This document shows, one piece after another, positions 1 to 64,000 of a DNA stretch of 64,000 nucleotides. The DNA is from Lysobacter concretionis Ko07 = DSM 16239 (GTDB lineage Bacteria; Pseudomonadota; Gammaproteobacteria; Xanthomonadales; Xanthomonadaceae): the NCBI RefSeq assembly GCF_000768345.1, contig NZ_AVPS01000010.1:57567-121566 (forward strand), written 5' to 3'. The position numbers were made by a program, and so were the translations under genes. The number at the start of each line of letters is the position of its first letter. Position 1 is the stretch's first letter. The notes under the pieces were generated by a model. It was not told where the DNA came from and searched no databases. It saw nothing but the letters and a program-made list of their open reading frames with translations.

Positions 1-2590
1 AGATTTCCGCGGCGGCGCGGGCGCGGCTTGCACGCTCGGCGAACCTGTCGGCCTTTTCGAAGCCGAACAGCCGCAGTTCGCGTCGTTCAACGCCGTCGAC
101 GTAATACAGCGTGGCCGGCGGGCCGATGATGCCGAGCGCCTTCATCAATGACTGGTCGATGGCGTCATTGGCGGTGACATCGGCCTTGAGCAGGACGAAG
201 CCGTCCAGCGCGGCGTGCACCTGAGGCTCGGGGAAGGTGTACTTCTCCATCTCCTTGCAGGCCACGCACCAGTCGGCATAGAAGTCGAACATCACCGGCT
301 GGCCCGCGTCCCGGGCGGCGGCGACTTCGCGGTCGAGGTCGTCCAGCGACTTGATCCTGCGGAATGGCAGCTCGCGGGTTTCCGCGGCGACGCCCGTGTT
401 CAGACCGGCCAGTGGCCGCATCGGGTCGTTGCTGCCGGCGATGGCACCGACGATCTGGGTCGCGCCGACCACGCCGAACAGGGCGGCGGCGGTCCAGGTC
501 AGCACGCGCAGCCCCTCGTGCGCGGCGGGCTTGCTCGCGGCCAGCGCGAGGGTGGCCGCCGAGCCGAGCAGCAGCACGCCCCACAGGCCCAGGGTCACCG
601 GCCCTGGCAGCACCCGCGCCAGCATCCAGATCGCCAGCCCGAGGAACACGAAGCCGAACACGCGCTGCACCGCCACCATCCACGGCCCGCTGGTCGGCAG
701 GCCCTTGCCGGCGGCGACGCCGAACGCGAGCAGCGGCACGCCCATGCCCATCGCCAGCAGGAACAGCGCGACACCACCGAACACCGGGTCCTGGGTCTGG
801 CCGATGTACAGCACGGCCGCAGCCAGCGGCGGCGCCACGCAGGGCCCGACGATCAGCGCCGACAACGCACCCATCACCGCCACCCCGGCCAGTGAACCGC
901 CGCGCTGCCGGTCGCTCAGCGAACCCAGCCGGTTGCGCAGGCCGGACGGCAACTGCATCTCGAACAGGCCGAAGCTCGACAGCGCCAGGGCGACGAACAC
1001 GGCCGCGAACGCCGCCAGCACCCACGGGTTCTGGAACGCGATCTGCAGGTTCGCGCCGACCAGTCCGGCGACCACGCCGGCCACGGTGAATACCAGCGCG
1101 CTGGCGAACACGTACACGAACGACAGGCCGAACGCGCGCGCCGCGCCCAGACCGCGCTCGTGACCGGCCGACGCGCCCGCGATCAGTCCCGACAGGATCG
1201 GGATCATCGGCAGCACGCAGGGCGTGAACGCCAGCAGCAGGCCGAAGCCGAAGAAACTCAGCAACGCCCACCAGCGGTCCGGCCCCGACAGGGCGGCGGC
1301 CAGCAGGCTGTCTTCGGCGAGGTTGGTGGTTTCCGCGTCGGTGCTGCCGCGCGCGTCCACTCCTGCAGGAGCGGCTTCAGCCGCGACCTCTTGCCCGCCC
1401 GAAGCCGTCGCGACTTTACTGCCGTCATTCAACGTCGAAGCGATGGGGCCTGCATTGTCCGCAGCACCCTCCGCGTCCTGCGCTACGCCGGCTGCGTTGA
1501 TCGCGGCTGCAGCCGCTCCTGCAGCCGGCTGCGGGGGCGCTGCAACACCAGCCGTGTCGGCCGGCAACGCGATCTCGACCGTGCGCGTCATCGGCGGGTA
1601 GCAGATGCCGTCGTTCTGGCAGCCCTGGAAACTGGCAGTCAGGCGCACGGTGGCGGCATCGGCCTGTCGGCGCTGCAGCGGAACCGGCACGTCGATCTGG
1701 TCGAAATACACCACCGTGTCGCCAAAGTAGCCGTCACGGTGCCGGACGCCGCGCGGCCATTGCGGCTTGCCCAGTGCGATGCCGGCCGGATCGCTGCTCA
1801 GCGTCAGGCTGGTGTTGTCGCGATACAGGTAGTAGCCGGGCGCCGGAGTGAAGCGCAGCAGCAGGGTGTTGCCATCGCCCGCGATCGCCTCGAACCCGAA
1901 CGCCTGCCCGGGAGGCAAGGGCAGCGCATCGGTGCCGGTGCCGCCGAGATTTCCGAGCAGCGAAGGGCGTGCGTTTCCCACCAGCGGACTGGTGCCGGGT
2001 ACGCCAAGGCGGGCCAGGCCGGCGTTGCCCGTGGCGGTCGGTGAGGTCGCCGGTGCCGCCGCGGGCGTTGCGGCGCTGGCGGGCAGGGCCACCGTCAGCT
2101 TGCGGGTCTGCGGCGGGTAGCAGATGCCGGCATCGGCGCAACCCTGGTACTTGACCGTCAGCGTGGTGCTGGCCGCGTGCGCCTGGCCCGGCAACCGGGC
2201 GGTGAGGCTTTTGCGGTAGGTCTCGACCTTGCCGAAGAACTCGTCTTCATACGCCTCGCCCTTGGGCAACTGCAGCGCCCCGGCCTCGAAGCCGGCATCG
2301 GTCTGGGCGGACGTCCGGTGGCGATACAGGTAATAGCCGTCGGCGATCTTCCAGTGGATCGCGATCGCACCGTCGCCGTCGGCGCGCGCATCCAGCGCAA
2401 ATGCCTGGTCGACCGGCAACAGGTCGTCGGGGTTGATCGCAGCGCCGGCGGGCAAGACGAGCACGGCCAGCAGGGCCAGACCGGTGAGGCAGGCGGCGAG
2501 CCATCGGGCGCGCGCCGGGGCGTGTGGAGGTCGGCGTGGGAGCGCGTCGGCTTGAAGCATGTTGGTTTGAAGCGCGTTGGTTTCAGTCAT
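1..2590 (-). CDS. dsbD: Thiol:disulfide interchange protein DsbD (C-terminus cut by window edge)
   Basis: DsbD moves electrons from cytoplasmic thioredoxin across the inner membrane to periplasmic disulfide isomerases. About 863 residues are visible. A signal-anchor-like stretch (about residues 30-50) is followed by two nDsbD-type domains, each with the C-x5-C redox pair: YQGCADAGICYPP near residue 150 and FQGCQNDGICYPP near residue 319. Next come the membrane domain with FTPCVLP and VGPCVAP, then a thioredoxin-like domain with WCVAC. E. coli DsbD has one nDsbD domain and about 565 residues, so the duplication makes this protein long. The ATG at 2590 overlaps the cutA stop by 8 bases, implying translational coupling; the in-frame ATG at 2560 is an alternative. 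The linker between the second nDsbD domain and the membrane domain (about residues 355-410) is Ala-rich and encoded by a REP-like inverted repeat. The family assignment is secure; the extreme C-terminus lies outside the window. Confidence 0.95.
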   Translation of the reverse strand, partial: MTETNALQTNMLQADALPRRPPHAPARARWLAACLTGLALLAVLVLPAGAAINPDDLLPVDQAFALDARADGDGAIAIHWKIADGYYLYRHRTSAQTDAGFEAGALQLPKGEAYEDEFFGKVETYRKSLTARLPGQAHAASTTLTVKYQGCADAGICYPPQTRKLTVALPASAATPAAAPATSPTATGNAGLARLGVPGTSPLVGNARPSLLGNLGGTGTDALPLPPGQAFGFEAIAGDGNTLLLRFTPAPGYYLYRDNTSLTLSSDPAGIALGKPQWPRGVRHRDGYFGDTVVYFDQIDVPVPLQRRQADAATVRLTASFQGCQNDGICYPPMTRTVEIALPADTAGVAAPPQPAAGAAAAAINAAGVAQDAEGAADNAGPIASTLNDGSKVATASGGQEVAAEAAPAGVDARGSTDAETTNLAEDSLLAAALSGPDRWWALLSFFGFGLLLAFTPCVLPMIPILSGLIAGASAGHERGLGAARAFGLSFVYVFASALVFTVAGVVAGLVGANLQIAFQNPWVLAAFAAVFVALALSSFGLFEMQLPSGLRNRLGSLSDRQRGGSLAGVAVMGALSALIVGPCVAPPLAAAVLYIGQTQDPVFGGVALFLLAMGMGVPLLAFGVAAGKGLPTSGPWMVAVQRVFGFVFLGLAIWMLARVLPGPVTLGLWGVLLLGSAATLALAASKPAAHEGLRVLTWTAAALFGVVGATQIVGAIAGSNDPMRPLAGLNTGVAAETRELPFRRIKSLDDLDREVAAARDAGQPVMFDFYADWCVACKEMEKYTFPEPQVHAALDGFVLLKADVTANDAIDQSLMKALGIIGPPATLYYVDGVERRELRLFGFEKADRFAERASRARAAAEI
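1363..1524. repeat. REP-like inverted repeat pair inside dsbD coding sequence
   Basis: A 24-base arm at 1363-1386 (containing GGAGCGGCTTCAGCCGCGA) and a 24-base arm at 1501-1524 are reverse complements at 23 of 24 positions. The arms resemble the intergenic REP palindromes at 16953-17025 and 48931-49261. The whole 162-base segment stays in frame in dsbD and encodes an Ala/Gly-rich linker. Whether it arose by insertion or by sequence drift is inference. Confidence 0.6.
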
Positions 2591-2906
2591 CGTCTCGGGT
2601 CTGTTGCGCCACCCAGGCCAGGTACGGGGCCAGGCCGCCGATGGCCTCGACCGCGATCAGTTCGGGCAATTCGTAGGGATGCAGCGCGGCCAGCCGTGCG
2701 CCAAGCGCGTCCAGCCGGTCGGAGGTGGTCTTGATCATCAGCAGCACTTCCTCGCCCTGCTCGACGCTGCCCTGCCAGCGGTAGGTCGAGCGCACGGACG
2801 GCAACTCGCTGACGCAGGCGGCCAATCGCTCCTCGACCAGGGCGCGGGCGAGGACGCCGGCGCTGCGGGCATCCGGGCAGGAGCAGTACGCGATGACGAC
2901 AGACAT
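2583..2906 (-). CDS. cutA: Divalent-cation tolerance protein CutA
   Basis: The 107-residue product has the CutA1 length and fold signature, including CSCPD near residue 10, the TYRWQG segment, the MIKTTSDR strand and HPYELPELIA near residue 76. CutA1 proteins are small trimeric, PII-like proteins linked genetically to copper tolerance; their biochemical role is unsettled. The start at 2906 gives the conserved MSVVIAYC N-terminus, and longer upstream reading is low-complexity. Its stop overlaps the dsbD start, so the two form an operon, a pairing also known in other proteobacteria where cutA sits beside dsbD. Confidence 0.95.
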   Translation of the reverse strand: MSVVIAYCSCPDARSAGVLARALVEERLAACVSELPSVRSTYRWQGSVEQGEEVLLMIKTTSDRLDALGARLAALHPYELPELIAVEAIGGLAPYLAWVAQQTRDDD

Positions 2907-3130
2907 GGCGGCGATTGTACCGACGCGGGATTGCCGGCGTTGATGCCGTCCGCGTCGACACCCTTCGCCATGCTTCGGTGGGCAGGTGCCGCGACCCGAA
3001 TGTCCGGCTGTCGGGTAGCGCGTCGTGTATGAGGGGAGTGGAGACATTCTCACGGCCGCTGCCGGTGGCAGGGGCGGACCGCAGGCGCCCGTCGGGGCAG
3101 TACTGGACATAGGAACAGGAGAAAGCGGGC

Positions 3131-4048
3131 ATGAAGCGAAATCACTGGTGGTTGGCGGCAATCCTGGGCGGCGTGGTCCTGGCCTCGTCGATGGCGGCGT
3201 GTGCGGCAGGGGGCGATGCCGCCTTCCTGCCGGGCCCCGGTTATGCCGAGGTCGATGTGGACGCGCTGGATGGCGAGGCGTACTACACGCCTGCGCGCTT
3301 CCCAGACATGGCCGGATCGGTGTTCCTTCCCGATGCCGACCTGGCCGCGCCGGTGCGCGCGATGTTGCTGGTGGAAAGCCGCGAGGGCCTGTTGCCGCAC
3401 GCCCGATACCGGGTCACGTACCAGCTGACCAGTGCAGCGGACGATCCGGACCTGACGCGCAGTCATGTCGAAGTCACCCGCTTCAACCTCGGCCCGGCGT
3501 TCCGCGAGTCACTGCTTGATTCGGTACCGGCCGAGCATCTGGCGGGGCCGGAGGAGTTCGGGGTCGGGCCGGATGTCAGCTGGCGTTTCGAGATGTCGCC
3601 GATGCGCGCCATGACCGCCGGCATCGATCGGGCCAGCCGGAAGGAATTGTCGGTGGCCGAAGCCGCCGCGATGGATTGCCTCGGAGTGCCGTGCAACGGA
3701 CAGGCATCCGCGGACGGCCCGCAGGGCGCATGGACGCCGCAGGACGCGCCGTCGCTGCCGGTCAAGTACCGGCTGTCGATCGACGAAAGCCCGAATCCGG
3801 CCCGCGTGGTGGAGGAGCTGCTCGCGGTAATGGGTGAGGACGCCGAGCAGCCGACCGGGTTCGTCGCCGGCTCGCCGCGTCTGGTGTTCGTGGTGTCGGC
3901 CAATGCGGAAGGCCAGGACCTGATGACCACGGCGCTGGGCCGCAACTCGGTGGTGTTTGACGACGAGATCGGCACGATGTGGGTCCGCTCGCTGCAGATG
4001 CCCGGCCTGCCGGTGGACATCAGCACCTTCATGCAGCCGCGCGAATGA
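3131..4048 (+). CDS. Putative lipoprotein of unknown function
   Basis: I do not recognise this 305-residue protein. The N-terminus is a positively charged then hydrophobic export signal ending in SSMAAC, with a possible lipidated Cys24; Met at the -3 position is not the usual Leu, so an ordinary signal peptide is also possible. The mature part is acidic, with no obvious membrane segment, and has a CLGVPC pair near residue 182. AGGAGA lies 8 bases before the ATG. It is the first of four consecutive exported proteins on this strand and is divergent from cutA across about 220 bases in which I see no gene. Confidence 0.7.
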   Translation: MKRNHWWLAAILGGVVLASSMAACAAGGDAAFLPGPGYAEVDVDALDGEAYYTPARFPDMAGSVFLPDADLAAPVRAMLLVESREGLLPHARYRVTYQLTSAADDPDLTRSHVEVTRFNLGPAFRESLLDSVPAEHLAGPEEFGVGPDVSWRFEMSPMRAMTAGIDRASRKELSVAEAAAMDCLGVPCNGQASADGPQGAWTPQDAPSLPVKYRLSIDESPNPARVVEELLAVMGEDAEQPTGFVAGSPRLVFVVSANAEGQDLMTTALGRNSVVFDDEIGTMWVRSLQMPGLPVDISTFMQPRE

Positions 4049-4170
4049 CTGCCCGCGCGCGTCTTGCGCAGCGCGAGAGCGTGCCCGCAACGAGGCCGCG
4101 CGCCATGAATCCACGTGCCGGCGACCGGCCCGTCACGGAAGTGCTTTTCATCAATCAAAGGAGTCTGTGG

Positions 4171-4707
4171 ATGCGAATGTCCATTCTGGGATCGACCCTC
4201 GCCGCTCTGGCCTTGCTGGCCGCCGGCTGTGCCAACGGTGAAGCCGACGCCCCACTGGCGATGGGTGCGCTGGATGTCGCCGACAGCGTGCCGCCCGCCG
4301 CGGCGTCGCCGTCGGCACAGGTCGGGATCGTGACCGATGCCGGCACGTTCTGGTTCGCCCCATCGCGTTGCATGGTGGGGCCCGACAACGACGTGGTGAG
4401 CTACATGATTTCCGGTGCGGGCAGCGCGCCCGACGGGCAACCGGTCTTCGTGGAGTTGGCCGGCGACGACGGCAGCCAGACCGACGGCCCCGACCTGCGT
4501 ATCAACGTCGGTGTCGACCGGGCGTTCAAGCCTGGCGATCCGCAGTGGATCGCGAACGATGGCATGGCGCATGCACTGGGCGTTGCCCCGGCGACGGGGC
4601 AGATCGACGGCCAGGTCGTGACCCTGGCCGGCGTGGTGTTCAGCACGGACAGCAGCACCCGCCTGACGGTGGAAGCGCCGATCCGCATCGACTGCAGCGG
4701 CGGCTAG
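4171..4707 (+). CDS. Putative lipoprotein of unknown function
   Basis: The 178-residue product starts with a classic lipoprotein signal, with lipobox LAAGC and lipidated Cys20, so it should be membrane-anchored on the periplasmic side. The start is set by AAAGGAG 7 bases before the ATG at 4171; the open frame extends further upstream but lacks a better site. The mature protein reads as a small all-beta domain with CMVGPDN near residue 69 and a C-terminal Cys four residues from the end, possibly a disulfide. I cannot name a family. It sits 122 bases after the preceding lipoprotein gene and 16 bases before the next gene. Confidence 0.75.
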   Translation: MRMSILGSTLAALALLAAGCANGEADAPLAMGALDVADSVPPAAASPSAQVGIVTDAGTFWFAPSRCMVGPDNDVVSYMISGAGSAPDGQPVFVELAGDDGSQTDGPDLRINVGVDRAFKPGDPQWIANDGMAHALGVAPATGQIDGQVVTLAGVVFSTDSSTRLTVEAPIRIDCSGG

Positions 4708-4723
4708 GCCAGGGGAGGGAGTC

Positions 4724-5341
4724 ATGTCCGGGGGGAATGGATCGATGCGTCGCATCGGGTGGGCAACCGGTGGGTTCCGGTTGTTGTGCGTGGCCGGGCT
4801 GGTGGCGCTGCTGGCGGCGTGCGGGTCCGGGCGCGATGCGGAAACGCAGTCCAGGGTCGAGCCGGGCGAAGGCACCGGCCTGATGGCAAAAGCGCGGAAC
4901 CTGGCATTGGAGCAGGTGTGCAAACGCAGTTCGGCCTGTGACGACAAGGAGTCCAGGGAGGTGGTCAAGGCCTTGGATGAAGTCCTTCGGCAACTGCCCC
5001 GGGAGGCCCGGCGCCAGCTGGCCGAAGCGGACATGGACGATGCCGCTGTCATCGGGGCCGGGGCCGGTGCCGATACCGATGACGCGTCCCGGCTCTCCGG
5101 TGCCGCCCTGGCGGGCTTGATGGACATGGCGCGGAGCATGCTGGAAGCCAACGCCGCGCAGCAGACGGCGAGCACTTCCATGGACGCCGCTTCATCCGGC
5201 GCCATTTCCACCGATGTCATCGGTCCGGAAACCACCGGCCGGGAACTCGTGGCCCGGCTGGACGGCATTCCGGTCAGGACCGGCGCCCTGACGCCGGCCG
5301 AGTTGCTGTCCCGCATCGCACCGCCCCCGGCCGAGGACTGA
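4724..5341 (+). CDS. Putative lipoprotein of unknown function
   Basis: The 205-residue product has a hydrophobic signal ending in the lipobox LLAAC (Cys33 from this start, Cys26 from the alternative ATG at 4745). GGGAGGGAG just before the ATG at 4724 favours the longer start. The mature part is predicted to be largely helical and charged, with CKRSSACDDKE near residue 65. There are no recognisable domains. The stop lies 3 bases before the next ATG, so this gene and the following one are almost certainly co-translated. Confidence 0.7.
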   Translation: MSGGNGSMRRIGWATGGFRLLCVAGLVALLAACGSGRDAETQSRVEPGEGTGLMAKARNLALEQVCKRSSACDDKESREVVKALDEVLRQLPREARRQLAEADMDDAAVIGAGAGADTDDASRLSGAALAGLMDMARSMLEANAAQQTASTSMDAASSGAISTDVIGPETTGRELVARLDGIPVRTGALTPAELLSRIAPPPAED

Positions 5342-5344
5342 CCG

Positions 5345-6094
5345 ATGATCGATATCCGCGTCCTGTCGGCGGTCATGTTTGGACTGGCCGGCCTGTTGGC
5401 CGCACCCGGCGCCCAGGCGCAGAAAAAGGTGATGGTCGCGGACTGCGGGGTGGGCGGTTGTCGCTGCATGCTTTCCGCCACGACCGTCATGGATATCGAG
5501 ACCCTGACCGGCCAGGCGGCGCCGCCTGGCGCAGCGGGCATGACGCTGGTGGTGGCCTTCGACGAAATGGTCTGGAGCCCGAAGACGCCAAAGGAGCTCC
5601 ACCGGATATTCGGTGGCAGCGGCGAGTGCCCGATCGAGGTGTTTCCCGCGGCGGGCAACGCCAGGGGCCCGCGCGACGGCATCTGGGTGTTCGAGGATCA
5701 CCCGGCGGACATGTCGCGATGCCCGCTGATGAAGATGGGCGGCGCAATCGCTGGCGCCGAGATCGACGGTCCGAAGGGAGGGGACGTGCCCATTCGCTGG
5801 GGCGGGCAGTTCCATCCCGGCAAGTACTTTCCCGAGGTGCCGGGCGCGCTCCGCTGGATCCGGATCGACGACAGGAACTGGCGCGGCGAACTCGACGGCG
5901 TCAACACCACGGCCGCAGTCGATATCCTCTCCGTCGTCCTGCACTCGTCTCTGGTGCGTGACGACCTGATCCGTGGATCGCTCAGCTACAGATCGAACAT
6001 GGACAAACTCATGAAAGACATCCCGCAAGTGGCCGGGATGTACAAGTGCGAGTTCCGCACGGAGTACACCGGACGCTGGAAGTCCGGCTTCTGA
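5345..6094 (+). CDS. Secreted protein of unknown function
   Basis: The 249-residue product carries a cleavable signal peptide (cleavage likely after AQA, residue 25), so it is periplasmic or secreted. The mature N-terminus has a Cys cluster, DCGVGGCRC, suggesting disulfides or metal binding; dsbD upstream is compatible with disulfide formation but proves nothing. A CPIEVF and a CPLMK segment follow. I do not recognise the family. It is the last of the four exported proteins and lies 96 bases before the sigma factor gene. Confidence 0.7.
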   Translation: MIDIRVLSAVMFGLAGLLAAPGAQAQKKVMVADCGVGGCRCMLSATTVMDIETLTGQAAPPGAAGMTLVVAFDEMVWSPKTPKELHRIFGGSGECPIEVFPAAGNARGPRDGIWVFEDHPADMSRCPLMKMGGAIAGAEIDGPKGGDVPIRWGGQFHPGKYFPEVPGALRWIRIDDRNWRGELDGVNTTAAVDILSVVLHSSLVRDDLIRGSLSYRSNMDKLMKDIPQVAGMYKCEFRTEYTGRWKSGF

Positions 6095-6190
6095 CGAGGC
6101 TGCGGGCGCGTCATCTCCTGACGTATGCTCAGGTGATCACGCGCCGGCAACACAACAGGACTGGCGCACTTTTCAGGGAACGATGCGCCT

Positions 6191-6796
6191 ATGTACAACC
6201 CACCGGGGCCGGATGCCGGCCTGACGGAAGAGATCTGCGCCAGCGCGGTGGAGCTGGCGCCCTTGCTGTATCCGGAATTGCGGCAGGCGGCCCGCGGGAT
6301 CCGTGCCCGGATGCCGCGCAGCGAAACGATCGTGACCACCGCCTTGATCCACGAGGCCTATCTCAAGCTCGCGCGCGGCGGCCAGTGGAGCAGTCGCCGC
6401 CATTTCCTCGCGGCCGCGGCCGTGGCGATGCGCCATGTGCTGGTGGACCAGGCGCGTGCGCGTCTGCGCCTGCGTCGTGGCGAGGGTGTGTCCGCCGTGC
6501 CGCTGGACGAGGCGTATCACCAGCCGGAGAACCAGGGTGCCTTCTCGACGGACAGCAGCGAGGTCAGCGTTGCGCTGGGCGAGGCCATCGATGTCCTGGC
6601 GGGCCTGCATCCCCGGTTGGCGCGTGTGGTCGAGTGCCGCTTCTTCGCCGGCTACACCGAACTCGAGACCGCCGACATCCTCGGCGTGACGGAGCGCACC
6701 ATCCGCCGCGACTGGGTGAAGGCACGCGCGTGGCTGGAACAGGCGATTCGGCCGGAGCTTCCGGCCGACTGGGTGCCCGGCGAGTATTTCGGGTAG
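6191..6796 (+). CDS. ECF-like RNA polymerase sigma factor (Sig-70_ECF / TIGR02999 type)
   Basis: The 201-residue protein matches the ECF-like sigma family that commonly lies beside protein kinases. It has a region 2 segment with TTALIHEAYLKLA (about residues 49-61), the RRHFLAAAAVAMRHVLVD helix, and a region 4 helix-turn-helix ELETADILGVTERTIRR near residue 157. Such factors direct RNA polymerase to a small regulon and often lack a classical anti-sigma; a neighbouring kinase is thought to regulate them. Here the adjacent convergent gene encodes a Ser/Thr kinase with TPRs, which fits. The target promoters cannot be seen from the sequence. Confidence 0.9.
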   Translation: MYNPPGPDAGLTEEICASAVELAPLLYPELRQAARGIRARMPRSETIVTTALIHEAYLKLARGGQWSSRRHFLAAAAVAMRHVLVDQARARLRLRRGEGVSAVPLDEAYHQPENQGAFSTDSSEVSVALGEAIDVLAGLHPRLARVVECRFFAGYTELETADILGVTERTIRRDWVKARAWLEQAIRPELPADWVPGEYFG

Positions 6797-6847
6797 CGGT
6801 CGACGGCGGAAAGCGCGGGCCGTAGCAGGCTGTCTGTTCCGCCGGGC

Positions 6848-9247
6848 TCACGGGTCCCATTGCTGTTCGAGCTCGCGGATCTGCTCCAGCGCCCGTTTGC
6901 CCGCCGGCCCCAATGCCTCCATGAGTTGCCTGGCCAATGCCAGCGACTGGCGGGCCCCGGTGGTGTTGCCTGCCGCGTGCAGTGCGCGTGCGCGGGACAC
7001 TTCCAGCATCGCCGCCAGCGGATGTTGCTCGCCGTAGTTGTCGATGATCCGGGGCTGCAACCAGTCCAGGGTTTCCTGCGCCTGCAGTGGCTGGGCAGTG
7101 GCGGCCAGCGCGTCCACCAACCCCAGTCCTGCAGACAGGGTGATGGTGTTGGCGTCTCCGCCGGCGTGTTCGGTCGCCATCGCCATCGCCTCGCGCAGCA
7201 GCGGCAGGGCTTCCAGATGATGGCCCAGCACGTTGAGCGTCTTGCCGAGGTTGTTGATCAGCGCCGCCAGTGCGGCGGAAGGGCCGTACAGGTCGCGACG
7301 CAAGGCCAGTGCCCGCCGGAATATGTCCACGGCCTGGACGGCACGGCCAAGCTGTACTTCGGCGCCGGCCCAGTTGTTCAGCGTGTTGAGGGCGTCGGCG
7401 CTGCGGTCCTGCCCGAGCGCGGTCCAGATGTCGTAGGCCTGCTGGAGGTAGGTAACGGCTTCTTCAAACTGCGCCGCCTGGTAATAGGCTGTCCCCAGGT
7501 TGTTGATCAACACCGCCGTATCCCGATGCTCCCGGCCCGACAGCGCGATCCGCCCGGGCAGCGTGTCCTTCAGCGTCGCCAGCGCGCGCTGCGGGTCGCC
7601 CTGGGCCTGTTCGAGCTGCGCCTGCAGCAGGCGGCTGTCCAGCAATTGCGGCTCAAATCCGGGTTCCTGCATCCAGTACGCCTGCGCCTGCTGCAGCAGT
7701 TCGGCCGCGTCGGCCTTGTGGTTTTCGCGGAAGTTGACCTGGGCCAGGTCGTGCATGGCCATCGCGCGCACATCGGCGCGCACGTCGTCTTCCTCGAGCA
7801 GCTGCTCCAGCAAGGGGCGGGCGCCGGTGTAGTCGTTGAGCTGGAAATACAGTTCGGCCAGCGCGAGGCTGATGTCGGCGCGGCTGTCGGGGTCGTCGGC
7901 GAACTGCTCGTGGATGCGCCGGGCAGCCTCGTTCAGCACGTCCCTGGCGGAGACCTCGTCGTTGGCCTCCCGCTCGCCGGCACTGCGGAACATCAGTGAC
8001 AGGTACTGGCGGACAGCGTCGTTGCGGGCGGCTTCGCGGCGTGCGTTGTCGCGCTCCATCGCGGTTTCCCGGGTCTGCAGTGTCAGCGCCACCAGCCCGA
8101 TCGCCAGGCTGGCGAACAGTGCCGCGGTGAGTGCGAATGCCGTGCGGTGCCGCTGCAGCCGGCGCGCGAGCAGGTAGCCGAAGGTCGCATTGCGGGCCTT
8201 CACCGGCCGCTGTTCCAGGTGGGCGCGCAGGTCGTCGGCGAACGCGTCGACGGTCGGGTAGCGGTGCTGGGGGTTCACCTGCATGGCCTTCAGCACGATG
8301 CTGTCGAGGTCGCCGCGCACGGCATGCCGCTCGCTGCCGGTCAAGCGCTTGCTGGGCGGCACCGGATCCTGCAGCGACAGGCGCTCCATCGCGCGGATGA
8401 TCGGCAGTCCGCCCAGTTGCCACGGCCGCTGGCCGGCGAGGAGTTCGTACATCACCACGCCCAGCGCATAGACGTCGGTGGCGGTGGAGACCGGTTCGCC
8501 ACTGAGTTGTTCGGGCGCGCAGTAGTCCGGCGAGGCGCGGATGACCTGGGTGGCCTCCTCGGCCTCTCGGGACAGGGGCGAAAGCCGTTTGGCGATGCCG
8601 AAATCGAGCAGTTTCAGGCGACCTTCCGGCGTCACCAGCATGTTTGCCGGCTTCAGGTCGCGGTGGATGATCAGGTGCTGGTGGGCATGGCTCACCGCGG
8701 CGCAGGCCTGCAGCACCAGTTCCAGCCGCGCCGCCAGCGGCAAGCCGCGCGCGTGCGCGGTCAGGGCCACGCCTTCCACGTACTCCATCACCGCGTAGGG
8801 CATGCCCTCGTGCTCGCCGCCGTCGAGCAGGTGGGCGATCCCGGGGTGCTCCAGGCGCGCAAGGATGCGCCGCTCCGCCGCGAAACGCGCACGGTCTTCA
8901 GCGGAATCGAACGCCATGAGCAGTTTCAGCGCGGCGCGCTGCTGGAAGTCGTTGCCGACCCGGTGGCTGAGGTACACCTCGCCCATGCCGCCGCGGCCGA
9001 GCAGGGATTGCACCTGCCAGCACCCGACTTCGGTGCCCGGCCACAGCCGCGGAGCCTGTTCGCTGCCGTCGGCTGCGGGCGAACTTTCACCGTGGCTGTC
9101 GTTGGCCCGCAGCAGGGCCGCCACTTCTGCCCGGACGGCCTCGTCGTCTTCCAGTTCCCGCAGTGCATCCGCGCGTTGAGCTGACGGCAACTCGACGATG
9201 CGGTCGAACAGCTCCCATACCCGCAGCCAGTGCTCCGAATCGTGCAT
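6848..9247 (-). CDS. Transmembrane serine/threonine protein kinase with C-terminal TPR domain
   Basis: The 799-residue product has a cytoplasmic Hanks-type kinase domain: glycine loop GRGGMG (84-89), catalytic Lys108, HRDLKPAN (195-202), DFG (215-217) and APEQ (244-247). One membrane helix lies at about 369-391 and a periplasmic TPR-rich region fills roughly 470-799. All catalytic residues are present, so it should be active. The start at 9247 is chosen because GGGAAAGGAAG directly precedes it; the open frame reaches 9490 without a better site. A TATGAT-like -10 lies at 9329-9334 on this strand, about 80 bases upstream of the start codon. Its neighbour is the ECF-like sigma factor, an arrangement typical of signalling pairs in this bacterial group. 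Confidence 0.93.
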   Translation of the reverse strand: MHDSEHWLRVWELFDRIVELPSAQRADALRELEDDEAVRAEVAALLRANDSHGESSPAADGSEQAPRLWPGTEVGCWQVQSLLGRGGMGEVYLSHRVGNDFQQRAALKLLMAFDSAEDRARFAAERRILARLEHPGIAHLLDGGEHEGMPYAVMEYVEGVALTAHARGLPLAARLELVLQACAAVSHAHQHLIIHRDLKPANMLVTPEGRLKLLDFGIAKRLSPLSREAEEATQVIRASPDYCAPEQLSGEPVSTATDVYALGVVMYELLAGQRPWQLGGLPIIRAMERLSLQDPVPPSKRLTGSERHAVRGDLDSIVLKAMQVNPQHRYPTVDAFADDLRAHLEQRPVKARNATFGYLLARRLQRHRTAFALTAALFASLAIGLVALTLQTRETAMERDNARREAARNDAVRQYLSLMFRSAGEREANDEVSARDVLNEAARRIHEQFADDPDSRADISLALAELYFQLNDYTGARPLLEQLLEEDDVRADVRAMAMHDLAQVNFRENHKADAAELLQQAQAYWMQEPGFEPQLLDSRLLQAQLEQAQGDPQRALATLKDTLPGRIALSGREHRDTAVLINNLGTAYYQAAQFEEAVTYLQQAYDIWTALGQDRSADALNTLNNWAGAEVQLGRAVQAVDIFRRALALRRDLYGPSAALAALINNLGKTLNVLGHHLEALPLLREAMAMATEHAGGDANTITLSAGLGLVDALAATAQPLQAQETLDWLQPRIIDNYGEQHPLAAMLEVSRARALHAAGNTTGARQSLALARQLMEALGPAGKRALEQIRELEQQWDP

Positions 9248-9585
9248 CTTCCTTTCCCCGATTTTGGCGCTGACCGGGTGTGCTCTTTCCGAGCTTCCCG
9301 GCTTGCGCCATGTCCTTATGTCGTTCCGATCATAGCCAAGCTTCCCGATGCTTCGCTCTGGTGCCGGTTTGACGGGGTTGGCGGCGGTTTGCAGCCGTTG
9401 ACCTCTCGCCCCGGGCGTGGCCCGGTGCAATTGGCCGCGAGGCGCGGTCCGGCCGCCTTCACCTCTGGTAAATGTGACCAAAATGGGCAAACATAGCCGC
9501 GGGCTGACAGGAGTTGGCTGCGACGAGGGGGTCAGGTCAGGGGAGGGGCACAGGACGTGCCGAGCTGGATGCCATTCCCGAACCA

Positions 9586-9624
9586 GAAGGAGCGCGTTTC
9601 CCCGGGGAGCGCGCTCCTTCTTTT
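9586..9624 (+). terminator. Orphan intrinsic terminator
   Basis: A perfect 11-base stem (GAAGGAGCGCG at 9586-9596, its complement at 9610-9620), with an inner CCCCGGGG pairing, is followed by TTTT. It reads on the plus strand, yet no plus-strand gene lies upstream. It may end a small RNA beginning somewhere in 9490-9560. The 9248-9843 stretch otherwise holds only the groES promoter and no convincing gene. Confidence 0.65.
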
Positions 9625-9698
9625 CCTGCCACCGGGCCGTGCCGCGCCGCGCGCCGGCCGGGTCGCCTCATTGGCGGCAAAGAATCTGCGCCCCGGCC

Positions 9699-9727
9699 CT
9701 TGAAAGCCCGACGGCGTGCCCCATCTT
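9699..9727 (+). promoter_or_regulatory. Sigma32 (heat-shock) promoter for groESL
   Basis: CCCTTGAAA (its -35 core CTTGAAA at 9699-9705) is separated by 13 bases from CCCCATCTT (9719-9727), almost the textbook RpoH promoter. Transcription would start near 9735, giving a leader of about 110 bases before groES. I see no CIRCE operator (TTAGCACTC inverted repeat) in this interval. Confidence 0.88.
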
Positions 9728-9843
9728 CCTTCGCAGTCCCGGTTCGCCGGGCGCGTTGGCTGCCCGATACGCCCTCGTCATCGGCAGCAGACGCCCACAT
9801 TGCGCTGTTATCGACCCTTTCAACCATCTAGAGGTTGCTGAAA

Positions 9844-10131
9844 ATGAATATCAAGCCGCTGTTCGATCGCGTGGTCATCAAACGCATGGAAGAAGAAAAG
9901 ATGTCCGCTGGCGGCATCGTGATCCCGGATTCGGCCACCGAGAAGCCGATCAAGGGCGAAGTCGTCGCCGTCGGCGAAGGCAAGATCCTGGACAACGGCA
10001 GCGTGCGCGCGCCGAAGGTCAAGGCCGGCGACAAGGTGCTGTTCGGCAAGTACAGCGGCACCGAGGTCAAGCTGGACGGTACCGACCTGCTGGTGGTCAA
10101 GGAAGACGACATCTTCGCGATCCTCGGCTGA
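9844..10131 (+). CDS. groES: Co-chaperonin GroES
   Basis: The 95-residue protein is a full-length GroES with the mobile loop ([16 protein letters not shown], residues 15-30) that docks on GroEL and the conserved [13 protein letters not shown] strand. It caps the GroEL cylinder to make the folding chamber in the cytoplasm. The start at 9844 gives the canonical MNIKPL N-terminus, preceded by an AGAGG site. It leads a two-gene operon with groEL 103 bases downstream and is driven by the sigma32-type promoter at 9699-9727. Confidence 0.98.
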
Positions 10132-10231
10132 TCCGAGACATTGCCGGCATGCCCGGCCAGGAAGCCGGCTTCCAATCCGCGGTTCCACACACCAAATTTC
10201 CCATTCCAAATCACGTTTTTTGAGGTTCTAG

Positions 10232-11872
<1,641 letters not shown>

Positions 11873-11900
11873 TTCCCGCCTGAGCGGTATCCCAAGACGA

Positions 11901-11932
11901 AAAAGCCCCCGCAGCGATGCGGGGGCTTTTTT
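11901..11932 (+). terminator. Intrinsic terminator of groESL
   Basis: AAAAGCCCCCGC, a short GATG-type loop and GCGGGGGCTTTTTT form a classic rho-independent terminator 28 bases after the groEL stop. Confidence 0.95.
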
Positions 11933-12249
11933 CATGTCTTTTCCGTTGGGTAGACGCGCGAGCGTTAGATCCCGGGCCTCGGCCGCACATCAAATAGCAG
12001 CGTTGGCACGCTGACCTCCACCGTCCTTGCCGGCCAGGTTCCCCGCACGTCGCGGCCCAGGCCGGTGGCGGTGGCGGTGGTGCTGCGGGATCTTGCGAAC
12101 GATTCCATCGCACCCGTTGAGTCCATCCATACCGCCGTGGGTGACCCGTTCGCGGTACTGGTTGTTTCCCCCGGCCTCTTCTTTCTCAGCCTTCGTCGCG
12201 GGTTTGTCCAGGCTTTTCAGTCCGCGCTTCGTTTATGTACCCGTTGGTT

Positions 12250-12363
12250 CTATTTTGCACTGCAGCGTGCAACCGCACTAACAACTCCTTCACAGTCGAT
12301 CCGCATCCCGACGTGGGGGAGGGAGCAGGCCCGCAACCGGTTCGTCCGGTGCGGGCTTTTTTT
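12250..12363 (+). ncRNA. Candidate small RNA or transcribed leader ending in an intrinsic terminator
   Basis: TTGCAC and GTGCAA (12255-12272) form a small hairpin. About 55 bases later GCCCGCAACCGG pairs with CCGGTGCGGGC (12329-12356), followed by seven T residues to 12363. No open frame fits this stretch. It could be an independent small RNA, or a premature terminator in the 5' leader of the protease gene that starts at 12532. A TTCTATTTT just upstream resembles a -10 box but a -35 is not clear. The rest of 11933-12531 shows no gene. Confidence 0.45.
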
Positions 12364-12531
12364 ATGGGTGCAGTGGCGGTTCGCGGGTTTGGCCGCTCAG
12401 GCGTCGCTGAAGCGTTTATCCCTTGGCGGCGATGCAAAAGGCGTTCAGCCCCGGTCCAGCCTTGGCTCGGGCGTGGGCGGCGACTCCCGTCGACGCCTCC
12501 ACTCACTGTCCTTGCAATGAAGGGGTATTCC

Positions 12532-13926
12532 ATGAGCATGCTTGCCCGCGCCATCACAGTGGCGCTTGGTTCCGTTGTCTGCGTCACCTCCGCCCATGCC
12601 GCCACTTACGTGGTGACCGCCCACCAGAACAAGTTCGACCGCCCGCTGGCCGCGAAGGTCGAGGCCGCCGGCGGCACCATCACCGCGCGCCTGCCTCAGA
12701 TCGGCGTGGTCATTGTCGAGTCCGACAACCCCCACTTCGCCAGCCGTGCCGGCAAAGTGCAGGGTGTGCGGTCGGCAGTCGCCGATGTGACCCTGCAGTT
12801 CGAACAGCCCCAGCCGCAGCAGCTCGACCCCGACGCATTCACCAACCCGCCGAACTCGACTGACGACGACCGCTTCTTCGATCTGCAGTGGGGCCACGCC
12901 GCGATCGACGCGGCCGGCGCCTGGAACGCCGGTTACCGCGGCGAAGGCGCGACCGTCGCCGTGCTCGATTCGGGCCTGTACTGCGACCATCTGGAGTTCG
13001 CCGACAATTTGCTGGCGGCCGACTCGGCCTCGTTCGTACCAGGCGAGGGTTATTGCAACACCGTCGGCAGCGCCCACGGCACCCATACCGCCGGCACCAT
13101 CCTCGCCGGTGACAACGGCGCCGGCACCATCGGTGTCGCCCCCGAGGCCAAGCTGATCGCGGTCAAGGTACTCAGTGAGACCACTGGCAGCGGCAGCTTC
13201 GGCGGCATCATCCAGGGCATCGTCCACGCCGCCGAACACGGCGCCGACGTCATCAACATGAGCCTGGGCGTGAGAGGTGGGCTGGACTCGCGGGGCAATG
13301 CCGTGGCCGAGCTGGTCAATGCGACCAAGCGTGCGGTGCAGTACGCGGCCAGCAAGAACGCGCTGGTGGTCGCTTCGGCCGGCAACGACGGCCGCGACCT
13401 GGACCACGCCAGCGGGATCGAGGTCTGCGATGACGACGGCTTGTGCTACCGCGCCAACCTGAAGGCATTTCCGGCCGGGTTGCCGGGTGTGATCTCGGTT
13501 TCGGCGACCGCGCCGACCGGCTGGGCCACCGACTTCGAAACCGACCTGGACCACTTGGCGAGTTACAGCAACTACGGCCAGTCGGCCATCGACTTCGCTG
13601 CGCCGGGTGGCGACTTCGTCTATCCGGGCAACGAGTTATGCACGGTCGGCGGCGTGTTCCATTACTGCTTCGTGTTCGACTATGTGATGAGTTCGACCTC
13701 CGTTATTGGCGGCGATAGCTATTACGGTTGGAGCGCTGGCACCAGCATGGCGGCGCCGCATGTGTCGGGCGTGGCCGCGCTGATCGTCGGCAAGTACGGC
13801 GGCGAAATGTCGCCCAAGGCAGTGGAGCGCATCCTGCGCCAGTCCGCCGACGACCTCGGCAAGCCCGGCAACGACAGCCATTACGGCAGCGGCCGGGTCA
13901 ACGCCGCGCGCGCTGTGGCCGACTGA
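12532..13926 (+). CDS. Secreted S8 family serine peptidase (subtilase)
   Basis: The 464-residue preproprotein has a signal peptide ending at AHA (residue 23) and a short inhibitor-type propeptide (about 25-95). The subtilisin catalytic domain follows, with Asp146 (VAVLDSG), His182 (HGTHTAG), the oxyanion Asn285 (ASAGND) and Ser405 (GTSMAAPH). All catalytic residues are in place, so it should be an active exported endopeptidase. Two Cys pairs (CDDDGLC, and CTVGGVFHYC) suggest disulfides. AAGGGG 6 bases before the ATG at 12532 sets the start. No C-terminal pre-peptidase or autotransporter domain is present. It lies between a leader-type terminator and its own downstream terminator, so it is a single-gene unit. 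Confidence 0.95.
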   Translation: MSMLARAITVALGSVVCVTSAHAATYVVTAHQNKFDRPLAAKVEAAGGTITARLPQIGVVIVESDNPHFASRAGKVQGVRSAVADVTLQFEQPQPQQLDPDAFTNPPNSTDDDRFFDLQWGHAAIDAAGAWNAGYRGEGATVAVLDSGLYCDHLEFADNLLAADSASFVPGEGYCNTVGSAHGTHTAGTILAGDNGAGTIGVAPEAKLIAVKVLSETTGSGSFGGIIQGIVHAAEHGADVINMSLGVRGGLDSRGNAVAELVNATKRAVQYAASKNALVVASAGNDGRDLDHASGIEVCDDDGLCYRANLKAFPAGLPGVISVSATAPTGWATDFETDLDHLASYSNYGQSAIDFAAPGGDFVYPGNELCTVGGVFHYCFVFDYVMSSTSVIGGDSYYGWSAGTSMAAPHVSGVAALIVGKYGGEMSPKAVERILRQSADDLGKPGNDSHYGSGRVNAARAVAD

Positions 13927-13961
13927 GCCGTGCCCCGGCATTGAGCCGCTTGGACTGAACC

Positions 13962-13993
13962 AACGGCCGCCCGTGAGGGCGGCCGTTTTGGTT
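13962..13993 (+). terminator. Intrinsic terminator after the subtilase gene
   Basis: AACGGCCGCC and GGGCGGCCGTT form a stem around a CGTGA loop, followed by TTGGTT. It sits 35 bases after the protease stop and just before glnE. Confidence 0.85.
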
Positions 13994-14021
13994 CGTGTCG
14001 CGCGTGCCATCATCGTTGTCG

Positions 14022-16868
14022 ATGAAAGACGTACCCGACTTCGACCCCGATGCCATCGTCGCTCGCGCGCTCGATCGCCTGCGTGCCGTCGGCGACCTCG
14101 ACCAGGCCGACTGTGCACGCCTGAGGCCGGTGGCGATCGCCAGCGACTTCGCGATCGCCACCCTGGTTCGCCAACCCGCGTTGCTGGCCCGGCTGCTGGC
14201 GGACGACGGCGATGCGGCGTTGCCGGTACCTGGGCTGGTCGCCGACAACCGCGACCAGTGGCCGTCGCTGCTGCGGCGCTATCGCACCGCCGAGTCGACC
14301 CGGCTGGTCTGGCGTGACGTGCACGGGATGGACGATGTGGATGCCACCCTGGCGGGCAGTACGGCGCTGGCCGAAACCTGCCTGCGGCTCGCGCTGGAGG
14401 CGCTGGAGCAGGAGTTCGGCGCCCGCCACGGATTCGTGCGCCGTGCGGACGGCAGCGCGCAACGACTGGTCGCGTTCGGGCTGGGCAAGCTGGGCGGCGG
14501 CGAGCTGAATTTCAGCTCCGACGTCGATCTGGTCTACGGCTACGAGCAACCGGTCGATCCGCAGCGGGAGACCAGCGACGGTGCGCGCCCGCTCGCGGCC
14601 GAGAACTACTTTTCCCGGCTGGGCCAGCAACTGGCCAAGCTGCTGGACGAGGTCACCGGCGACGGCTTCTGCCACCGCGTCGACCTGCGCCTGCGCCCCT
14701 ACGGCAACGCCGGACGGATTGCGTGGTCGTTCCCGGCCATGGAGCAGTACTTCCAGCGCGAGGGGCGCGACTGGGAGCGCTACGCCTGGCAGAAGGCGCG
14801 ACCGGTCGCCGGCGATCTCCAGGCCGGCGAGCACTTCCTGGAGACGCTGCGCCCGTTCGTGTATCGCCGGTATCTCGACTACGGGGCGCTCGACGGACTG
14901 CGTGCGATGAAGGCGGCGATTGCCGCCGAGGTGGCGCGCAAGGAGCTGGCCGACGACATCAAGCGCGGCCCGGGCGGTATCCGCGAGGTCGAGTTCCTCG
15001 CCCAGGCGCTGCAGCTGATCCGCGGCGGCCGCGAGCCGGGGCTGCGCCAACGCGCCCTGCAGCCGGCGCTGGCGGCGCTGGTGGAAGCCCATCAGATCGA
15101 ACCCGGAGCCGGCACCGCGTTGGCCGAGGCCTACCGCTTCCTGCGCCGGCTGGAAAACCGGCTGCAGATGCTGCGCGACGAGCAGACCCATGCCCTGCCT
15201 GTTGATCCCATCGACCGGGCGCGCATCGCGCAGGGTCTGGGTTATCGGGAGTGGAGCCAGTTGCTTGACGCGCTGGAGCGGCGTCGCGAGGTCATCAGTG
15301 AGGAGTTCCACGCCCTGCTGGCACCACGTGAACGCCAGCAGGCGCCCGGTGCACTGGCCGATTACTGGCTTGCGTTGCCCGATGGCGGCAATGCCGCTGC
15401 ATTGGCGGATGCGGGTTTTGATGAGGTTGACGAAGCCGATGGCCTGCTGCGCGATTTCGTCCGCCGCCCTGGCGTGTGCGGGCTGTCCGACAGCACCCGC
15501 GCACGTCTGGACCGGGTGTTGCCGGCGTTCCTGCAGGGCGTGGCCCGCTCCCGCCAGCCACTGCTCGCGCTGCGGCGCCTGCTCGCGCTGCTGCACAACA
15601 TCCTGCGTCGCAGCGCGTACCTGGCTTTGCTCGACGAACAGCCGGTAGCGCTGGCGCGGCTGGTCGAGGTCATCAGCCAGAGCGCCATGCTGGCGGAGCG
15701 ACTGACGGTCCACCCGTTGCTGCTGGACGAACTGCTCGACTCGCGCGTCACCGGGCCGCTGCCGGGCCGTGACGAGTTGATCGCCGCCTGCGTCGGTGTG
15801 GCCGGAGCCGGCGACGATACCGCCGGCGATGATGTCGAAGCGGTCCTCAACGCACTCAACGAGGTGCGCCAGGCGCTGAGTTTCCGTATCGCGATGGCGC
15901 ATCGTGACGCTCGCCAGCCGGCGGTCGATACCGCGCGGCAATTGACCTGGCTCGCTGACGGCGTCATCCAGCGGGTGCTTACGCTGGCCGAACGCGAGAT
16001 CCGTACCGTCCACGGCCGTCTGTCGGGGGCGCGGTTCGCGGTATTGGGGTACGGCAGCCTCGGCGGCGGCGAACTGGGTTTCGGCTCCGATCTCGACCTG
16101 GTGTTCCTGTATGACTCGGGTGACGACCCAGGTGATGAGGTCGGCGGCGACAGCGTGCTGTCCGATGGCGTGCGCCCGCTGGACGCCTCACGCTGGTTTG
16201 CGCGCCTGGCGCAGAAAATCGTTGCCCTGCTCGGAGCGCCCTCGACGGCCGGACGCCTGTACGACGTCGATGTGCGCCTGCGCCCGGACGGCGCGAAGGG
16301 GCTGCTGGTATCGACCCTGGCCAGCTTTGCCGACTATCAGCGCAGCCGCGCATGGAGCTGGGAACACCAGGCGCTGGTGCGCGCGCGCCCGGTGGCGGGC
16401 GATCCGGGTCTGGGCGCGGAATTCGAGGCAATCCGCAGCGAGATCCTGGCGCGCACGCGCGATCCGCAGCAGCTGCGCGCCGATGTCGCCGGAATGCGCC
16501 TGCGGATGCGCGCGGAACTGGACCGCAGCGATGCCGCCGTGTTCGACCTCAAGCAGGGCGAGGGCGGACTGGTGGATCTGGAGTTCCTGTTGCAGGCGCT
16601 CGTGCTCGATCACGCCGACGCCGCGCCGGAACTGCTGCTGTCGCGCGATACGCCAGGGTTGATCGAGGCGATGCAGGCCGCTGGGGTGTTCGATCCCGAC
16701 ACCCATGAGCGCCTGCAGGCGGCCCACGCCACCCTGCTGTCACGCGGACTCGACTGCACCCTGGACCGTCGTGCACGCCGGGTGGGCCGGGACGAGGCGG
16801 TGCAGCAGGCACGCGCGGACATCCGGGCGGCGGTACTGGCGCACGGGCTGGATTTCAGCACTGGCTGA
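14022..16868 (+). CDS. glnE: Bifunctional glutamine synthetase adenylyltransferase/deadenylylase GlnE
   Basis: The 948-residue enzyme adds AMP to, or removes it from, glutamine synthetase in response to PII, tuning nitrogen assimilation. Two nucleotidyltransferase domains are seen: the adenylyl-removing half with [18 protein letters not shown] (about 155-172) and the adenylylating half with [18 protein letters not shown] near residue 680, each with its metal-binding G-S-D-x-D (or S-S-D-x-D) motif. Length matches the family. The start is uncertain: ATG 14022 begins MKDVPDFDP, while a GTG at 13995 abuts the terminator; neither has a clear ribosome-binding site. It stands alone; glnA is not in the window. 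Confidence 0.95.
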
Positions 16869-16952
16869 GAACCGCCGATCGAGGACGGCGAGTCGCCGAT
16901 GGTTCCTGCGACAGCACGGCTCCGCAAGTTGCCACGCCGCCGTCCCGCACAG

Positions 16953-17040
16953 GTAGGAGCGACGTCAGTCGCGACCTGTAGATCGTGTCCAACATCCGTA
17001 GCCTCGCGGCTGAGGCCGCTCCTACAACAGCAACAGCAAC
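16953..17040. repeat. REP inverted pair followed by AACAGC tandem repeat
   Basis: GTAGGAGCGACGTCAGTCGC begins a plus-oriented REP at 16953-16976, and a minus-oriented partner occupies 17004-17025 ending CTCCTAC. The inner spacer (GATCGTGTCCAACAT) is the complement of the spacer in the array at 48931-49261, so they are one family. AACAGC is repeated 2.5 times at 17026-17040. The element lies between the glnE stop and the converging ELM1-like gene. Confidence 0.85.
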
Positions 17041-17058
17041 TTGCCGGCCAGCCGGGCG

Positions 17059-18015
17059 TTACAGCCCGAGCCGACGCTTCACTTCCGCGGCCACGCGCGC
17101 GGTTTCGCGCAGTGGCGTCACCGTGAACGGTGCCAGGGTGTCATCCAACGGCCGCACCCGTCCCAGTTCGAGCAGGCGCTCGACGAACCGTCGCGGTCGG
17201 CCCGACAGTTGCGCCAGGCCGGCGACGAACACCGGCACGTCGGTGGCGCAGGCTTCCGACAGCATGTTGACCGAGTCGGCCGTGCAGACGATGCGGTCGG
17301 CGCAGGCGAGCAGACCGGGGTAGGGGTTGGCGCCATCGCCCGGGCCGCTCCACACGAGTCCGCTGCGACCGGCGACGTGGTGACGCAGACGCTCGGCGAG
17401 CGCGGCGGGCGTGCGGCGGGACGTGGTCACCAGCAGGCAGCCGCCTTCGGCTTCGGTCGTGCGCTGCACGCCGGTGACGATGGTCTCCAGCAGTGCCGGG
17501 TCGAATCGCGCGTGCGCGCTGGCGCCGCCCAGCAACAGCGCGGTGCGGGGCTGCGGCAGGGTGGCCAGCGCACCGAAGTGCACGCGCGCGGCGGCCAGCC
17601 AGTCGTCATCGACCGGGTGCAGGCTGCCGAGCATCGCGATCACGTTGTCGCCGTCCAGCCGGTCGTGTTCGGGGGCGATCACCAGATCCCAGTGCCGCGT
17701 CGGGATGCGCGGATCGAGGATCTGCACCGTTTGCGCGCCCCGCCGGCGCAGGACACGCGTCGCCAGCGCGGCCTGCCGCCCGCACCCGATAGCCAGCTCC
17801 GGCGGCGTGCGCAGGGCCAGGGCGAAGCTGGCGCCGAAGGCGTGCTCCGCGAACGCGCCGCGCGGCGCGGTCCAGCGCCACGGCGCGTGCGTGTGCAGCG
17901 TCCATTCGCGCGCGGGCCGGCCCAGTGCCGCGGCCAGCGCGAGGACCTGGCGCAGGTTGCCGGCGTGGCCGTCGCAGAGCGTCCAGGTCGCCGAACGGGT
18001 GCCCGAGTGTTCCAT
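17059..18015 (-). CDS. ELM1/DUF1022 family protein (GT-B-like)
   Basis: The 318-residue protein matches the bacterial 'mitochondrial fission ELM1-like' family: WTLCDGHAGNLRQV at the N-terminus, VIAPEHDRL mid-protein and a C-terminal half with TADSVNMLSEACATDVPVFV that resembles nucleotide-sugar-binding folds. Its biochemical role in bacteria is not established; a glycosyltransferase-like activity on envelope sugars is a guess based on fold. The start at 18015 gives MEHSG and a normal family length. It converges on glnE and is divergent from the nitroreductase gene across 125 bases, where TACAAT occurs on the plus strand. Confidence 0.8.
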   Translation of the reverse strand: MEHSGTRSATWTLCDGHAGNLRQVLALAAALGRPAREWTLHTHAPWRWTAPRGAFAEHAFGASFALALRTPPELAIGCGRQAALATRVLRRRGAQTVQILDPRIPTRHWDLVIAPEHDRLDGDNVIAMLGSLHPVDDDWLAAARVHFGALATLPQPRTALLLGGASAHARFDPALLETIVTGVQRTTEAEGGCLLVTTSRRTPAALAERLRHHVAGRSGLVWSGPGDGANPYPGLLACADRIVCTADSVNMLSEACATDVPVFVAGLAQLSGRPRRFVERLLELGRVRPLDDTLAPFTVTPLRETARVAAEVKRRLGL

Positions 18016-18140
18016 ATTCGACTGTAATCCGTTCCGAAGTGACTGCCTGTTGCGAATCCGGCCATGCCCTACAATTGCCGCCTTGGCAGCGATGTGCGTT
18101 GCCGCACCCATTCAATCCATTGCCCTTGCGGAGATCATAG

Positions 18141-18740
18141 ATGCCCCAGACCCGGCACGAAGCCCTCGACCCGGCAGCACTCGACCAGTTGTTCCGTACC
18201 GCCCGCACCCACAACCAGCTCGGCGGCGAGGTCAGCGACGAGACCTTGCGGCAACTGTACGAGCTGGTGAAGTGGGGCCCGACCAGCGCCAACATGAGCC
18301 CGGCGCGCTTCGTGTTCGTGAAGTCCGCCGAGGCCAAGGCCAAGCTCGGCCCTGCGCTGGATGAGGGCAACCACGCCAAGACCATGGCCGCGCCGGTGAC
18401 GGTGATTGTCGGCTTCGACGAGGATTTCCACGAGAAGCTGCCGTACCTGTTCCCGCACACCGACGCCAAGAGCTGGTTCGACGGCCCGCGCGATGGACGC
18501 AGCGCCGCCGCGTTCCGCAACGGCAGCCTGCAGGGCGCCTACCTGATCCTGGCCGCACGCGCGCTGGGGCTGGACACCGGCCCGATGTCGGGTTTCAACA
18601 ACGCGATGGTCGACGAGGCGTTTTTCAAGGGCACCACGATCAAGTCGAATTTCCTGGTCAACCTGGGTCATGGCGACGCCGATACGTTGTTCCCCCGTTC
18701 GCCGCGATTGTCCTTCGATGAGGCAGCGCGGATTCTCTGA
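18141..18740 (+). CDS. rutE: Nitroreductase family protein, RutE / HadB type (malonic semialdehyde reductase)
   Basis: The 199-residue flavoprotein matches the RutE branch of nitroreductases: an N-terminal [24 protein letters not shown] near residue 45 for FMN contact, and [16 protein letters not shown] near residue 149. RutE reduces malonic semialdehyde to 3-hydroxypropionate in pyrimidine degradation. No other rut genes are nearby, so a general aldehyde or nitro-compound reductase role is equally possible. It is the first gene of a plus-strand run with yceI-like and pirin genes, but the 82-base gap to the next gene leaves co-transcription open. Confidence 0.85.
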
Positions 18741-18822
18741 GTCGGCACGCCCGATGCGCCGGCCGACTCAACACCACTGACCCGATACAGCGATACCAAC
18801 CGACATTACGCGGAGACACACC

Positions 18823-19401
18823 ATGTTCAAGCGACTGATCCTTGCCACCGCCCTGGCCGCCGCCGGCACCGCCGCCTTTGCCGCTCCCGTCACCTACCAG
18901 ATGGATCCCGCGCATACCGACGTGATCGCGCAGTGGAGCCATTTCGGCTTCTCCAACCCGAGCATGCACTTCGGCCAGGCCGATGGCGTGCTGGTGTATG
19001 ACGCCGACAACGTCGCCGCCTCCAGCGTCCAGGTGACCCTGCCGCTGTCGTCGATGAACAGCTTTACCGCCAAGTTCGACGAGCACCTGCGCAGCGCCGA
19101 TTTCTTCGACGCGGCCAAATTCCCCAGCGCCAGCTTCAAGAGCACCCAGGTCGAAGCGGCCGGCGAAGGCAGGCTGAAGGTCACCGGCGAGCTGACCATC
19201 AAAGGCATCACCAAGCCGGTCGTGCTGGATGTCACCTTGAACAAGGTCGGCGAGAACATGATGAAACAGCCGACCATCGGCTTCGACGCGGTGACCACCA
19301 TCAAGCGCACCGACTTCGACGTCGGCATGTACGCGCCGGCCGTGAGCGACGAGGTGCGTATCCGCATCACCACCGAAGCCTCCGTGCCGAAGGCGGAATA
19401 A
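18823..19401 (+). CDS. YceI family periplasmic lipid-binding protein
   Basis: The 192-residue product has a signal peptide (cleavage at AFA, about residue 20) and a lipocalin-like YceI barrel with YQMDPAHTDVIAQWSHFGFS near residue 25, and the strand GELTIKGITKPVVLDV. Family members bind polyisoprenoid-type lipids in the periplasm; the cargo here is unknown. The pirin gene begins 8 bases after the stop, so the two are likely co-transcribed. Confidence 0.93.
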   Translation: MFKRLILATALAAAGTAAFAAPVTYQMDPAHTDVIAQWSHFGFSNPSMHFGQADGVLVYDADNVAASSVQVTLPLSSMNSFTAKFDEHLRSADFFDAAKFPSASFKSTQVEAAGEGRLKVTGELTIKGITKPVVLDVTLNKVGENMMKQPTIGFDAVTTIKRTDFDVGMYAPAVSDEVRIRITTEASVPKAE

Positions 19402-19409
19402 GACGATCC

Positions 19410-20114
19410 ATGATCATCCAGCGCCCTTCCGACAGCCGCGGTCACGGTCCGGCCCAGATCGACTGGCTCGACAGCCGGCATACGTTTTCCTTCGGCGGTT
19501 ATTACGATCCCGAATGGATGGGCTTCGGCGTGCTGCGGGTGATCAACGAGGACCGTGTCGCCCCCGGTGCAGGGTTCGCCCCGCATCGGCACGCGAACAT
19601 GGAGATCCTCAGCTACGTGCTGTCGGGTGCCCTCTCGCACCGCGACAGCAGTGGCGCCGAAGGCGTGATCCGGGCCGGTGAACTGCAGTGGATGGGTGCC
19701 GGCCACGGCGTCGAGCACAGCGAGTTCAACGCCTCGACCACCGAGCCGGTGCACTTCCTGCAGATCTGGCTGCAGCCCGACCGGGTCAACGCCGCGCCGG
19801 GGTATGCCCACCGGCCCGCGACGGCGGGCGAGGGCTGGCAGCTGCTGGCCTCGCCCGATGGCGCCAGCGGCAGCATCGCGATCCGCCAGCAGGCCCGGCT
19901 GTACCGCGCCGGGCTGGCGGACGGGCAGGCCGCCGCGTTCGATCTGGATGACGGCCGTCGTTACTGGCTGCACGTCGCCGCCGGTGCGGTCGCGTCCGGT
20001 GACCAGCGCCTGCTGGCCGGCGATGCGGTCGGCATGGTCGACGAGGCCGGAACGCTGATGCTGGAAGCCGTGGCCGACGGCACCGATGTGCTGTTGTTCG
20101 AGCTGCCCCGGTAA
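19410..20114 (+). CDS. Pirin family protein (YhaK/YhhW type bicupin)
   Basis: The 234-residue protein is a typical bacterial pirin. The N-terminal cupin holds the metal ligands of the PHRHANMEI motif (about residues 57-65), followed by GAGHGVEHSEFN near residue 97. The C-terminal cupin is shorter and lacks the ligand set, as usual in YhhW-like members. Such proteins are iron-binding; some show quercetinase activity in vitro and others act as redox-linked regulators, so the true role is open. The start is 8 bases downstream of the YceI-family stop. Confidence 0.92.
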   Translation: MIIQRPSDSRGHGPAQIDWLDSRHTFSFGGYYDPEWMGFGVLRVINEDRVAPGAGFAPHRHANMEILSYVLSGALSHRDSSGAEGVIRAGELQWMGAGHGVEHSEFNASTTEPVHFLQIWLQPDRVNAAPGYAHRPATAGEGWQLLASPDGASGSIAIRQQARLYRAGLADGQAAAFDLDDGRRYWLHVAAGAVASGDQRLLAGDAVGMVDEAGTLMLEAVADGTDVLLFELPR

Positions 20115-20169
20115 GCACGGCGGGGCGGCTGGTAAACTGGCCGCCTCGCATCATCCGTCGATACCCGCC

Positions 20170-20367
20170 ATGACCGCAGTCCAAGTCCATCCCACCCAGG
20201 CCAACGCCGAGCGTCGCTACGTCGTTACCCGCGCCGACCTGCCGCTGAGCTGCCCCATGCCGTCGATGGCACTGTGGAATTCGCACCCGCGCGTGTACCT
20301 GCCGATCGAGGCCGAGGGCGAGAGCGACTGCCCGTATTGCGGCGCGCATTTCGTCCTCCAGGACTGA
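20170..20367 (+). CDS. Small zinc-finger domain protein (zf-CHCC type)
   Basis: The 65-residue protein has the Cys-His-Cys-Cys arrangement of the zf-CHCC family (related to the NDUFS6 subunit): Cys28, His39, Cys54 and Cys57, with HPRVYLPIE between. Bacterial members are uncharacterised. The ATG at 20170 gives the compact family length. It follows the pirin gene and immediately precedes the glycosyltransferase gene (10-base gap), so it may be the first gene of the envelope run. Confidence 0.88.
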   Translation: MTAVQVHPTQANAERRYVVTRADLPLSCPMPSMALWNSHPRVYLPIEAEGESDCPYCGAHFVLQD

Positions 20368-20377
20368 CCCTTCCACG

Positions 20378-21502
20378 ATGCGCCGGATGACCGTCGTCCA
20401 GCTGTTGCCGGCGCTGGAATCGGGTGGGGTGGAGCGTTCCACGCTGGAAATCGCCCGGGCCCTGGTGGATGCGGGCCATCGCGCGATCGTGGTTTCCGCG
20501 GGTGGCCGGCTGGTGCCATGTCTGCTGGCTTCCGGTGCGGAGCATGTGACGCTCGACATCGGTCGCAAGTCGCTGTTGACGTTGCGTCAGGTGAGGCCGC
20601 TGCGCGCCTTGCTGGCCGGTGGCGACGTCGACATCGTCCATGTGCGCTCGCGCTTGCCGGCCTGGATCGCGAGGTTCGCCCTGCGCGGCATGGCCGCCGC
20701 GACGCGGCCGCGGCTGGTCAGCACCGTGCACGGCCTCAACTCGGTTTCGGCCTACAGCGCCGTCATGACCCGCGGCGAGCGGGTCATCTGCGTGTCCGGC
20801 TGCGTGCGCGATCATGTGCTGCGGCACTACCCGAAAACCGGTCCCGACCGCCTGCGGGTAATCCCGCGCGGTATCGATCCGGCGGTCTTTCCGCACGCGC
20901 CGTTGCCGGATCGCGCCGCGCGCCAATGGGCCGCCGCGCAGCATCCGGCGCTGGTCGGCAGTGGCCCGCTGCTGCTGCTGCCCGGCCGCGGTACCCGCCT
21001 GAAAGGGCATGCCGATGCGCTGCAACTGCTGGCGCGGCTGCGCGGCGACGGCCTGGATGCCCGGCTGTGGTTGCCCGGTGCGCGCGAGTCCGGACGCGAG
21101 GCGTATATCGCCGAACTCGAAGCCCGGGCGGTGGTGCTGGGCATCGAAGGTGCGCTGGCGTTCACCGCGCCCACCGATGCCATCGCCCGCGCCTATGCCG
21201 CCAGCGACCTGGTGCTGCAGTTGTCGCGCAAGCCCGAGGCGTTCGGTCGCACCGTGATCGAGGCGTTGTCGGTCGGTCGTCCGGTGCTGGGCTGGGACCA
21301 TGGCGGGGTGGGCGAATTGCTCGGCCAACTGCAGCCCGCGGGCGCAGTGCCCGCATTCGATGAGGCGGTCCTGCACCAGCGCGCCCGCGGCCTGCTGGCC
21401 CGGCCGTCGGTGGCAGCCGTTACGATGCCCCTGCTGTCGGATTACACCCTGCACGCCATGCAACGAGCGACCCTGGATGTCTATGCCGAACTCATCGACT
21501 GA
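20378..21502 (+). CDS. Glycosyltransferase family 4 protein
   Basis: The 374-residue enzyme has the GT-B fold signatures of GT4: an N-terminal LLPALESGGVERSTLEIA (acceptor side), VSTVHG and ICVSGCVRDHV mid-protein, IPRGIDP, and the C-terminal E-x7-E motif EAFGRTVIE that binds the nucleotide-sugar donor. It should add a sugar to an LPS core or O-chain on the cytoplasmic side; the sugar cannot be deduced. The following ligase gene starts inside its 3' end (20-base overlap), strong evidence for shared function. Confidence 0.9.
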   Translation: MRRMTVVQLLPALESGGVERSTLEIARALVDAGHRAIVVSAGGRLVPCLLASGAEHVTLDIGRKSLLTLRQVRPLRALLAGGDVDIVHVRSRLPAWIARFALRGMAAATRPRLVSTVHGLNSVSAYSAVMTRGERVICVSGCVRDHVLRHYPKTGPDRLRVIPRGIDPAVFPHAPLPDRAARQWAAAQHPALVGSGPLLLLPGRGTRLKGHADALQLLARLRGDGLDARLWLPGARESGREAYIAELEARAVVLGIEGALAFTAPTDAIARAYAASDLVLQLSRKPEAFGRTVIEALSVGRPVLGWDHGGVGELLGQLQPAGAVPAFDEAVLHQRARGLLARPSVAAVTMPLLSDYTLHAMQRATLDVYAELID

Positions 21503-22838
21503 CCCGCCTGCGTCAGCGCGCCCAGCCGCGAACGTCCCACACAGGCAGTCGAGCCACGGGTGGCGCTGGGCCCCGGCGTGGGTGCTGGCCTATGTGGCGT
21601 TGTGGCCCGCGCCCGGTTATGCCGAAGGCGTCCTCGTGCTCGGTGCGCTGCTGGCGATCGTCAAGCTGATCGGCTCGCGTTTCCGTGGCGGCAGCCAGTT
21701 GTTGAGTGGCGCGGCCTGGGCGTTGACCAGCGTGCTGTTCTTCGCCTACTGGCTGCCCGAACTGGTGTCCTCGTTCGATGCGGTGGATCCCGGCCGCGCG
21801 CTGCGCGAGGCGGCCGCGGACCTGCGTTACCTGCCGTTCCTGTGGCTGGTGGCTTCGGCCGTCGCCAACCAGCGTGGACGTCGCAACACTTTGGGCGGGC
21901 TGGCGATCATCGTCGGCGTCTGGACGGTGGATGCCCTGTTGCAGGCGCTGACCGGCACCAGTCCGCTGTTTTTCGGTATCGACACGATCAAGCAGGCGAT
22001 CAGCGGTCACGGCATGTGCACCGCCATCGAGGTCGCGGGTCGGGATCGGCTGAGCGGTGTGCTCGGGCCGTGCAACCTCAAGCTGGGTCTGGTCCTGGCG
22101 AGCCTGTCGCCGTTCGCGTTGTACGCGATGAGCCGTCGGTTCGGAATCGCCGGCTGGTTGCTGGGCGCCACTGCGATCGGCGTGGTGGTGGTGCTGGCAG
22201 GCTCGCGCGCATCGTGGATCACCTATGCACTGGTGCTGGTCTTGTCCGGCTGGCGCCTGCTGGGTTGGAAGAAGTTGCTGGGCGTATTCGCCTTCGGCGC
22301 CGTCATGCTCGTGGTGCTTGGCATCGTCTCACCGGACGTGCGCCAGCGACTGGAGCGCACGACCCACGTGCTGGCGGCCAACGAAGCCGGGGTCGACCGG
22401 GCGTTGTCCGGGCGCACCCGGATCTGGGGCGCGGCGCTGTGCATGGCCGGCCACCACCCGATCAACGGTGTGGGTGCCCGCGGTTTCCGCGAGGCATTCC
22501 CGGAGTGTGATCCGCAGTCGGGGCAGGTCGCTCAATGGGGTGAGGGGCCGGCGCTGCATGCCCACCAGATCGTGCTGGAAATCCTCAGCGAGACCGGAGT
22601 TTTCGGCCTGCTGTTGTGGCTGGCCGGCGGCGCGCTGGCCTGGCGCGCCTGGCGGTTCGCCGATGCCGCCGCCCGCAGGCGGGCACGTCCGGCGATGCTC
22701 GCCCTGGTGGTCACGGTGTTCCCGCTCAATACCCACCTCGCGTTCTATTCAACTTTCTGGGGTGGACTGACCCTGCTGCTGGCAGCCCTGTATGCCGGCA
22801 GTTTGCTGGCCTTGCCTGACGCGGCGGAGCAGAAGTAG
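21483..22838 (+). CDS. O-antigen ligase / Wzy-type polymerase family membrane protein
   Basis: The 451-residue protein is polytopic, with about ten to twelve hydrophobic helices and a large periplasmic loop (about residues 280-370). The loop holds GSRASW near residue 241 and the Wzy_C-type stretch ALHAHQIVLEILSETG near residue 357, including the His seen in O-antigen ligases. It would join O-chains or other glycans to lipid A-core (WaaL role) or polymerise them; the sequence alone does not separate these. ATG 21483 overlaps the glycosyltransferase stop; ATG 21477 is an in-frame alternative. Confidence 0.88.
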   Translation: MPNSSTDPPASARPAANVPHRQSSHGWRWAPAWVLAYVALWPAPGYAEGVLVLGALLAIVKLIGSRFRGGSQLLSGAAWALTSVLFFAYWLPELVSSFDAVDPGRALREAAADLRYLPFLWLVASAVANQRGRRNTLGGLAIIVGVWTVDALLQALTGTSPLFFGIDTIKQAISGHGMCTAIEVAGRDRLSGVLGPCNLKLGLVLASLSPFALYAMSRRFGIAGWLLGATAIGVVVVLAGSRASWITYALVLVLSGWRLLGWKKLLGVFAFGAVMLVVLGIVSPDVRQRLERTTHVLAANEAGVDRALSGRTRIWGAALCMAGHHPINGVGARGFREAFPECDPQSGQVAQWGEGPALHAHQIVLEILSETGVFGLLLWLAGGALAWRAWRFADAAARRRARPAMLALVVTVFPLNTHLAFYSTFWGGLTLLLAALYAGSLLALPDAAEQK

Positions 22839-23411
22839 CTGGCAACAGCAACAGCAACAGCAACAGCGGAGCGGGATGTAGCGAGGGCTTCGGATGCAGC
22901 GTCGCCCTGTCGGGGTGCTTGCTGCCCGGTTCGAGCAGCCCGCTCCGCGGCCCGGTCCGGCGCAGCGCACCGGCCGTTCGCGCAGGCGCGCGGCAGTGCC
23001 GCGCAAGCCGCCTGCACTCACCCATGCCCGTACTCACCGCCGCAGGCCACGGCGGAAAATCCGCATGGCTGCTGTTCGGCCACCGAGAAATTTCGGCAGG
23101 CGCCGCCTGCGCCATCCAAGCCCCATGGCTCTGGGCTCGGCCCGGGACAAAGGCCGTCGCTTATTGGCATCGGGACCACGTGTACTTGAGCGCGCTGCAA
23201 CGTTACTGCGGTCGAAAAGGCCCGCCAGCTTTTGTTCTTCCTTCGACCAGCGAGAAATTCCGGTGGCGCCTGTCGGGTGTCCCGATCACCAAGCGAATAT
23301 CGTGGAGCGACTGATCGGGATACCCGACAGGCGCAGCCTCCTTCCTCACGCGCTCGGCTCTGACTTACCGACTCAGGCAGACGCTATTTCATATGCTGGC
23401 ACCGGGCAGGT
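22839..23411. other. Gene-free hairpin-rich interval
   Basis: I see no credible gene in these 573 bases. They hold AACAGC four times at 22844-22867, a GCGCGGC/GCCGCGC hairpin at 22987-23004, a repeated motif CGAGAAATTYCGG followed by GGCGCC at 23084-23109 and 23251-23270, and a long inverted repeat at 23266-23334. Short open frames here are low-complexity and mutually overlapping. Confidence 0.6.
23266..23334. repeat. 23-base inverted repeat with 23-base loop
   Basis: The arm at 23266-23288 (starting GCGCCTGTCGGGTG) pairs with 23312-23334 (ending CCCGACAGGCGC) at 22 of 23 positions. No T-run follows, so it is not a standard terminator. It lies between the ligase gene and the converging acyltransferase gene. 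Confidence 0.85.
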
Positions 23412-24368
23412 CTACCCGCGCCGGTAAGGCGAGCTCATTCCCGGCGGGCGCCGCTTGAACCGGCGGTGGATCCACAGGTACTGGCTGGGTGCCTCGCGCA
23501 CCATGGCCTCGATGGCGGCATTGACCTTGGTGCTGTCGATGGCGGCATCGCTGGAAGGAAAATCCCCCAGTGGCGCACCCAGCCGCAGCACGTAATCCGC
23601 ACCCTCGCGCCGATGGAAGAACGGCACCACCGCGCAGCCGGTCAGGCGGGCGAACTGGTGGGTCGCGGTGATCGTCGCCGCCGGCACGCCGAAGAACGGC
23701 GCGAACACGGTGTCCTTGCCGCGCATGTCCTGGTCGGGCGCGTACCACAGCAGGCCGCCCTGCTTGAGGTGCCGCATCGCCGGACGCAGTTCGGCATTGG
23801 CGAACATCGCGCTGGCATAACGCAGGCGGCCGCGCTTGACCGCCCATTCCATCACCGGACTGCGATGGCGACGGTACATGCCGGCCAGCGGCAGGTGGTC
23901 GCACATCAGCCGCCCGCAGATCTCCAGGGTGAGGAAATGGCCGGACACCAGCAGCACACCTCGCCCTTGTGCACGGATCGCCTCGATGGCCTCCACGCCC
24001 TCGATCCGTGTCGTGCGGCGCATCGGCGCGACCGAGCCCCACCAGGCGCGCGCGAACTCGAACAGGCCGATGCCCAGGTCGCGAAAGCTTGCGCGCAGCA
24101 AGGCCTCGCGCGACGCCTCGTCCAGCTCCGGAAAACACAGTGACAAGTTGATCCGCGCCGCCTGTCGCCGCTCGCCGGCCAGGCGCAGCGCGAGCGCCCC
24201 GATGCCCGCGCCGAGTACGCGCTGCAACGACCACGGCAGGCGCGCGGCCAGCCACATCCCGCCCAGCGCCAACCACATCGGCCAGTGGCGCGGCCCCAGC
24301 GGCGCGGCTCCGGCGGAGGTCGGGCTGGCCGGAACGGAATCGGATGCGGGGGAAGCGGTATCGGACAT
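23412..24368 (-). CDS. LpxL/HtrB-like lysophospholipid acyltransferase
   Basis: The 318-residue protein belongs to the lipid A late acyltransferase (LPLAT) family: a membrane-associated N-terminal helix, the H-x4-E catalytic motif in SGHFLTLEICGR near residue 136, the DQDMRGKDTVFAPFFGVPA acceptor-binding segment near residue 210, and PSQYLWIHRRFKRRP near the C-terminus. It should transfer a fatty acyl chain from ACP to the Kdo2-lipid A precursor at the inner membrane. It is divergent from waaA, which makes the Kdo2 acceptor, with a 94-base gap; the pairing supports the assignment. The start at 24368 avoids a basic, low-complexity N-terminal extension. Confidence 0.92.
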   Translation of the reverse strand: MSDTASPASDSVPASPTSAGAAPLGPRHWPMWLALGGMWLAARLPWSLQRVLGAGIGALALRLAGERRQAARINLSLCFPELDEASREALLRASFRDLGIGLFEFARAWWGSVAPMRRTTRIEGVEAIEAIRAQGRGVLLVSGHFLTLEICGRLMCDHLPLAGMYRRHRSPVMEWAVKRGRLRYASAMFANAELRPAMRHLKQGGLLWYAPDQDMRGKDTVFAPFFGVPAATITATHQFARLTGCAVVPFFHRREGADYVLRLGAPLGDFPSSDAAIDSTKVNAAIEAMVREAPSQYLWIHRRFKRRPPGMSSPYRRG

Positions 24369-24462
24369 GCCCGCGATTCTACCGGGCGGTCCCTCGCCGG
24401 GGACGGCCGTGCAGCGCTCCCGCGCCGGCCGCGCCGGCCGGGCCGTACAGTATCCTTCGCGC

Positions 24463-25821
24463 ATGCGAACAGACCTGATCGAGCGCCTTCTGCGCGGCCT
24501 GTATTCGACCGCGCTGTACCTGCTGGTGCCGCTCACGGTGTACCACCTGATCTGGCGCGGCTTTCGCCAGCCTGCCTATTTCCAGCGCTGGAACGAGCGT
24601 TACGCACGCTATCACGACGACCCGCATCGGCTCACGCTGTGGGTGCATGCGGTATCGGTCGGCGAGGTCAACGCGGCGGTGCCGCTGGTGGACGCGCTGC
24701 GCCGCGGCCGCCCCGACCTGCAACTGCTGGTGACCACGATCACCCCGACCGGTTCCGAGCGCGTGCGCGCGTTGTGGGGCCACGATGTCGAGCACGTCTA
24801 CCTGCCCTACGACCTGCCGGGCGCGGTGGGCCGGTTCATCGACCACTACCGTCCGTGCGCCGGGCTGATCATGGAAACCGAGCTGTGGCCGAACCTGCTG
24901 TTCGGTTGCCGCGACCGTGGGGTGCCGGTGTACATCCTCAACGCGCGGCTGTCGGAACGTTCCCTGCGCGGCTACCGGGTGCTGGCGCCGCTGGTCAGTC
25001 GCGCCTTGCGTACCGTGACCATGGTCGCCGCGCAATCGCTGGCCGACGCGGTGCGGTTCGTGCGCCTGGGCGCGCGGCCGGAGCAGGTGGTCGACCTGGG
25101 CAACCTGAAATTCGACGTCATGGTGCCCGAGGGGCTGGAGAGCTTCGCCGCCGAGTGCCGTCGTCGTTGTGGGGACCGTCCGGTCTGGATCGCGGCGAGC
25201 ACCCACGAGGACGAAGAGGCGGCCGTGATCTTGATCCACCGCCGTTTGCGCGCGCGGTTTCCCGACCTGCTGCTGGTGTGGGTGCCGCGTCATCCGGAGC
25301 GGTTCCGGATGGTCGCCGACTACGCGCGCGCCGCCGGCTGGAAAGTATCCACGCGCTCGCGAGCGCAGTGGCCGACGGCGGCGGACGAGGTCTTCGTCGT
25401 CGACACCCTGGGCGAGCTGGTGCACTTCTATGCGTGTGCCGACGTGGCCTTCGTTGGTGGCAGTCTGCAGGCGATCGGTGGCCACAATCTGCTGGAGCCC
25501 GCCGCGGCGGGCACCGCGATCGTGACCGGCCCGCACCTGCACAACTTCGTCGAGATCTCGCGCCAGCTCGATGACGCCGGCGCGCTGCGGGTCGGCGCCG
25601 ATGCCGAGGGCGTGGAAAAAGCACTGGAGGCCCTGCTGGCCGACCCGCAACTGCGTTCGGCCATGACCGAGGCCGGCCGCACCCTGGTGGAGACCGGACG
25701 GGGTGCGCTGGCGCAGACGATGGTGTTGCTGCAACCGGTGCTGTCGGCAAACCCGACGACAGCACCGGCATCGCCTACCGCTGAAGTGGCGACTGGACCT
25801 GCGATTCGGCGTCGACGGTAA
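24463..25821 (+). CDS. waaA: 3-deoxy-D-manno-octulosonic acid transferase
   Basis: The 452-residue GT30 enzyme transfers Kdo from CMP-Kdo to lipid IVA at the inner face of the cytoplasmic membrane. It shows the N-terminal anchor helix, VHAVSVGEVNAAVPLVDALR (about 56-75, with the catalytic Glu), TITPTGSERV, METELWPNLL near residue 139, LNARLSERS and the CMP-binding PRHPERF. ATG 24463 begins MRTDLIERL, the expected N-terminus; the upstream frame is compositionally odd and shadows the divergent gene. The last 47 bases overlap the 3' end of tolC on the other strand. Confidence 0.96.
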   Translation: MRTDLIERLLRGLYSTALYLLVPLTVYHLIWRGFRQPAYFQRWNERYARYHDDPHRLTLWVHAVSVGEVNAAVPLVDALRRGRPDLQLLVTTITPTGSERVRALWGHDVEHVYLPYDLPGAVGRFIDHYRPCAGLIMETELWPNLLFGCRDRGVPVYILNARLSERSLRGYRVLAPLVSRALRTVTMVAAQSLADAVRFVRLGARPEQVVDLGNLKFDVMVPEGLESFAAECRRRCGDRPVWIAASTHEDEEAAVILIHRRLRARFPDLLLVWVPRHPERFRMVADYARAAGWKVSTRSRAQWPTAADEVFVVDTLGELVHFYACADVAFVGGSLQAIGGHNLLEPAAAGTAIVTGPHLHNFVEISRQLDDAGALRVGADAEGVEKALEALLADPQLRSAMTEAGRTLVETGRGALAQTMVLLQPVLSANPTTAPASPTAEVATGPAIRRRR

Positions 25822-27205
25822 GCAGGCGGTTGATGTCCTGCACGTCGTTGATGTCCAGCGTGCCGGCCGCTTCTTCCAGCACCAGCCGCTGCTGCAGGTG
25901 GTTGTATCGCGCCACGGCATAAGCCTGCTGCGCGCCGAACAGGTTCTGCTGGTTGATCAGCACGTCCAGCACGGTGCGGGTGCCGACTTCCAGGCCGACC
26001 TGGGAGGCGTCGTAGGCGGCCTGCGCCGAGACCAGCGCAAGGCGTCGCGCTTCGACTTCGCTGACGCCCGCGACCAGGGTCTGGTACGCATTGCGCGTGT
26101 TGCGCTCCAGCGCGCGGCGCTGCTGCTCGAGCTGGTCGCTGGCGACATCGCGCTGGGCGACGGCCTGGCGCACGCGCGACTGGGTGGCGCCACCGGAGAA
26201 GATCGGCACCGACAGGGTCACGCCGATTTCCGGGCCGCGGCTTTCGCTTTCGATGGGGCTGGTGACCGATCCCGGCAGACCGCTGGCACTGAACGTGCGG
26301 TCGCCCCAGGTCTTGCCATCGGAATAACCGCCGCCCAGATACAGCGTGGGCCAATGGCCGGAACGGGCGGTGGTGATGTTGGCCTCGGCCGACTGCACCT
26401 GGTACTGCTGGGCGCGCAACGCCGGATTGTTCTCGATCGCGGTCTGGACCCAGCTGTCGGCCCCTTCGGCGACCGGCAGTGCGGGCTGGAAATCCTGCGG
26501 CAGCCCCTGCAGGTTGCGCACCGGCTGGCCGGTGATTTCCGCCAGCGCCTGGTACGCGTCGGCGACGGCATTGCGGGCCAGGATGGTGTTCGCGCGCGCG
26601 CTGTCGTACTGGGCGCGCGCCTCATGGACGTCGGTGATCGGCGCCAGGCCGACTTCCAGCCGCTTGGAGGCGAAGTCGAACTGCTTCTGCAGCGCCGTTT
26701 CCGCGGCTTCGGCGGCGGCCAGGGTTTCCAGCTGCACCAGTACGTTGAAGTACGTCGCCGAAGTGCGCGTGATCAGGCTGTTGCCGGCGGCCTGGAGCTG
26801 GAAGTCGCTGGCCCGGCTCAGGGCTTTCTGGCTGCTGAGCGTGCTGAAACGCGAGCGGTCGAAGACCATCTGGTTGACGTTCACCCCCATTCGGCGCGAG
26901 GTCGTCTCGGTATTGACATCACCGCGGAAGGTCACCGGTTGCCCGGTCACGGGATCGAACTGGTTCGAGGTTGCCGGGCCTTCGCTGCGCGAACGGTTGA
27001 GCGATGCGCTGCCGTCGATCTGCGGCAGCATCGCCGCCCGCGCCTGCACCGCGCCTTCCCGCGTGGCCAGGCGGCCGGACTCCGCCGCGGCGAACTGCGG
27101 ATCGCCGGCGCGCGCCAGCTCGTAGGTCTGCAACAGGTCTTCCGCCGCGGCGGTGGCCGGCAGCAGGGCGAAGGCGAGGGCGAGAACGAGTGGGCGGGAA
27201 ATCAT
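25775..27205 (-). CDS. tolC: TolC family outer membrane channel
   Basis: The 476-residue product has a signal peptide (cleavage near residue 21) and the duplicated TolC architecture of coiled-coil helices and short beta strands: LAPITDVHEARAQYDSARAN near residue 186 and LEVGTRTVLDVLINQQNLF near residue 411 are the two family-typical DV(H/L) segments. It forms the trimeric exit duct for RND, MFS or type I systems. The RND pump at 28979-33457 lacks its own outer membrane partner, so this is a natural candidate. It begins 15 bases after pcm, an operon order known in related genera. It overlaps waaA tail to tail by 47 bases. Confidence 0.95.
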   Translation of the reverse strand: MISRPLVLALAFALLPATAAAEDLLQTYELARAGDPQFAAAESGRLATREGAVQARAAMLPQIDGSASLNRSRSEGPATSNQFDPVTGQPVTFRGDVNTETTSRRMGVNVNQMVFDRSRFSTLSSQKALSRASDFQLQAAGNSLITRTSATYFNVLVQLETLAAAEAAETALQKQFDFASKRLEVGLAPITDVHEARAQYDSARANTILARNAVADAYQALAEITGQPVRNLQGLPQDFQPALPVAEGADSWVQTAIENNPALRAQQYQVQSAEANITTARSGHWPTLYLGGGYSDGKTWGDRTFSASGLPGSVTSPIESESRGPEIGVTLSVPIFSGGATQSRVRQAVAQRDVASDQLEQQRRALERNTRNAYQTLVAGVSEVEARRLALVSAQAAYDASQVGLEVGTRTVLDVLINQQNLFGAQQAYAVARYNHLQQRLVLEEAAGTLDINDVQDINRLLTVDAESQVQSPLQR

Positions 27206-27220
27206 GCGGAGTCCTTGCGG

Positions 27221-27877
27221 TCAGAATTCGAAGGCCGGCACGGGGGCCGCGCCGGCGAGGTAGGGGAGGTCGGTCTCGAACAACGATTCGATGCGCGGTC
27301 CGTTGACATCGTTGTGCAGCAGCACCGCTTCCATCGCCGGCGAGCGGCCACGCACGATGAACATCCGGCCGCCGGGCTTCAGCCATTTCAGGAAGGCCGA
27401 CGGAATGCTGTCCACCGCAGCGGTCACGCAGACGGTGTCGAAGCGGCGCTCCGTCTGCCAGGCGAAGGCATCGGCAGCGACCACCTCGATATTGGCCAGG
27501 CCCTGGGCGATCAGGCGCGCGCGGGCGGCATCGGCGAGATCGGCGTGCCGTTCCAGGCTGACCACGTCGCGCCCGAGCCGTGACAGGCAGGCGGTCAGGT
27601 AACCGGTGCCGGTGCCGATTTCCAGCACGTCCTCGCCCGCCTGCAACAGCAGTGCCTGCAGGATGCGGCTCTGGATGACCGGCTTCAGCATGGCTTCGCC
27701 GTGGGCCAGCGGCAGGTTGGTGTCGGTGTACGCCAGGTTGCGGTGCTCGGCGGGCACGAATTCCTCGCGCGGCATCGCCGTCAGAACGTCAAGCACGCGC
27801 GCATCCAGCACGTTCCAGGGCCGTACCTGCTGCTCGACCATCAACTCGCGGGCCTTGGCGAAATCAATCATGCTCAT
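27221..27877 (-). CDS. pcm: Protein-L-isoaspartate O-methyltransferase family protein
   Basis: The 218-residue SAM-dependent methyltransferase has the PIMT-type N-terminus (MVEQQVRPWNVLDARVLD), SRILQALLLQAGEDVLEIGT and the SAM-binding loop EIGTGTGYLTACLS near residue 85. PIMT repairs isoaspartyl damage in ageing proteins. This branch, found beside tolC in the group, is shorter at the C-terminus and more divergent than the pcm that neighbours surE, so the substrate may differ. TACAAT at 27912-27917 on this strand is a plausible -10 box for the pcm-tolC operon. Confidence 0.88.
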   Translation of the reverse strand: MSMIDFAKARELMVEQQVRPWNVLDARVLDVLTAMPREEFVPAEHRNLAYTDTNLPLAHGEAMLKPVIQSRILQALLLQAGEDVLEIGTGTGYLTACLSRLGRDVVSLERHADLADAARARLIAQGLANIEVVAADAFAWQTERRFDTVCVTAAVDSIPSAFLKWLKPGGRMFIVRGRSPAMEAVLLHNDVNGPRIESLFETDLPYLAGAAPVPAFEF

Positions 27878-28045
27878 GCGTGGAATCTCGGGTTGTTCGT
27901 GTCAACCGCTTATTGTACTGGCCCCGTGGGCCGACGTCCGGAACATGGGCGCCGGTCGTTCCGGGCCGTCCGCGCGGTTGCAGCGCCTACAGGATGGCGT
28001 TCAGCGTGGGCCGGGCTTGAGTGCCGGAAGTCACCGCGACCTAGG

Positions 28046-28897
28046 TCATGGATCGTCGGAGCCCGTGGCTGGCGCACCGCCGGGTGCATACGCACGCAGG
28101 AACAGGTCCACCGCCGATGCCAGATGGGCTTCGATTTCCGCCGGTGTCGGGTCGGTGCAGCCGAACAGCAGCATCGCGTGCGGGTCGCCCTTGAGCAGCA
28201 CCAGCAACTGGCTTGCTGCAAGCCGGACCTGGCCCGGATCGGTATTGCCGATCACCAGTTCGCCGGCGGCGATGCGCCGGTGCAGCAGGCTCGCCAATTC
28301 GTCCTGCACGCGCCGGGGGCCGGCGTCCCAGAACGCATGCGCCAGCGGCGAACCCGCCAGTTGCGGCGTGCACAGCATCCGGTGGGCGGCAATCGCCTCG
28401 GGACTGCTGACCAGGGCGTGGAACGCGCGGGCGATCTTCAGCAGGCGTTCGCGCAATGGCGTGCCGGCCGAACCGGCGAACAGCGAGTGCGGCAACTGCT
28501 GCTCGCAGTACGAGGCGACGGCGGAAGAAAACAGGTTTTCCTTGTCGCCGAAGTGGCTGTACACGGTGAGCTTGGAGACGCCGGCCTGGGCCGCGATCTG
28601 GTCCATGCTGACGCCCTCGTAGCCGTGACGGATGAACATCGTCCGGGCGGCATCGAGGATCGCCGCCCGTTTGGCCGGATCCTTCGGGCGGCCCGGGCCG
28701 GCGGGCGCCTTCGCAGGTGGGGCTGGTGTCGCCACGGAATCGGGAGCGTCTGCGGTCGTCAGCGACGAACCGGTCACGGCGCGTTTTGTGGTCGCCTTGC
28801 GCGCAGGATTTTCCGCAGGTCTCCCTGCAGGCTTGGCCGTCTGCACGGGCATGAGTGGATGGGCACGGGGGCGGGCATGGGAGCGGGATGACGACAT
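28046..28897 (-). CDS. TetR family transcriptional regulator
   Basis: The 283-residue repressor-type protein has a long disordered, Pro/Ala/Lys-rich N-terminal tail (about 70 residues) before the TetR DNA-binding domain. The domain includes AAILDAARTMFIRHGYEGVS and the recognition helix AGVSKLTVYSHFGDKENLF. The C-terminal domain resembles the AefR-like ligand-binding family. Placed divergently from the RND efflux genes (81 bases apart), it most likely represses them. The intergenic strip is unusually AT-rich around 28918-28940 and contains TACAGTA, a possible half-operator. ATG 28897 is chosen; 28933 and 28852 are alternatives. Confidence 0.9.
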   Translation of the reverse strand: MSSSRSHARPRAHPLMPVQTAKPAGRPAENPARKATTKRAVTGSSLTTADAPDSVATPAPPAKAPAGPGRPKDPAKRAAILDAARTMFIRHGYEGVSMDQIAAQAGVSKLTVYSHFGDKENLFSSAVASYCEQQLPHSLFAGSAGTPLRERLLKIARAFHALVSSPEAIAAHRMLCTPQLAGSPLAHAFWDAGPRRVQDELASLLHRRIAAGELVIGNTDPGQVRLAASQLLVLLKGDPHAMLLFGCTDPTPAEIEAHLASAVDLFLRAYAPGGAPATGSDDP

Positions 28898-28978
28898 GAC
28901 CGGAAATACTAGACCAGCGGGTTTTATATTCATACAGTACGCTCCGGTCCATTAATTGATCCCGCGAGGCGTACCCCT

Positions 28979-30166
28979 ATGCGCAGCCGCACTCCATCCG
29001 GTCGCCGCGCCGCCCGGCTGGCGATCCTCGCCACGGTGACGCTGGCCGGTTTTTTCCTGACCGCCTGTGGCTCCGGCGAAGTCGCATCGCAGGAGACGCG
29101 GCCGGTGCTGGTGGTCCTGCCGGGCAAGGCGGACGTCGGCGTGGCTTCGCTGACGGGCGAGATCCGGGCGCGCGAGGAGAGTCCGCTGGCGTTCCGGGTC
29201 GGCGGCAAACTGTTGGCGCGGCAGGTGGACATCGGCGATCAGGTCAAGCGGGGCGACCTGCTGGCGACACTGGATCCCGGTGACCAGCAGGCGCAGGTGC
29301 GGGCAGTCCAGGCCCGGTTGTCGGCGGCCGAGGCGGAGCTGGGACGCGCCCGCGCCGATCAGGCCCGCTTCGCCGCGCTGGCGAAGGACCAACTGGTCAG
29401 CCGCTCGGCGCTGGATGCACAGAATGCCAGCGCCACGGCCGCGCAGGGACAGGTCGACGCGGCCCGCGCCGAGCTCGACGTGGCCCGCAACCAGGCAGCC
29501 TACAGCCGCCTGCTGGCACCGGCCGACGGTGTCATCACCGACCGCCAGGCCGAGGCCGGGCAGGTGGTCGCGGCAGGGCAGGCGGTATTCACCCTGGCCG
29601 TCGATGGCGCGAGGGAAGTGGCGTTCGCCGTAGCGGAAAGCCAGAAGGCCGACATCCGGCCGGGGCAGACGGTACGGGTCGAGGTCTGGTCCGCTCCCGG
29701 CAAGCAGTGGCCCGGTACCGTGCGCGAAGTCGCGCCGGCCGCCGACCCGGCATCACGCACCTATGCCGCGCGCGCCACACTGGATGCGCCAGTCGGGGCG
29801 CTGCAACTGGGCCAGAGTGCACGGGTGTTCATCGACGCCGGCCCGTCGGGCCAGACGGCCGTGCTGAGCGTCCCGCTGACCGCGTTGCAGCGCGATGGCG
29901 ATGCGGTGGCGGTGTTCGTGGTGGATCGCAAGACCTCGACCCTGGTGCTGCAGCCGGTCACCGTCGGGGCTTACGGCGACGATCGCGTGCCGGTCACGTC
30001 CGGCCTGTCCGCGGATGCATGGGTGGTGGCGGCCGGTGGGCATCTGCTGCGTGCGGGACAGAAGGTCAGCCCGGTGGATCGCGACAACCGGCCCTTGTCG
30101 ATCGAAAGCGCGCAAGTTCAAGGCAAGCCGACTGGAAGCATGCCCGCTGAAAGCGCGGCCAACTGA
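28979..30166 (+). CDS. RND efflux periplasmic adaptor (membrane fusion) lipoprotein
   Basis: The 395-residue product carries a lipobox (FLTAC, Cys30), then the HlyD/AcrA-type layout: a lipoyl half with LAFRVGGKLLARQVDIGDQV (about 64-83), a helical hairpin with long Ala/Gln/Arg repeats (about 95-165), the second lipoyl half APADGVITDRQAEAGQVV, and beta-barrel and membrane-proximal domains. It links the inner membrane pump to an outer membrane channel. It starts 81 bases from the divergent TetR gene and 111 bases before the pump gene, consistent with a TetR-controlled operon. Confidence 0.94.
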   Translation: MRSRTPSGRRAARLAILATVTLAGFFLTACGSGEVASQETRPVLVVLPGKADVGVASLTGEIRAREESPLAFRVGGKLLARQVDIGDQVKRGDLLATLDPGDQQAQVRAVQARLSAAEAELGRARADQARFAALAKDQLVSRSALDAQNASATAAQGQVDAARAELDVARNQAAYSRLLAPADGVITDRQAEAGQVVAAGQAVFTLAVDGAREVAFAVAESQKADIRPGQTVRVEVWSAPGKQWPGTVREVAPAADPASRTYAARATLDAPVGALQLGQSARVFIDAGPSGQTAVLSVPLTALQRDGDAVAVFVVDRKTSTLVLQPVTVGAYGDDRVPVTSGLSADAWVVAAGGHLLRAGQKVSPVDRDNRPLSIESAQVQGKPTGSMPAESAAN

Positions 30167-30277
30167 GGCACCGCCGGCTTGAAGCCGACCGCCATCGCGA
30201 CGCTCCGCTCTCGCATTTGGCGTCAACCTCCCTTTCCCGCCCGTGGCGAAAGGCAGCAGACCGGGATTCCCTGATCC

Positions 30278-33200
30278 ATGCGATTCAATCTTTCCGAGTG
30301 GGCCCTCCGACACCGCAGCCTGGTGGTGTACGCGATGCTGGTGCTGGCGATCGCCGGTGCGTTTTCCTACCTGAAACTGGGTCGCAGCGAGGACCCGGCG
30401 TTCACCTTCAAGGTGATGGTCGTCCACACCGTCTGGCCCGGCGCCACCGCCGAGCAGGTCGGCCGGCAGGTCACCGAGCGGATCGAGCGCAAGCTGATGC
30501 AGACCGGCGAGTACGAGTTCATCCGCTCGTATTCGCGTGCCGGCGAATCGCAGGTGATCTTCGCCGCGCGCGACTCGATGCGCTCGGCCGAGATCCCCGA
30601 GCTGTTCTACCAGGTGCGCAAGAAGGTCGCGGACCTGCGGCCGGAGCTGCCGGCGGACATCGTCGGACCGTTCTTCAATGACGAGTTCGGCGACACCTTC
30701 GGCAACATCTACGCGCTGACCGGCAAGGGGTTCGATTACGCAGTGCTGAAGGACTACGCCGACCGCGTCCAGCTGGCGCTGCAGGACCTTCCCGACGTCG
30801 GCAAGATCGAGCTGTTCGGCCTGCAGGACGAGAAGGTCTGGATCGAGCTGTCGAACACCAAGCTGGCCACGCTCGGGGTGTCGGCCGCGGCGGTGCAGGA
30901 CGCGTTGCAGCAGCAGAATGCGGTGGTGCCGGCCGGTTTCTTCGAGACCCCGGGCAGCCGGGTGCCGTTGCGGGTGAGCGGGCAGTTCCAGTCGGTCGAG
31001 CAGATCCGCGAGTTCCCGATCCGGGTCGGCGACCGCACCTTCCTGCTGGGCGACGTGGCGACGGTCGAGCGTGGCTTTTCCGACCCGCCGCAGCCGGGCA
31101 TGCGCTTCATGGGCGAGGACGCGATCGGCATCGGCGTGGCGATGCGCGATGGCGGTGACATCCTCGCGCTGGGCAAGACCCTGGAAGCCGAGTTTTCCGA
31201 ACTGCAACGCACCCTGCCGGCCGGGATGGCACTGCACAAGGTGTCCGACCAGCCGGCCGCGGTGCAGGACTCGGTCGGCGAGTTCGTACGCGTGCTTGCC
31301 GAGGCGGTCGCGATCGTGCTGCTGGTGAGCTTCCTGTCGCTGGGCCTGCGCACCGGGCTGGTGGTCGCGCTGTCGATCCCGCTGGTGCTGGCGATGACCT
31401 TCACCGTGATGGAGATCCTCGGCGTCGGCCTGCACAAGATCTCGCTGGGCGCGCTGGTGCTGGCGCTGGGGTTGATGGTCGACGACGCGATCATCGCGGT
31501 GGAGATGATGGCGATCAAGATGGAGCAGGGCTTCGACCGCCTGAAGGCGGCGGCGTTCGCGTGGGAGTCGACCGCGTTCCCGATGCTGACCGGCACCCTG
31601 ATCACCGCGGCGGGCTTCCTGCCGATCGCGACCGCGGCGTCCAGCACCGGCGAGTACACCCGCTCGCTGTTCGAGGTGGTGACGATCGCGCTGCTGGTGT
31701 CGTGGGTCGCGGCGGTGGTGTTCGTGCCCTATCTGGGCGACAAGCTGCTGCCGCATATCGAGCGCGGCGCGAACGGGCACCCGGTCGCGCCGAAGCCCGG
31801 CTCGCTGGCCGCGCGCTGGCAGGCGCGGCGGCACCGTTGGGCGGACCGCCATCCGGCGTTCGCCGATGTGATCGCGCCATTGCCGAAGGATCACAGCCAC
31901 GCGCACGACCCGTACGGCACCCGGTTCTACCAGCGCTTCCGCAGCTGGGTGATCTGGTGCGTGCGCCATCGCTGGCTGGTCATCGCGATCACCGTCGCGG
32001 CGTTCGTCGCCTCGCTGCTGATGTTCCGTTTCGTGCCGCAGCAATTCTTCCCCGACTCGGTGCGGCCGGAACTGATGGTCGACATGGAGCTGGCCGAAGG
32101 CAGCTCGCTGCGCGCGACCCGGACGCAGGCCGAGCGGCTGGAAGCACTGCTCGCCACTCGCAAGGACCTGGTCAACTACACCGCCTACGTCGGCACCGGT
32201 TCGCCGCGCTTCTACCTGCCGCTGGACCAGCAGTTGCCGGCGGCCAACTTCGCCCAGTTCGTGCTGATGCCCGAAAGCCTGGAAGCGCGCGAGCAGTTGC
32301 GCAGCTGGATGATCGAGGAAGTCGTGCCGCGCTTCCCCGAGCTGCAATTGCGCGTGACGCGGCTGGAGAACGGGCCGCCGGTCGGCTACCCGGTGCAGTT
32401 CCGCGTCTCCGGCGAGCACATCGACCAGGTGCGCCGGATCGCCTACGCCGTGCGTGAGGAAATCCGCAGGAACCCGCACGTCGCCAACGTCAACCTGGAC
32501 TGGGACGAGCCGGGCAAGGTGGTGCGTTTGCAGGTCGACCAGGCCCGCGCGCGTGCGCTCGGCATCAGCTCGGCGCAACTGGCCAAGGTGCTCGGCGGGT
32601 CGCTGTCGGGCATCCAGGTCAGCACCTACCGCGAGGGCAACGAGCTGATCGGGATGATGCTGCGCGGCGGCGAGGCCGAGCCGATTGCGCTGGACCAGCT
32701 CGGCAGCCTCATGGTGCCCACAGCCAGCGGCCAGAGCGTGCCGTTGTCGCAGGTGGCGACGCTCGAATACGGCTTCGAGGAAGGCATCATCTGGCACCGC
32801 GACCGCAAGCCGACGATGACCGTACGCGCCGACATCTACGACGGCACCCAGCCGGCGTCGGTGATGGCGCAGATCTCGCCGAACCTGGACGGCATCCGCG
32901 CCGACCTCCCCTATGGCTACTCCGTGGACATCGGCGGCAGCGTGGAGGATTCCACCCGCGGCCAGGACTCGATCGCCGCCGGCGTGCCGCTGTTCCTGTT
33001 CGTCGTGTTCACCCTGCTGATGCTGCAGCTGCGCAGTTTCTCGCGCAGCATCATGGTGCTGCTGACCGCGCCGCTGGGGCTGATCGGGGTGACCCTGTTC
33101 CTGCTGGTGTTCCGGGTGCCGTTTGGCTTCGTGGCGATGCTGGGCACGATCGCGCTGTCGGGGATGATCATGCGCAACTCGGTGATCCTGGTCGACCAGA

Positions 33201-33457
33201 TCGAGCAGGACCGGCGCGACGGGCACGAGACCTGGGACGCGATCGTGGAGGCGACCGTGCGCCGGTTCCGGCCGATCGTGCTGACCGCGCTGGCGGCGAT
33301 CCTGGCGATGATCCCGCTCTCGCGCAGCGCATTCTTCGGCCCGATGGCGACGGCGATCATGGGCGGCCTGCTGGTGGCCACCGTGCTGACCCTGCTGTTC
33401 CTGCCGGCGCTGTATGCGGCGTGGTTCCGGGTCAAGGTACCGCAGGAACTGCAATAG
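30278..33457 (+). CDS. RND family efflux pump permease (AcrB/MmtS-like)
   Basis: The 1059-residue inner membrane transporter has the RND topology: a first membrane helix at about 15-33, a large periplasmic domain, helices 2-6, a second periplasmic domain and helices 8-12. The proton-relay Asp pair is in helix 4 (LGLMVDDAIIAVEMM, near residue 400). It would drive drug or metabolite export with the adaptor lipoprotein encoded upstream. Substrate specificity cannot be read from the sequence. Gene order regulator-adaptor-permease is typical; the channel may be the nearby tolC product. Confidence 0.95.
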   Translation: MRFNLSEWALRHRSLVVYAMLVLAIAGAFSYLKLGRSEDPAFTFKVMVVHTVWPGATAEQVGRQVTERIERKLMQTGEYEFIRSYSRAGESQVIFAARDSMRSAEIPELFYQVRKKVADLRPELPADIVGPFFNDEFGDTFGNIYALTGKGFDYAVLKDYADRVQLALQDLPDVGKIELFGLQDEKVWIELSNTKLATLGVSAAAVQDALQQQNAVVPAGFFETPGSRVPLRVSGQFQSVEQIREFPIRVGDRTFLLGDVATVERGFSDPPQPGMRFMGEDAIGIGVAMRDGGDILALGKTLEAEFSELQRTLPAGMALHKVSDQPAAVQDSVGEFVRVLAEAVAIVLLVSFLSLGLRTGLVVALSIPLVLAMTFTVMEILGVGLHKISLGALVLALGLMVDDAIIAVEMMAIKMEQGFDRLKAAAFAWESTAFPMLTGTLITAAGFLPIATAASSTGEYTRSLFEVVTIALLVSWVAAVVFVPYLGDKLLPHIERGANGHPVAPKPGSLAARWQARRHRWADRHPAFADVIAPLPKDHSHAHDPYGTRFYQRFRSWVIWCVRHRWLVIAITVAAFVASLLMFRFVPQQFFPDSVRPELMVDMELAEGSSLRATRTQAERLEALLATRKDLVNYTAYVGTGSPRFYLPLDQQLPAANFAQFVLMPESLEAREQLRSWMIEEVVPRFPELQLRVTRLENGPPVGYPVQFRVSGEHIDQVRRIAYAVREEIRRNPHVANVNLDWDEPGKVVRLQVDQARARALGISSAQLAKVLGGSLSGIQVSTYREGNELIGMMLRGGEAEPIALDQLGSLMVPTASGQSVPLSQVATLEYGFEEGIIWHRDRKPTMTVRADIYDGTQPASVMAQISPNLDGIRADLPYGYSVDIGGSVEDSTRGQDSIAAGVPLFLFVVFTLLMLQLRSFSRSIMVLLTAPLGLIGVTLFLLVFRVPFGFVAMLGTIALSGMIMRNSVILVDQIEQDRRDGHETWDAIVEATVRRFRPIVLTALAAILAMIPLSRSAFFGPMATAIMGGLLVATVLTLLFLPALYAAWFRVKVPQELQ

Positions 33458-33474
33458 AAACAAAAAGGTTCATC

Positions 33475-33497
33475 TCCCGACTCCGGGGAAGTCGGGA
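33475..33497. repeat. Hairpin after the RND permease gene
   Basis: TCCCGACT at 33475-33482 and AGTCGGGA at 33490-33497 form an 8-base stem 18 bases after the permease stop. No T-run follows, so termination without Rho is doubtful. Confidence 0.55.
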
Positions 33498-33513
33498 AGA
33501 CGGGCCGGGGCGC

Positions 33514-33600
33514 GACCTGCAGGCCTTCGCGGCGAATGTCCCCCGGCCCCGCCTGCGGCGGACGCCTCCCCCTTTATTTCGCCCCGAAGGCCTGCAGGTC
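33514..33600 (+). repeat. Palindromic element, copy 1 (core with inverted arms)
   Basis: A perfect 16-base inverted repeat (GACCTGCAGGCCTTCG at 33514-33529; its complement at 33585-33600) encloses a core reading CGAATGTCCCCCGGC, a CCGCC-TG-CGGCGG hairpin, then CCTCCCCCTTTATTTC. The core recurs in opposite orientation in copy 2 at 33691-33772, but the arms differ completely. Confidence 0.8.
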
Positions 33601-33690
33601 ACGTCGGTGCTGTCGGATCGCAGAGGTACGCGGACAGCCCGGCAGCCGGGCCTGCGCTTCTGGAACCCCCGCCACGCTGGAACGACGGGT

Positions 33691-33772
33691 GCGAATGCCC
33701 TTGGGTGTGAAATAAAGGAGGAGGCACCGGCTTCATCGGTGCCGGGGGACATTCGCACACAAGGGCATTCGC
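33691..33772 (-). repeat. Palindromic element, copy 2 (inverted relative to copy 1)
   Basis: Arms GCGAATGCCCTTGGGTGTG (33691-33709) and 33756-33772 pair with one or two mismatches. On the minus strand they enclose the same core as copy 1: CGAATGTCCCCCGGC, a GGCACC/GGTGCC hairpin, then CCTCCTCCTTTATTTC. The two copies and their 90-base spacer make one 259-base compound structure. No gene is convincing in 33458-33891. Confidence 0.8.
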
Positions 33773-33833
33773 TCCCGGCACCCCGGCCACCCCGCAGATG
33801 TCGCGCTTTCCCCTTGGATGGGAGAAGAACCAA

Positions 33834-33861
33834 TAAAAAGGCGGCCCGTCGAGGGCCGCCC
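33834..33861 (-). terminator. Intrinsic terminator of the 33892-34542 gene
   Basis: On the minus strand GGGCGGCCC, a short loop and GGGCCGCC are followed by TTTTTATT, about 30 bases after the lipoprotein stop codon. Confidence 0.9.
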
Positions 33862-33891
33862 TGATGTGTGTCGCCGTGTCGATGCGCCGTG

Positions 33892-34542
33892 TCAGTCGGC
33901 GGCACCCCACGGGGCCGGCGGCGCGTCGATGGGCCGGGTGAGGTCGAAGCGCACGCGGAACAGGCGGTCGGTGTCGGTGCGTGCCAGTTCGTAGGTGTAG
34001 TGCACGTCCGGCTCGATCTCGATCGCCCAGGCGTTGGTGTTGGATACCTGCATGCCTTCGCGGGTGAACATTTCCTGCGAGAACGCGTCCACCGGGAACT
34101 CCTGGCGGTTGGCGGTGCCCTCGGCTGCGGTGTCGCCGCCGTACATGGTGACCGGGTCGTCGCTGCCGTCGGCCAGGCGGTGGTCGTGCTTCAGGCGCAG
34201 GCCGTCACCGGTGCGGGTGACGATCCAGGTGCGCGAGCGGTCCTCGCCGACGTGGAACGGGATCTTGATCTCCTGCTCGCTGCATTCGCGCACGTGCATC
34301 ACCAGGGCCTGGTCGGCGAACGGGTTGGGGCCGGTGCTGCCGGGACGGTCGACCTCGACCTCGCCGGCGAAGGCCTGGCCGCACAGGGCGGTCAGGTGAT
34401 TGAAGAACGCGTCCCGGGGCGTGGTGGACGCCGAGGGCGCGGAGGTGGCAGCGGCCTCCGGCGCGGTGGTGGGCGCGGGTGTGCAGGCGGACAGGACGAC
34501 GGCAAGCGCCGTGGCGAGGATGGGGAGCTGGATTCTATTCAT
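33892..34542 (-). CDS. Putative lipoprotein of unknown function
   Basis: The 216-residue protein has a lipoprotein signal with lipobox LSAC (Cys20), followed by a Pro/Ala/Thr-rich tether (about 21-42) and a single globular domain with Cys residues at LTALCGQAF and HVRECSEQ that may form a disulfide. The motif FHVGEDRSRTWIVTRTGDGL is conspicuous, but I do not recognise a named family. It should be anchored in the periplasm or outer membrane. It is a single-gene unit ending at its own terminator. Confidence 0.8.
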   Translation of the reverse strand: MNRIQLPILATALAVVLSACTPAPTTAPEAAATSAPSASTTPRDAFFNHLTALCGQAFAGEVEVDRPGSTGPNPFADQALVMHVRECSEQEIKIPFHVGEDRSRTWIVTRTGDGLRLKHDHRLADGSDDPVTMYGGDTAAEGTANRQEFPVDAFSQEMFTREGMQVSNTNAWAIEIEPDVHYTYELARTDTDRLFRVRFDLTRPIDAPPAPWGAAD

Positions 34543-34606
34543 CCACCGACGCTAACCGCCGCGGGCGCAAATGCCAACCGGACAGGCCTTGCCGATGCTC
34601 AATATG

Positions 34607-35563
34607 TCAGTCCAGCAGTTCCGCACGCGGGCCGTTGATCGGCGACACCCAGGCGTCGCTGCCCAGCCCCGCGTCGGCGAACGCGGCCTGCATCGCGCGG
34701 GCCGCAGCGCTTGCGTCGGCCGAGTCGTCGAACCAGCCGAACACACTCGGTCCGGCCCCGGAGATGCTCGCCCCCAGCGCGCCGTGGGCCAGCGCCGCAG
34801 CCTGCACGCCGGCGAAGCCCGGGATCAACGCGGCCCGGCGAGGCTCGACCAGCACGTCGCGCAACCCGGCCGCGATCAGTTCACGGTCGCCGCGCGCCAG
34901 GCCGGTCAGGAACAGCGCGAGGTATTCGCTCTGGCGGGCGAACTCGCCGATCCGGTACGGCGCGACCAGCGCCTCGCGCGACCGCCTGGTTTCCAGCACG
35001 TAGTGGGGGTGTACCACCGCGCAATACAGCGGCGGCGCAGGCAACGCAATCACCCGCGTGCGGGTCGCCAACACCACGCCACCGAACAGCATCGGTCCGA
35101 CGTTGTCGCCCTGCAGGCTGTTGCTGGCGACCGACTCGCCCACCAGTGCCGCCGGATACAGCTGCTCGCGGCTCAGCGGGGCATCGAGCACGTGGTTGGC
35201 GGCGACCAGGGCGGCCACGGCGGAGGCCGCCGAACCGCCCAGCCCGGAGCCCAGCGCGATGCCCTTGTGCAGCCAAAGCTCGAAGCCATGCGTGATCCCG
35301 TGCTCCTCGCGCAGCGCGATCAGCGCGCGCCCGGCGGTGTTCAGAGCGGGCTCCAGCGGCAGGTCGCCGGTGCCCGCGCTGTCGCCGTCGATCGCGACGA
35401 TGCGGACCGTCGGTGCATCGATGCGACGCACCGTGGCGCGGTCGCCCGGCCCGTGGATGCTGTGCCCGAGCAGGTCGAAGCCGACCCCGATGTTGCCCAC
35501 GCCGGCCGGGGCGAAGGCGCTCGCCTGGCGTGCCGGTCGGTTTCCCTGTTGTGCCATCGACAT
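34607..35563 (-). CDS. thrB: Homoserine kinase (GHMP type)
   Basis: The 318-residue enzyme phosphorylates homoserine in threonine biosynthesis. GHMP motifs are clear: [17 protein letters not shown] at residues 16-32, the ATP-binding [16 protein letters not shown] near residue 95, and [12 protein letters not shown] near the C-terminus. The start at 35563 (MSMAQQG) follows GCGGAGC; the ATG at 35557 is nearly equivalent. In many gammaproteobacteria thrB lies between thrA and thrC; neither is adjacent here, so the operon is split. It is divergent from thiC, with the TPP riboswitch between. Confidence 0.94.
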
Positions 35564-35702
35564 GCTCCGCGGCCGCTGGCCGCCACCGGGTTGACGCGGG
35601 TCCTGCGACCCGCGGCGTGGCGACATTATCGCCGTGCCGCCCCGGTGTTCCTGCGGCTCCACGGTTGGCCGCCGGAGCGGTTACATGCTCCAATGCGCGA
35701 CT

Positions 35703-37771
<2,069 letters not shown>

Positions 37772-37979
37772 TGAGTGATGCCTGCGTGGGCGGCCGCCGG
37801 TGACGCGCGGCCGCCCATGATGGCGGCGGAGTGATTTTCGGCCGCCCGGAGGCGCTGGACCGGCGGGGATGCGGCAGGTTTTCTTTGCCCATCCGGCGAT
37901 GGTTGTTTGCCGTGCGTGGCATTTGGCGACTTTGTGCACATGCCTGCGGGCCGGTTTGCGGCGATAATTGGCCGCATTC

Positions 37980-40379
37980 ATGCCCAACTATGCCGATTCA
38001 CCCGTCCCTGAACAGCTGCGCGTAGGCCAATGCACGGTCGATATTCCGTCGCGTGAGGTGCATGCGCCCGGCGCGCGTCGACCGCGCCGTATCACCCCCA
38101 AGTCGATGGGCGTGTTGCTGGCACTGGTCGCCAATGCCGACCGGGTGGTCAGCCGCGATGCGCTGCTGGCCAGTGTCTGGCCCGATACGCTGCCCGGCGA
38201 CGACGTCGTCACCCAGGCAGTGACCCAGTTGCGCAAGGCCTTTGGCGACGTCCGCGACGACCCCCAGTACATCGAAACCATTGCCAAGAGCGGCTACCGC
38301 CTGCTGGCCGAGGTGGAGTGGCTGGATGCCCCGCCGTCCGGGGAGGCGGTCGTGGAAGGCCGGGGCGATGGATCCGGACCGGATTCCCGTCGCGATGCCG
38401 CCACTCGCACTGCCACCGCCAGCGTCGAGAGCCGGCCGAGCGATCCCGCACCGGCAAGTGAACCGGCAAGTGAACCGGCAATCCACCAGCCCAAAGCGCT
38501 GCGGGGCGGCTGGAAATCCTTGCTCGGTGTGCTGGGCGTGGTGCTTCTGCTGGTAGCCACGCTGCTGTGGTGGGTGCGACCGCCGGCTCCCGTGCCGGTG
38601 CCCGCCGGATCTTCAGGCGCAGGCATAGCGATCTCGCCGGAGCGTTACCGGCTCAAGCCCCACCTGATCACCTCGGCGCCGGGGTTCGAGCTGGGCCCCA
38701 CGCTGAGTCCGGAAGGCGCCATGGTCGCCTACATGGCGATCCCGGAAGGGCAGCGGAACATCGCGATCATGGTCCAGACGACCACGCCGACCGCCGCGCG
38801 TCAGCTGACCCATCCCGCGGAAATGGCCGATGACGTGCGTCCCGAGTGGTCGCCGGACGGGCGCGAGATCGCGTTTTTGCGGGTTGTGCCAGGCAAGGAA
38901 TGCCATCTGCTGGTGATTCCCGCGAACGGCGGGCCCGAAAGGACGGCCGGCAGTTGCGATCCCGACAATCTGCCGGCCTTCGACTGGACCCCGGATGGGC
39001 GCGGCCTGGTTTTTGACGGTGCCGGTCCGAAGGGCAACCGGTCCGGGCTGCAGGTGCTGGATCTCGCCGCCGGCCGTGTGCACTCGATCGATTACCGCAC
39101 CAACCCGGATGACATCGACACCGCGCCGAGGTATTCGCCGGACGGGCAGTGGATCGTATTCGTGCGCAATTCGCCCCTGGGCGACTTCTGGCGCATCCCC
39201 GCCGGCGGAGGCCCGGCGGAACGGTTGACCCGGATGAATGCCGAGATCCGGGGCTGGGATTGGACGCCCAGTGGCAAGGCGTTGGTGTACGCCCGTCGCA
39301 GCGACAGCGTCAGCCGCCTGTACCGGTACGAACTGGGCACCAGCACGCATGTCGATCTGGGTGTCGAGGACGGCGAGCAGCCGGTAACGGCCCGGAACGT
39401 GCCGGCACTGGCCTATGTCCTGCGGCGTACGCGCTTCGGCATCTACCGGTTCGATCTGGGCAAGAACATGCCGGGCGAGCGCCTGTTTGCGTCATCCGGC
39501 CGCGACCGTCTGCCGGCGATCGCCCCGGATGGGCGCCAGCTGGTGTTCACTTCCGACCGCTCCGGCCCGTTCGCGCTCTGGTGGGCCGATGTCGACCAGC
39601 CCGGATCGTTGCGCCTGCTTGAAGGGGTCCAGCCGGAATCCCGTCACCTGCCGGCATGGTCGGCCGACAGCTCGCGGGTGCTGGTGATCGGCGCCACCGC
39701 CGCGAACGGACCGGAAGACCAGGGCGGCGTGTATGAGGTGATTCCGGCCAGTGGCCGCGTGACGCGCCTGTCGCTGCCGGTGCGCGACCCGCTCCAGGCG
39801 GTGTACCTGCCGGACCCCGACGGCCGGCAGGAACGCTTGCTGGTCCTGGCCGATGGAGGCGATGGGCGGCCGCGCCTGAGCCTGTTCCGGTCGGAGCGCG
39901 GGCAGACCTCGTACGCCGGGCCTGCGTTGGCGACCCTGGACGATGTGGCGCGGGTCCAGCTCGATGCGGAGCGCCAGCGGCTGTTGTTCGTCCGCACCGG
40001 GCAGCCCGGCCTGTGGCAGATCGATCTGCAGCTTGCTCCGGCCAGCCTGAAAGCGCTGGAGCTTGGCATCCCCCTGACACCGTGGCACCAGGCGTGGGCG
40101 GTGGCGCGCGACGGCGGGATCTACCGCACCCGGCGCACCCCCGGGTGCCCCGCCCTGCTGTCGTATCAACCCGCCCAGGAATCGACGGTAGGCTCGGCGC
40201 CCCTGTCGCCCGAGTCCCGCTGCCTCGACCCCGATCGCCGCGCGGCGACCACCGCGTTCAGCTTCGATCCGCGCGCGGAGCGCCTCTACATCACCCTGGC
40301 CGAGTACGACGGTGGCGACATCGGGTTTGCGAGCTTCGATCCGCTCCCTGAAGCGTCCTGGCCGAAAGTCAGCAAGTAG
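37980..40379 (+). CDS. CadC-like winged-helix regulator with membrane helix and beta-propeller (PD40) domain
   Basis: The 799-residue protein starts with an OmpR/PhoB-type winged helix (about 12-112, with VTQLRKAFGDVRDDPQYIET). A Pro/Ser-rich linker, containing a short ASEPASEPA repeat, leads to one membrane helix (181-199). The large periplasmic part has repeated WD40/TolB-like motifs such as WSPDGREIAFLR, YSPDGQWIVFVR and APDGRQLVFTS. This is the ToxR/CadC layout: a membrane-bound transcription factor sensing a periplasmic signal. The ATG at 37980 has no Shine-Dalgarno; GATAAT lies 12 bases upstream, so a leaderless transcript is possible. The neighbouring AraC regulator and TonB receptor are candidate targets. 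Confidence 0.9.
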   Translation: MPNYADSPVPEQLRVGQCTVDIPSREVHAPGARRPRRITPKSMGVLLALVANADRVVSRDALLASVWPDTLPGDDVVTQAVTQLRKAFGDVRDDPQYIETIAKSGYRLLAEVEWLDAPPSGEAVVEGRGDGSGPDSRRDAATRTATASVESRPSDPAPASEPASEPAIHQPKALRGGWKSLLGVLGVVLLLVATLLWWVRPPAPVPVPAGSSGAGIAISPERYRLKPHLITSAPGFELGPTLSPEGAMVAYMAIPEGQRNIAIMVQTTTPTAARQLTHPAEMADDVRPEWSPDGREIAFLRVVPGKECHLLVIPANGGPERTAGSCDPDNLPAFDWTPDGRGLVFDGAGPKGNRSGLQVLDLAAGRVHSIDYRTNPDDIDTAPRYSPDGQWIVFVRNSPLGDFWRIPAGGGPAERLTRMNAEIRGWDWTPSGKALVYARRSDSVSRLYRYELGTSTHVDLGVEDGEQPVTARNVPALAYVLRRTRFGIYRFDLGKNMPGERLFASSGRDRLPAIAPDGRQLVFTSDRSGPFALWWADVDQPGSLRLLEGVQPESRHLPAWSADSSRVLVIGATAANGPEDQGGVYEVIPASGRVTRLSLPVRDPLQAVYLPDPDGRQERLLVLADGGDGRPRLSLFRSERGQTSYAGPALATLDDVARVQLDAERQRLLFVRTGQPGLWQIDLQLAPASLKALELGIPLTPWHQAWAVARDGGIYRTRRTPGCPALLSYQPAQESTVGSAPLSPESRCLDPDRRAATTAFSFDPRAERLYITLAEYDGGDIGFASFDPLPEASWPKVSK

Positions 40380-40392
40380 TTGATTTGTAACG

Positions 40393-40416
40393 GATAAAGT
40401 CTTTCGTAACTTTATC
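40393..40416. promoter_or_regulatory. AT-rich palindrome upstream of the AraC gene
   Basis: GATAAAGT (40393-40400) and ACTTTATC (40409-40416) are perfect reverse complements with an 8-base spacer. They lie 105 bases before the AraC-family start in one of the most AT-rich strips of the window. It looks like an operator or a weak hairpin; there is no T-run to suggest a terminator. Confidence 0.5.
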
Positions 40417-40520
40417 TCCGCCAGAATCGGCAAAATTTCGGATGGGGTTTCGCAAATAGCTCAGGACTCTTCCGGCCGATTGGGCAAACATCCGCGCCTC
40501 TATCAGTACAGGGGTGCAGC

Positions 40521-41384
40521 ATGGACAACACGTTATGGGCCGATCGCGGCCAGCAATTGCCGGGGGAAGCATCAGAGACTGAACCCCAGGCCACGTGCGT
40601 GGGGGTGTCGCGATTGGGCAGCATGCAGGTGCCCGCCAATGCGTTCAGCGTATGGATGCAGCTGCGCGGCAGTTCCTGGGTGGAAGGCCGGGAGGGCAAG
40701 TTCCGCCTGCGCCGGGGCGACTGGATCGCGTTCGAGCGCGACTCGCGCCCCCACGTGCAGGCCGACCGCCATGGCGTCTGCATCGGCCTGACCCTGGGCG
40801 CGGATGCATTGCGCGCCGCTGGCGCATTGGCCGATCCGGGGCTGTATGCCGGTCGCGGAAAGATCGAGCTGCATGACGCCCGCATGGCATTGCGGTTGTG
40901 GCGCTCCTCCAGCACGCGCCTGTCGACCCTCGCCGGTGCCGACACCACCACCATCGTCGGCACGTTGCGTCCTCTGCTGTTGCAGCTGGCGGCGATCCAG
41001 GGCGAGATGACCGCCAACATCCCGCTGTGCCCCGGGCGCTCGCGCATGCGCAAGCGGCAGGTGTTCGGCCGCCTGCAGCGCGCGCGGATGTATCTCGACG
41101 GCAACCGCGACCGCGTGGTGCGCATCAGCGAACTGGCGGAACTGACCAGCTTCTCCAGCTGGTACTTCTCCAAGACCTTCCACAGCCTCTATGGCGAAAG
41201 CCCGCAGTCGGCATCGGCGCGGATGCGGCTGGAGCATGCCGCCGAGTTGTTGGGCAGCAGCCAGATGATGATCGGCGAAGTCGCCGCGGCGTGCGGCTTC
41301 GACAACTGCTGCAGCTTCGCGCGGGCATTCCGGGCGCGCTACCAGATGTCCGCGACCAGCTATCGGAAAAAGATGGCCCCCTGA
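40521..41384 (+). CDS. AraC family transcriptional regulator
   Basis: The 287-residue protein has a divergent N-terminal sensing half and a C-terminal AraC/XylS DNA-binding domain. Helix-turn-helix 1 is in VVRISELAELTSFSSWYFSK (about 198-217), HTH 2 in IGEVAAACGFDNCCSFARAF, and the family hallmark is FRARYQMSATSYRKK. The ligand is unknown. It lies 117 bases upstream of the TonB-dependent receptor gene on the same strand, so regulating that receptor is the simplest idea. Confidence 0.92.
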   Translation: MDNTLWADRGQQLPGEASETEPQATCVGVSRLGSMQVPANAFSVWMQLRGSSWVEGREGKFRLRRGDWIAFERDSRPHVQADRHGVCIGLTLGADALRAAGALADPGLYAGRGKIELHDARMALRLWRSSSTRLSTLAGADTTTIVGTLRPLLLQLAAIQGEMTANIPLCPGRSRMRKRQVFGRLQRARMYLDGNRDRVVRISELAELTSFSSWYFSKTFHSLYGESPQSASARMRLEHAAELLGSSQMMIGEVAAACGFDNCCSFARAFRARYQMSATSYRKKMAP

Positions 41385-41501
41385 TGGCTCAGGCCAGATT
41401 CGGCAAAGTCAGGCGGCGGTTGCAGCAAAGCAGCAGGCGCGCTTGGGACGTAGCGTTGACGGCGCGTTTAACACGCCCATAACGTTATTGGAGAGAGATA
41501 G

Positions 41502-44339
41502 ATGAATTACCGCAATTTGCGCCCCGCAATCCGACTCGGCCTGCTGCCGGCCGGCATTGCAGTGGCACTTGTACCGGCCATTGCCGGTGCTCAGGACGCC
41601 GCCCCGGCTTCCCAGGCCACCACTCTGGACCGCATCGAAGTCACTGGTTCGCGTATCCGCCAGGTCGACGTTGAAACCGCGCAGCCGGTGTTGCTGATTT
41701 CCCGCGAGGACATCGAGAACCAGGGCTTCAGCTCGGTTGCCGACATCCTGCAGAACATCTCCGCCGCCGGTTCCCCGGCGTTCAGCCGCTCCTCGCCGCT
41801 GACCGCCAACGCCGAAGCCGGTGGTTCCTACATCGACCTGCGCAACCTGGGCGCACAGCGCACCCTGGTGCTGGTCAACGGCAAGCGCCTGGGCATCAGC
41901 ACCGCCGGTTACCAGGACATCTCGACGATCCCGTCCGCGGTGGTCGAGCGCATTGAAGTGCTGAAGGACGGCGCCTCGTCGATCTACGGCTCCGACGCGA
42001 TGGCCGGCGTGATCAACATCATCACCCGCAGCAACTTCGACGGTGCGGAAGTCAACGCCTACTACGGCCAGTACAGCCAGGGCGACGGCACCATCCAGAA
42101 CTACGACTTCGTCACCGGCTTCGCCGGCGACCGTGGCTCGGTCACCATCGGTGCCGAGTACCACAAGGAAGACGAGGTCTGGGCCAAGGACCGCTGGTTC
42201 TCCAACGACAGCTACCCGCGCTACCCGCAGTACAGCCAGACGGTTGTCGGCCAGTGGGGCAACTGGCGTCCGACCGGCTCCACCGGTGCGTGGCAGGCCC
42301 CCAACCGTGGCGGCACCGCCATCGGTGCCGACCAGTTCCATCCGCAGCAGAACCCGGCCGATACCAGCAAGGCATCCGACCAGATGCACGTGCGCACCCC
42401 GCAGGAGCGTCGTTCGCTGTTCGCCAGCGCGAACTGGGACATCACCGACGACGTGCGCTTTGTCTCCGACATGGCGTACAACCAGCGTGATTCGTTCCGC
42501 CAGATCGCCGGTTACCCGACCCAGTCGACCGCGATCAACGCGCCGATGTCGCCCGACAGCGCGTTCAACCCGGTTCCCGGTACCCAGGTCAACTGGCGCC
42601 GTCGTGGCTGGGAGCAGCCGCGCACGACCCAGAGCGACCTGACCACCTGGCGCTTCACCGCGGCCATTGAAGGTTCGTTCCAGCTCGCCGACCGCTACTT
42701 CGATTGGGACGTTGGCACGCTGTTCAACGAGACCAACCTGCGCGTCGTCAACAACGGCAACTTCTTCATCCCGAACGTGCGCAAGGCCGTCGGCCCGTCG
42801 TTCACGAACGCGCAGGGCAAGGTGGTTTGCGGCGTCCCGGGCGCCGAGATTGCCGGCTGCGTGCCGTGGAACCCGTTTGCGGGCTTCGGCACCGGCGCGG
42901 TGGCCAACTCGCTGGACGACCCGAACGTCGTGAAGTACCTGTTCAAGGAAGAGCACGCACTGGGCGAGACCAAGACCACCAGCTACTTCGCCAACCTCGC
43001 AGGCTCGCTGTTCACCCTGCCGGCCGGCGACCTGGGCTTCGCGGTCGGTTACGAGACCCGTCGTGAGGAAGGTGGTTTCGCTCCCGATGCGATCGCGCAG
43101 TCGGGCGACTCGACCAACCTGGCGTCCGGCAACACCTACGGCCGCTACACGCTGGACGAGTTCTACGGCGAGTTGAGCATCCCGGTGCTGGCCGATGTGG
43201 CCTTCGCCAAGGAGCTGACCTTCAGCGTCGCCAGCCGTTACTCGGACTACGACACCTTTGGTGACACCACCAACAACAAGTTCGGCTTCAAGTGGCGTCC
43301 GATCGACGACCTGCTGGTCCGTGGTACCTGGTCCGAGGGCTTCCGTGCGCCGACGATCTCGAACCTGTACGGCGGCGGTTCGCAGACCTTCACCACCGGC
43401 TTCCGTGACCCGTGCGACTCGGTATACGGCAACGCTGCCGGCAGCGCCCGCTGCCTGAAGGACGTGGCCGCCGGCTACCGCCAGCTGCAGCAGGGCTTCG
43501 TGCCGACCACGGCGCCTGGCATGCAGACCCCGGTGCCGTTCATGAGCGGTTCCAACATCAACCTGCAGCCGGAGACCTCGGAGTCCAAGACCCTTGGCTT
43601 CGTGTACTCCCCGAGCTACGTGCAGGGCCTGACCGTCGGTATCGACTGGTGGAACATCACCATCGAGAACACGATGGTCTCCGACAGCCCGAACGCGATG
43701 CTGAGCGACTGCTATGTCGCCCTCATCGAATCGCGTTGCGCCGGTTTCAAGCGTGATCCGGTCACGGGGATCGTCAACGAGTTGACCTACGGCCTGCGCA
43801 ACGCCGGTTATGTCGAGACCGAAGGCTTCGACGTCGACCTCAGCTACCGCATGGACACCGACTACGGCCGCTTCGGCCTGAACTGGCAGACCACCTACGT
43901 CAGCAAGCTGGTGTCCAAGTCCACCAACGACGTCGGTACGCCGGAAGCGGTGAGCAACGGGTTCAGCGGCAACTTCCGCATCCGTTCCAACGCCAACCTG
44001 AACTGGAGCAAGGGTGACTTTGCCGCAAACTGGGGCGTGCGTTACTCCTCCGGCGTGAAGGAAGAGTGCTCGTTTGATGAGCGTTGCACCTATCCGAACT
44101 ACGCAGCTCCGGACACCCAGGGCACGATCGTTCCGATGAACCGTATCGGCGCGAACACCTTCCACGACGTCCAGGTTTCCTGGAAGGCGCCGTGGAATGG
44201 CAAGGTCTCCGTGGGTGCGAACAACGTGTTCGGTCACTATGCGGCGCCGGAGTACGACCAGCCGAATGCGAACTACTCGTACTACGGTGGTCATGACATC
44301 GGCCGCTTCGTGTACATGAAGTACCAGCAGAACTTCTGA
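41502..44339 (+). CDS. TonB-dependent outer membrane receptor
   Basis: The 945-residue protein has a signal peptide (cleavage near residue 30, GAQD), a TonB-box-like [12 protein letters not shown], a plug domain ([16 protein letters not shown] near residue 113; [20 protein letters not shown] near 147) and a 22-strand-type barrel ending in Phe. The family takes up large or scarce substrates using proton-motive force through TonB/ExbBD. It resembles the peptide- or sugar-type receptors that are expanded in xanthomonads; the substrate cannot be assigned. GGAGAGAGATAG precedes the ATG. It ends at an intrinsic terminator and sits under two adjacent regulators. Confidence 0.95.
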
Positions 44340-44370
44340 TCGATCCGTCGATTGGTTGAGCAGTAAACAA

Positions 44371-44400
44371 GGCGGCCCCGGAAACGGGGCCGCTTTTTTA
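44371..44400 (+). terminator. Intrinsic terminator of the TonB receptor gene
   Basis: GCGGCCCCG, a GAAA loop and CGGGGCCGC followed by TTTTTTA form a strong rho-independent terminator. Confidence 0.95.
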
Positions 44401-44537
44401 TTGCGGGATTGTTTGGCGACATGGCTGGGCAAGCCGGTTCGAGGGCACTTTCCATTCCCTTTGCCGGCCAGCGCAGCCGCAGCGGGCGCCGTCTCCCATC
44501 GTGGATCCGCCAGTGCAGAACCTGGGTGTCGGGCATG

Positions 44538-44562
44538 AAAAAGCCGCCCGGAGGCGGCTTTC
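44538..44562 (-). terminator. Intrinsic terminator of ppa
   Basis: On the minus strand AAAGCCGCC, a short TCC loop and GGGCGGCTTTTTC follow the ppa stop at about 25 bases. Confidence 0.9.
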
Positions 44563-44585
44563 TGGGTGATGCGGATGGCCTGGGC

Positions 44586-45134
44586 TCAGGCCTGTTTCTG
44601 GTTCTCCTCGGCCGCATGGCGCTTCATCGCGTCCAGCAGCAAGGCCTTGGCCTCGTCGGCACCGCCCCAGCCGTCGAGCTTGACCCACTTGCCCTTCTCC
44701 AGGTCCTTGTAGTGCTCGAAGAAGTGGCCGATGCGCTCGCACCAGTGCGGGCTGACCTGGTCGATGTCGTGGATGTGGGCGTAGCCGGCGAACACCTTCT
44801 CGACCGGAACCGCGAGGATCTTCTCGTCGCTGCCGGCTTCATCGCTCATCTTCAGCACGCCGACCGGGCGGCAGCGGATCACCGAACCGGGGATCAGCGG
44901 CAGCGGCAGGATCACCATCACGTCGGCCGGATCGCCGTCGCCGCACAGGGTGCGCGGGACGTAGCCGTAGTTGCAGGGGTAGCGCATCGGGGTGGACAGG
45001 ATGCGGTCGACGAAGATCGCGCCGGACTCCTTGTCGACCTCGTACTTCACCGGTTCGGCATCCTTCGGGATTTCGATGATGACGTTGATTTCTTCCGGCG
45101 GGTTCTTGCCGGTGGTGACGTGGTCCAGGCCCAT
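44586..45134 (-). CDS. ppa: Inorganic pyrophosphatase (family I)
   Basis: The 182-residue cytoplasmic enzyme hydrolyses PPi to two phosphates, pulling biosynthetic reactions forward. The family I signature is present: YPCNYGYVPRTLCGDGDPAD near residue 52 with the catalytic Asp set, and the DEKILAVP strand. Length is typical of the hexameric bacterial type. It lies near hppA and pfp, two other PPi-using genes, so the cell has three alternative fates for PPi encoded within 7 kb. Confidence 0.97.
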   Translation of the reverse strand: MGLDHVTTGKNPPEEINVIIEIPKDAEPVKYEVDKESGAIFVDRILSTPMRYPCNYGYVPRTLCGDGDPADVMVILPLPLIPGSVIRCRPVGVLKMSDEAGSDEKILAVPVEKVFAGYAHIHDIDQVSPHWCERIGHFFEHYKDLEKGKWVKLDGWGGADEAKALLLDAMKRHAAEENQKQA

Positions 45135-45294
45135 GGTTGCTCCGAAGTGGGGTGGGGCGCGCCGGACGGCGGCCGTGAAAGCCGGCCATTTTACCCTCCC
45201 GGCTGCTGCGGCGCAGCATCGGAGGCGATCGAAGCCACCCGCCAGCGCCCGGACGGGGCTGGCGGCGGTTGTCGTCGGCCGGTGCGCGGCCGGC

Positions 45295-46494
45295 TCAGAA
45301 CTTGATCGACGCCCTCAGATAGAAGTCGTCATCGACGCGGGCGCGCCGGGCGGTGGCGGGGATCTCGATCTCCTTGCGCTCGCGGATGCGCGCCTCGAAC
45401 GACAGCTTCGGGTTGACCCGCCACTGGTAGCGGATTTCGGCGAGGGCGTCGTTGGGCCGGAAGTCGGGCGAGATCAGCCAGCCGGCACCGGCGCGGCCAT
45501 AGGCCACGCCCAGGTGATGCCCCGGCGCGATGTCGTACAGGCTGGCCTGCAGTTGCCACGCCAGTCCGTCGCTGTCGCCGCGCTGGCCGGTGCCCAGGAC
45601 GGCGGAGGCCGGCGTGTTGAGCGCGTAACCGACTTCGGCGCCGGCGACCAGGCGCAGGCCGTCATCGTGGATCGGCCAGGTGCCGGCGACCCGCGCATCG
45701 ATGGCCAGGTAGTCCTCGCGCGAGGCGTTCGCCGTGCCCTGGTCGGCCAGGCTCGCCGGCATCCAGGTCAGCGACAGCATGCGGTGGTCGACCGGGCCCA
45801 GGCGCTGGTTGTTTTCCAGCCCGAGGAACAGGGATGTGCGGCTGTCGGAGTCGCTGAAATCCAGCGGCGAGCGGGCCACGCCGCCGCTGCCGCGGCGATG
45901 CCGGTACTGGGCGATCACGTGCCCTCGCCAGTCGTTGGCGACCGGCAGGTCCAGGTGCACGCCGTCGGTCCAGTTGACGTCGATGTTGGGGCTGTCGTTG
46001 CGGTCCAGCCCCTTGGAGGCCACGCCGGGAACCGCGAAGCCGGTCTGGAAGCGGCCGATCCGCACGCGCATGCCGTCGCTGGGCGCGCTGTAACCGAGGT
46101 AGGCCTCGTCGAGGGTGACGTCGCCGAACTCGGTGCCGACGTTGGTGGGCGCGTAGCCCCGCAGGTAGATGTCGGTCCCGTCCTGCTCGCTGCTGAAGCG
46201 GCCGGCGGCGCGGGTGCGGAACGTCCAGTTCCCGGCGAAGCCCCGTTGCAGCGCGACCCGCAGGCGTGCGTTGAAGGCGTCGTCATCGGACTGGCTGCCA
46301 TCGCGGGCGGTGCGCTCGCTGGCGAAGTAGCCGCCGCGCAGGTCGCCGCTGAACTTCCAGGCGGAATCGGCGTCCTGTGCCATCGCGACCGGGGCCGTCA
46401 TCGCCAGCAGGAGGGTGGCAAGCACGGTCCTGGCGGCAGGGCGGGAGCCGGCGGGGCGGGCGGTAAAAATGGAATCGAGCGGGTGCATGGACAT
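45295..46494 (-). CDS. Porin-like outer membrane beta-barrel protein
   Basis: The 399-residue product has an extended signal peptide (cleavage at AMA, about residue 39) and alternating amphipathic strands throughout, with YLGYSAPSDGMRVRIGRFQT near residue 130, and it ends in Phe (ASIKF), as outer membrane barrels do. It resembles general or phosphate-selective-type porins but I cannot name a substrate. The start may be 46494 or 46488. It sits between ppa and hppA on the same strand; spacing (160 and 210 bases) argues for separate transcripts. Confidence 0.8.
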   Translation of the reverse strand: MSMHPLDSIFTARPAGSRPAARTVLATLLLAMTAPVAMAQDADSAWKFSGDLRGGYFASERTARDGSQSDDDAFNARLRVALQRGFAGNWTFRTRAAGRFSSEQDGTDIYLRGYAPTNVGTEFGDVTLDEAYLGYSAPSDGMRVRIGRFQTGFAVPGVASKGLDRNDSPNIDVNWTDGVHLDLPVANDWRGHVIAQYRHRRGSGGVARSPLDFSDSDSRTSLFLGLENNQRLGPVDHRMLSLTWMPASLADQGTANASREDYLAIDARVAGTWPIHDDGLRLVAGAEVGYALNTPASAVLGTGQRGDSDGLAWQLQASLYDIAPGHHLGVAYGRAGAGWLISPDFRPNDALAEIRYQWRVNPKLSFEARIRERKEIEIPATARRARVDDDFYLRASIKF

Positions 46495-46625
46495 CGCAGG
46501 GTCACCTGACCGGGAAGAGGGAGGGCCGGTGCGGCAAGGATAAGTGGGCCCGGTTCCGACGGCTTGATCCTTGTCAATTGGAGCCGTTTCCCGCCGCCCG
46601 TCTGCGCTTGACGAGGTCCCACAAG

Positions 46626-46656
46626 CCGACAGCCCCGCGAGGTGCGGGGCTGTCGG
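46626..46656. terminator. Strong hairpin between hppA and the porin gene
   Basis: A perfect 13-base stem (CCGACAGCCCCGC at 46626-46638, its complement at 46644-46656) with a 5-base loop lies 49 bases past the hppA stop. There is no U-run on either strand, so it may protect RNA ends or aid Rho-dependent termination. Confidence 0.55.
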
Positions 46657-46704
46657 GTGTGGACGGTGGGGCGACTTCGGGCGCCGTGAGGAAACCGCTT
46701 CGCC

Positions 46705-48732
<2,028 letters not shown>

Positions 48733-48930
48733 GGACCCCTCCCCTTAGAGTGGACGACTTGGAATTTCGGATTACCTGCTTCGAGTTGTGGTTGCCGGCC
48801 AGACGGTGCGAGCCGGCAACGCGACGACTATGGCATAGGACGCCGCGGCACCGTAGCGCCCGGCAGCTTCGCCCGCGATCGGTTCGCCCACGCATTCCCC
48901 GCGCCGGCGGGAAGCGCGCGCAGCGGTTTT

Positions 48931-49261
48931 GCAGGAGCGACATGAGTCGCGAAACTACAAATGATGGGGACGATGCACAGGTCGCGACTCACGTCGCTCC
49001 TACACATGCGGGACGGCGGCGTGGAGACTTGCGGGAGCCGTGTTGTCGTAGGAGCCAACATGAGTCGCGAAACCGCGAATGCTGGACACGATGGTCAAGT
49101 CGCGACTGACGTCGGTCCTATCTATCAGGGCGAGGCCACGTGCCTCGCGTGCTTGTGCAGTGCCGTTGTCCCACGGGGACGTCCTTCGGTCGTAGGGACT
49201 CAGCTGCGAACTTGCGAAGGTTGGATGTGATGGTCAGGTCGCGACTGACGCGGCTCCTACC
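48931..49261. repeat. Tandem array of three REP pairs (BIME-like)
   Basis: Three successive units each pair a GGAGC-type plus arm (48931, 49047, and a decayed one near 49191) with a GTCGCGAC minus arm (48981-49003, 49099-49121, 49239-49261). The spacers share GGACACGATGG-like sequence. The first two would fold into long hairpins. The array fills most of the 585-base gap between hppA and the next gene; nothing else is seen there. Confidence 0.88.
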
Positions 49262-49317
49262 GACGGGGTTCAGTCGCCCCGTGCGAGGCTTTCGCCATTC
49301 GTCCCCCGGGAGTTCCC

Positions 49318-49827
49318 ATGCGCCTGATGCCCTTGCTGATCGCCATTGCCGCGCTGCCGGCCACAGCGTTCGCCGCCGAATCGAAGCCTGAGATCGACCG
49401 CGCGCCAGCGGCCCCGCAGGCCGTCGGCGCGGCTCACACGCTGCGCACGATTCCGGAGGCCTGCGCCCGTCTGGAAGGCGTGTTTACCGGCGTCGCCGCC
49501 GACCCGTATCAATTCGCGGTGGTCCGCACCAGCCCGACGTGCCAGCCGCGCGCCCGGTTCGTCGATGCCGCCAAGGTGAAACCTTCCGGGGCGGGAGGCT
49601 GGGTGCTCAATGATCTGATCCGCGTCCCCAATGCGGGCTGCGCATCGCAACTGGCCGTCGTGCAGGTGTGGCGAAAGCCGGGCCAGGCCGATCCGCCGAA
49701 GCTCGATGCGCAGGGCCGTGCGCGGATCTATCTGGACGATTCCAAGCGGGCCAAGAGCGCCGACCCGCTGTCGGCGGTGACGGTGTTTTCCGCCGCGATG
49801 GCGGTCGAGGGAAAGCCCTGCAACTGA
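49318..49827 (+). CDS. Small exported protein of unknown function
   Basis: The 169-residue product has a signal peptide (cleavage at AFA, residue 19) and no membrane segment. Four Cys residues (EACARLEGV, SPTCQPRA, NAGCASQL and the second-last residue) could form two disulfides. I recognise no named domain. GGGAG lies 6 bases before the ATG. It is isolated between the REP array and a hairpin cluster. Confidence 0.72.
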   Translation: MRLMPLLIAIAALPATAFAAESKPEIDRAPAAPQAVGAAHTLRTIPEACARLEGVFTGVAADPYQFAVVRTSPTCQPRARFVDAAKVKPSGAGGWVLNDLIRVPNAGCASQLAVVQVWRKPGQADPPKLDAQGRARIYLDDSKRAKSADPLSAVTVFSAAMAVEGKPCN

Positions 49828-50275
49828 TGCAGAGGCCCGCGCGCGCAACGCTCACCCATGACGGCCGTAGGACTCAATAAGCGCAGCGCATTGCGCCGCC
49901 GGAGTGATCGACCGCCGCGGAATCATCGACTGCCGGGTGACGTGCCATTGCAGGCGAGGCGCGTGACCGGACGCGTGTCGGACCGGCGCATTGTCAATGC
50001 GCCTTACGTGAGACACCAGGCTGATGCGAACGTCATGACGCGCTGGGGTGACTGGTTGTCGGGTGGCTACGCCGAAGCAGCGTCTTGATCCAGTCGCAAG
50101 CGGTGGAGCATCCCGGGGGAGGCGTGGTGTGGGGTGGTTGCGGGAAAGCAGGCCATGGATGGCCTGCGGCCCCGAGTCAGGGCAGGACGCCCTGACCGAG
50201 GGGTGTAGCAACTACCCCGCACCGCGGCTCCCGAGCGCGACAATTACGCCGGTGGCCTGGGTCGCCGAACCCAGC
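49828..50275. other. Gene-free interval with three consecutive hairpins
   Basis: No gene is convincing in these 448 bases. Near pfp they hold three adjacent stems: GCAGGCC/GGCCTGC (50148-50167), GTCAGGGC/GCCCTGAC (50176-50196) and GGGGT/ACCCC (50200-50218). None has a T-run. Confidence 0.65.
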
Positions 50276-51535
50276 TCACTCCTCCGACCAGCGCTCCAGC
50301 TTTCTTGCCACCGGCACATTCTTCAGCGTCACGTACTTCGGCAATCCATCGTTTCCGTAGGGCGGCGGCGCTTCGCCACGGATCAGCGGTTCCAGGTAGG
50401 TACGGGCCTTTTCGGTAATGCTGTAGCCGTCGCGGCGCAGGAATCCTGCCGGTAGCTTCTTTTCCCGGTTGGCGATCTTCGACAGCGGCGCGGCCTCGAT
50501 TTTCCAGCGATAGGGCGCATCGCTGGTCCGCACGATCACCGGCATCACCGAGTTCATGCCTGCCAGCGCGAACTCCACCGCCGCCTTGCCGACCGCCTGT
50601 GCGTGCTCCAGGTCGGTCTTCGATGCCAGGTGCCGGGCCGAGCGCTGCAGGTAGTCGGGCAATGCCCAGTGCACCTTGTAGCCGAGCACGTGCTGGACCC
50701 GGCCGGCAAGATGGGAGGCGACGCCACCCAGCTGCGAGTGGCCGAAGGAGTCCACGCCGCCGCCGGCGTCGGCGACAAACGAACCATCGGCGGTCTGGAT
50801 GCCTTCGCTGGCGACCACGACGCAATAGCCGACGCGCTCGACCACGGCTTTCACGCGGGCGAAGAAATCGGCCTCGTCGAACGGCCGCTCGGGAAACAGG
50901 ATGAGGTGCGGCGCCTCGTCCGGGCCATGCCCGGCCAGACCGGCGGAGGCGGCCAGCCAGCCGGCGTGGCGGCCCATCGCCTCGTACACGAACACCTTGG
51001 TCGAGGTGTCGGCCATCGCCGCGACATCCAGCGCCGCCTCGCGCACCGAGACCGCGGTGTATTTCGCGGCCGAGCCGAAGCCCGGGCTGCAGTCGGTCAG
51101 GGCGAGGTCGTTGTCGATCGTCTTGGGCACGCCGATGCACGCCAGCGGGTAGTCGAACTCGGTCGCCAGCTTCGACATCTTCAGCGCGGTGTCGGCCGAA
51201 TCGTTGCCGCCGTTGTAGAGGAACCAGCGCACGTCATGCGCCCGCAGCACGTCGAGCAGGCGCTCGTATTTCGCCCGGTCCTCGTCCAGCGACTTGAGCT
51301 TGAACCGGCACGAGCCGAACGCGCCGCCGGGCGTGTGGGTGAGCGCGCGGATCGCGGCGATCGGCTCTTTCGAGGTGTCGATCAGGTCCTCGCGCAGCGC
51401 GCCCAGGATGCCGTTGCGGGCGGCCAGCACCTTGATCTTGTGTGCGCGCGCGGTCTGGATGACGGCCGAAGCGGTGGCGTTGATGACGGCGGTGACGCCG
51501 CCGGATTGCGCGTAGAGCAGGGTTCCGGATGACAT
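50276..51535 (-). CDS. pfp: Pyrophosphate-dependent 6-phosphofructokinase
   Basis: The 419-residue enzyme phosphorylates fructose 6-phosphate using PPi, reversibly, in the cytoplasm. Indicators of PPi use are the YNGGNDSADT segment (109-113 = GGNDS, with Asp where ATP enzymes carry Gly) and PKTIDND (137-143) with the PPi-specific Lys138. The substrate-binding EAMGRHAGW is near residue 185. Length fits the PPi-PFK subgroup common in xanthomonads and methanotrophs. It is divergent from adk, with 136 bases between. Confidence 0.95.
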   Translation of the reverse strand: MSSGTLLYAQSGGVTAVINATASAVIQTARAHKIKVLAARNGILGALREDLIDTSKEPIAAIRALTHTPGGAFGSCRFKLKSLDEDRAKYERLLDVLRAHDVRWFLYNGGNDSADTALKMSKLATEFDYPLACIGVPKTIDNDLALTDCSPGFGSAAKYTAVSVREAALDVAAMADTSTKVFVYEAMGRHAGWLAASAGLAGHGPDEAPHLILFPERPFDEADFFARVKAVVERVGYCVVVASEGIQTADGSFVADAGGGVDSFGHSQLGGVASHLAGRVQHVLGYKVHWALPDYLQRSARHLASKTDLEHAQAVGKAAVEFALAGMNSVMPVIVRTSDAPYRWKIEAAPLSKIANREKKLPAGFLRRDGYSITEKARTYLEPLIRGEAPPPYGNDGLPKYVTLKNVPVARKLERWSEE

Positions 51536-51671
51536 GGGATTTCCATTGGGAATGCCGGGGAACGCGCGCGGATGCGTTAAGCTGAGCGCCGTTTGCCCCG
51601 GCAGGTTGACAGGCAGCTGCGAGTGTAGCGCCGGCCCCGTGAGGCGCAGGTTCCCGACTCAGGAGACAGCG

Positions 51672-52250
51672 ATGCGATTGGTACTTCTCGGCCCGCCCGG
51701 TTCGGGCAAGGGCACCCAGGCGGTCCGCCTCAAGGAGCACCTGCAGGTGCCGCACATCTCCACCGGCGACCTGCTGCGCGCGGAAGTCGCCGCCGGCAGC
51801 GCGCTCGGCCGCGAGGCCAGCGCCGTCATGGCCCGCGGCGAGCTGGTGTCCGACGAGATCCTGCTGGGCATGCTGGAAAGCCGCTTCTCGCGCGATGACA
51901 CCAAGGGCGGTTTCATCCTCGATGGCTACCCGCGCAACCTGGCCCAGGCTGATGCGCTGAACACATTGCTGGAGCGCATCGGCCAGCCGATGGATGCGGC
52001 GGTGCAGCTGGACGTGCCCAGCGAACTGCTGGTCGAGCGGATCGCCGGCCGTGCCCAGGCCGAGGGCCGCGCCGATGACACGCCCGAATCGGTGCGCACC
52101 CGGCTCAAGGTCTACAGTGACCAGACCGCGCCGGTGGTGGATTTCTTCCGCCAGCGCGGCAAGCTCAGTGTGGTCGACGGCGTGGGTTCGCTGGACGAAG
52201 TCTTCACGCGCATCATCAGTGCGTTGCAGCCGGTGCCGGCAGTCGGCTGA
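51672..52250 (+). CDS. adk: Adenylate kinase
   Basis: The 192-residue enzyme interconverts ATP, AMP and ADP. It has the P-loop GPPGSGKGT (residues 7-15), the AMP-binding HISTGDLLRAEVAAG and the LDGYPRN motif near residue 83. The lid is the short type without zinc Cys residues, giving the reduced length. AGGAGA 7 bases upstream sets the start at 51672. It begins an adk-mpl-LON operon with gaps of 7 and 12 bases. Confidence 0.97.
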   Translation: MRLVLLGPPGSGKGTQAVRLKEHLQVPHISTGDLLRAEVAAGSALGREASAVMARGELVSDEILLGMLESRFSRDDTKGGFILDGYPRNLAQADALNTLLERIGQPMDAAVQLDVPSELLVERIAGRAQAEGRADDTPESVRTRLKVYSDQTAPVVDFFRQRGKLSVVDGVGSLDEVFTRIISALQPVPAVG

Positions 52251-52257
52251 CCGGGTC

Positions 52258-53664
<1,407 letters not shown>

Positions 53665-53676
53665 GCTGGCACGACG

Positions 53677-54342
53677 ATGGCGAACGATCCCCAGCCCGAG
53701 ACCCTGTCGCTGTTCCCCTTGCCGACCGTGCTGCTGCCGGGCGCGACGCTGGGCCTGCGCGTGTTCGAGCCGCGCTATCTGGACATGGTGCGCGAGTGCG
53801 GCCGCAACAGCTGCGGGTTCGGGATCTGTCTGATTCTCGAACGTGATGCTCTCGAAAGTGATGCCCTCGAAAGCGATGCCCTCGAAAGTGACGGACCGGG
53901 AAACGACGCGCGCGGCGAGCCCGGCGTCCACGGTGCGGCGGCCGCCTACGGCACCGAGGCGCTGATCGAGGATTTCGGTACCGGCGACGATGGCCTGCTG
54001 ACCTTGCAGGTGCGTGGCGCGCGCCGCTTCCACGTGAACCAGGTCCGGGTTCGCGACAACGGTTTGCAGGTGGCCCGGATCACCTGGTGCGAGCCCGATC
54101 CGGTGGAACCCCTGCGGCCCGAGCACGGCCTGTTGTCGACCCTGCTGCATGGCGTGATCGACCGGTTCGGCGGCGAGTACGCCAAGGCCGACGAGGCGCG
54201 GTTCGACGATGCCGCCTGGGTCGGCTGGCGGTTGGCGGAGTTGCTGCCGTTGCTGGATCAGCAGCGCCAGCAGTTGCTGCAGATCGATGATCCGCACGAG
54301 CGACTCGACCATCTGCTGGCGCTGCTGCCCGACGAGCCCTGA
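53677..54342 (+). CDS. LON substrate-binding domain protein
   Basis: The 221-residue protein is a stand-alone Lon N-terminal (LON) domain: LFPLPTVLLPGATLGLRVFE at residues 12-31, followed by the RYLDMVREC helix, and a helical C-terminal part. It has no ATPase or protease domain. Such proteins (YcaC-like naming varies) are uncharacterised and may act as protein-binding adaptors. Residues 57-71 are three perfect copies of DALES, encoded by a 15-base tandem repeat, in a loop where relatives usually have few residues. It is the last gene of the adk-mpl operon. Confidence 0.9.
   Translation: MANDPQPETLSLFPLPTVLLPGATLGLRVFEPRYLDMVRECGRNSCGFGICLILERDALESDALESDALESDGPGNDARGEPGVHGAAAAYGTEALIEDFGTGDDGLLTLQVRGARRFHVNQVRVRDNGLQVARITWCEPDPVEPLRPEHGLLSTLLHGVIDRFGGEYAKADEARFDDAAWVGWRLAELLPLLDQQRQQLLQIDDPHERLDHLLALLPDEP
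53845..53889. repeat. Triple 15-base tandem repeat inside the LON-domain gene
   Basis: Three near-identical 15-base units (GATGCCCTCGAAAGT type) encode DALES-DALES-DALES. Because 15 is a multiple of three, copy-number change would keep the frame. Confidence 0.95.
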
Positions 54343-54421
54343 TCCGCGGGCCTGACCGCGGATCGATTGGCAGCCTGCGGTTGGTGGCCTGCGATTGCCG
54401 GCCGCTGGTTGCCGGCCAGTA

Positions 54422-56413
54422 TTACTCCGCGACCCGCACCCGCAGCACCGGTACGCCGTTGAGCGGATGCACTGCCTGGGCCGTCTCGAAGCCTGCCAGC
54501 GCGGCCCCTACCTGGGCGTGCGAGTGACCGTCGTGGGGCTTGGGCAACCACAGCACCGCCGCACCCAGCGGCTTGCTCAGGTGCAGGGTCTGGGTGGTGC
54601 CCAGCCACAGCGGAGTACCGTCGGCCAGCGCGACCGGCGCGGGCCACAAGCGCAGTGCGTATTGATCGTCAGGGCCCGGTCCGGGGTGCAGCATGAGCAG
54701 GGCTTCCGCGTGCGCGTCCAGGGTCGCCGGCAGTACCGCCTGGTCGACGCCGGGAACGTCGTCGTCGAGCAGGCTGATCGTCGCGGTCCAGTCGGCCTGC
54801 GGTTGCACGCGCCAACCGGCGGCCTCCATCGCGGTCTGCAATGACGCCAGCGGACCGGCGACCTGGATGTCCAGCGGCCAACGGCGACGCGGGTCGTTTT
54901 CGTTGCGCTGCGCCGGCAGCTTCTCCCAGCCGTCGCGCCACCAGTCGTCGACGGCAATCTGCACGCCCGGCGGGGCGGGCTGGAACAATGCCAGCAGCCG
55001 TTCCGAGGCCGATGGCGCATGCCATAACGCGGCGATCACGAAACTGCCGTAGAACAGCGCCGCCAGGGGGCGCATCCAGAACGACCGCGCGACGTGGCTG
55101 CGGTAGGCGATGCCCAGGATCAGCAGCCAGACCAGGCCGAACAAGGTGCCGCCGATCAGGTCGCTCAGCCAGTGCGCGCCCAGATACAGGCGGGCGAAGG
55201 CCACCACGGCGGTGACCACCCCGGCCAGCAGGTAGGGCCAGACCCGCTTGCGGCCGGGCAGTTCGCGCGCGATCAGCACCGCGAAGAAGCCGAACACGAT
55301 GGTGGTCATGGTGACCGCGACGGAGGGGAAGCCGAAGCCGGCCGGCGCGGTCGAGGGCCGCGGCATGTCGACCACCGCTTCCAGCAGCGAGGTCAGCACC
55401 AGTCCGAACACCAGCGCGGCCAGCCAGTGCGCGGCGGCCATCCAGCGCCGGCGCCACAAGAGGTACGCCATCACCACGGCCGCCGCCGCGCCCAGCACCT
55501 GCGCATCGCCGATGCTGGCCAGTCCGGCCATCAGGCGATCGGCGAGCGGATTGCGCAGACCCCACATCAGGTCGTGCAGATGGTGGTCCAGCGCCAGTGG
55601 CCCGCCGCTGGCCAGCAGGATCGCCAACAGGGTGAAACAGATCCAGCTGATCGCCAGCAGGCACACCGCCAGCATCGCCAGCGACGCGGATTCGGGCCGG
55701 TTCGGATCCACCAGCGCACCGGCGTAGCGGCCCAGCCGGGGGTGGCGACGGGTCCATCGCAACAGGCGCGCCAATAGATGATCCGCGTTCTGCGCGAACC
55801 AGCGCCAGGTGTAGAGAACGCCTGCCCAGGCCAGTGCGATCGCGACCGCCAGGCCGCCCAGGGCGAGCGCGAGCCGGTCGGCCACCGCAGCGACTGCATC
55901 GTAGGAAGCCCCCAGCACCCAGCCGGGCGCGAGGAACAAGGCCGCCCAGGTGATGCTGGCGAACGCGCTGGGCAGGGCGTAACGGCGGATGGGCATGTGC
56001 AGCATGCCCGCGATGGCCGGCACGAACGGCCGCACCGCGCCGACGAAACGCGCAATCAGGATGCTTTTCACGCCATGCCGGCGGAACATCGTCTCGCCGC
56101 GATCCAGCCACTGCGGGTAGCGCACGAACGGCCAGCACCCGCGCAGCCGCTGCGGGCCGAGACGGCGACCGAACCAGTAGCTGAGCGCATCGCCGATGAA
56201 CGCGCCGGCAGCCGCGCACAACAGCGCGTAAGGCCCGCTGATGTGACCCAGCCCGACCAGTGCGCCGGCGGCGAACAGCAACGGCAATGCGGGCACCACG
56301 ATGCCGACGATGACCAGTGCGTCGCAAAAGGCGATCAGGAAGATCAGCGCACCGGCGGCGATCGGATGGGTCGCGATCCACGCGGTGATGCTGTCGAGCC
56401 AGGCAGGATTCAT
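54422..56413 (-). CDS. DedA - PAP2-like - LssY-type fusion membrane protein, PAP2 site degenerate
   Basis: The 663-residue protein joins an N-terminal DedA (SNARE-associated) domain (about 20-200, with FFGRRLGP-like GDALSYWFGRRLGP and ARFVGAVRPFVPAIAG), a PAP2-like membrane domain (about 245-450) and a soluble LssY-type C-terminus (about 480-663). In PAP2 enzymes the site is K-x6-RP, PSGH and SR-x5-H-x3-D. Here the Lys is Glu345, PSGH reads PSVA (363-366), while Arg408, His414 and Asp418 of the last motif remain. So phosphatase activity is doubtful. The DedA part may still act in lipid carrier recycling or membrane-potential homeostasis. The start at 56413 gives the standard DedA N-terminus. 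Confidence 0.88.
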   Translation of the reverse strand: MNPAWLDSITAWIATHPIAAGALIFLIAFCDALVIVGIVVPALPLLFAAGALVGLGHISGPYALLCAAAGAFIGDALSYWFGRRLGPQRLRGCWPFVRYPQWLDRGETMFRRHGVKSILIARFVGAVRPFVPAIAGMLHMPIRRYALPSAFASITWAALFLAPGWVLGASYDAVAAVADRLALALGGLAVAIALAWAGVLYTWRWFAQNADHLLARLLRWTRRHPRLGRYAGALVDPNRPESASLAMLAVCLLAISWICFTLLAILLASGGPLALDHHLHDLMWGLRNPLADRLMAGLASIGDAQVLGAAAAVVMAYLLWRRRWMAAAHWLAALVFGLVLTSLLEAVVDMPRPSTAPAGFGFPSVAVTMTTIVFGFFAVLIARELPGRKRVWPYLLAGVVTAVVAFARLYLGAHWLSDLIGGTLFGLVWLLILGIAYRSHVARSFWMRPLAALFYGSFVIAALWHAPSASERLLALFQPAPPGVQIAVDDWWRDGWEKLPAQRNENDPRRRWPLDIQVAGPLASLQTAMEAAGWRVQPQADWTATISLLDDDVPGVDQAVLPATLDAHAEALLMLHPGPGPDDQYALRLWPAPVALADGTPLWLGTTQTLHLSKPLGAAVLWLPKPHDGHSHAQVGAALAGFETAQAVHPLNGVPVLRVRVAE

Positions 56414-56552
56414 CGCGGCATTATGGCAGCGGCCCGCCGCCCCCAAGCACCGTTTTGCGCGCGTCGTGCGGAGATGGGTTCCGCATCAGTTCATCGGCTC
56501 ATGCACCCATGCGGGCCCACAGCGGATGGGTCGAACTCCGTAGACTGGTGGC

Positions 56553-57224
56553 ATGTCCCGTTCCCATGTTTCCGAGGCGGCCGAAGTCGCCGCTTTGAAG
56601 GCCGACAGCTTCGGCCGCATTGCCCTGATGCGCGACCCGACCGGCCTGTTCGTGCGTCGCGATCTGGCCCACGTGCCGCTGTGGCTGCGGCTGCCCGCCT
56701 GGTGGCTGGCGCGTCGTGAAGCGCGCGGCCTGCGGCGGGTCGACGGCCTGCACGATGTCCCCCAACTGCTGCGCTGGGATGGCCGCCGGCTCGATCGCAG
56801 CTACATGGAAGGCGCGGCGATGTACCAGGCGCCCCCGCACGGCGACCTGGCGTACTTCCGCCAGGCCCGTCGCCTGCTGCAGCAACTGCATCGTCGCGGC
56901 CTGGCCCACAACGACCTGGCCAAGGAGGCCAACTGGCTGGTGCTGGCCGACGGCCGCCCGGCGATCATCGACTTCCAGCTTGCCGTTCGCGGCGACGCGC
57001 GCTCGCGCTGGATGCGCCTGCTCGCGCGCGAGGACCTGCGCCACCTGCTCAAGCACAAACGCACGTACTGCCCGCAGTTCCTGACCCCGGTCGAGCGTCG
57101 CGTGCTGAAGCGGCATTCCTGGGTGCGCGATGCGTGGTTCGCGACCGGCAAACCGGTGTACCGCTTCGTGACCCGCCGGCTGCTGAAGTGGGAGGACAAT
57201 GAGGGGCAGGGGCCGAAGCCGTGA
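56553..57224 (+). CDS. Small RIO/WaaP-like protein kinase family protein
   Basis: The 223-residue protein keeps the catalytic core of the kinase-like superfamily: HNDLAKEANWLV with catalytic Asp121 and Asn127, and IIDFQLA with metal-binding Asp140. The N-lobe is short, with no clear glycine loop. It resembles LPS-core heptose kinases (WaaP/InaA) and RIO kinases, and could phosphorylate an envelope sugar or a protein. It is divergent from the DedA fusion gene across 139 bases. The assignment to the superfamily is firm; the substrate is unknown. Confidence 0.78.
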   Translation: MSRSHVSEAAEVAALKADSFGRIALMRDPTGLFVRRDLAHVPLWLRLPAWWLARREARGLRRVDGLHDVPQLLRWDGRRLDRSYMEGAAMYQAPPHGDLAYFRQARRLLQQLHRRGLAHNDLAKEANWLVLADGRPAIIDFQLAVRGDARSRWMRLLAREDLRHLLKHKRTYCPQFLTPVERRVLKRHSWVRDAWFATGKPVYRFVTRRLLKWEDNEGQGPKP

Positions 57225-57375
57225 TCGCTTGAAGGTCGAATCAACGTCCGCCCACACGTATTCCCGTTTCCGCATGCGCCACGTCCACCGCGCCCCGTCG
57301 CGTCGGGAGCCGTTGCCTACAATGGCCATTGCAGTTGATTGATTGCCGCTGCCCGCCCGTTATCAGGAGCCCTCC

Positions 57376-58191
57376 ATGTCCACCCTGTCCGGCAAGACCC
57401 TGTTCATCACTGGTGCCTCGCGTGGGATCGGCCGTGCGATCGCGCTGCGCGCCGCGCGCGACGGCGCCAACATCGCGATCGCCTCCAAATCCTCCGTGCC
57501 CAATCCGAAGCTGCCGGGCACCATCCACACCGTCGCCGCCGAGGTCGAGGCCGCTGGCGGCCAGGCGCTGGCGCTGCAATGCGACATCCGCGAGGAGGAG
57601 CAGGTCCGCGCGGCGGTCGCAGCCACGGTGGATGCGTTCGGCGGTATCGACATCCTGGTCAACAACGCCAGTGCGATCTGGCTGCGCGGCACGCTGGACA
57701 CGCCGATGAAGCGGTTCGACCTGATGCAGCAGGTCAACGCGCGTGGCAGTTTCCTGTGCGCGCAGGCGTGCCTGCCGTACCTGCTGCAATCGCCCAATCC
57801 GCACATCCTCAGCCTGGCGCCGCCGCCCAGCCTGGACCCGAAATGGTGGGCGCCGCACACCGGCTACACGCTGGCGAAGATGGGCATGAGTTTCGTGACG
57901 ATCGGGCTGGCGGCGGAGTTCGGTCCGCAGGGCGTCGCGGTCAACGCGCTGTGGCCGCGCACGATCATCGCCACCGATGCGCTCAACATGATTCCCGGCA
58001 TCGACACCGCCGGTTGCCGCAAGCCGGACATCGTCGCCGACGCCGCCCACGCGGTGCTGGTGCGCGAGGCGGCGGGTTTCCACGGCCGGTTCCTGATCGA
58101 CGAAGACGTGCTGGTCGAGGCGGGCGTCGCGGATTTTTCCGGCTATGCGGTCGATCCCACCCAGCCACTGCTGCCTGACCTGTTCCTGTGA
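57376..58191 (+). CDS. HSDL2-like short-chain dehydrogenase/reductase
   Basis: The 271-residue SDR has the NAD(P)-binding [16 protein letters not shown] (12-27), the NNAS motif near residue 97, and the Y-x3-K catalytic pair in [12 protein letters not shown] near residue 162. The [12 protein letters not shown] stretch before the Tyr is characteristic of the hydroxysteroid-dehydrogenase-like-2 branch, probably acting on fatty-acyl or sterol-type substrates. CAGGAG 6 bases before the ATG at 57376 sets the start. The glyoxalase gene follows by 94 bases. Confidence 0.9.
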
Positions 58192-58285
58192 CCGAACGCG
58201 CTGCAAACCCCGTTGTTGGTCGGGACACATCGATCAAGGCGTGTTGATCCACGCACGTCGAGACACATGCATTGAGGAGCACACC

Positions 58286-58708
58286 ATGAAATACCTGCAC
58301 GCGATGATCCGCGTCCACGACCTGGAAGCCACCACCCGCTTTTTTGTCGAAGGCCTCGGCCTGCGCCAGACCCGCCGGCTGGACAACGAGGCCGGCAGGT
58401 TCACCCTGGTGTATTTCGGCGCGCCGGAAAACCCCGAGGTCGAGATCGAACTGACCTACAACTGGGGCTCCGACGAGGACTACGGCAGCGCACGCAACTT
58501 CGGCCACCTCGCGTTCGAGGTCGACGATATCTACGCCACCTGCGCGCACCTGCAGTCGATGGGCATCACCATCAACCGGCCGCCACGCGACGGCCACATG
58601 GCGTTCGTGCGCTCCCCGGACCTGATCTCGATCGAGCTGCTGCAGAAGGGCGAGCGGTTGCCGGTGACCGAGCCGTGGGCGTCGATGCCGAATGTCGGGC
58701 AGTGGTGA
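58286..58708 (+). CDS. gloA: Lactoylglutathione lyase-type glyoxalase
   Basis: The 140-residue protein is a VOC-fold glyoxalase I homologue, with metal ligands His5 (YLHAMIRV), Glu in [10 protein letters not shown] near residue 55, His in GHLAFEVDD near 73 and Glu in SIELLQKG near 120. It converts the methylglyoxal-glutathione hemithioacetal to S-lactoylglutathione. Four candidate ligands are in place, so activity is plausible. GAGGAG lies 7 bases before the ATG. It may be co-transcribed with the SDR. Confidence 0.92.
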
Positions 58709-58750
58709 GTTCCAAGGCCTGAAAAACCGTCGTCGTCCACCCGGGATCTA

Positions 58751-59617
58751 CTACTCCATCGGCGCCGCAAGGGCGCTCCCGCACTGGCGGCAATACGCCG
58801 CTTCCGGCTCATGCCCTTCCAGTCCACAGGCCGCACAGCCGCGGTTGTCGTGGCGTTTGTCTGGACTCCGCAGCAGGCCGCTGGCCAGCTCGGCGGTATA
58901 GATGCCGGTCGGCACCGCGATGATGCTGTAGCCGATCAGGATCAGCACCGAGGTGATCAGCCGTCCGCCTGCGGTCTGCGGCGCGAGATCACCGAAGCCC
59001 ACGGTCGCCATCGTCACGATGGCCCAGTACATCCCGGTCGGGATCGTGCTGAAGCCGTACTCCGGGCCTTCGATGACGTACATCAGCGCGCCGAAGATCA
59101 TCGCGATGGTCAGCAGCACGCTGACGAACAGGAAGATCTTGCGCCGGCTGCGCCACAGCGCGCCCATCAGCAGGCTGCCTTCATCCACATAGCGGGTCAG
59201 CTTGAGGATCCGGAAGATCCGCAGCACGCGCAGGATGCGCACCACCAGCAGGGCCTGCGCGCCGGGCACGAACATCGAGATGTACGTCGGCAGGATCGAC
59301 AGCAGGTCGATGATTCCCCACAGGCTCAGCGCGTAGCGCAAGGGCCGGCGCACCACCAGCAGGCGCAGCACGTACTCGGCGGTGAATACCAGGGTGAAGC
59401 CCCACTCGATCCGGTACAGCGCAACGGCATGGTCGATGTGCAGCCATGGATCGCTGTCGAGCATGATCACCGCCACGCTGGCAAGGATCGCCAGGATCAG
59501 CAGCAGGTCGAAATTGTGTGACGGCGGCGTGTCGTGGCGATAGATGATCTCGAACCAGCGTTGCCGCCAGCCGGTTTCGGCAGCAGGGTTGAGCTGTGGC
59601 GTGAACAGCAGGCGCAT
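58751..59617 (-). CDS. Voltage-gated potassium-type ion channel with C-terminal zinc ribbon
   Basis: The 288-residue protein has six membrane helices. S4 carries regular Arg residues (RILRVLRIFRILKLTR, 127-142) and the pore loop holds the K+ filter TVGFGD (205-210), so it is a Kv-like channel subunit in the inner membrane. After S6 a short cytoplasmic tail bears two Cys pairs, CAAC (261-264) and CRQC (276-279), forming a probable zinc ribbon. GGAGA lies before the ATG at 59617, favouring it over the ATG at 59635. It is divergent from the aminotransferase gene. Confidence 0.92.
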   Translation of the reverse strand: MRLLFTPQLNPAAETGWRQRWFEIIYRHDTPPSHNFDLLLILAILASVAVIMLDSDPWLHIDHAVALYRIEWGFTLVFTAEYVLRLLVVRRPLRYALSLWGIIDLLSILPTYISMFVPGAQALLVVRILRVLRIFRILKLTRYVDEGSLLMGALWRSRRKIFLFVSVLLTIAMIFGALMYVIEGPEYGFSTIPTGMYWAIVTMATVGFGDLAPQTAGGRLITSVLILIGYSIIAVPTGIYTAELASGLLRSPDKRHDNRGCAACGLEGHEPEAAYCRQCGSALAAPME

Positions 59618-59715
59618 GGTGATTCTCCGGGCCATCGCGCGCGGACATGGCGGGCATGCCGGACGGCGGGTGGATCGGGGAGAATAACCGCTCGCCCGAA
59701 CCAGCCCCTTGCGCC

Positions 59716-60966
59716 ATGACCGATACCGATCTCTACCCCCTGTGCGAGCGCTACTACCTGCCGGTGTATCGGCCGCGCCGGATTGTGCTCGAGCGGGGCG
59801 CAGGTTCGCGCGTCTGGGATCAGCAGGGTCGCGAGTACATCGACTTCGGTGCGGGCATCGCGGTCAACGCACTCGGCCACGCCCATCCGGCCCTGGTCGC
59901 CGCGCTGACCGAACAGGCCGGCAAGCTCTGGCACACCAGCAACGCGTTCGTCAGCGCACCGCCGTTGCGCCTGGCGCAGGCACTGGTGGATGCGGCCGGC
60001 TTCGCCGAGCGGGTGTTCTTCTGCAACTCCGGCGCGGAGGCCAACGAGGCCGCGATCAAGCTGTCACGGCAGTGGGCGAGTGCGCAGGGGCGCGACCCGG
60101 CGCGTCGGGTGATCCTGACGTTCCGCGGCGGCTTCCACGGTCGCACCCTCGCGACCGTCACCGCGACCGCGCAACCCAAATACCAGGCCGGTTTCGAGCC
60201 GCTGCCGGGCGGGTTCCGCTACAGCGACTTCAACGATCTGGCGGCGGCCGAAGCGGCGATGGCGGCCGGCGACGTGTGCGCGGTGCTGGTCGAGCCGGTG
60301 CAGGGCGAGGGTGGCGTGACGCCGGCGACCGAGGCGTTCCTGCACGGCCTGCGTGCCTTGTGCGACCGCCATGAAGCCTTGCTGATGCTCGACGAGATCC
60401 AGTGCGGCATGGGTCGTACAGGCCGCCTGTTTGCCTGCGATGACTACGGCGTGCGGCCCGATGTGGTGACGCTGGCCAAGGCGCTGGGCGGCGGGTTCCC
60501 GATCGGCGCGATGCTCGTCGGTGCGCGTGCGGCGCAGGCGATGGCGTTCGGCCAGCACGGCAGCACCTTCGGCGGCAATCCGCTGGCGGCGGCGGTCGCC
60601 TCCGTCGCCCTGCGTGAACTGTCGTCGCCCGCCCTGCTGGCCAATGTCGAACGGCAGGCGCAAGCGCTGCGCGATGGACTGGCCGCGATGGATGCGGGGC
60701 TGGGGATGTTCAGCGAGATCCGCGGTCGCGGCCTGATGATCGGGGCCCAGTTGCGGCCCGGGCACGCCGGTCAGGCCAGCGCGATCCTCGACCGCTGCAT
60801 CGAGCACGGACTACTGCTGTTGCAGGCCGGCCCCGACGTGCTGCGCTTCGTTCCGGCGCTGAACATCGCCGATGCCGATGTCGCCGAAGGCCTGCAGCGG
60901 CTGCAGGCCGCCTTGGCGGACTTTGTGGGCGCGGGGCCCGATGCCCGCACGCGGGATGCCGTCTGA
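59716..60966 (+). CDS. Acetylornithine/succinyldiaminopimelate-type aminotransferase
   Basis: The 416-residue class III PLP aminotransferase has YIDFGAGIAVNALGHAHP near residue 35, FFCNSGAEANEAAIKL near residue 99 and the PLP-binding Lys in TLAKALGGGFPIGA near residue 257. It belongs to the ArgD/AstC group, which acts in arginine biosynthesis or breakdown and can also serve lysine synthesis. No other arg genes are close, so which pathway it serves is unclear. ATG 59716 gives the normal family length. It converges on hemL. Confidence 0.92.
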   Translation: MTDTDLYPLCERYYLPVYRPRRIVLERGAGSRVWDQQGREYIDFGAGIAVNALGHAHPALVAALTEQAGKLWHTSNAFVSAPPLRLAQALVDAAGFAERVFFCNSGAEANEAAIKLSRQWASAQGRDPARRVILTFRGGFHGRTLATVTATAQPKYQAGFEPLPGGFRYSDFNDLAAAEAAMAAGDVCAVLVEPVQGEGGVTPATEAFLHGLRALCDRHEALLMLDEIQCGMGRTGRLFACDDYGVRPDVVTLAKALGGGFPIGAMLVGARAAQAMAFGQHGSTFGGNPLAAAVASVALRELSSPALLANVERQAQALRDGLAAMDAGLGMFSEIRGRGLMIGAQLRPGHAGQASAILDRCIEHGLLLLQAGPDVLRFVPALNIADADVAEGLQRLQAALADFVGAGPDARTRDAV

Positions 60967-61102
60967 GACGGACCGGCAACGGTTCGTACTGCGCCTGCCG
61001 CCTCTCCGCACCAGCGGCGACCTGCGCGCCGTCAGCGGTCATGCTGGACGGACCGCCGCGGAACGGGCGTCAGGCACCGCGCCCCGACGCGGCGGGCTTG
61101 GC

Positions 61103-62395
<1,293 letters not shown>

Positions 62396-62420
62396 TGAAG
62401 GGTTCTCATCTCGGGACGTT

Positions 62421-63050
62421 TCAGTCGTGTGTAAAGCAGGCGCGATAGGCGCGCACGGCAAGTGCCGGGTCGGGTGCATCGAACACGCCGCTGATCACTG
62501 CGAGCAGGTCGGCGCCGGCCTGCGCCAACAGCCACCCATTGTCCGGCGTGATGCCCCCAATGGCCACCCGCGGCACGCCAAGCCGGGCGGCATCGCGCAA
62601 CACCTGTGGCGATGCGGCCCGGGCGTGCGGCTTGGTCGGCGATACGAAAAACGCGCCGAACGCGACATAGCTGGCACCGGCCGCCACCGCACGCTCCGCC
62701 CGCTCGAGGTTGCCGTAACAGGAAGCTCCCAGGATCGCACCGGGGCCCAGCGCTGTACGCGCCGCGGCAAGCTCGCCATCGTCCTCGCCCATGTGCGCGC
62801 CATCGGCCTTCAGTGCCGCCGCCAGACGCCAGTCGTCGTTGATGATCAGCGGCACCCCGTATTGGGCGCACAAAGGTTGCAATGCAGCGGCCTGTTCACG
62901 GCGCAAGGCCGCATCGCCCGGCTTGTTGCGGTATTGCAGCCATGCCGCGCCGGCCTGCAATACCGGCGCGACCCTCGCCAGCAGACGTGCAGTGTCGGAT
63001 TCATCGGGCGTGATCGCGTACAGCCCCTGTCGGGGCCAAGTCTTGTTCAT
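62421..63050 (-). CDS. thiE: Thiamine-phosphate synthase
   Basis: The 209-residue TIM-barrel enzyme couples HMP-PP with the thiazole phosphate to give thiamine phosphate. It has LYAITPDE at the N-terminus, WLQYRNK near residue 37, [20 protein letters not shown] with the substrate-binding Asp-Asp, and [10 protein letters not shown] near residue 128. The start at 63050 gives MNKTWPRQG. It uses the product of ThiC (35885-37771) but shows no riboswitch upstream. It is divergent from rubredoxin, 84 bases apart. Confidence 0.95.
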
Positions 63051-63134
63051 GTGGGCGCTTTCACCTGTGGGGGCGGGGTGGGACAATCCGGAGTCATTCC
63101 GGCAACCCATTATCCGTCCATGCCCCGTAACGAC

Positions 63135-63326
63135 ATGTCCCAGAGCACCACCACCGTCGAGTACCGTAGCTGGATGTGTGTCGTTTGCGGCTTCATCTAT
63201 GACGAAGCGGCGGGCTTGCCGGAAGAAGGCATCGCGCCCGGGACGCGCTGGCAGGATGTTCCCGACACCTGGACCTGCCCCGACTGCGGTGTGACCAAGG
63301 ACGACTTCGAGATGATGGAGCTCTGA
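63135..63326 (+). CDS. Rubredoxin
   Basis: The 63-residue protein has the two iron-binding Cys knuckles CVVCG (Cys15, Cys18) and CPDCG (Cys48, Cys51), with the expected Tyr/Trp core residues. It is a small electron carrier; partners in this organism are unknown, although alkane hydroxylases or oxidases are typical. The ATG at 63120 would add five residues; neither start has a clear ribosome-binding site. Rubredoxin beside thiE-hemL is a recurrent arrangement. Confidence 0.96.
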
Positions 63327-63332
63327 GGCGGG

Positions 63333-63791
63333 CTATCGTGTCGTCGGGATCGCGGGGCCGAAATGCAGTTCCGCGCCATCTTCCAGGCCCAGCTTCGACG
63401 CCTGTCCGGCATTAAGCTCTAGAACGAACCGCGCCGCGGCTCCGCTGGGATAGGGAGGGCAGCGGTCGCCGGCTGAGCACGGCGGTACATCGCGTTGCTG
63501 CGAGACCAGTCGGCGCTCGTTGTCGAAGTACAGGATGTCCAGCGGGATCCGGGTGTTCTTCATCCAGTACGCCTGCGGCTCCTCGCGTTCGTGGATGAAC
63601 AGCATCCCGTGGTCCTCGGCGATCCCGTCACGGAACATCAGTCCCTGCGCCCGCTTGGCGTTGTCGTCCGCCACTTCGACCGCATAGCGTGCGCCGCCCA
63701 GTTCAACCCACAGGCCGTTGCCGGACGCGCAGCCGGCCAGCAACAAGCCACAGGCCAGCGCCATTCCACTTGCCACTCGATTCGCCCGCAC
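63333..63791 (-). CDS. DUF192 family lipoprotein
   Basis: The 152-residue product has a lipobox (LLAGC, Cys21), then a complete DUF192 domain: EVADDNAKRAQGLMFRD, a WMKNTRIPLDILYFD motif near residue 76, and a C-terminal strand ending ELHFGP. DUF192 proteins are small beta-barrel domains of uncertain role, often surface-exposed or periplasmic. It converges on rubredoxin (6-base gap). The remaining 209 bases to the window edge show no gene. Confidence 0.9.
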   Translation of the reverse strand: MRANRVASGMALACGLLLAGCASGNGLWVELGGARYAVEVADDNAKRAQGLMFRDGIAEDHGMLFIHEREEPQAYWMKNTRIPLDILYFDNERRLVSQQRDVPPCSAGDRCPPYPSGAAARFVLELNAGQASKLGLEDGAELHFGPAIPTTR

Positions 63792-64000
63792 CGTTGTCCG
63801 CTCCCTACAGGTTGTATCCGGCGACCTTCGAGCAGCAGGAGCAGCCCGTCAAGTGACGGCTATTTCACCCTCCCGGGGATATATTTCGCATCTACCCCTT
63901 CCCAGCGTCGCGGAAGGTGTGCACAATGCGCGGCCCGCCGGGGTGTCGGCACGAGGTTCGGCGGGGTGGTGGGACGGATCGGCATCGGGTGTTGACGTTG

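Follow-up and report, generated by a model that had tools for sequence, protein, structure and literature searches.

Two inverted palindromes in the genome of Lysobacter concretionis Ko07 are the halves of a single mobile unit that has ends of the ISL3 type and is flanked by a target repeat, a fact that escaped the preliminary description of this DNA. By the features tested, the object in the host genome is a MITE of the ISL3 family: it has inverted ends of the IS type, an 8-bp repeat, several copies and no transposase, and there are congener loci that are free of it. The unit sits in the T-tract of a terminator and carries a paired double-hairpin module, of which the purine-core single strand appears to be selected, as RNA or as single-stranded DNA. 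We consider the explanation as a whole, that is unit, module and purine strand taken together, to be probable, and the part that concerns the insertion, an ISL3-type unit placed in a terminator, to be very probable. Positions refer to the window, i.e. the whole stretch of 64,000 nucleotides that was analysed (contig NZ_AVPS01000010.1, positions 57,567 to 121,566).

Two palindromes with a common core

The preliminary description had drawn attention to two palindromic elements in opposite orientation, here A (E1) and B (E2), that enclose the same core in unrelated arms; the pair is real and lies where it had been placed (Table 1). In each palindrome, approximately 93 nt long, a conserved internal loop separates the outer stem from an inner hairpin. 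As single-stranded DNA, A folds with -34.8 kcal/mol (z -5.7) and B with -29.5 kcal/mol (z -7.5), values that none of 200 shuffled sequences equalled in either case. The right half of the core, with up to two mismatches, has two matches within the window compared to 0.01 in shuffled sequence; the left half alone, with two mismatches, is at chance level in the window (two matches, 1.17 expected). The host genome (3.03 Mb) contains 18 exact copies of the full core pattern and none of the reversed control pattern; in named genomes at least 118 stretches match the pattern, so that the proposal of a real family holds. A weak further match to the covariance model lies in the window at 23265-23339 on the minus strand (24.2 bits, E 0.0015); the hairpin is present there and the core is missing.

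Table 1 Features of the element in the window; A and B are themselves included in the alignment behind the covariance model
Feature	Position	Strand	Remarks
Left target-repeat copy, 8 bp, AACAAAAA	33459..33466	.	7/8 identical to right copy
Whole non-autonomous element, 365 bp, ends GGTTCATCTCCC / GGGAGAAGAACC	33467..33831	+	from copy alignment
Left ISL3-type end	33467..33494	+	match to G150 IS
Paired double-hairpin module, closed by GGCCGGGGCGC / GCACCCCGGCC	33503..33788	+	~33507-33791 recurs in congeners
Double hairpin A (E1)	33511..33603	-	covariance model 86.5 bits on minus; purine-core strand is minus
Core of A: GTCCCCCGGC - inner hairpin - CCTCCCCCTTTATTTC	33538..33580	+	as read in the preliminary description
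Spacer between A and B	33604..33685	+	own predicted hairpin
Double hairpin B (E2)	33686..33777	+	covariance model 89.9 bits on plus; purine-core strand is plus
Core of B: GAAATAAAGGAGGAGG - inner hairpin - GGGGGACATTC	33709..33754	+	
Right ISL3-type end	33804..33831	-	match to G150 IS
Right target-repeat copy, AATAAAAA	33832..33839	.	
Intrinsic-terminator-like hairpin of convergent gene (33892-34542, minus)	33838..33862	-	T-tract is the target

The arms fall into drifting types and not into one type per copy, namely those of A, those of B and a rarer third (L014). Two copies, L012 of the host and L050, are chimeras with arms from two types, and pairing is not universal among the copies. The host chimera is the middle copy of a cluster of three cores (L011 / L012, G000:C23:76059-76440); its left arm is of type A, its right arm of type B. 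At L007 (G000:C20:452812-452853) the B core is flipped with respect to its arms and flanks, and A is largely deleted; this is an inversion inside a palindrome.

One gene-less unit in several host copies

Alignment of the host copies joins the two palindromes into one unit, with A on the plus strand, the spacer, and B on the minus strand, and extension of the alignment places GGTTCATCTCCC at its left outer end and GGGAGAAGAACC at its right one. All 15 exact matches of the end motif GGTTCWTCTCCC in the genome lie within copies of the unit, some of them partial. Seven copies have both ends, with lengths of 365, 238, 369, 365, 138, 364 and 350 bp, and their boundaries and target repeats are evident: the 8-bp repeats agree at 7, 8, 6, 7, 8, 7 and 7 bases, on average 7.14 of 8 within copies compared to 2.38 across copies. 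In a permutation test with a 9-base version of the repeat the observed score was reached by the true pairing only (1/5040). The 138-bp copy retains both ends and a perfect repeat, is without the core and reads as an internal deletion. Over its whole length the window unit is 95% identical to the host copy L015 and 93% to L009, which indicates that the host subfamily is recent.

An ISL3-type vehicle in terminator T-tracts

The letters of the ends, the AT-rich 8-bp repeats and the size suggest the ISL3 family, to which we take the unit to belong. One transposase gene of the ISL3 family is present at full length in the host (PF01610, E 2.3e-68); it lies in an IS of 1308 bp with the ends GGTTCTTC and a perfect 8-bp repeat. 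G150, a genome of the Stenotrophomonas group, contains five copies of a 1310-bp ISL3 IS with 8, 8, 8, 7 and 8 matching bases in their repeats. The ends of the unit match those of the G150 IS at 23 and 23 of 28 positions in their own register compared to 19 and 21 when crossed, and those of the host IS at 17 and 16 of 28 compared to 18 and 18; since the latter match is not above the crossed register, an origin from the resident IS is not evident. The unit contains no transposase, its 365 bp being far below the length of ISL3 transposase genes (413-418 aa), and was probably moved in trans by an ISL3 enzyme, either the resident one or that of a lost relative. As a candidate for an autonomous version, in which A and B would enclose a gene, we considered G019, where two halves stand 2.7 kb apart, and rejected it because what they enclose does not look like a transposase; judged from the ORFs, the predicted proteins there look sugar-nucleotide epimerase-like and RadA-like.

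Sites of insertion are associated with terminators. A terminator-like hairpin adjoins 12 of 13 insertion sites under a lenient rule (six of seven units and all six ISs) and 9 of 13 at a score of at least 14, compared to 37% and 16%, respectively, of 4000 sampled T-rich windows, which were drawn from the fetched loci and thus from the same loci as the insertion sites. The window unit has targeted the T-tract in the terminator of the convergent gene. At L318:1468-3082 of G150 an ISL3 copy lies within a T-tract and a paired module begins approximately 40 nt past its end. In PMC11702846 the terminator of an rRNA operon is reported to be disrupted by an insertion that has an 8-bp repeat and, at its end, an ISL3 element; the connection of that case with target choice is our own.

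Few traces of this vehicle accompany the element elsewhere. In the four element-bearing congeners that were searched for ISL3, three had no match and the fourth has one under the cut-off; G150 is the only one among seven element-bearing genomes of the Stenotrophomonas group with ISL3, and in seven genomes of the Variovorax group the PF01610 matches are partial only. Loci from Stenotrophomonas and the congeners yielded three units with candidate ends, with repeats of 7/8 (L299, convincing), 2/8 and 2/8. With ISL3 so scarce among element-bearing genomes and so few repeats outside the host, the wider spread of the module is not explained by ISL3.

The same locus in related genomes

The end of the RND gene beside the unit was matched in all ten genomes of the genus. 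In three of them (G021, G017 and G015) both flanks are matched and the unit is absent, the flanks being separated by 27, 64 and 83 nt where the window has 449, 472 and 460 nt; the junctions of these unit-free loci are too diverged for an unduplicated target to be read. The two flanks are not side by side in the remaining six genomes. A diverged module, 71-74% identical to that of the window, adjoins the same convergent gene in G014, G019 and G020, and by its position (C3:49731-50010) also in G013, in the same orientation as in the window and with a different left neighbour. At L169, L172 and L211 the diverged module is preceded by a hairpin of terminator-like form that has a T-run. The window unit is far closer to the other host copies, and the gene end may therefore have been hit before, and thus repeatedly, or an old copy may have been overwritten. 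Judged by the flanks, many sites are common to the congeners and several are found in the host only.

The module beyond its vehicle

Among the matches to the core pattern that were listed are sequences from Variovorax, Hydrogenophaga, Ramlibacter, Rhodoferax, Pseudorhodoferax, Lysobacter and Stenotrophomonas, and from a Stagnimonas MAG. The distribution is patchy: the element is present in 5 of the 10 host-genus genomes, in 6 of 60 relatives (the host included), in 9 of 81 genomes of the Stenotrophomonas group and, by covariance model, in 4 of 369 genomes of the class, this class-wide scan having used stricter filters with ten candidates scored per genome. The strict pattern had no match in viral contigs, and plasmids gave none to one query with a B-type core. 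Copies in the congeners mostly match the stretch of approximately 33507-33791, the outer ends being missing; in L153, L193 and L208 the alignment starts at base 1 or 2 of the unit (71-73%), so that ends of the ISL3 type may be old in the family.

A different situation is found in units with TTC(A/G)GGG ends, mostly from Variovorax, of which 26 show no target repeat at any offset or length tried; these other ends without a repeat suggest that the module is separable from its vehicle. At a Variovorax site that lies upstream of a gene read as one for glycerol kinase, a 1401-nt query is matched unbroken, the unit included, in 9 of 61 genomes, and in two pieces without the unit in many others, both among the matches listed. 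In five loci of the Variovorax type from which the unit is absent (L265, L269, L270, L271 and L283) the gap is filled by another G-rich inverted repeat, CCCTCCCC..GGGGAGGG..TGGGGTGGGGGCACG. At L261, L116 and L256, likewise of the Variovorax type, short GAACAACAGCGC / GCGCCCTGAACAA strings repeat the ends of the unit outward and resemble small tandem growth at its edge.

The pairing of A with B has a polarity. In 118 loci with the pattern, 59 of 65 gaps between neighbouring cores lead from a plus to a minus core, across 107-166 nt. A partner search that asked for a 22-bp stem by pairing alone and did not require the core found an inverted hairpin partner on the TTTATTTC side of 177 of 208 strict elements, 161 with the core, and on the opposite side of 16 of 208, none with the core; related copies inflate these counts, as they do the stem-mismatch counts given below. 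The search gave half credit to C.A and was for this reason left out of the strand test. An insertion of the core into pre-existing palindromes, which had been entertained as the origin of the unlike arms, agrees poorly with these partners, 161 of 177 of which carry the core although they were sought by pairing only, and with the coreless forms that were looked at, which read as deletions.

Covariation of the arms and the strand that appears to be selected

Arms were claimed to change while remaining paired and their structure, as a consequence, to be selected. Each of 13 arm types pairs best with its own right arm; among the 18 host copies, which have arms in common, the own right arm is the best in three only, and one copy pairs poorly. 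Covariation is strong. In 35 diverse elements 91.1% of the cells pair on the purine strand, compared to 62.5% when shuffled and 37-41% when slid, 297 cells have changed on both sides compared to 85.6 shuffled and 70-86 slid, and the covariation score is 0.727 vs 0.185. A nearly equal set read on the pyrimidine strand gives 85.3% and a score of 0.571. The 33 type-B copies (alignment A1, 33 of 34 copies, with the chimera of L011/L012 left out) show compensated change in 17 of 30 predicted pairs. Two alignments derive from a diverse set of 35 elements: A2 consists of 33 of its members (without L045 and the chimera L050) with L014 and window E1 added, and A3 of 32 (A2's 33 minus L040, which has a right-arm deletion) with L014 and window E1 and E2. 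The maintenance of pairing through change is thus upheld by the covariation; the corresponding notion that every copy has arms of its own gives way to arm types and the chimeric L012 and L050.

Mismatches in the stems identify the strand. On the pyrimidine-core strand of the 216 elements that have 14 or more Watson-Crick pairs out of 22, C.A or A.C was counted 372 times compared to 24 for G.T or T.G, and C.T or T.C 308 times compared to 10 for G.A or A.G. The 73 elements of the host-genus set give 90 C.A, 10 G.T, 36 C.T and 2 G.A. In the other 143, which include a few named Lysobacter loci, two columns account for 136 of 282 C.A, and the C.T mismatches come mostly from fixed Burkholderiales mismatches, so that the counts are not independent events; the C.A excess holds at nearly every depth of the stem. 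Symmetric mutation is expected to produce C.A and G.T in equal numbers. A C.A on one strand is a G.U (or G.T) on the other, hence it is the fold of the purine-core strand that is kept. Together with the double changes, this bias bears out the selection of the structure. The pairing might instead be kept by mutation, through template switching during replication that copies one arm onto the other. Compensated changes do far exceed one-sided ones on the pyrimidine strand, and the flipped core of L007 and the palindromes lost in other copies are evidence that events of this type occur; template switching nevertheless predicts about as many C.A as G.T, at odds with the counts both overall and in the host genus, and we regard it as very improbable.

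The purine strand also has the more stable RNA fold in 191 of 211 elements, a count that related copies inflate likewise. Single-stranded DNA tolerates G.T and G.A too, and the bias therefore does not prove RNA. In 195 of 199 partners the core could be placed and its variation is concentrated at four positions, GTCC[C 181/T 14]CC and TCC[T 183/C 7/G 5]CCTT[T 175/G 18/other 2]A[T 162/C 33]TT, every other position being at least 98% conserved in these 195. On the purine strand the first two variable positions are the middle bases of two GGNGGA strings. A likeness of the core to the 16S anti-Shine-Dalgarno tail had been remarked upon; it loses its force given that the mismatch bias favours the purine strand and that the middle base of GGNGG, required for a Shine-Dalgarno match, is variable (12 of 195). 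The GGNGGA junction is perhaps a two-layer G-quadruplex between duplexes. RNAfold with quadruplexes enabled, with which this candidate was tried and rejected, predicts one for 16 of the 199 purine strands and for none of the 199 pyrimidine strands; those in the examples examined are not built from the GGNGG pairs in question. A quadruplex-forming repeat from Xanthomonas and Nostoc is the subject of PMC4692102.

Relation to known repeats

Bacterial MITEs, as portrayed in the review PMC10969869, are likewise gene-less, with inverted ends, target duplication, AT-rich intergenic targets, stable folds and several near-identical copies; the unit differs from them in carrying a paired module whose core is common to two orders. 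A term search of the text of this review did not find ISL3. With ISL3-family ISs (PF01610) the unit shares both ends and the AT-rich 8-bp repeat, and it differs in lacking a transposase and in measuring 365 bp compared to about 1310. As far as existing repeat-family entries are concerned, Rfam has none over threshold at 32000-35000 of the window, its four matches being all far under the gathering score, in line with the suggestion that the core was undescribed. A literature search with the core letters returned no bacterial-repeat paper among the matches listed, in so far as their text was accessible.

REPs and REPINs, which are associated with RAYT, are intergenic palindromes in inverted pairs, as are the halves of the module. 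The latter have approximately 90 nt each compared to 20-40, a conserved internal loop and no GTAG tag; the module core has neither a GTAG nor a CGTC tag next to a hairpin of 20-40 bp, and by its features the module is not a REP. It could nonetheless be a REP/REPIN-like element moved via a single-stranded DNA hairpin by a tyrosine (Y1, HUH) transposase, in which case the inverted A/B pair would be a REPIN-style doublet and the ISL3 ends an accident of the lineage. Such a role accounts for the strand bias equally well. Around Y1 genes (gene plus approximately 1.5 kb per side), however, the covariance model finds the element in 0 of 21 loci and a motif search of 15 of these in none, and Y1 does not track the element, being absent from three of five element-bearing genomes of the genus and present in three of five element-free ones. 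As we read it, the single RAYT of the host adjoins another REP of the GTAG type. We consider this origin rather unlikely. Y1/RAYT was rejected as the mover for lack of association in the host, 12 element-bearing genomes and 10 genus genomes, one of the RAYT searches having used a single RAYT query and a subset of loci. Beside the host's only RAYT gene, at L019:1920-2035, lies an inverted pair of GTAG-type REPs (CGTAGGAGCGACGTCAGTCGCGAACG).

The TIR of TIRYT from Stenotrophomonas, as summarised in PMC3733652, is self-complementary and paired at short distance, and a GGGGAC-like string also occurs in the module. The TIR motif GGGGWSAS given there is not matched in full, GGGGACAT fitting 7 of 8 positions, and no Y1 gene was found with the module (0 of the 21 Y1 loci examined); we know the TIR by this description only. 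The module may be related to this S. maltophilia family.

Position at gene ends and proposed function

By a crude gene caller, the loci from Lysobacter, counted together with two from a related genus, comprise 36 convergent, 18 tandem and 1 divergent positions and 4 inside an ORF, compared to a background over all loci of 160 convergent, 463 tandem and 83 divergent; at the other loci the bias towards gene ends is weak (21 convergent, 49 tandem, 9 divergent, 3 inside). Terminator targeting explains this bias in part, and may do so wholly. An ordinary bidirectional terminator or mRNA stabiliser with no sequence-specific role would fit the location at gene ends and the very stable folds. A terminator scan called none at A or B, although hairpins this large would escape it owing to its loop limit, and the internal loop is conserved across orders while the stems drift; this reading, too, we judge unlikely, if less so than template switching.

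In the mechanism that we propose, an ISL3 transposase would place the 365-bp gene-less unit in the T-tract of a terminator and duplicate an 8-bp target. The module would then be an element of transcript 3' ends that is active in both directions: with A and B inverted, a read-through transcript from either side would carry one purine-strand double hairpin, whose fold about the two GGNGGA strands may protect the transcript end or regulate it. This role at transcript ends is suggested by position and fold; for an RNA role of the module in general we put the chances at somewhat below even, and it may alternatively act as single-stranded DNA during transposition. A bolder and rather doubtful reading makes the module an undescribed class of structured nucleic acid, a strand-specific double hairpin of Lysobacterales and Burkholderiales with a purine-rich GGNGGA junction, which would have spread on unrelated transposon ends as an inverted doublet that gives each direction of transcription one active copy.

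An IS family and its gene-less derivative thus settle in the T-tracts of terminators, where they land beside genes and not inside them, and such a terminator-seeking vehicle can carry a structure-selected module that is found in two orders. The bias of C.A over G.T mismatches is a simple indicator of the selected strand in repeated palindromes, and the same test is usable on other bacterial repeats for which an RNA or a DNA function is disputed.
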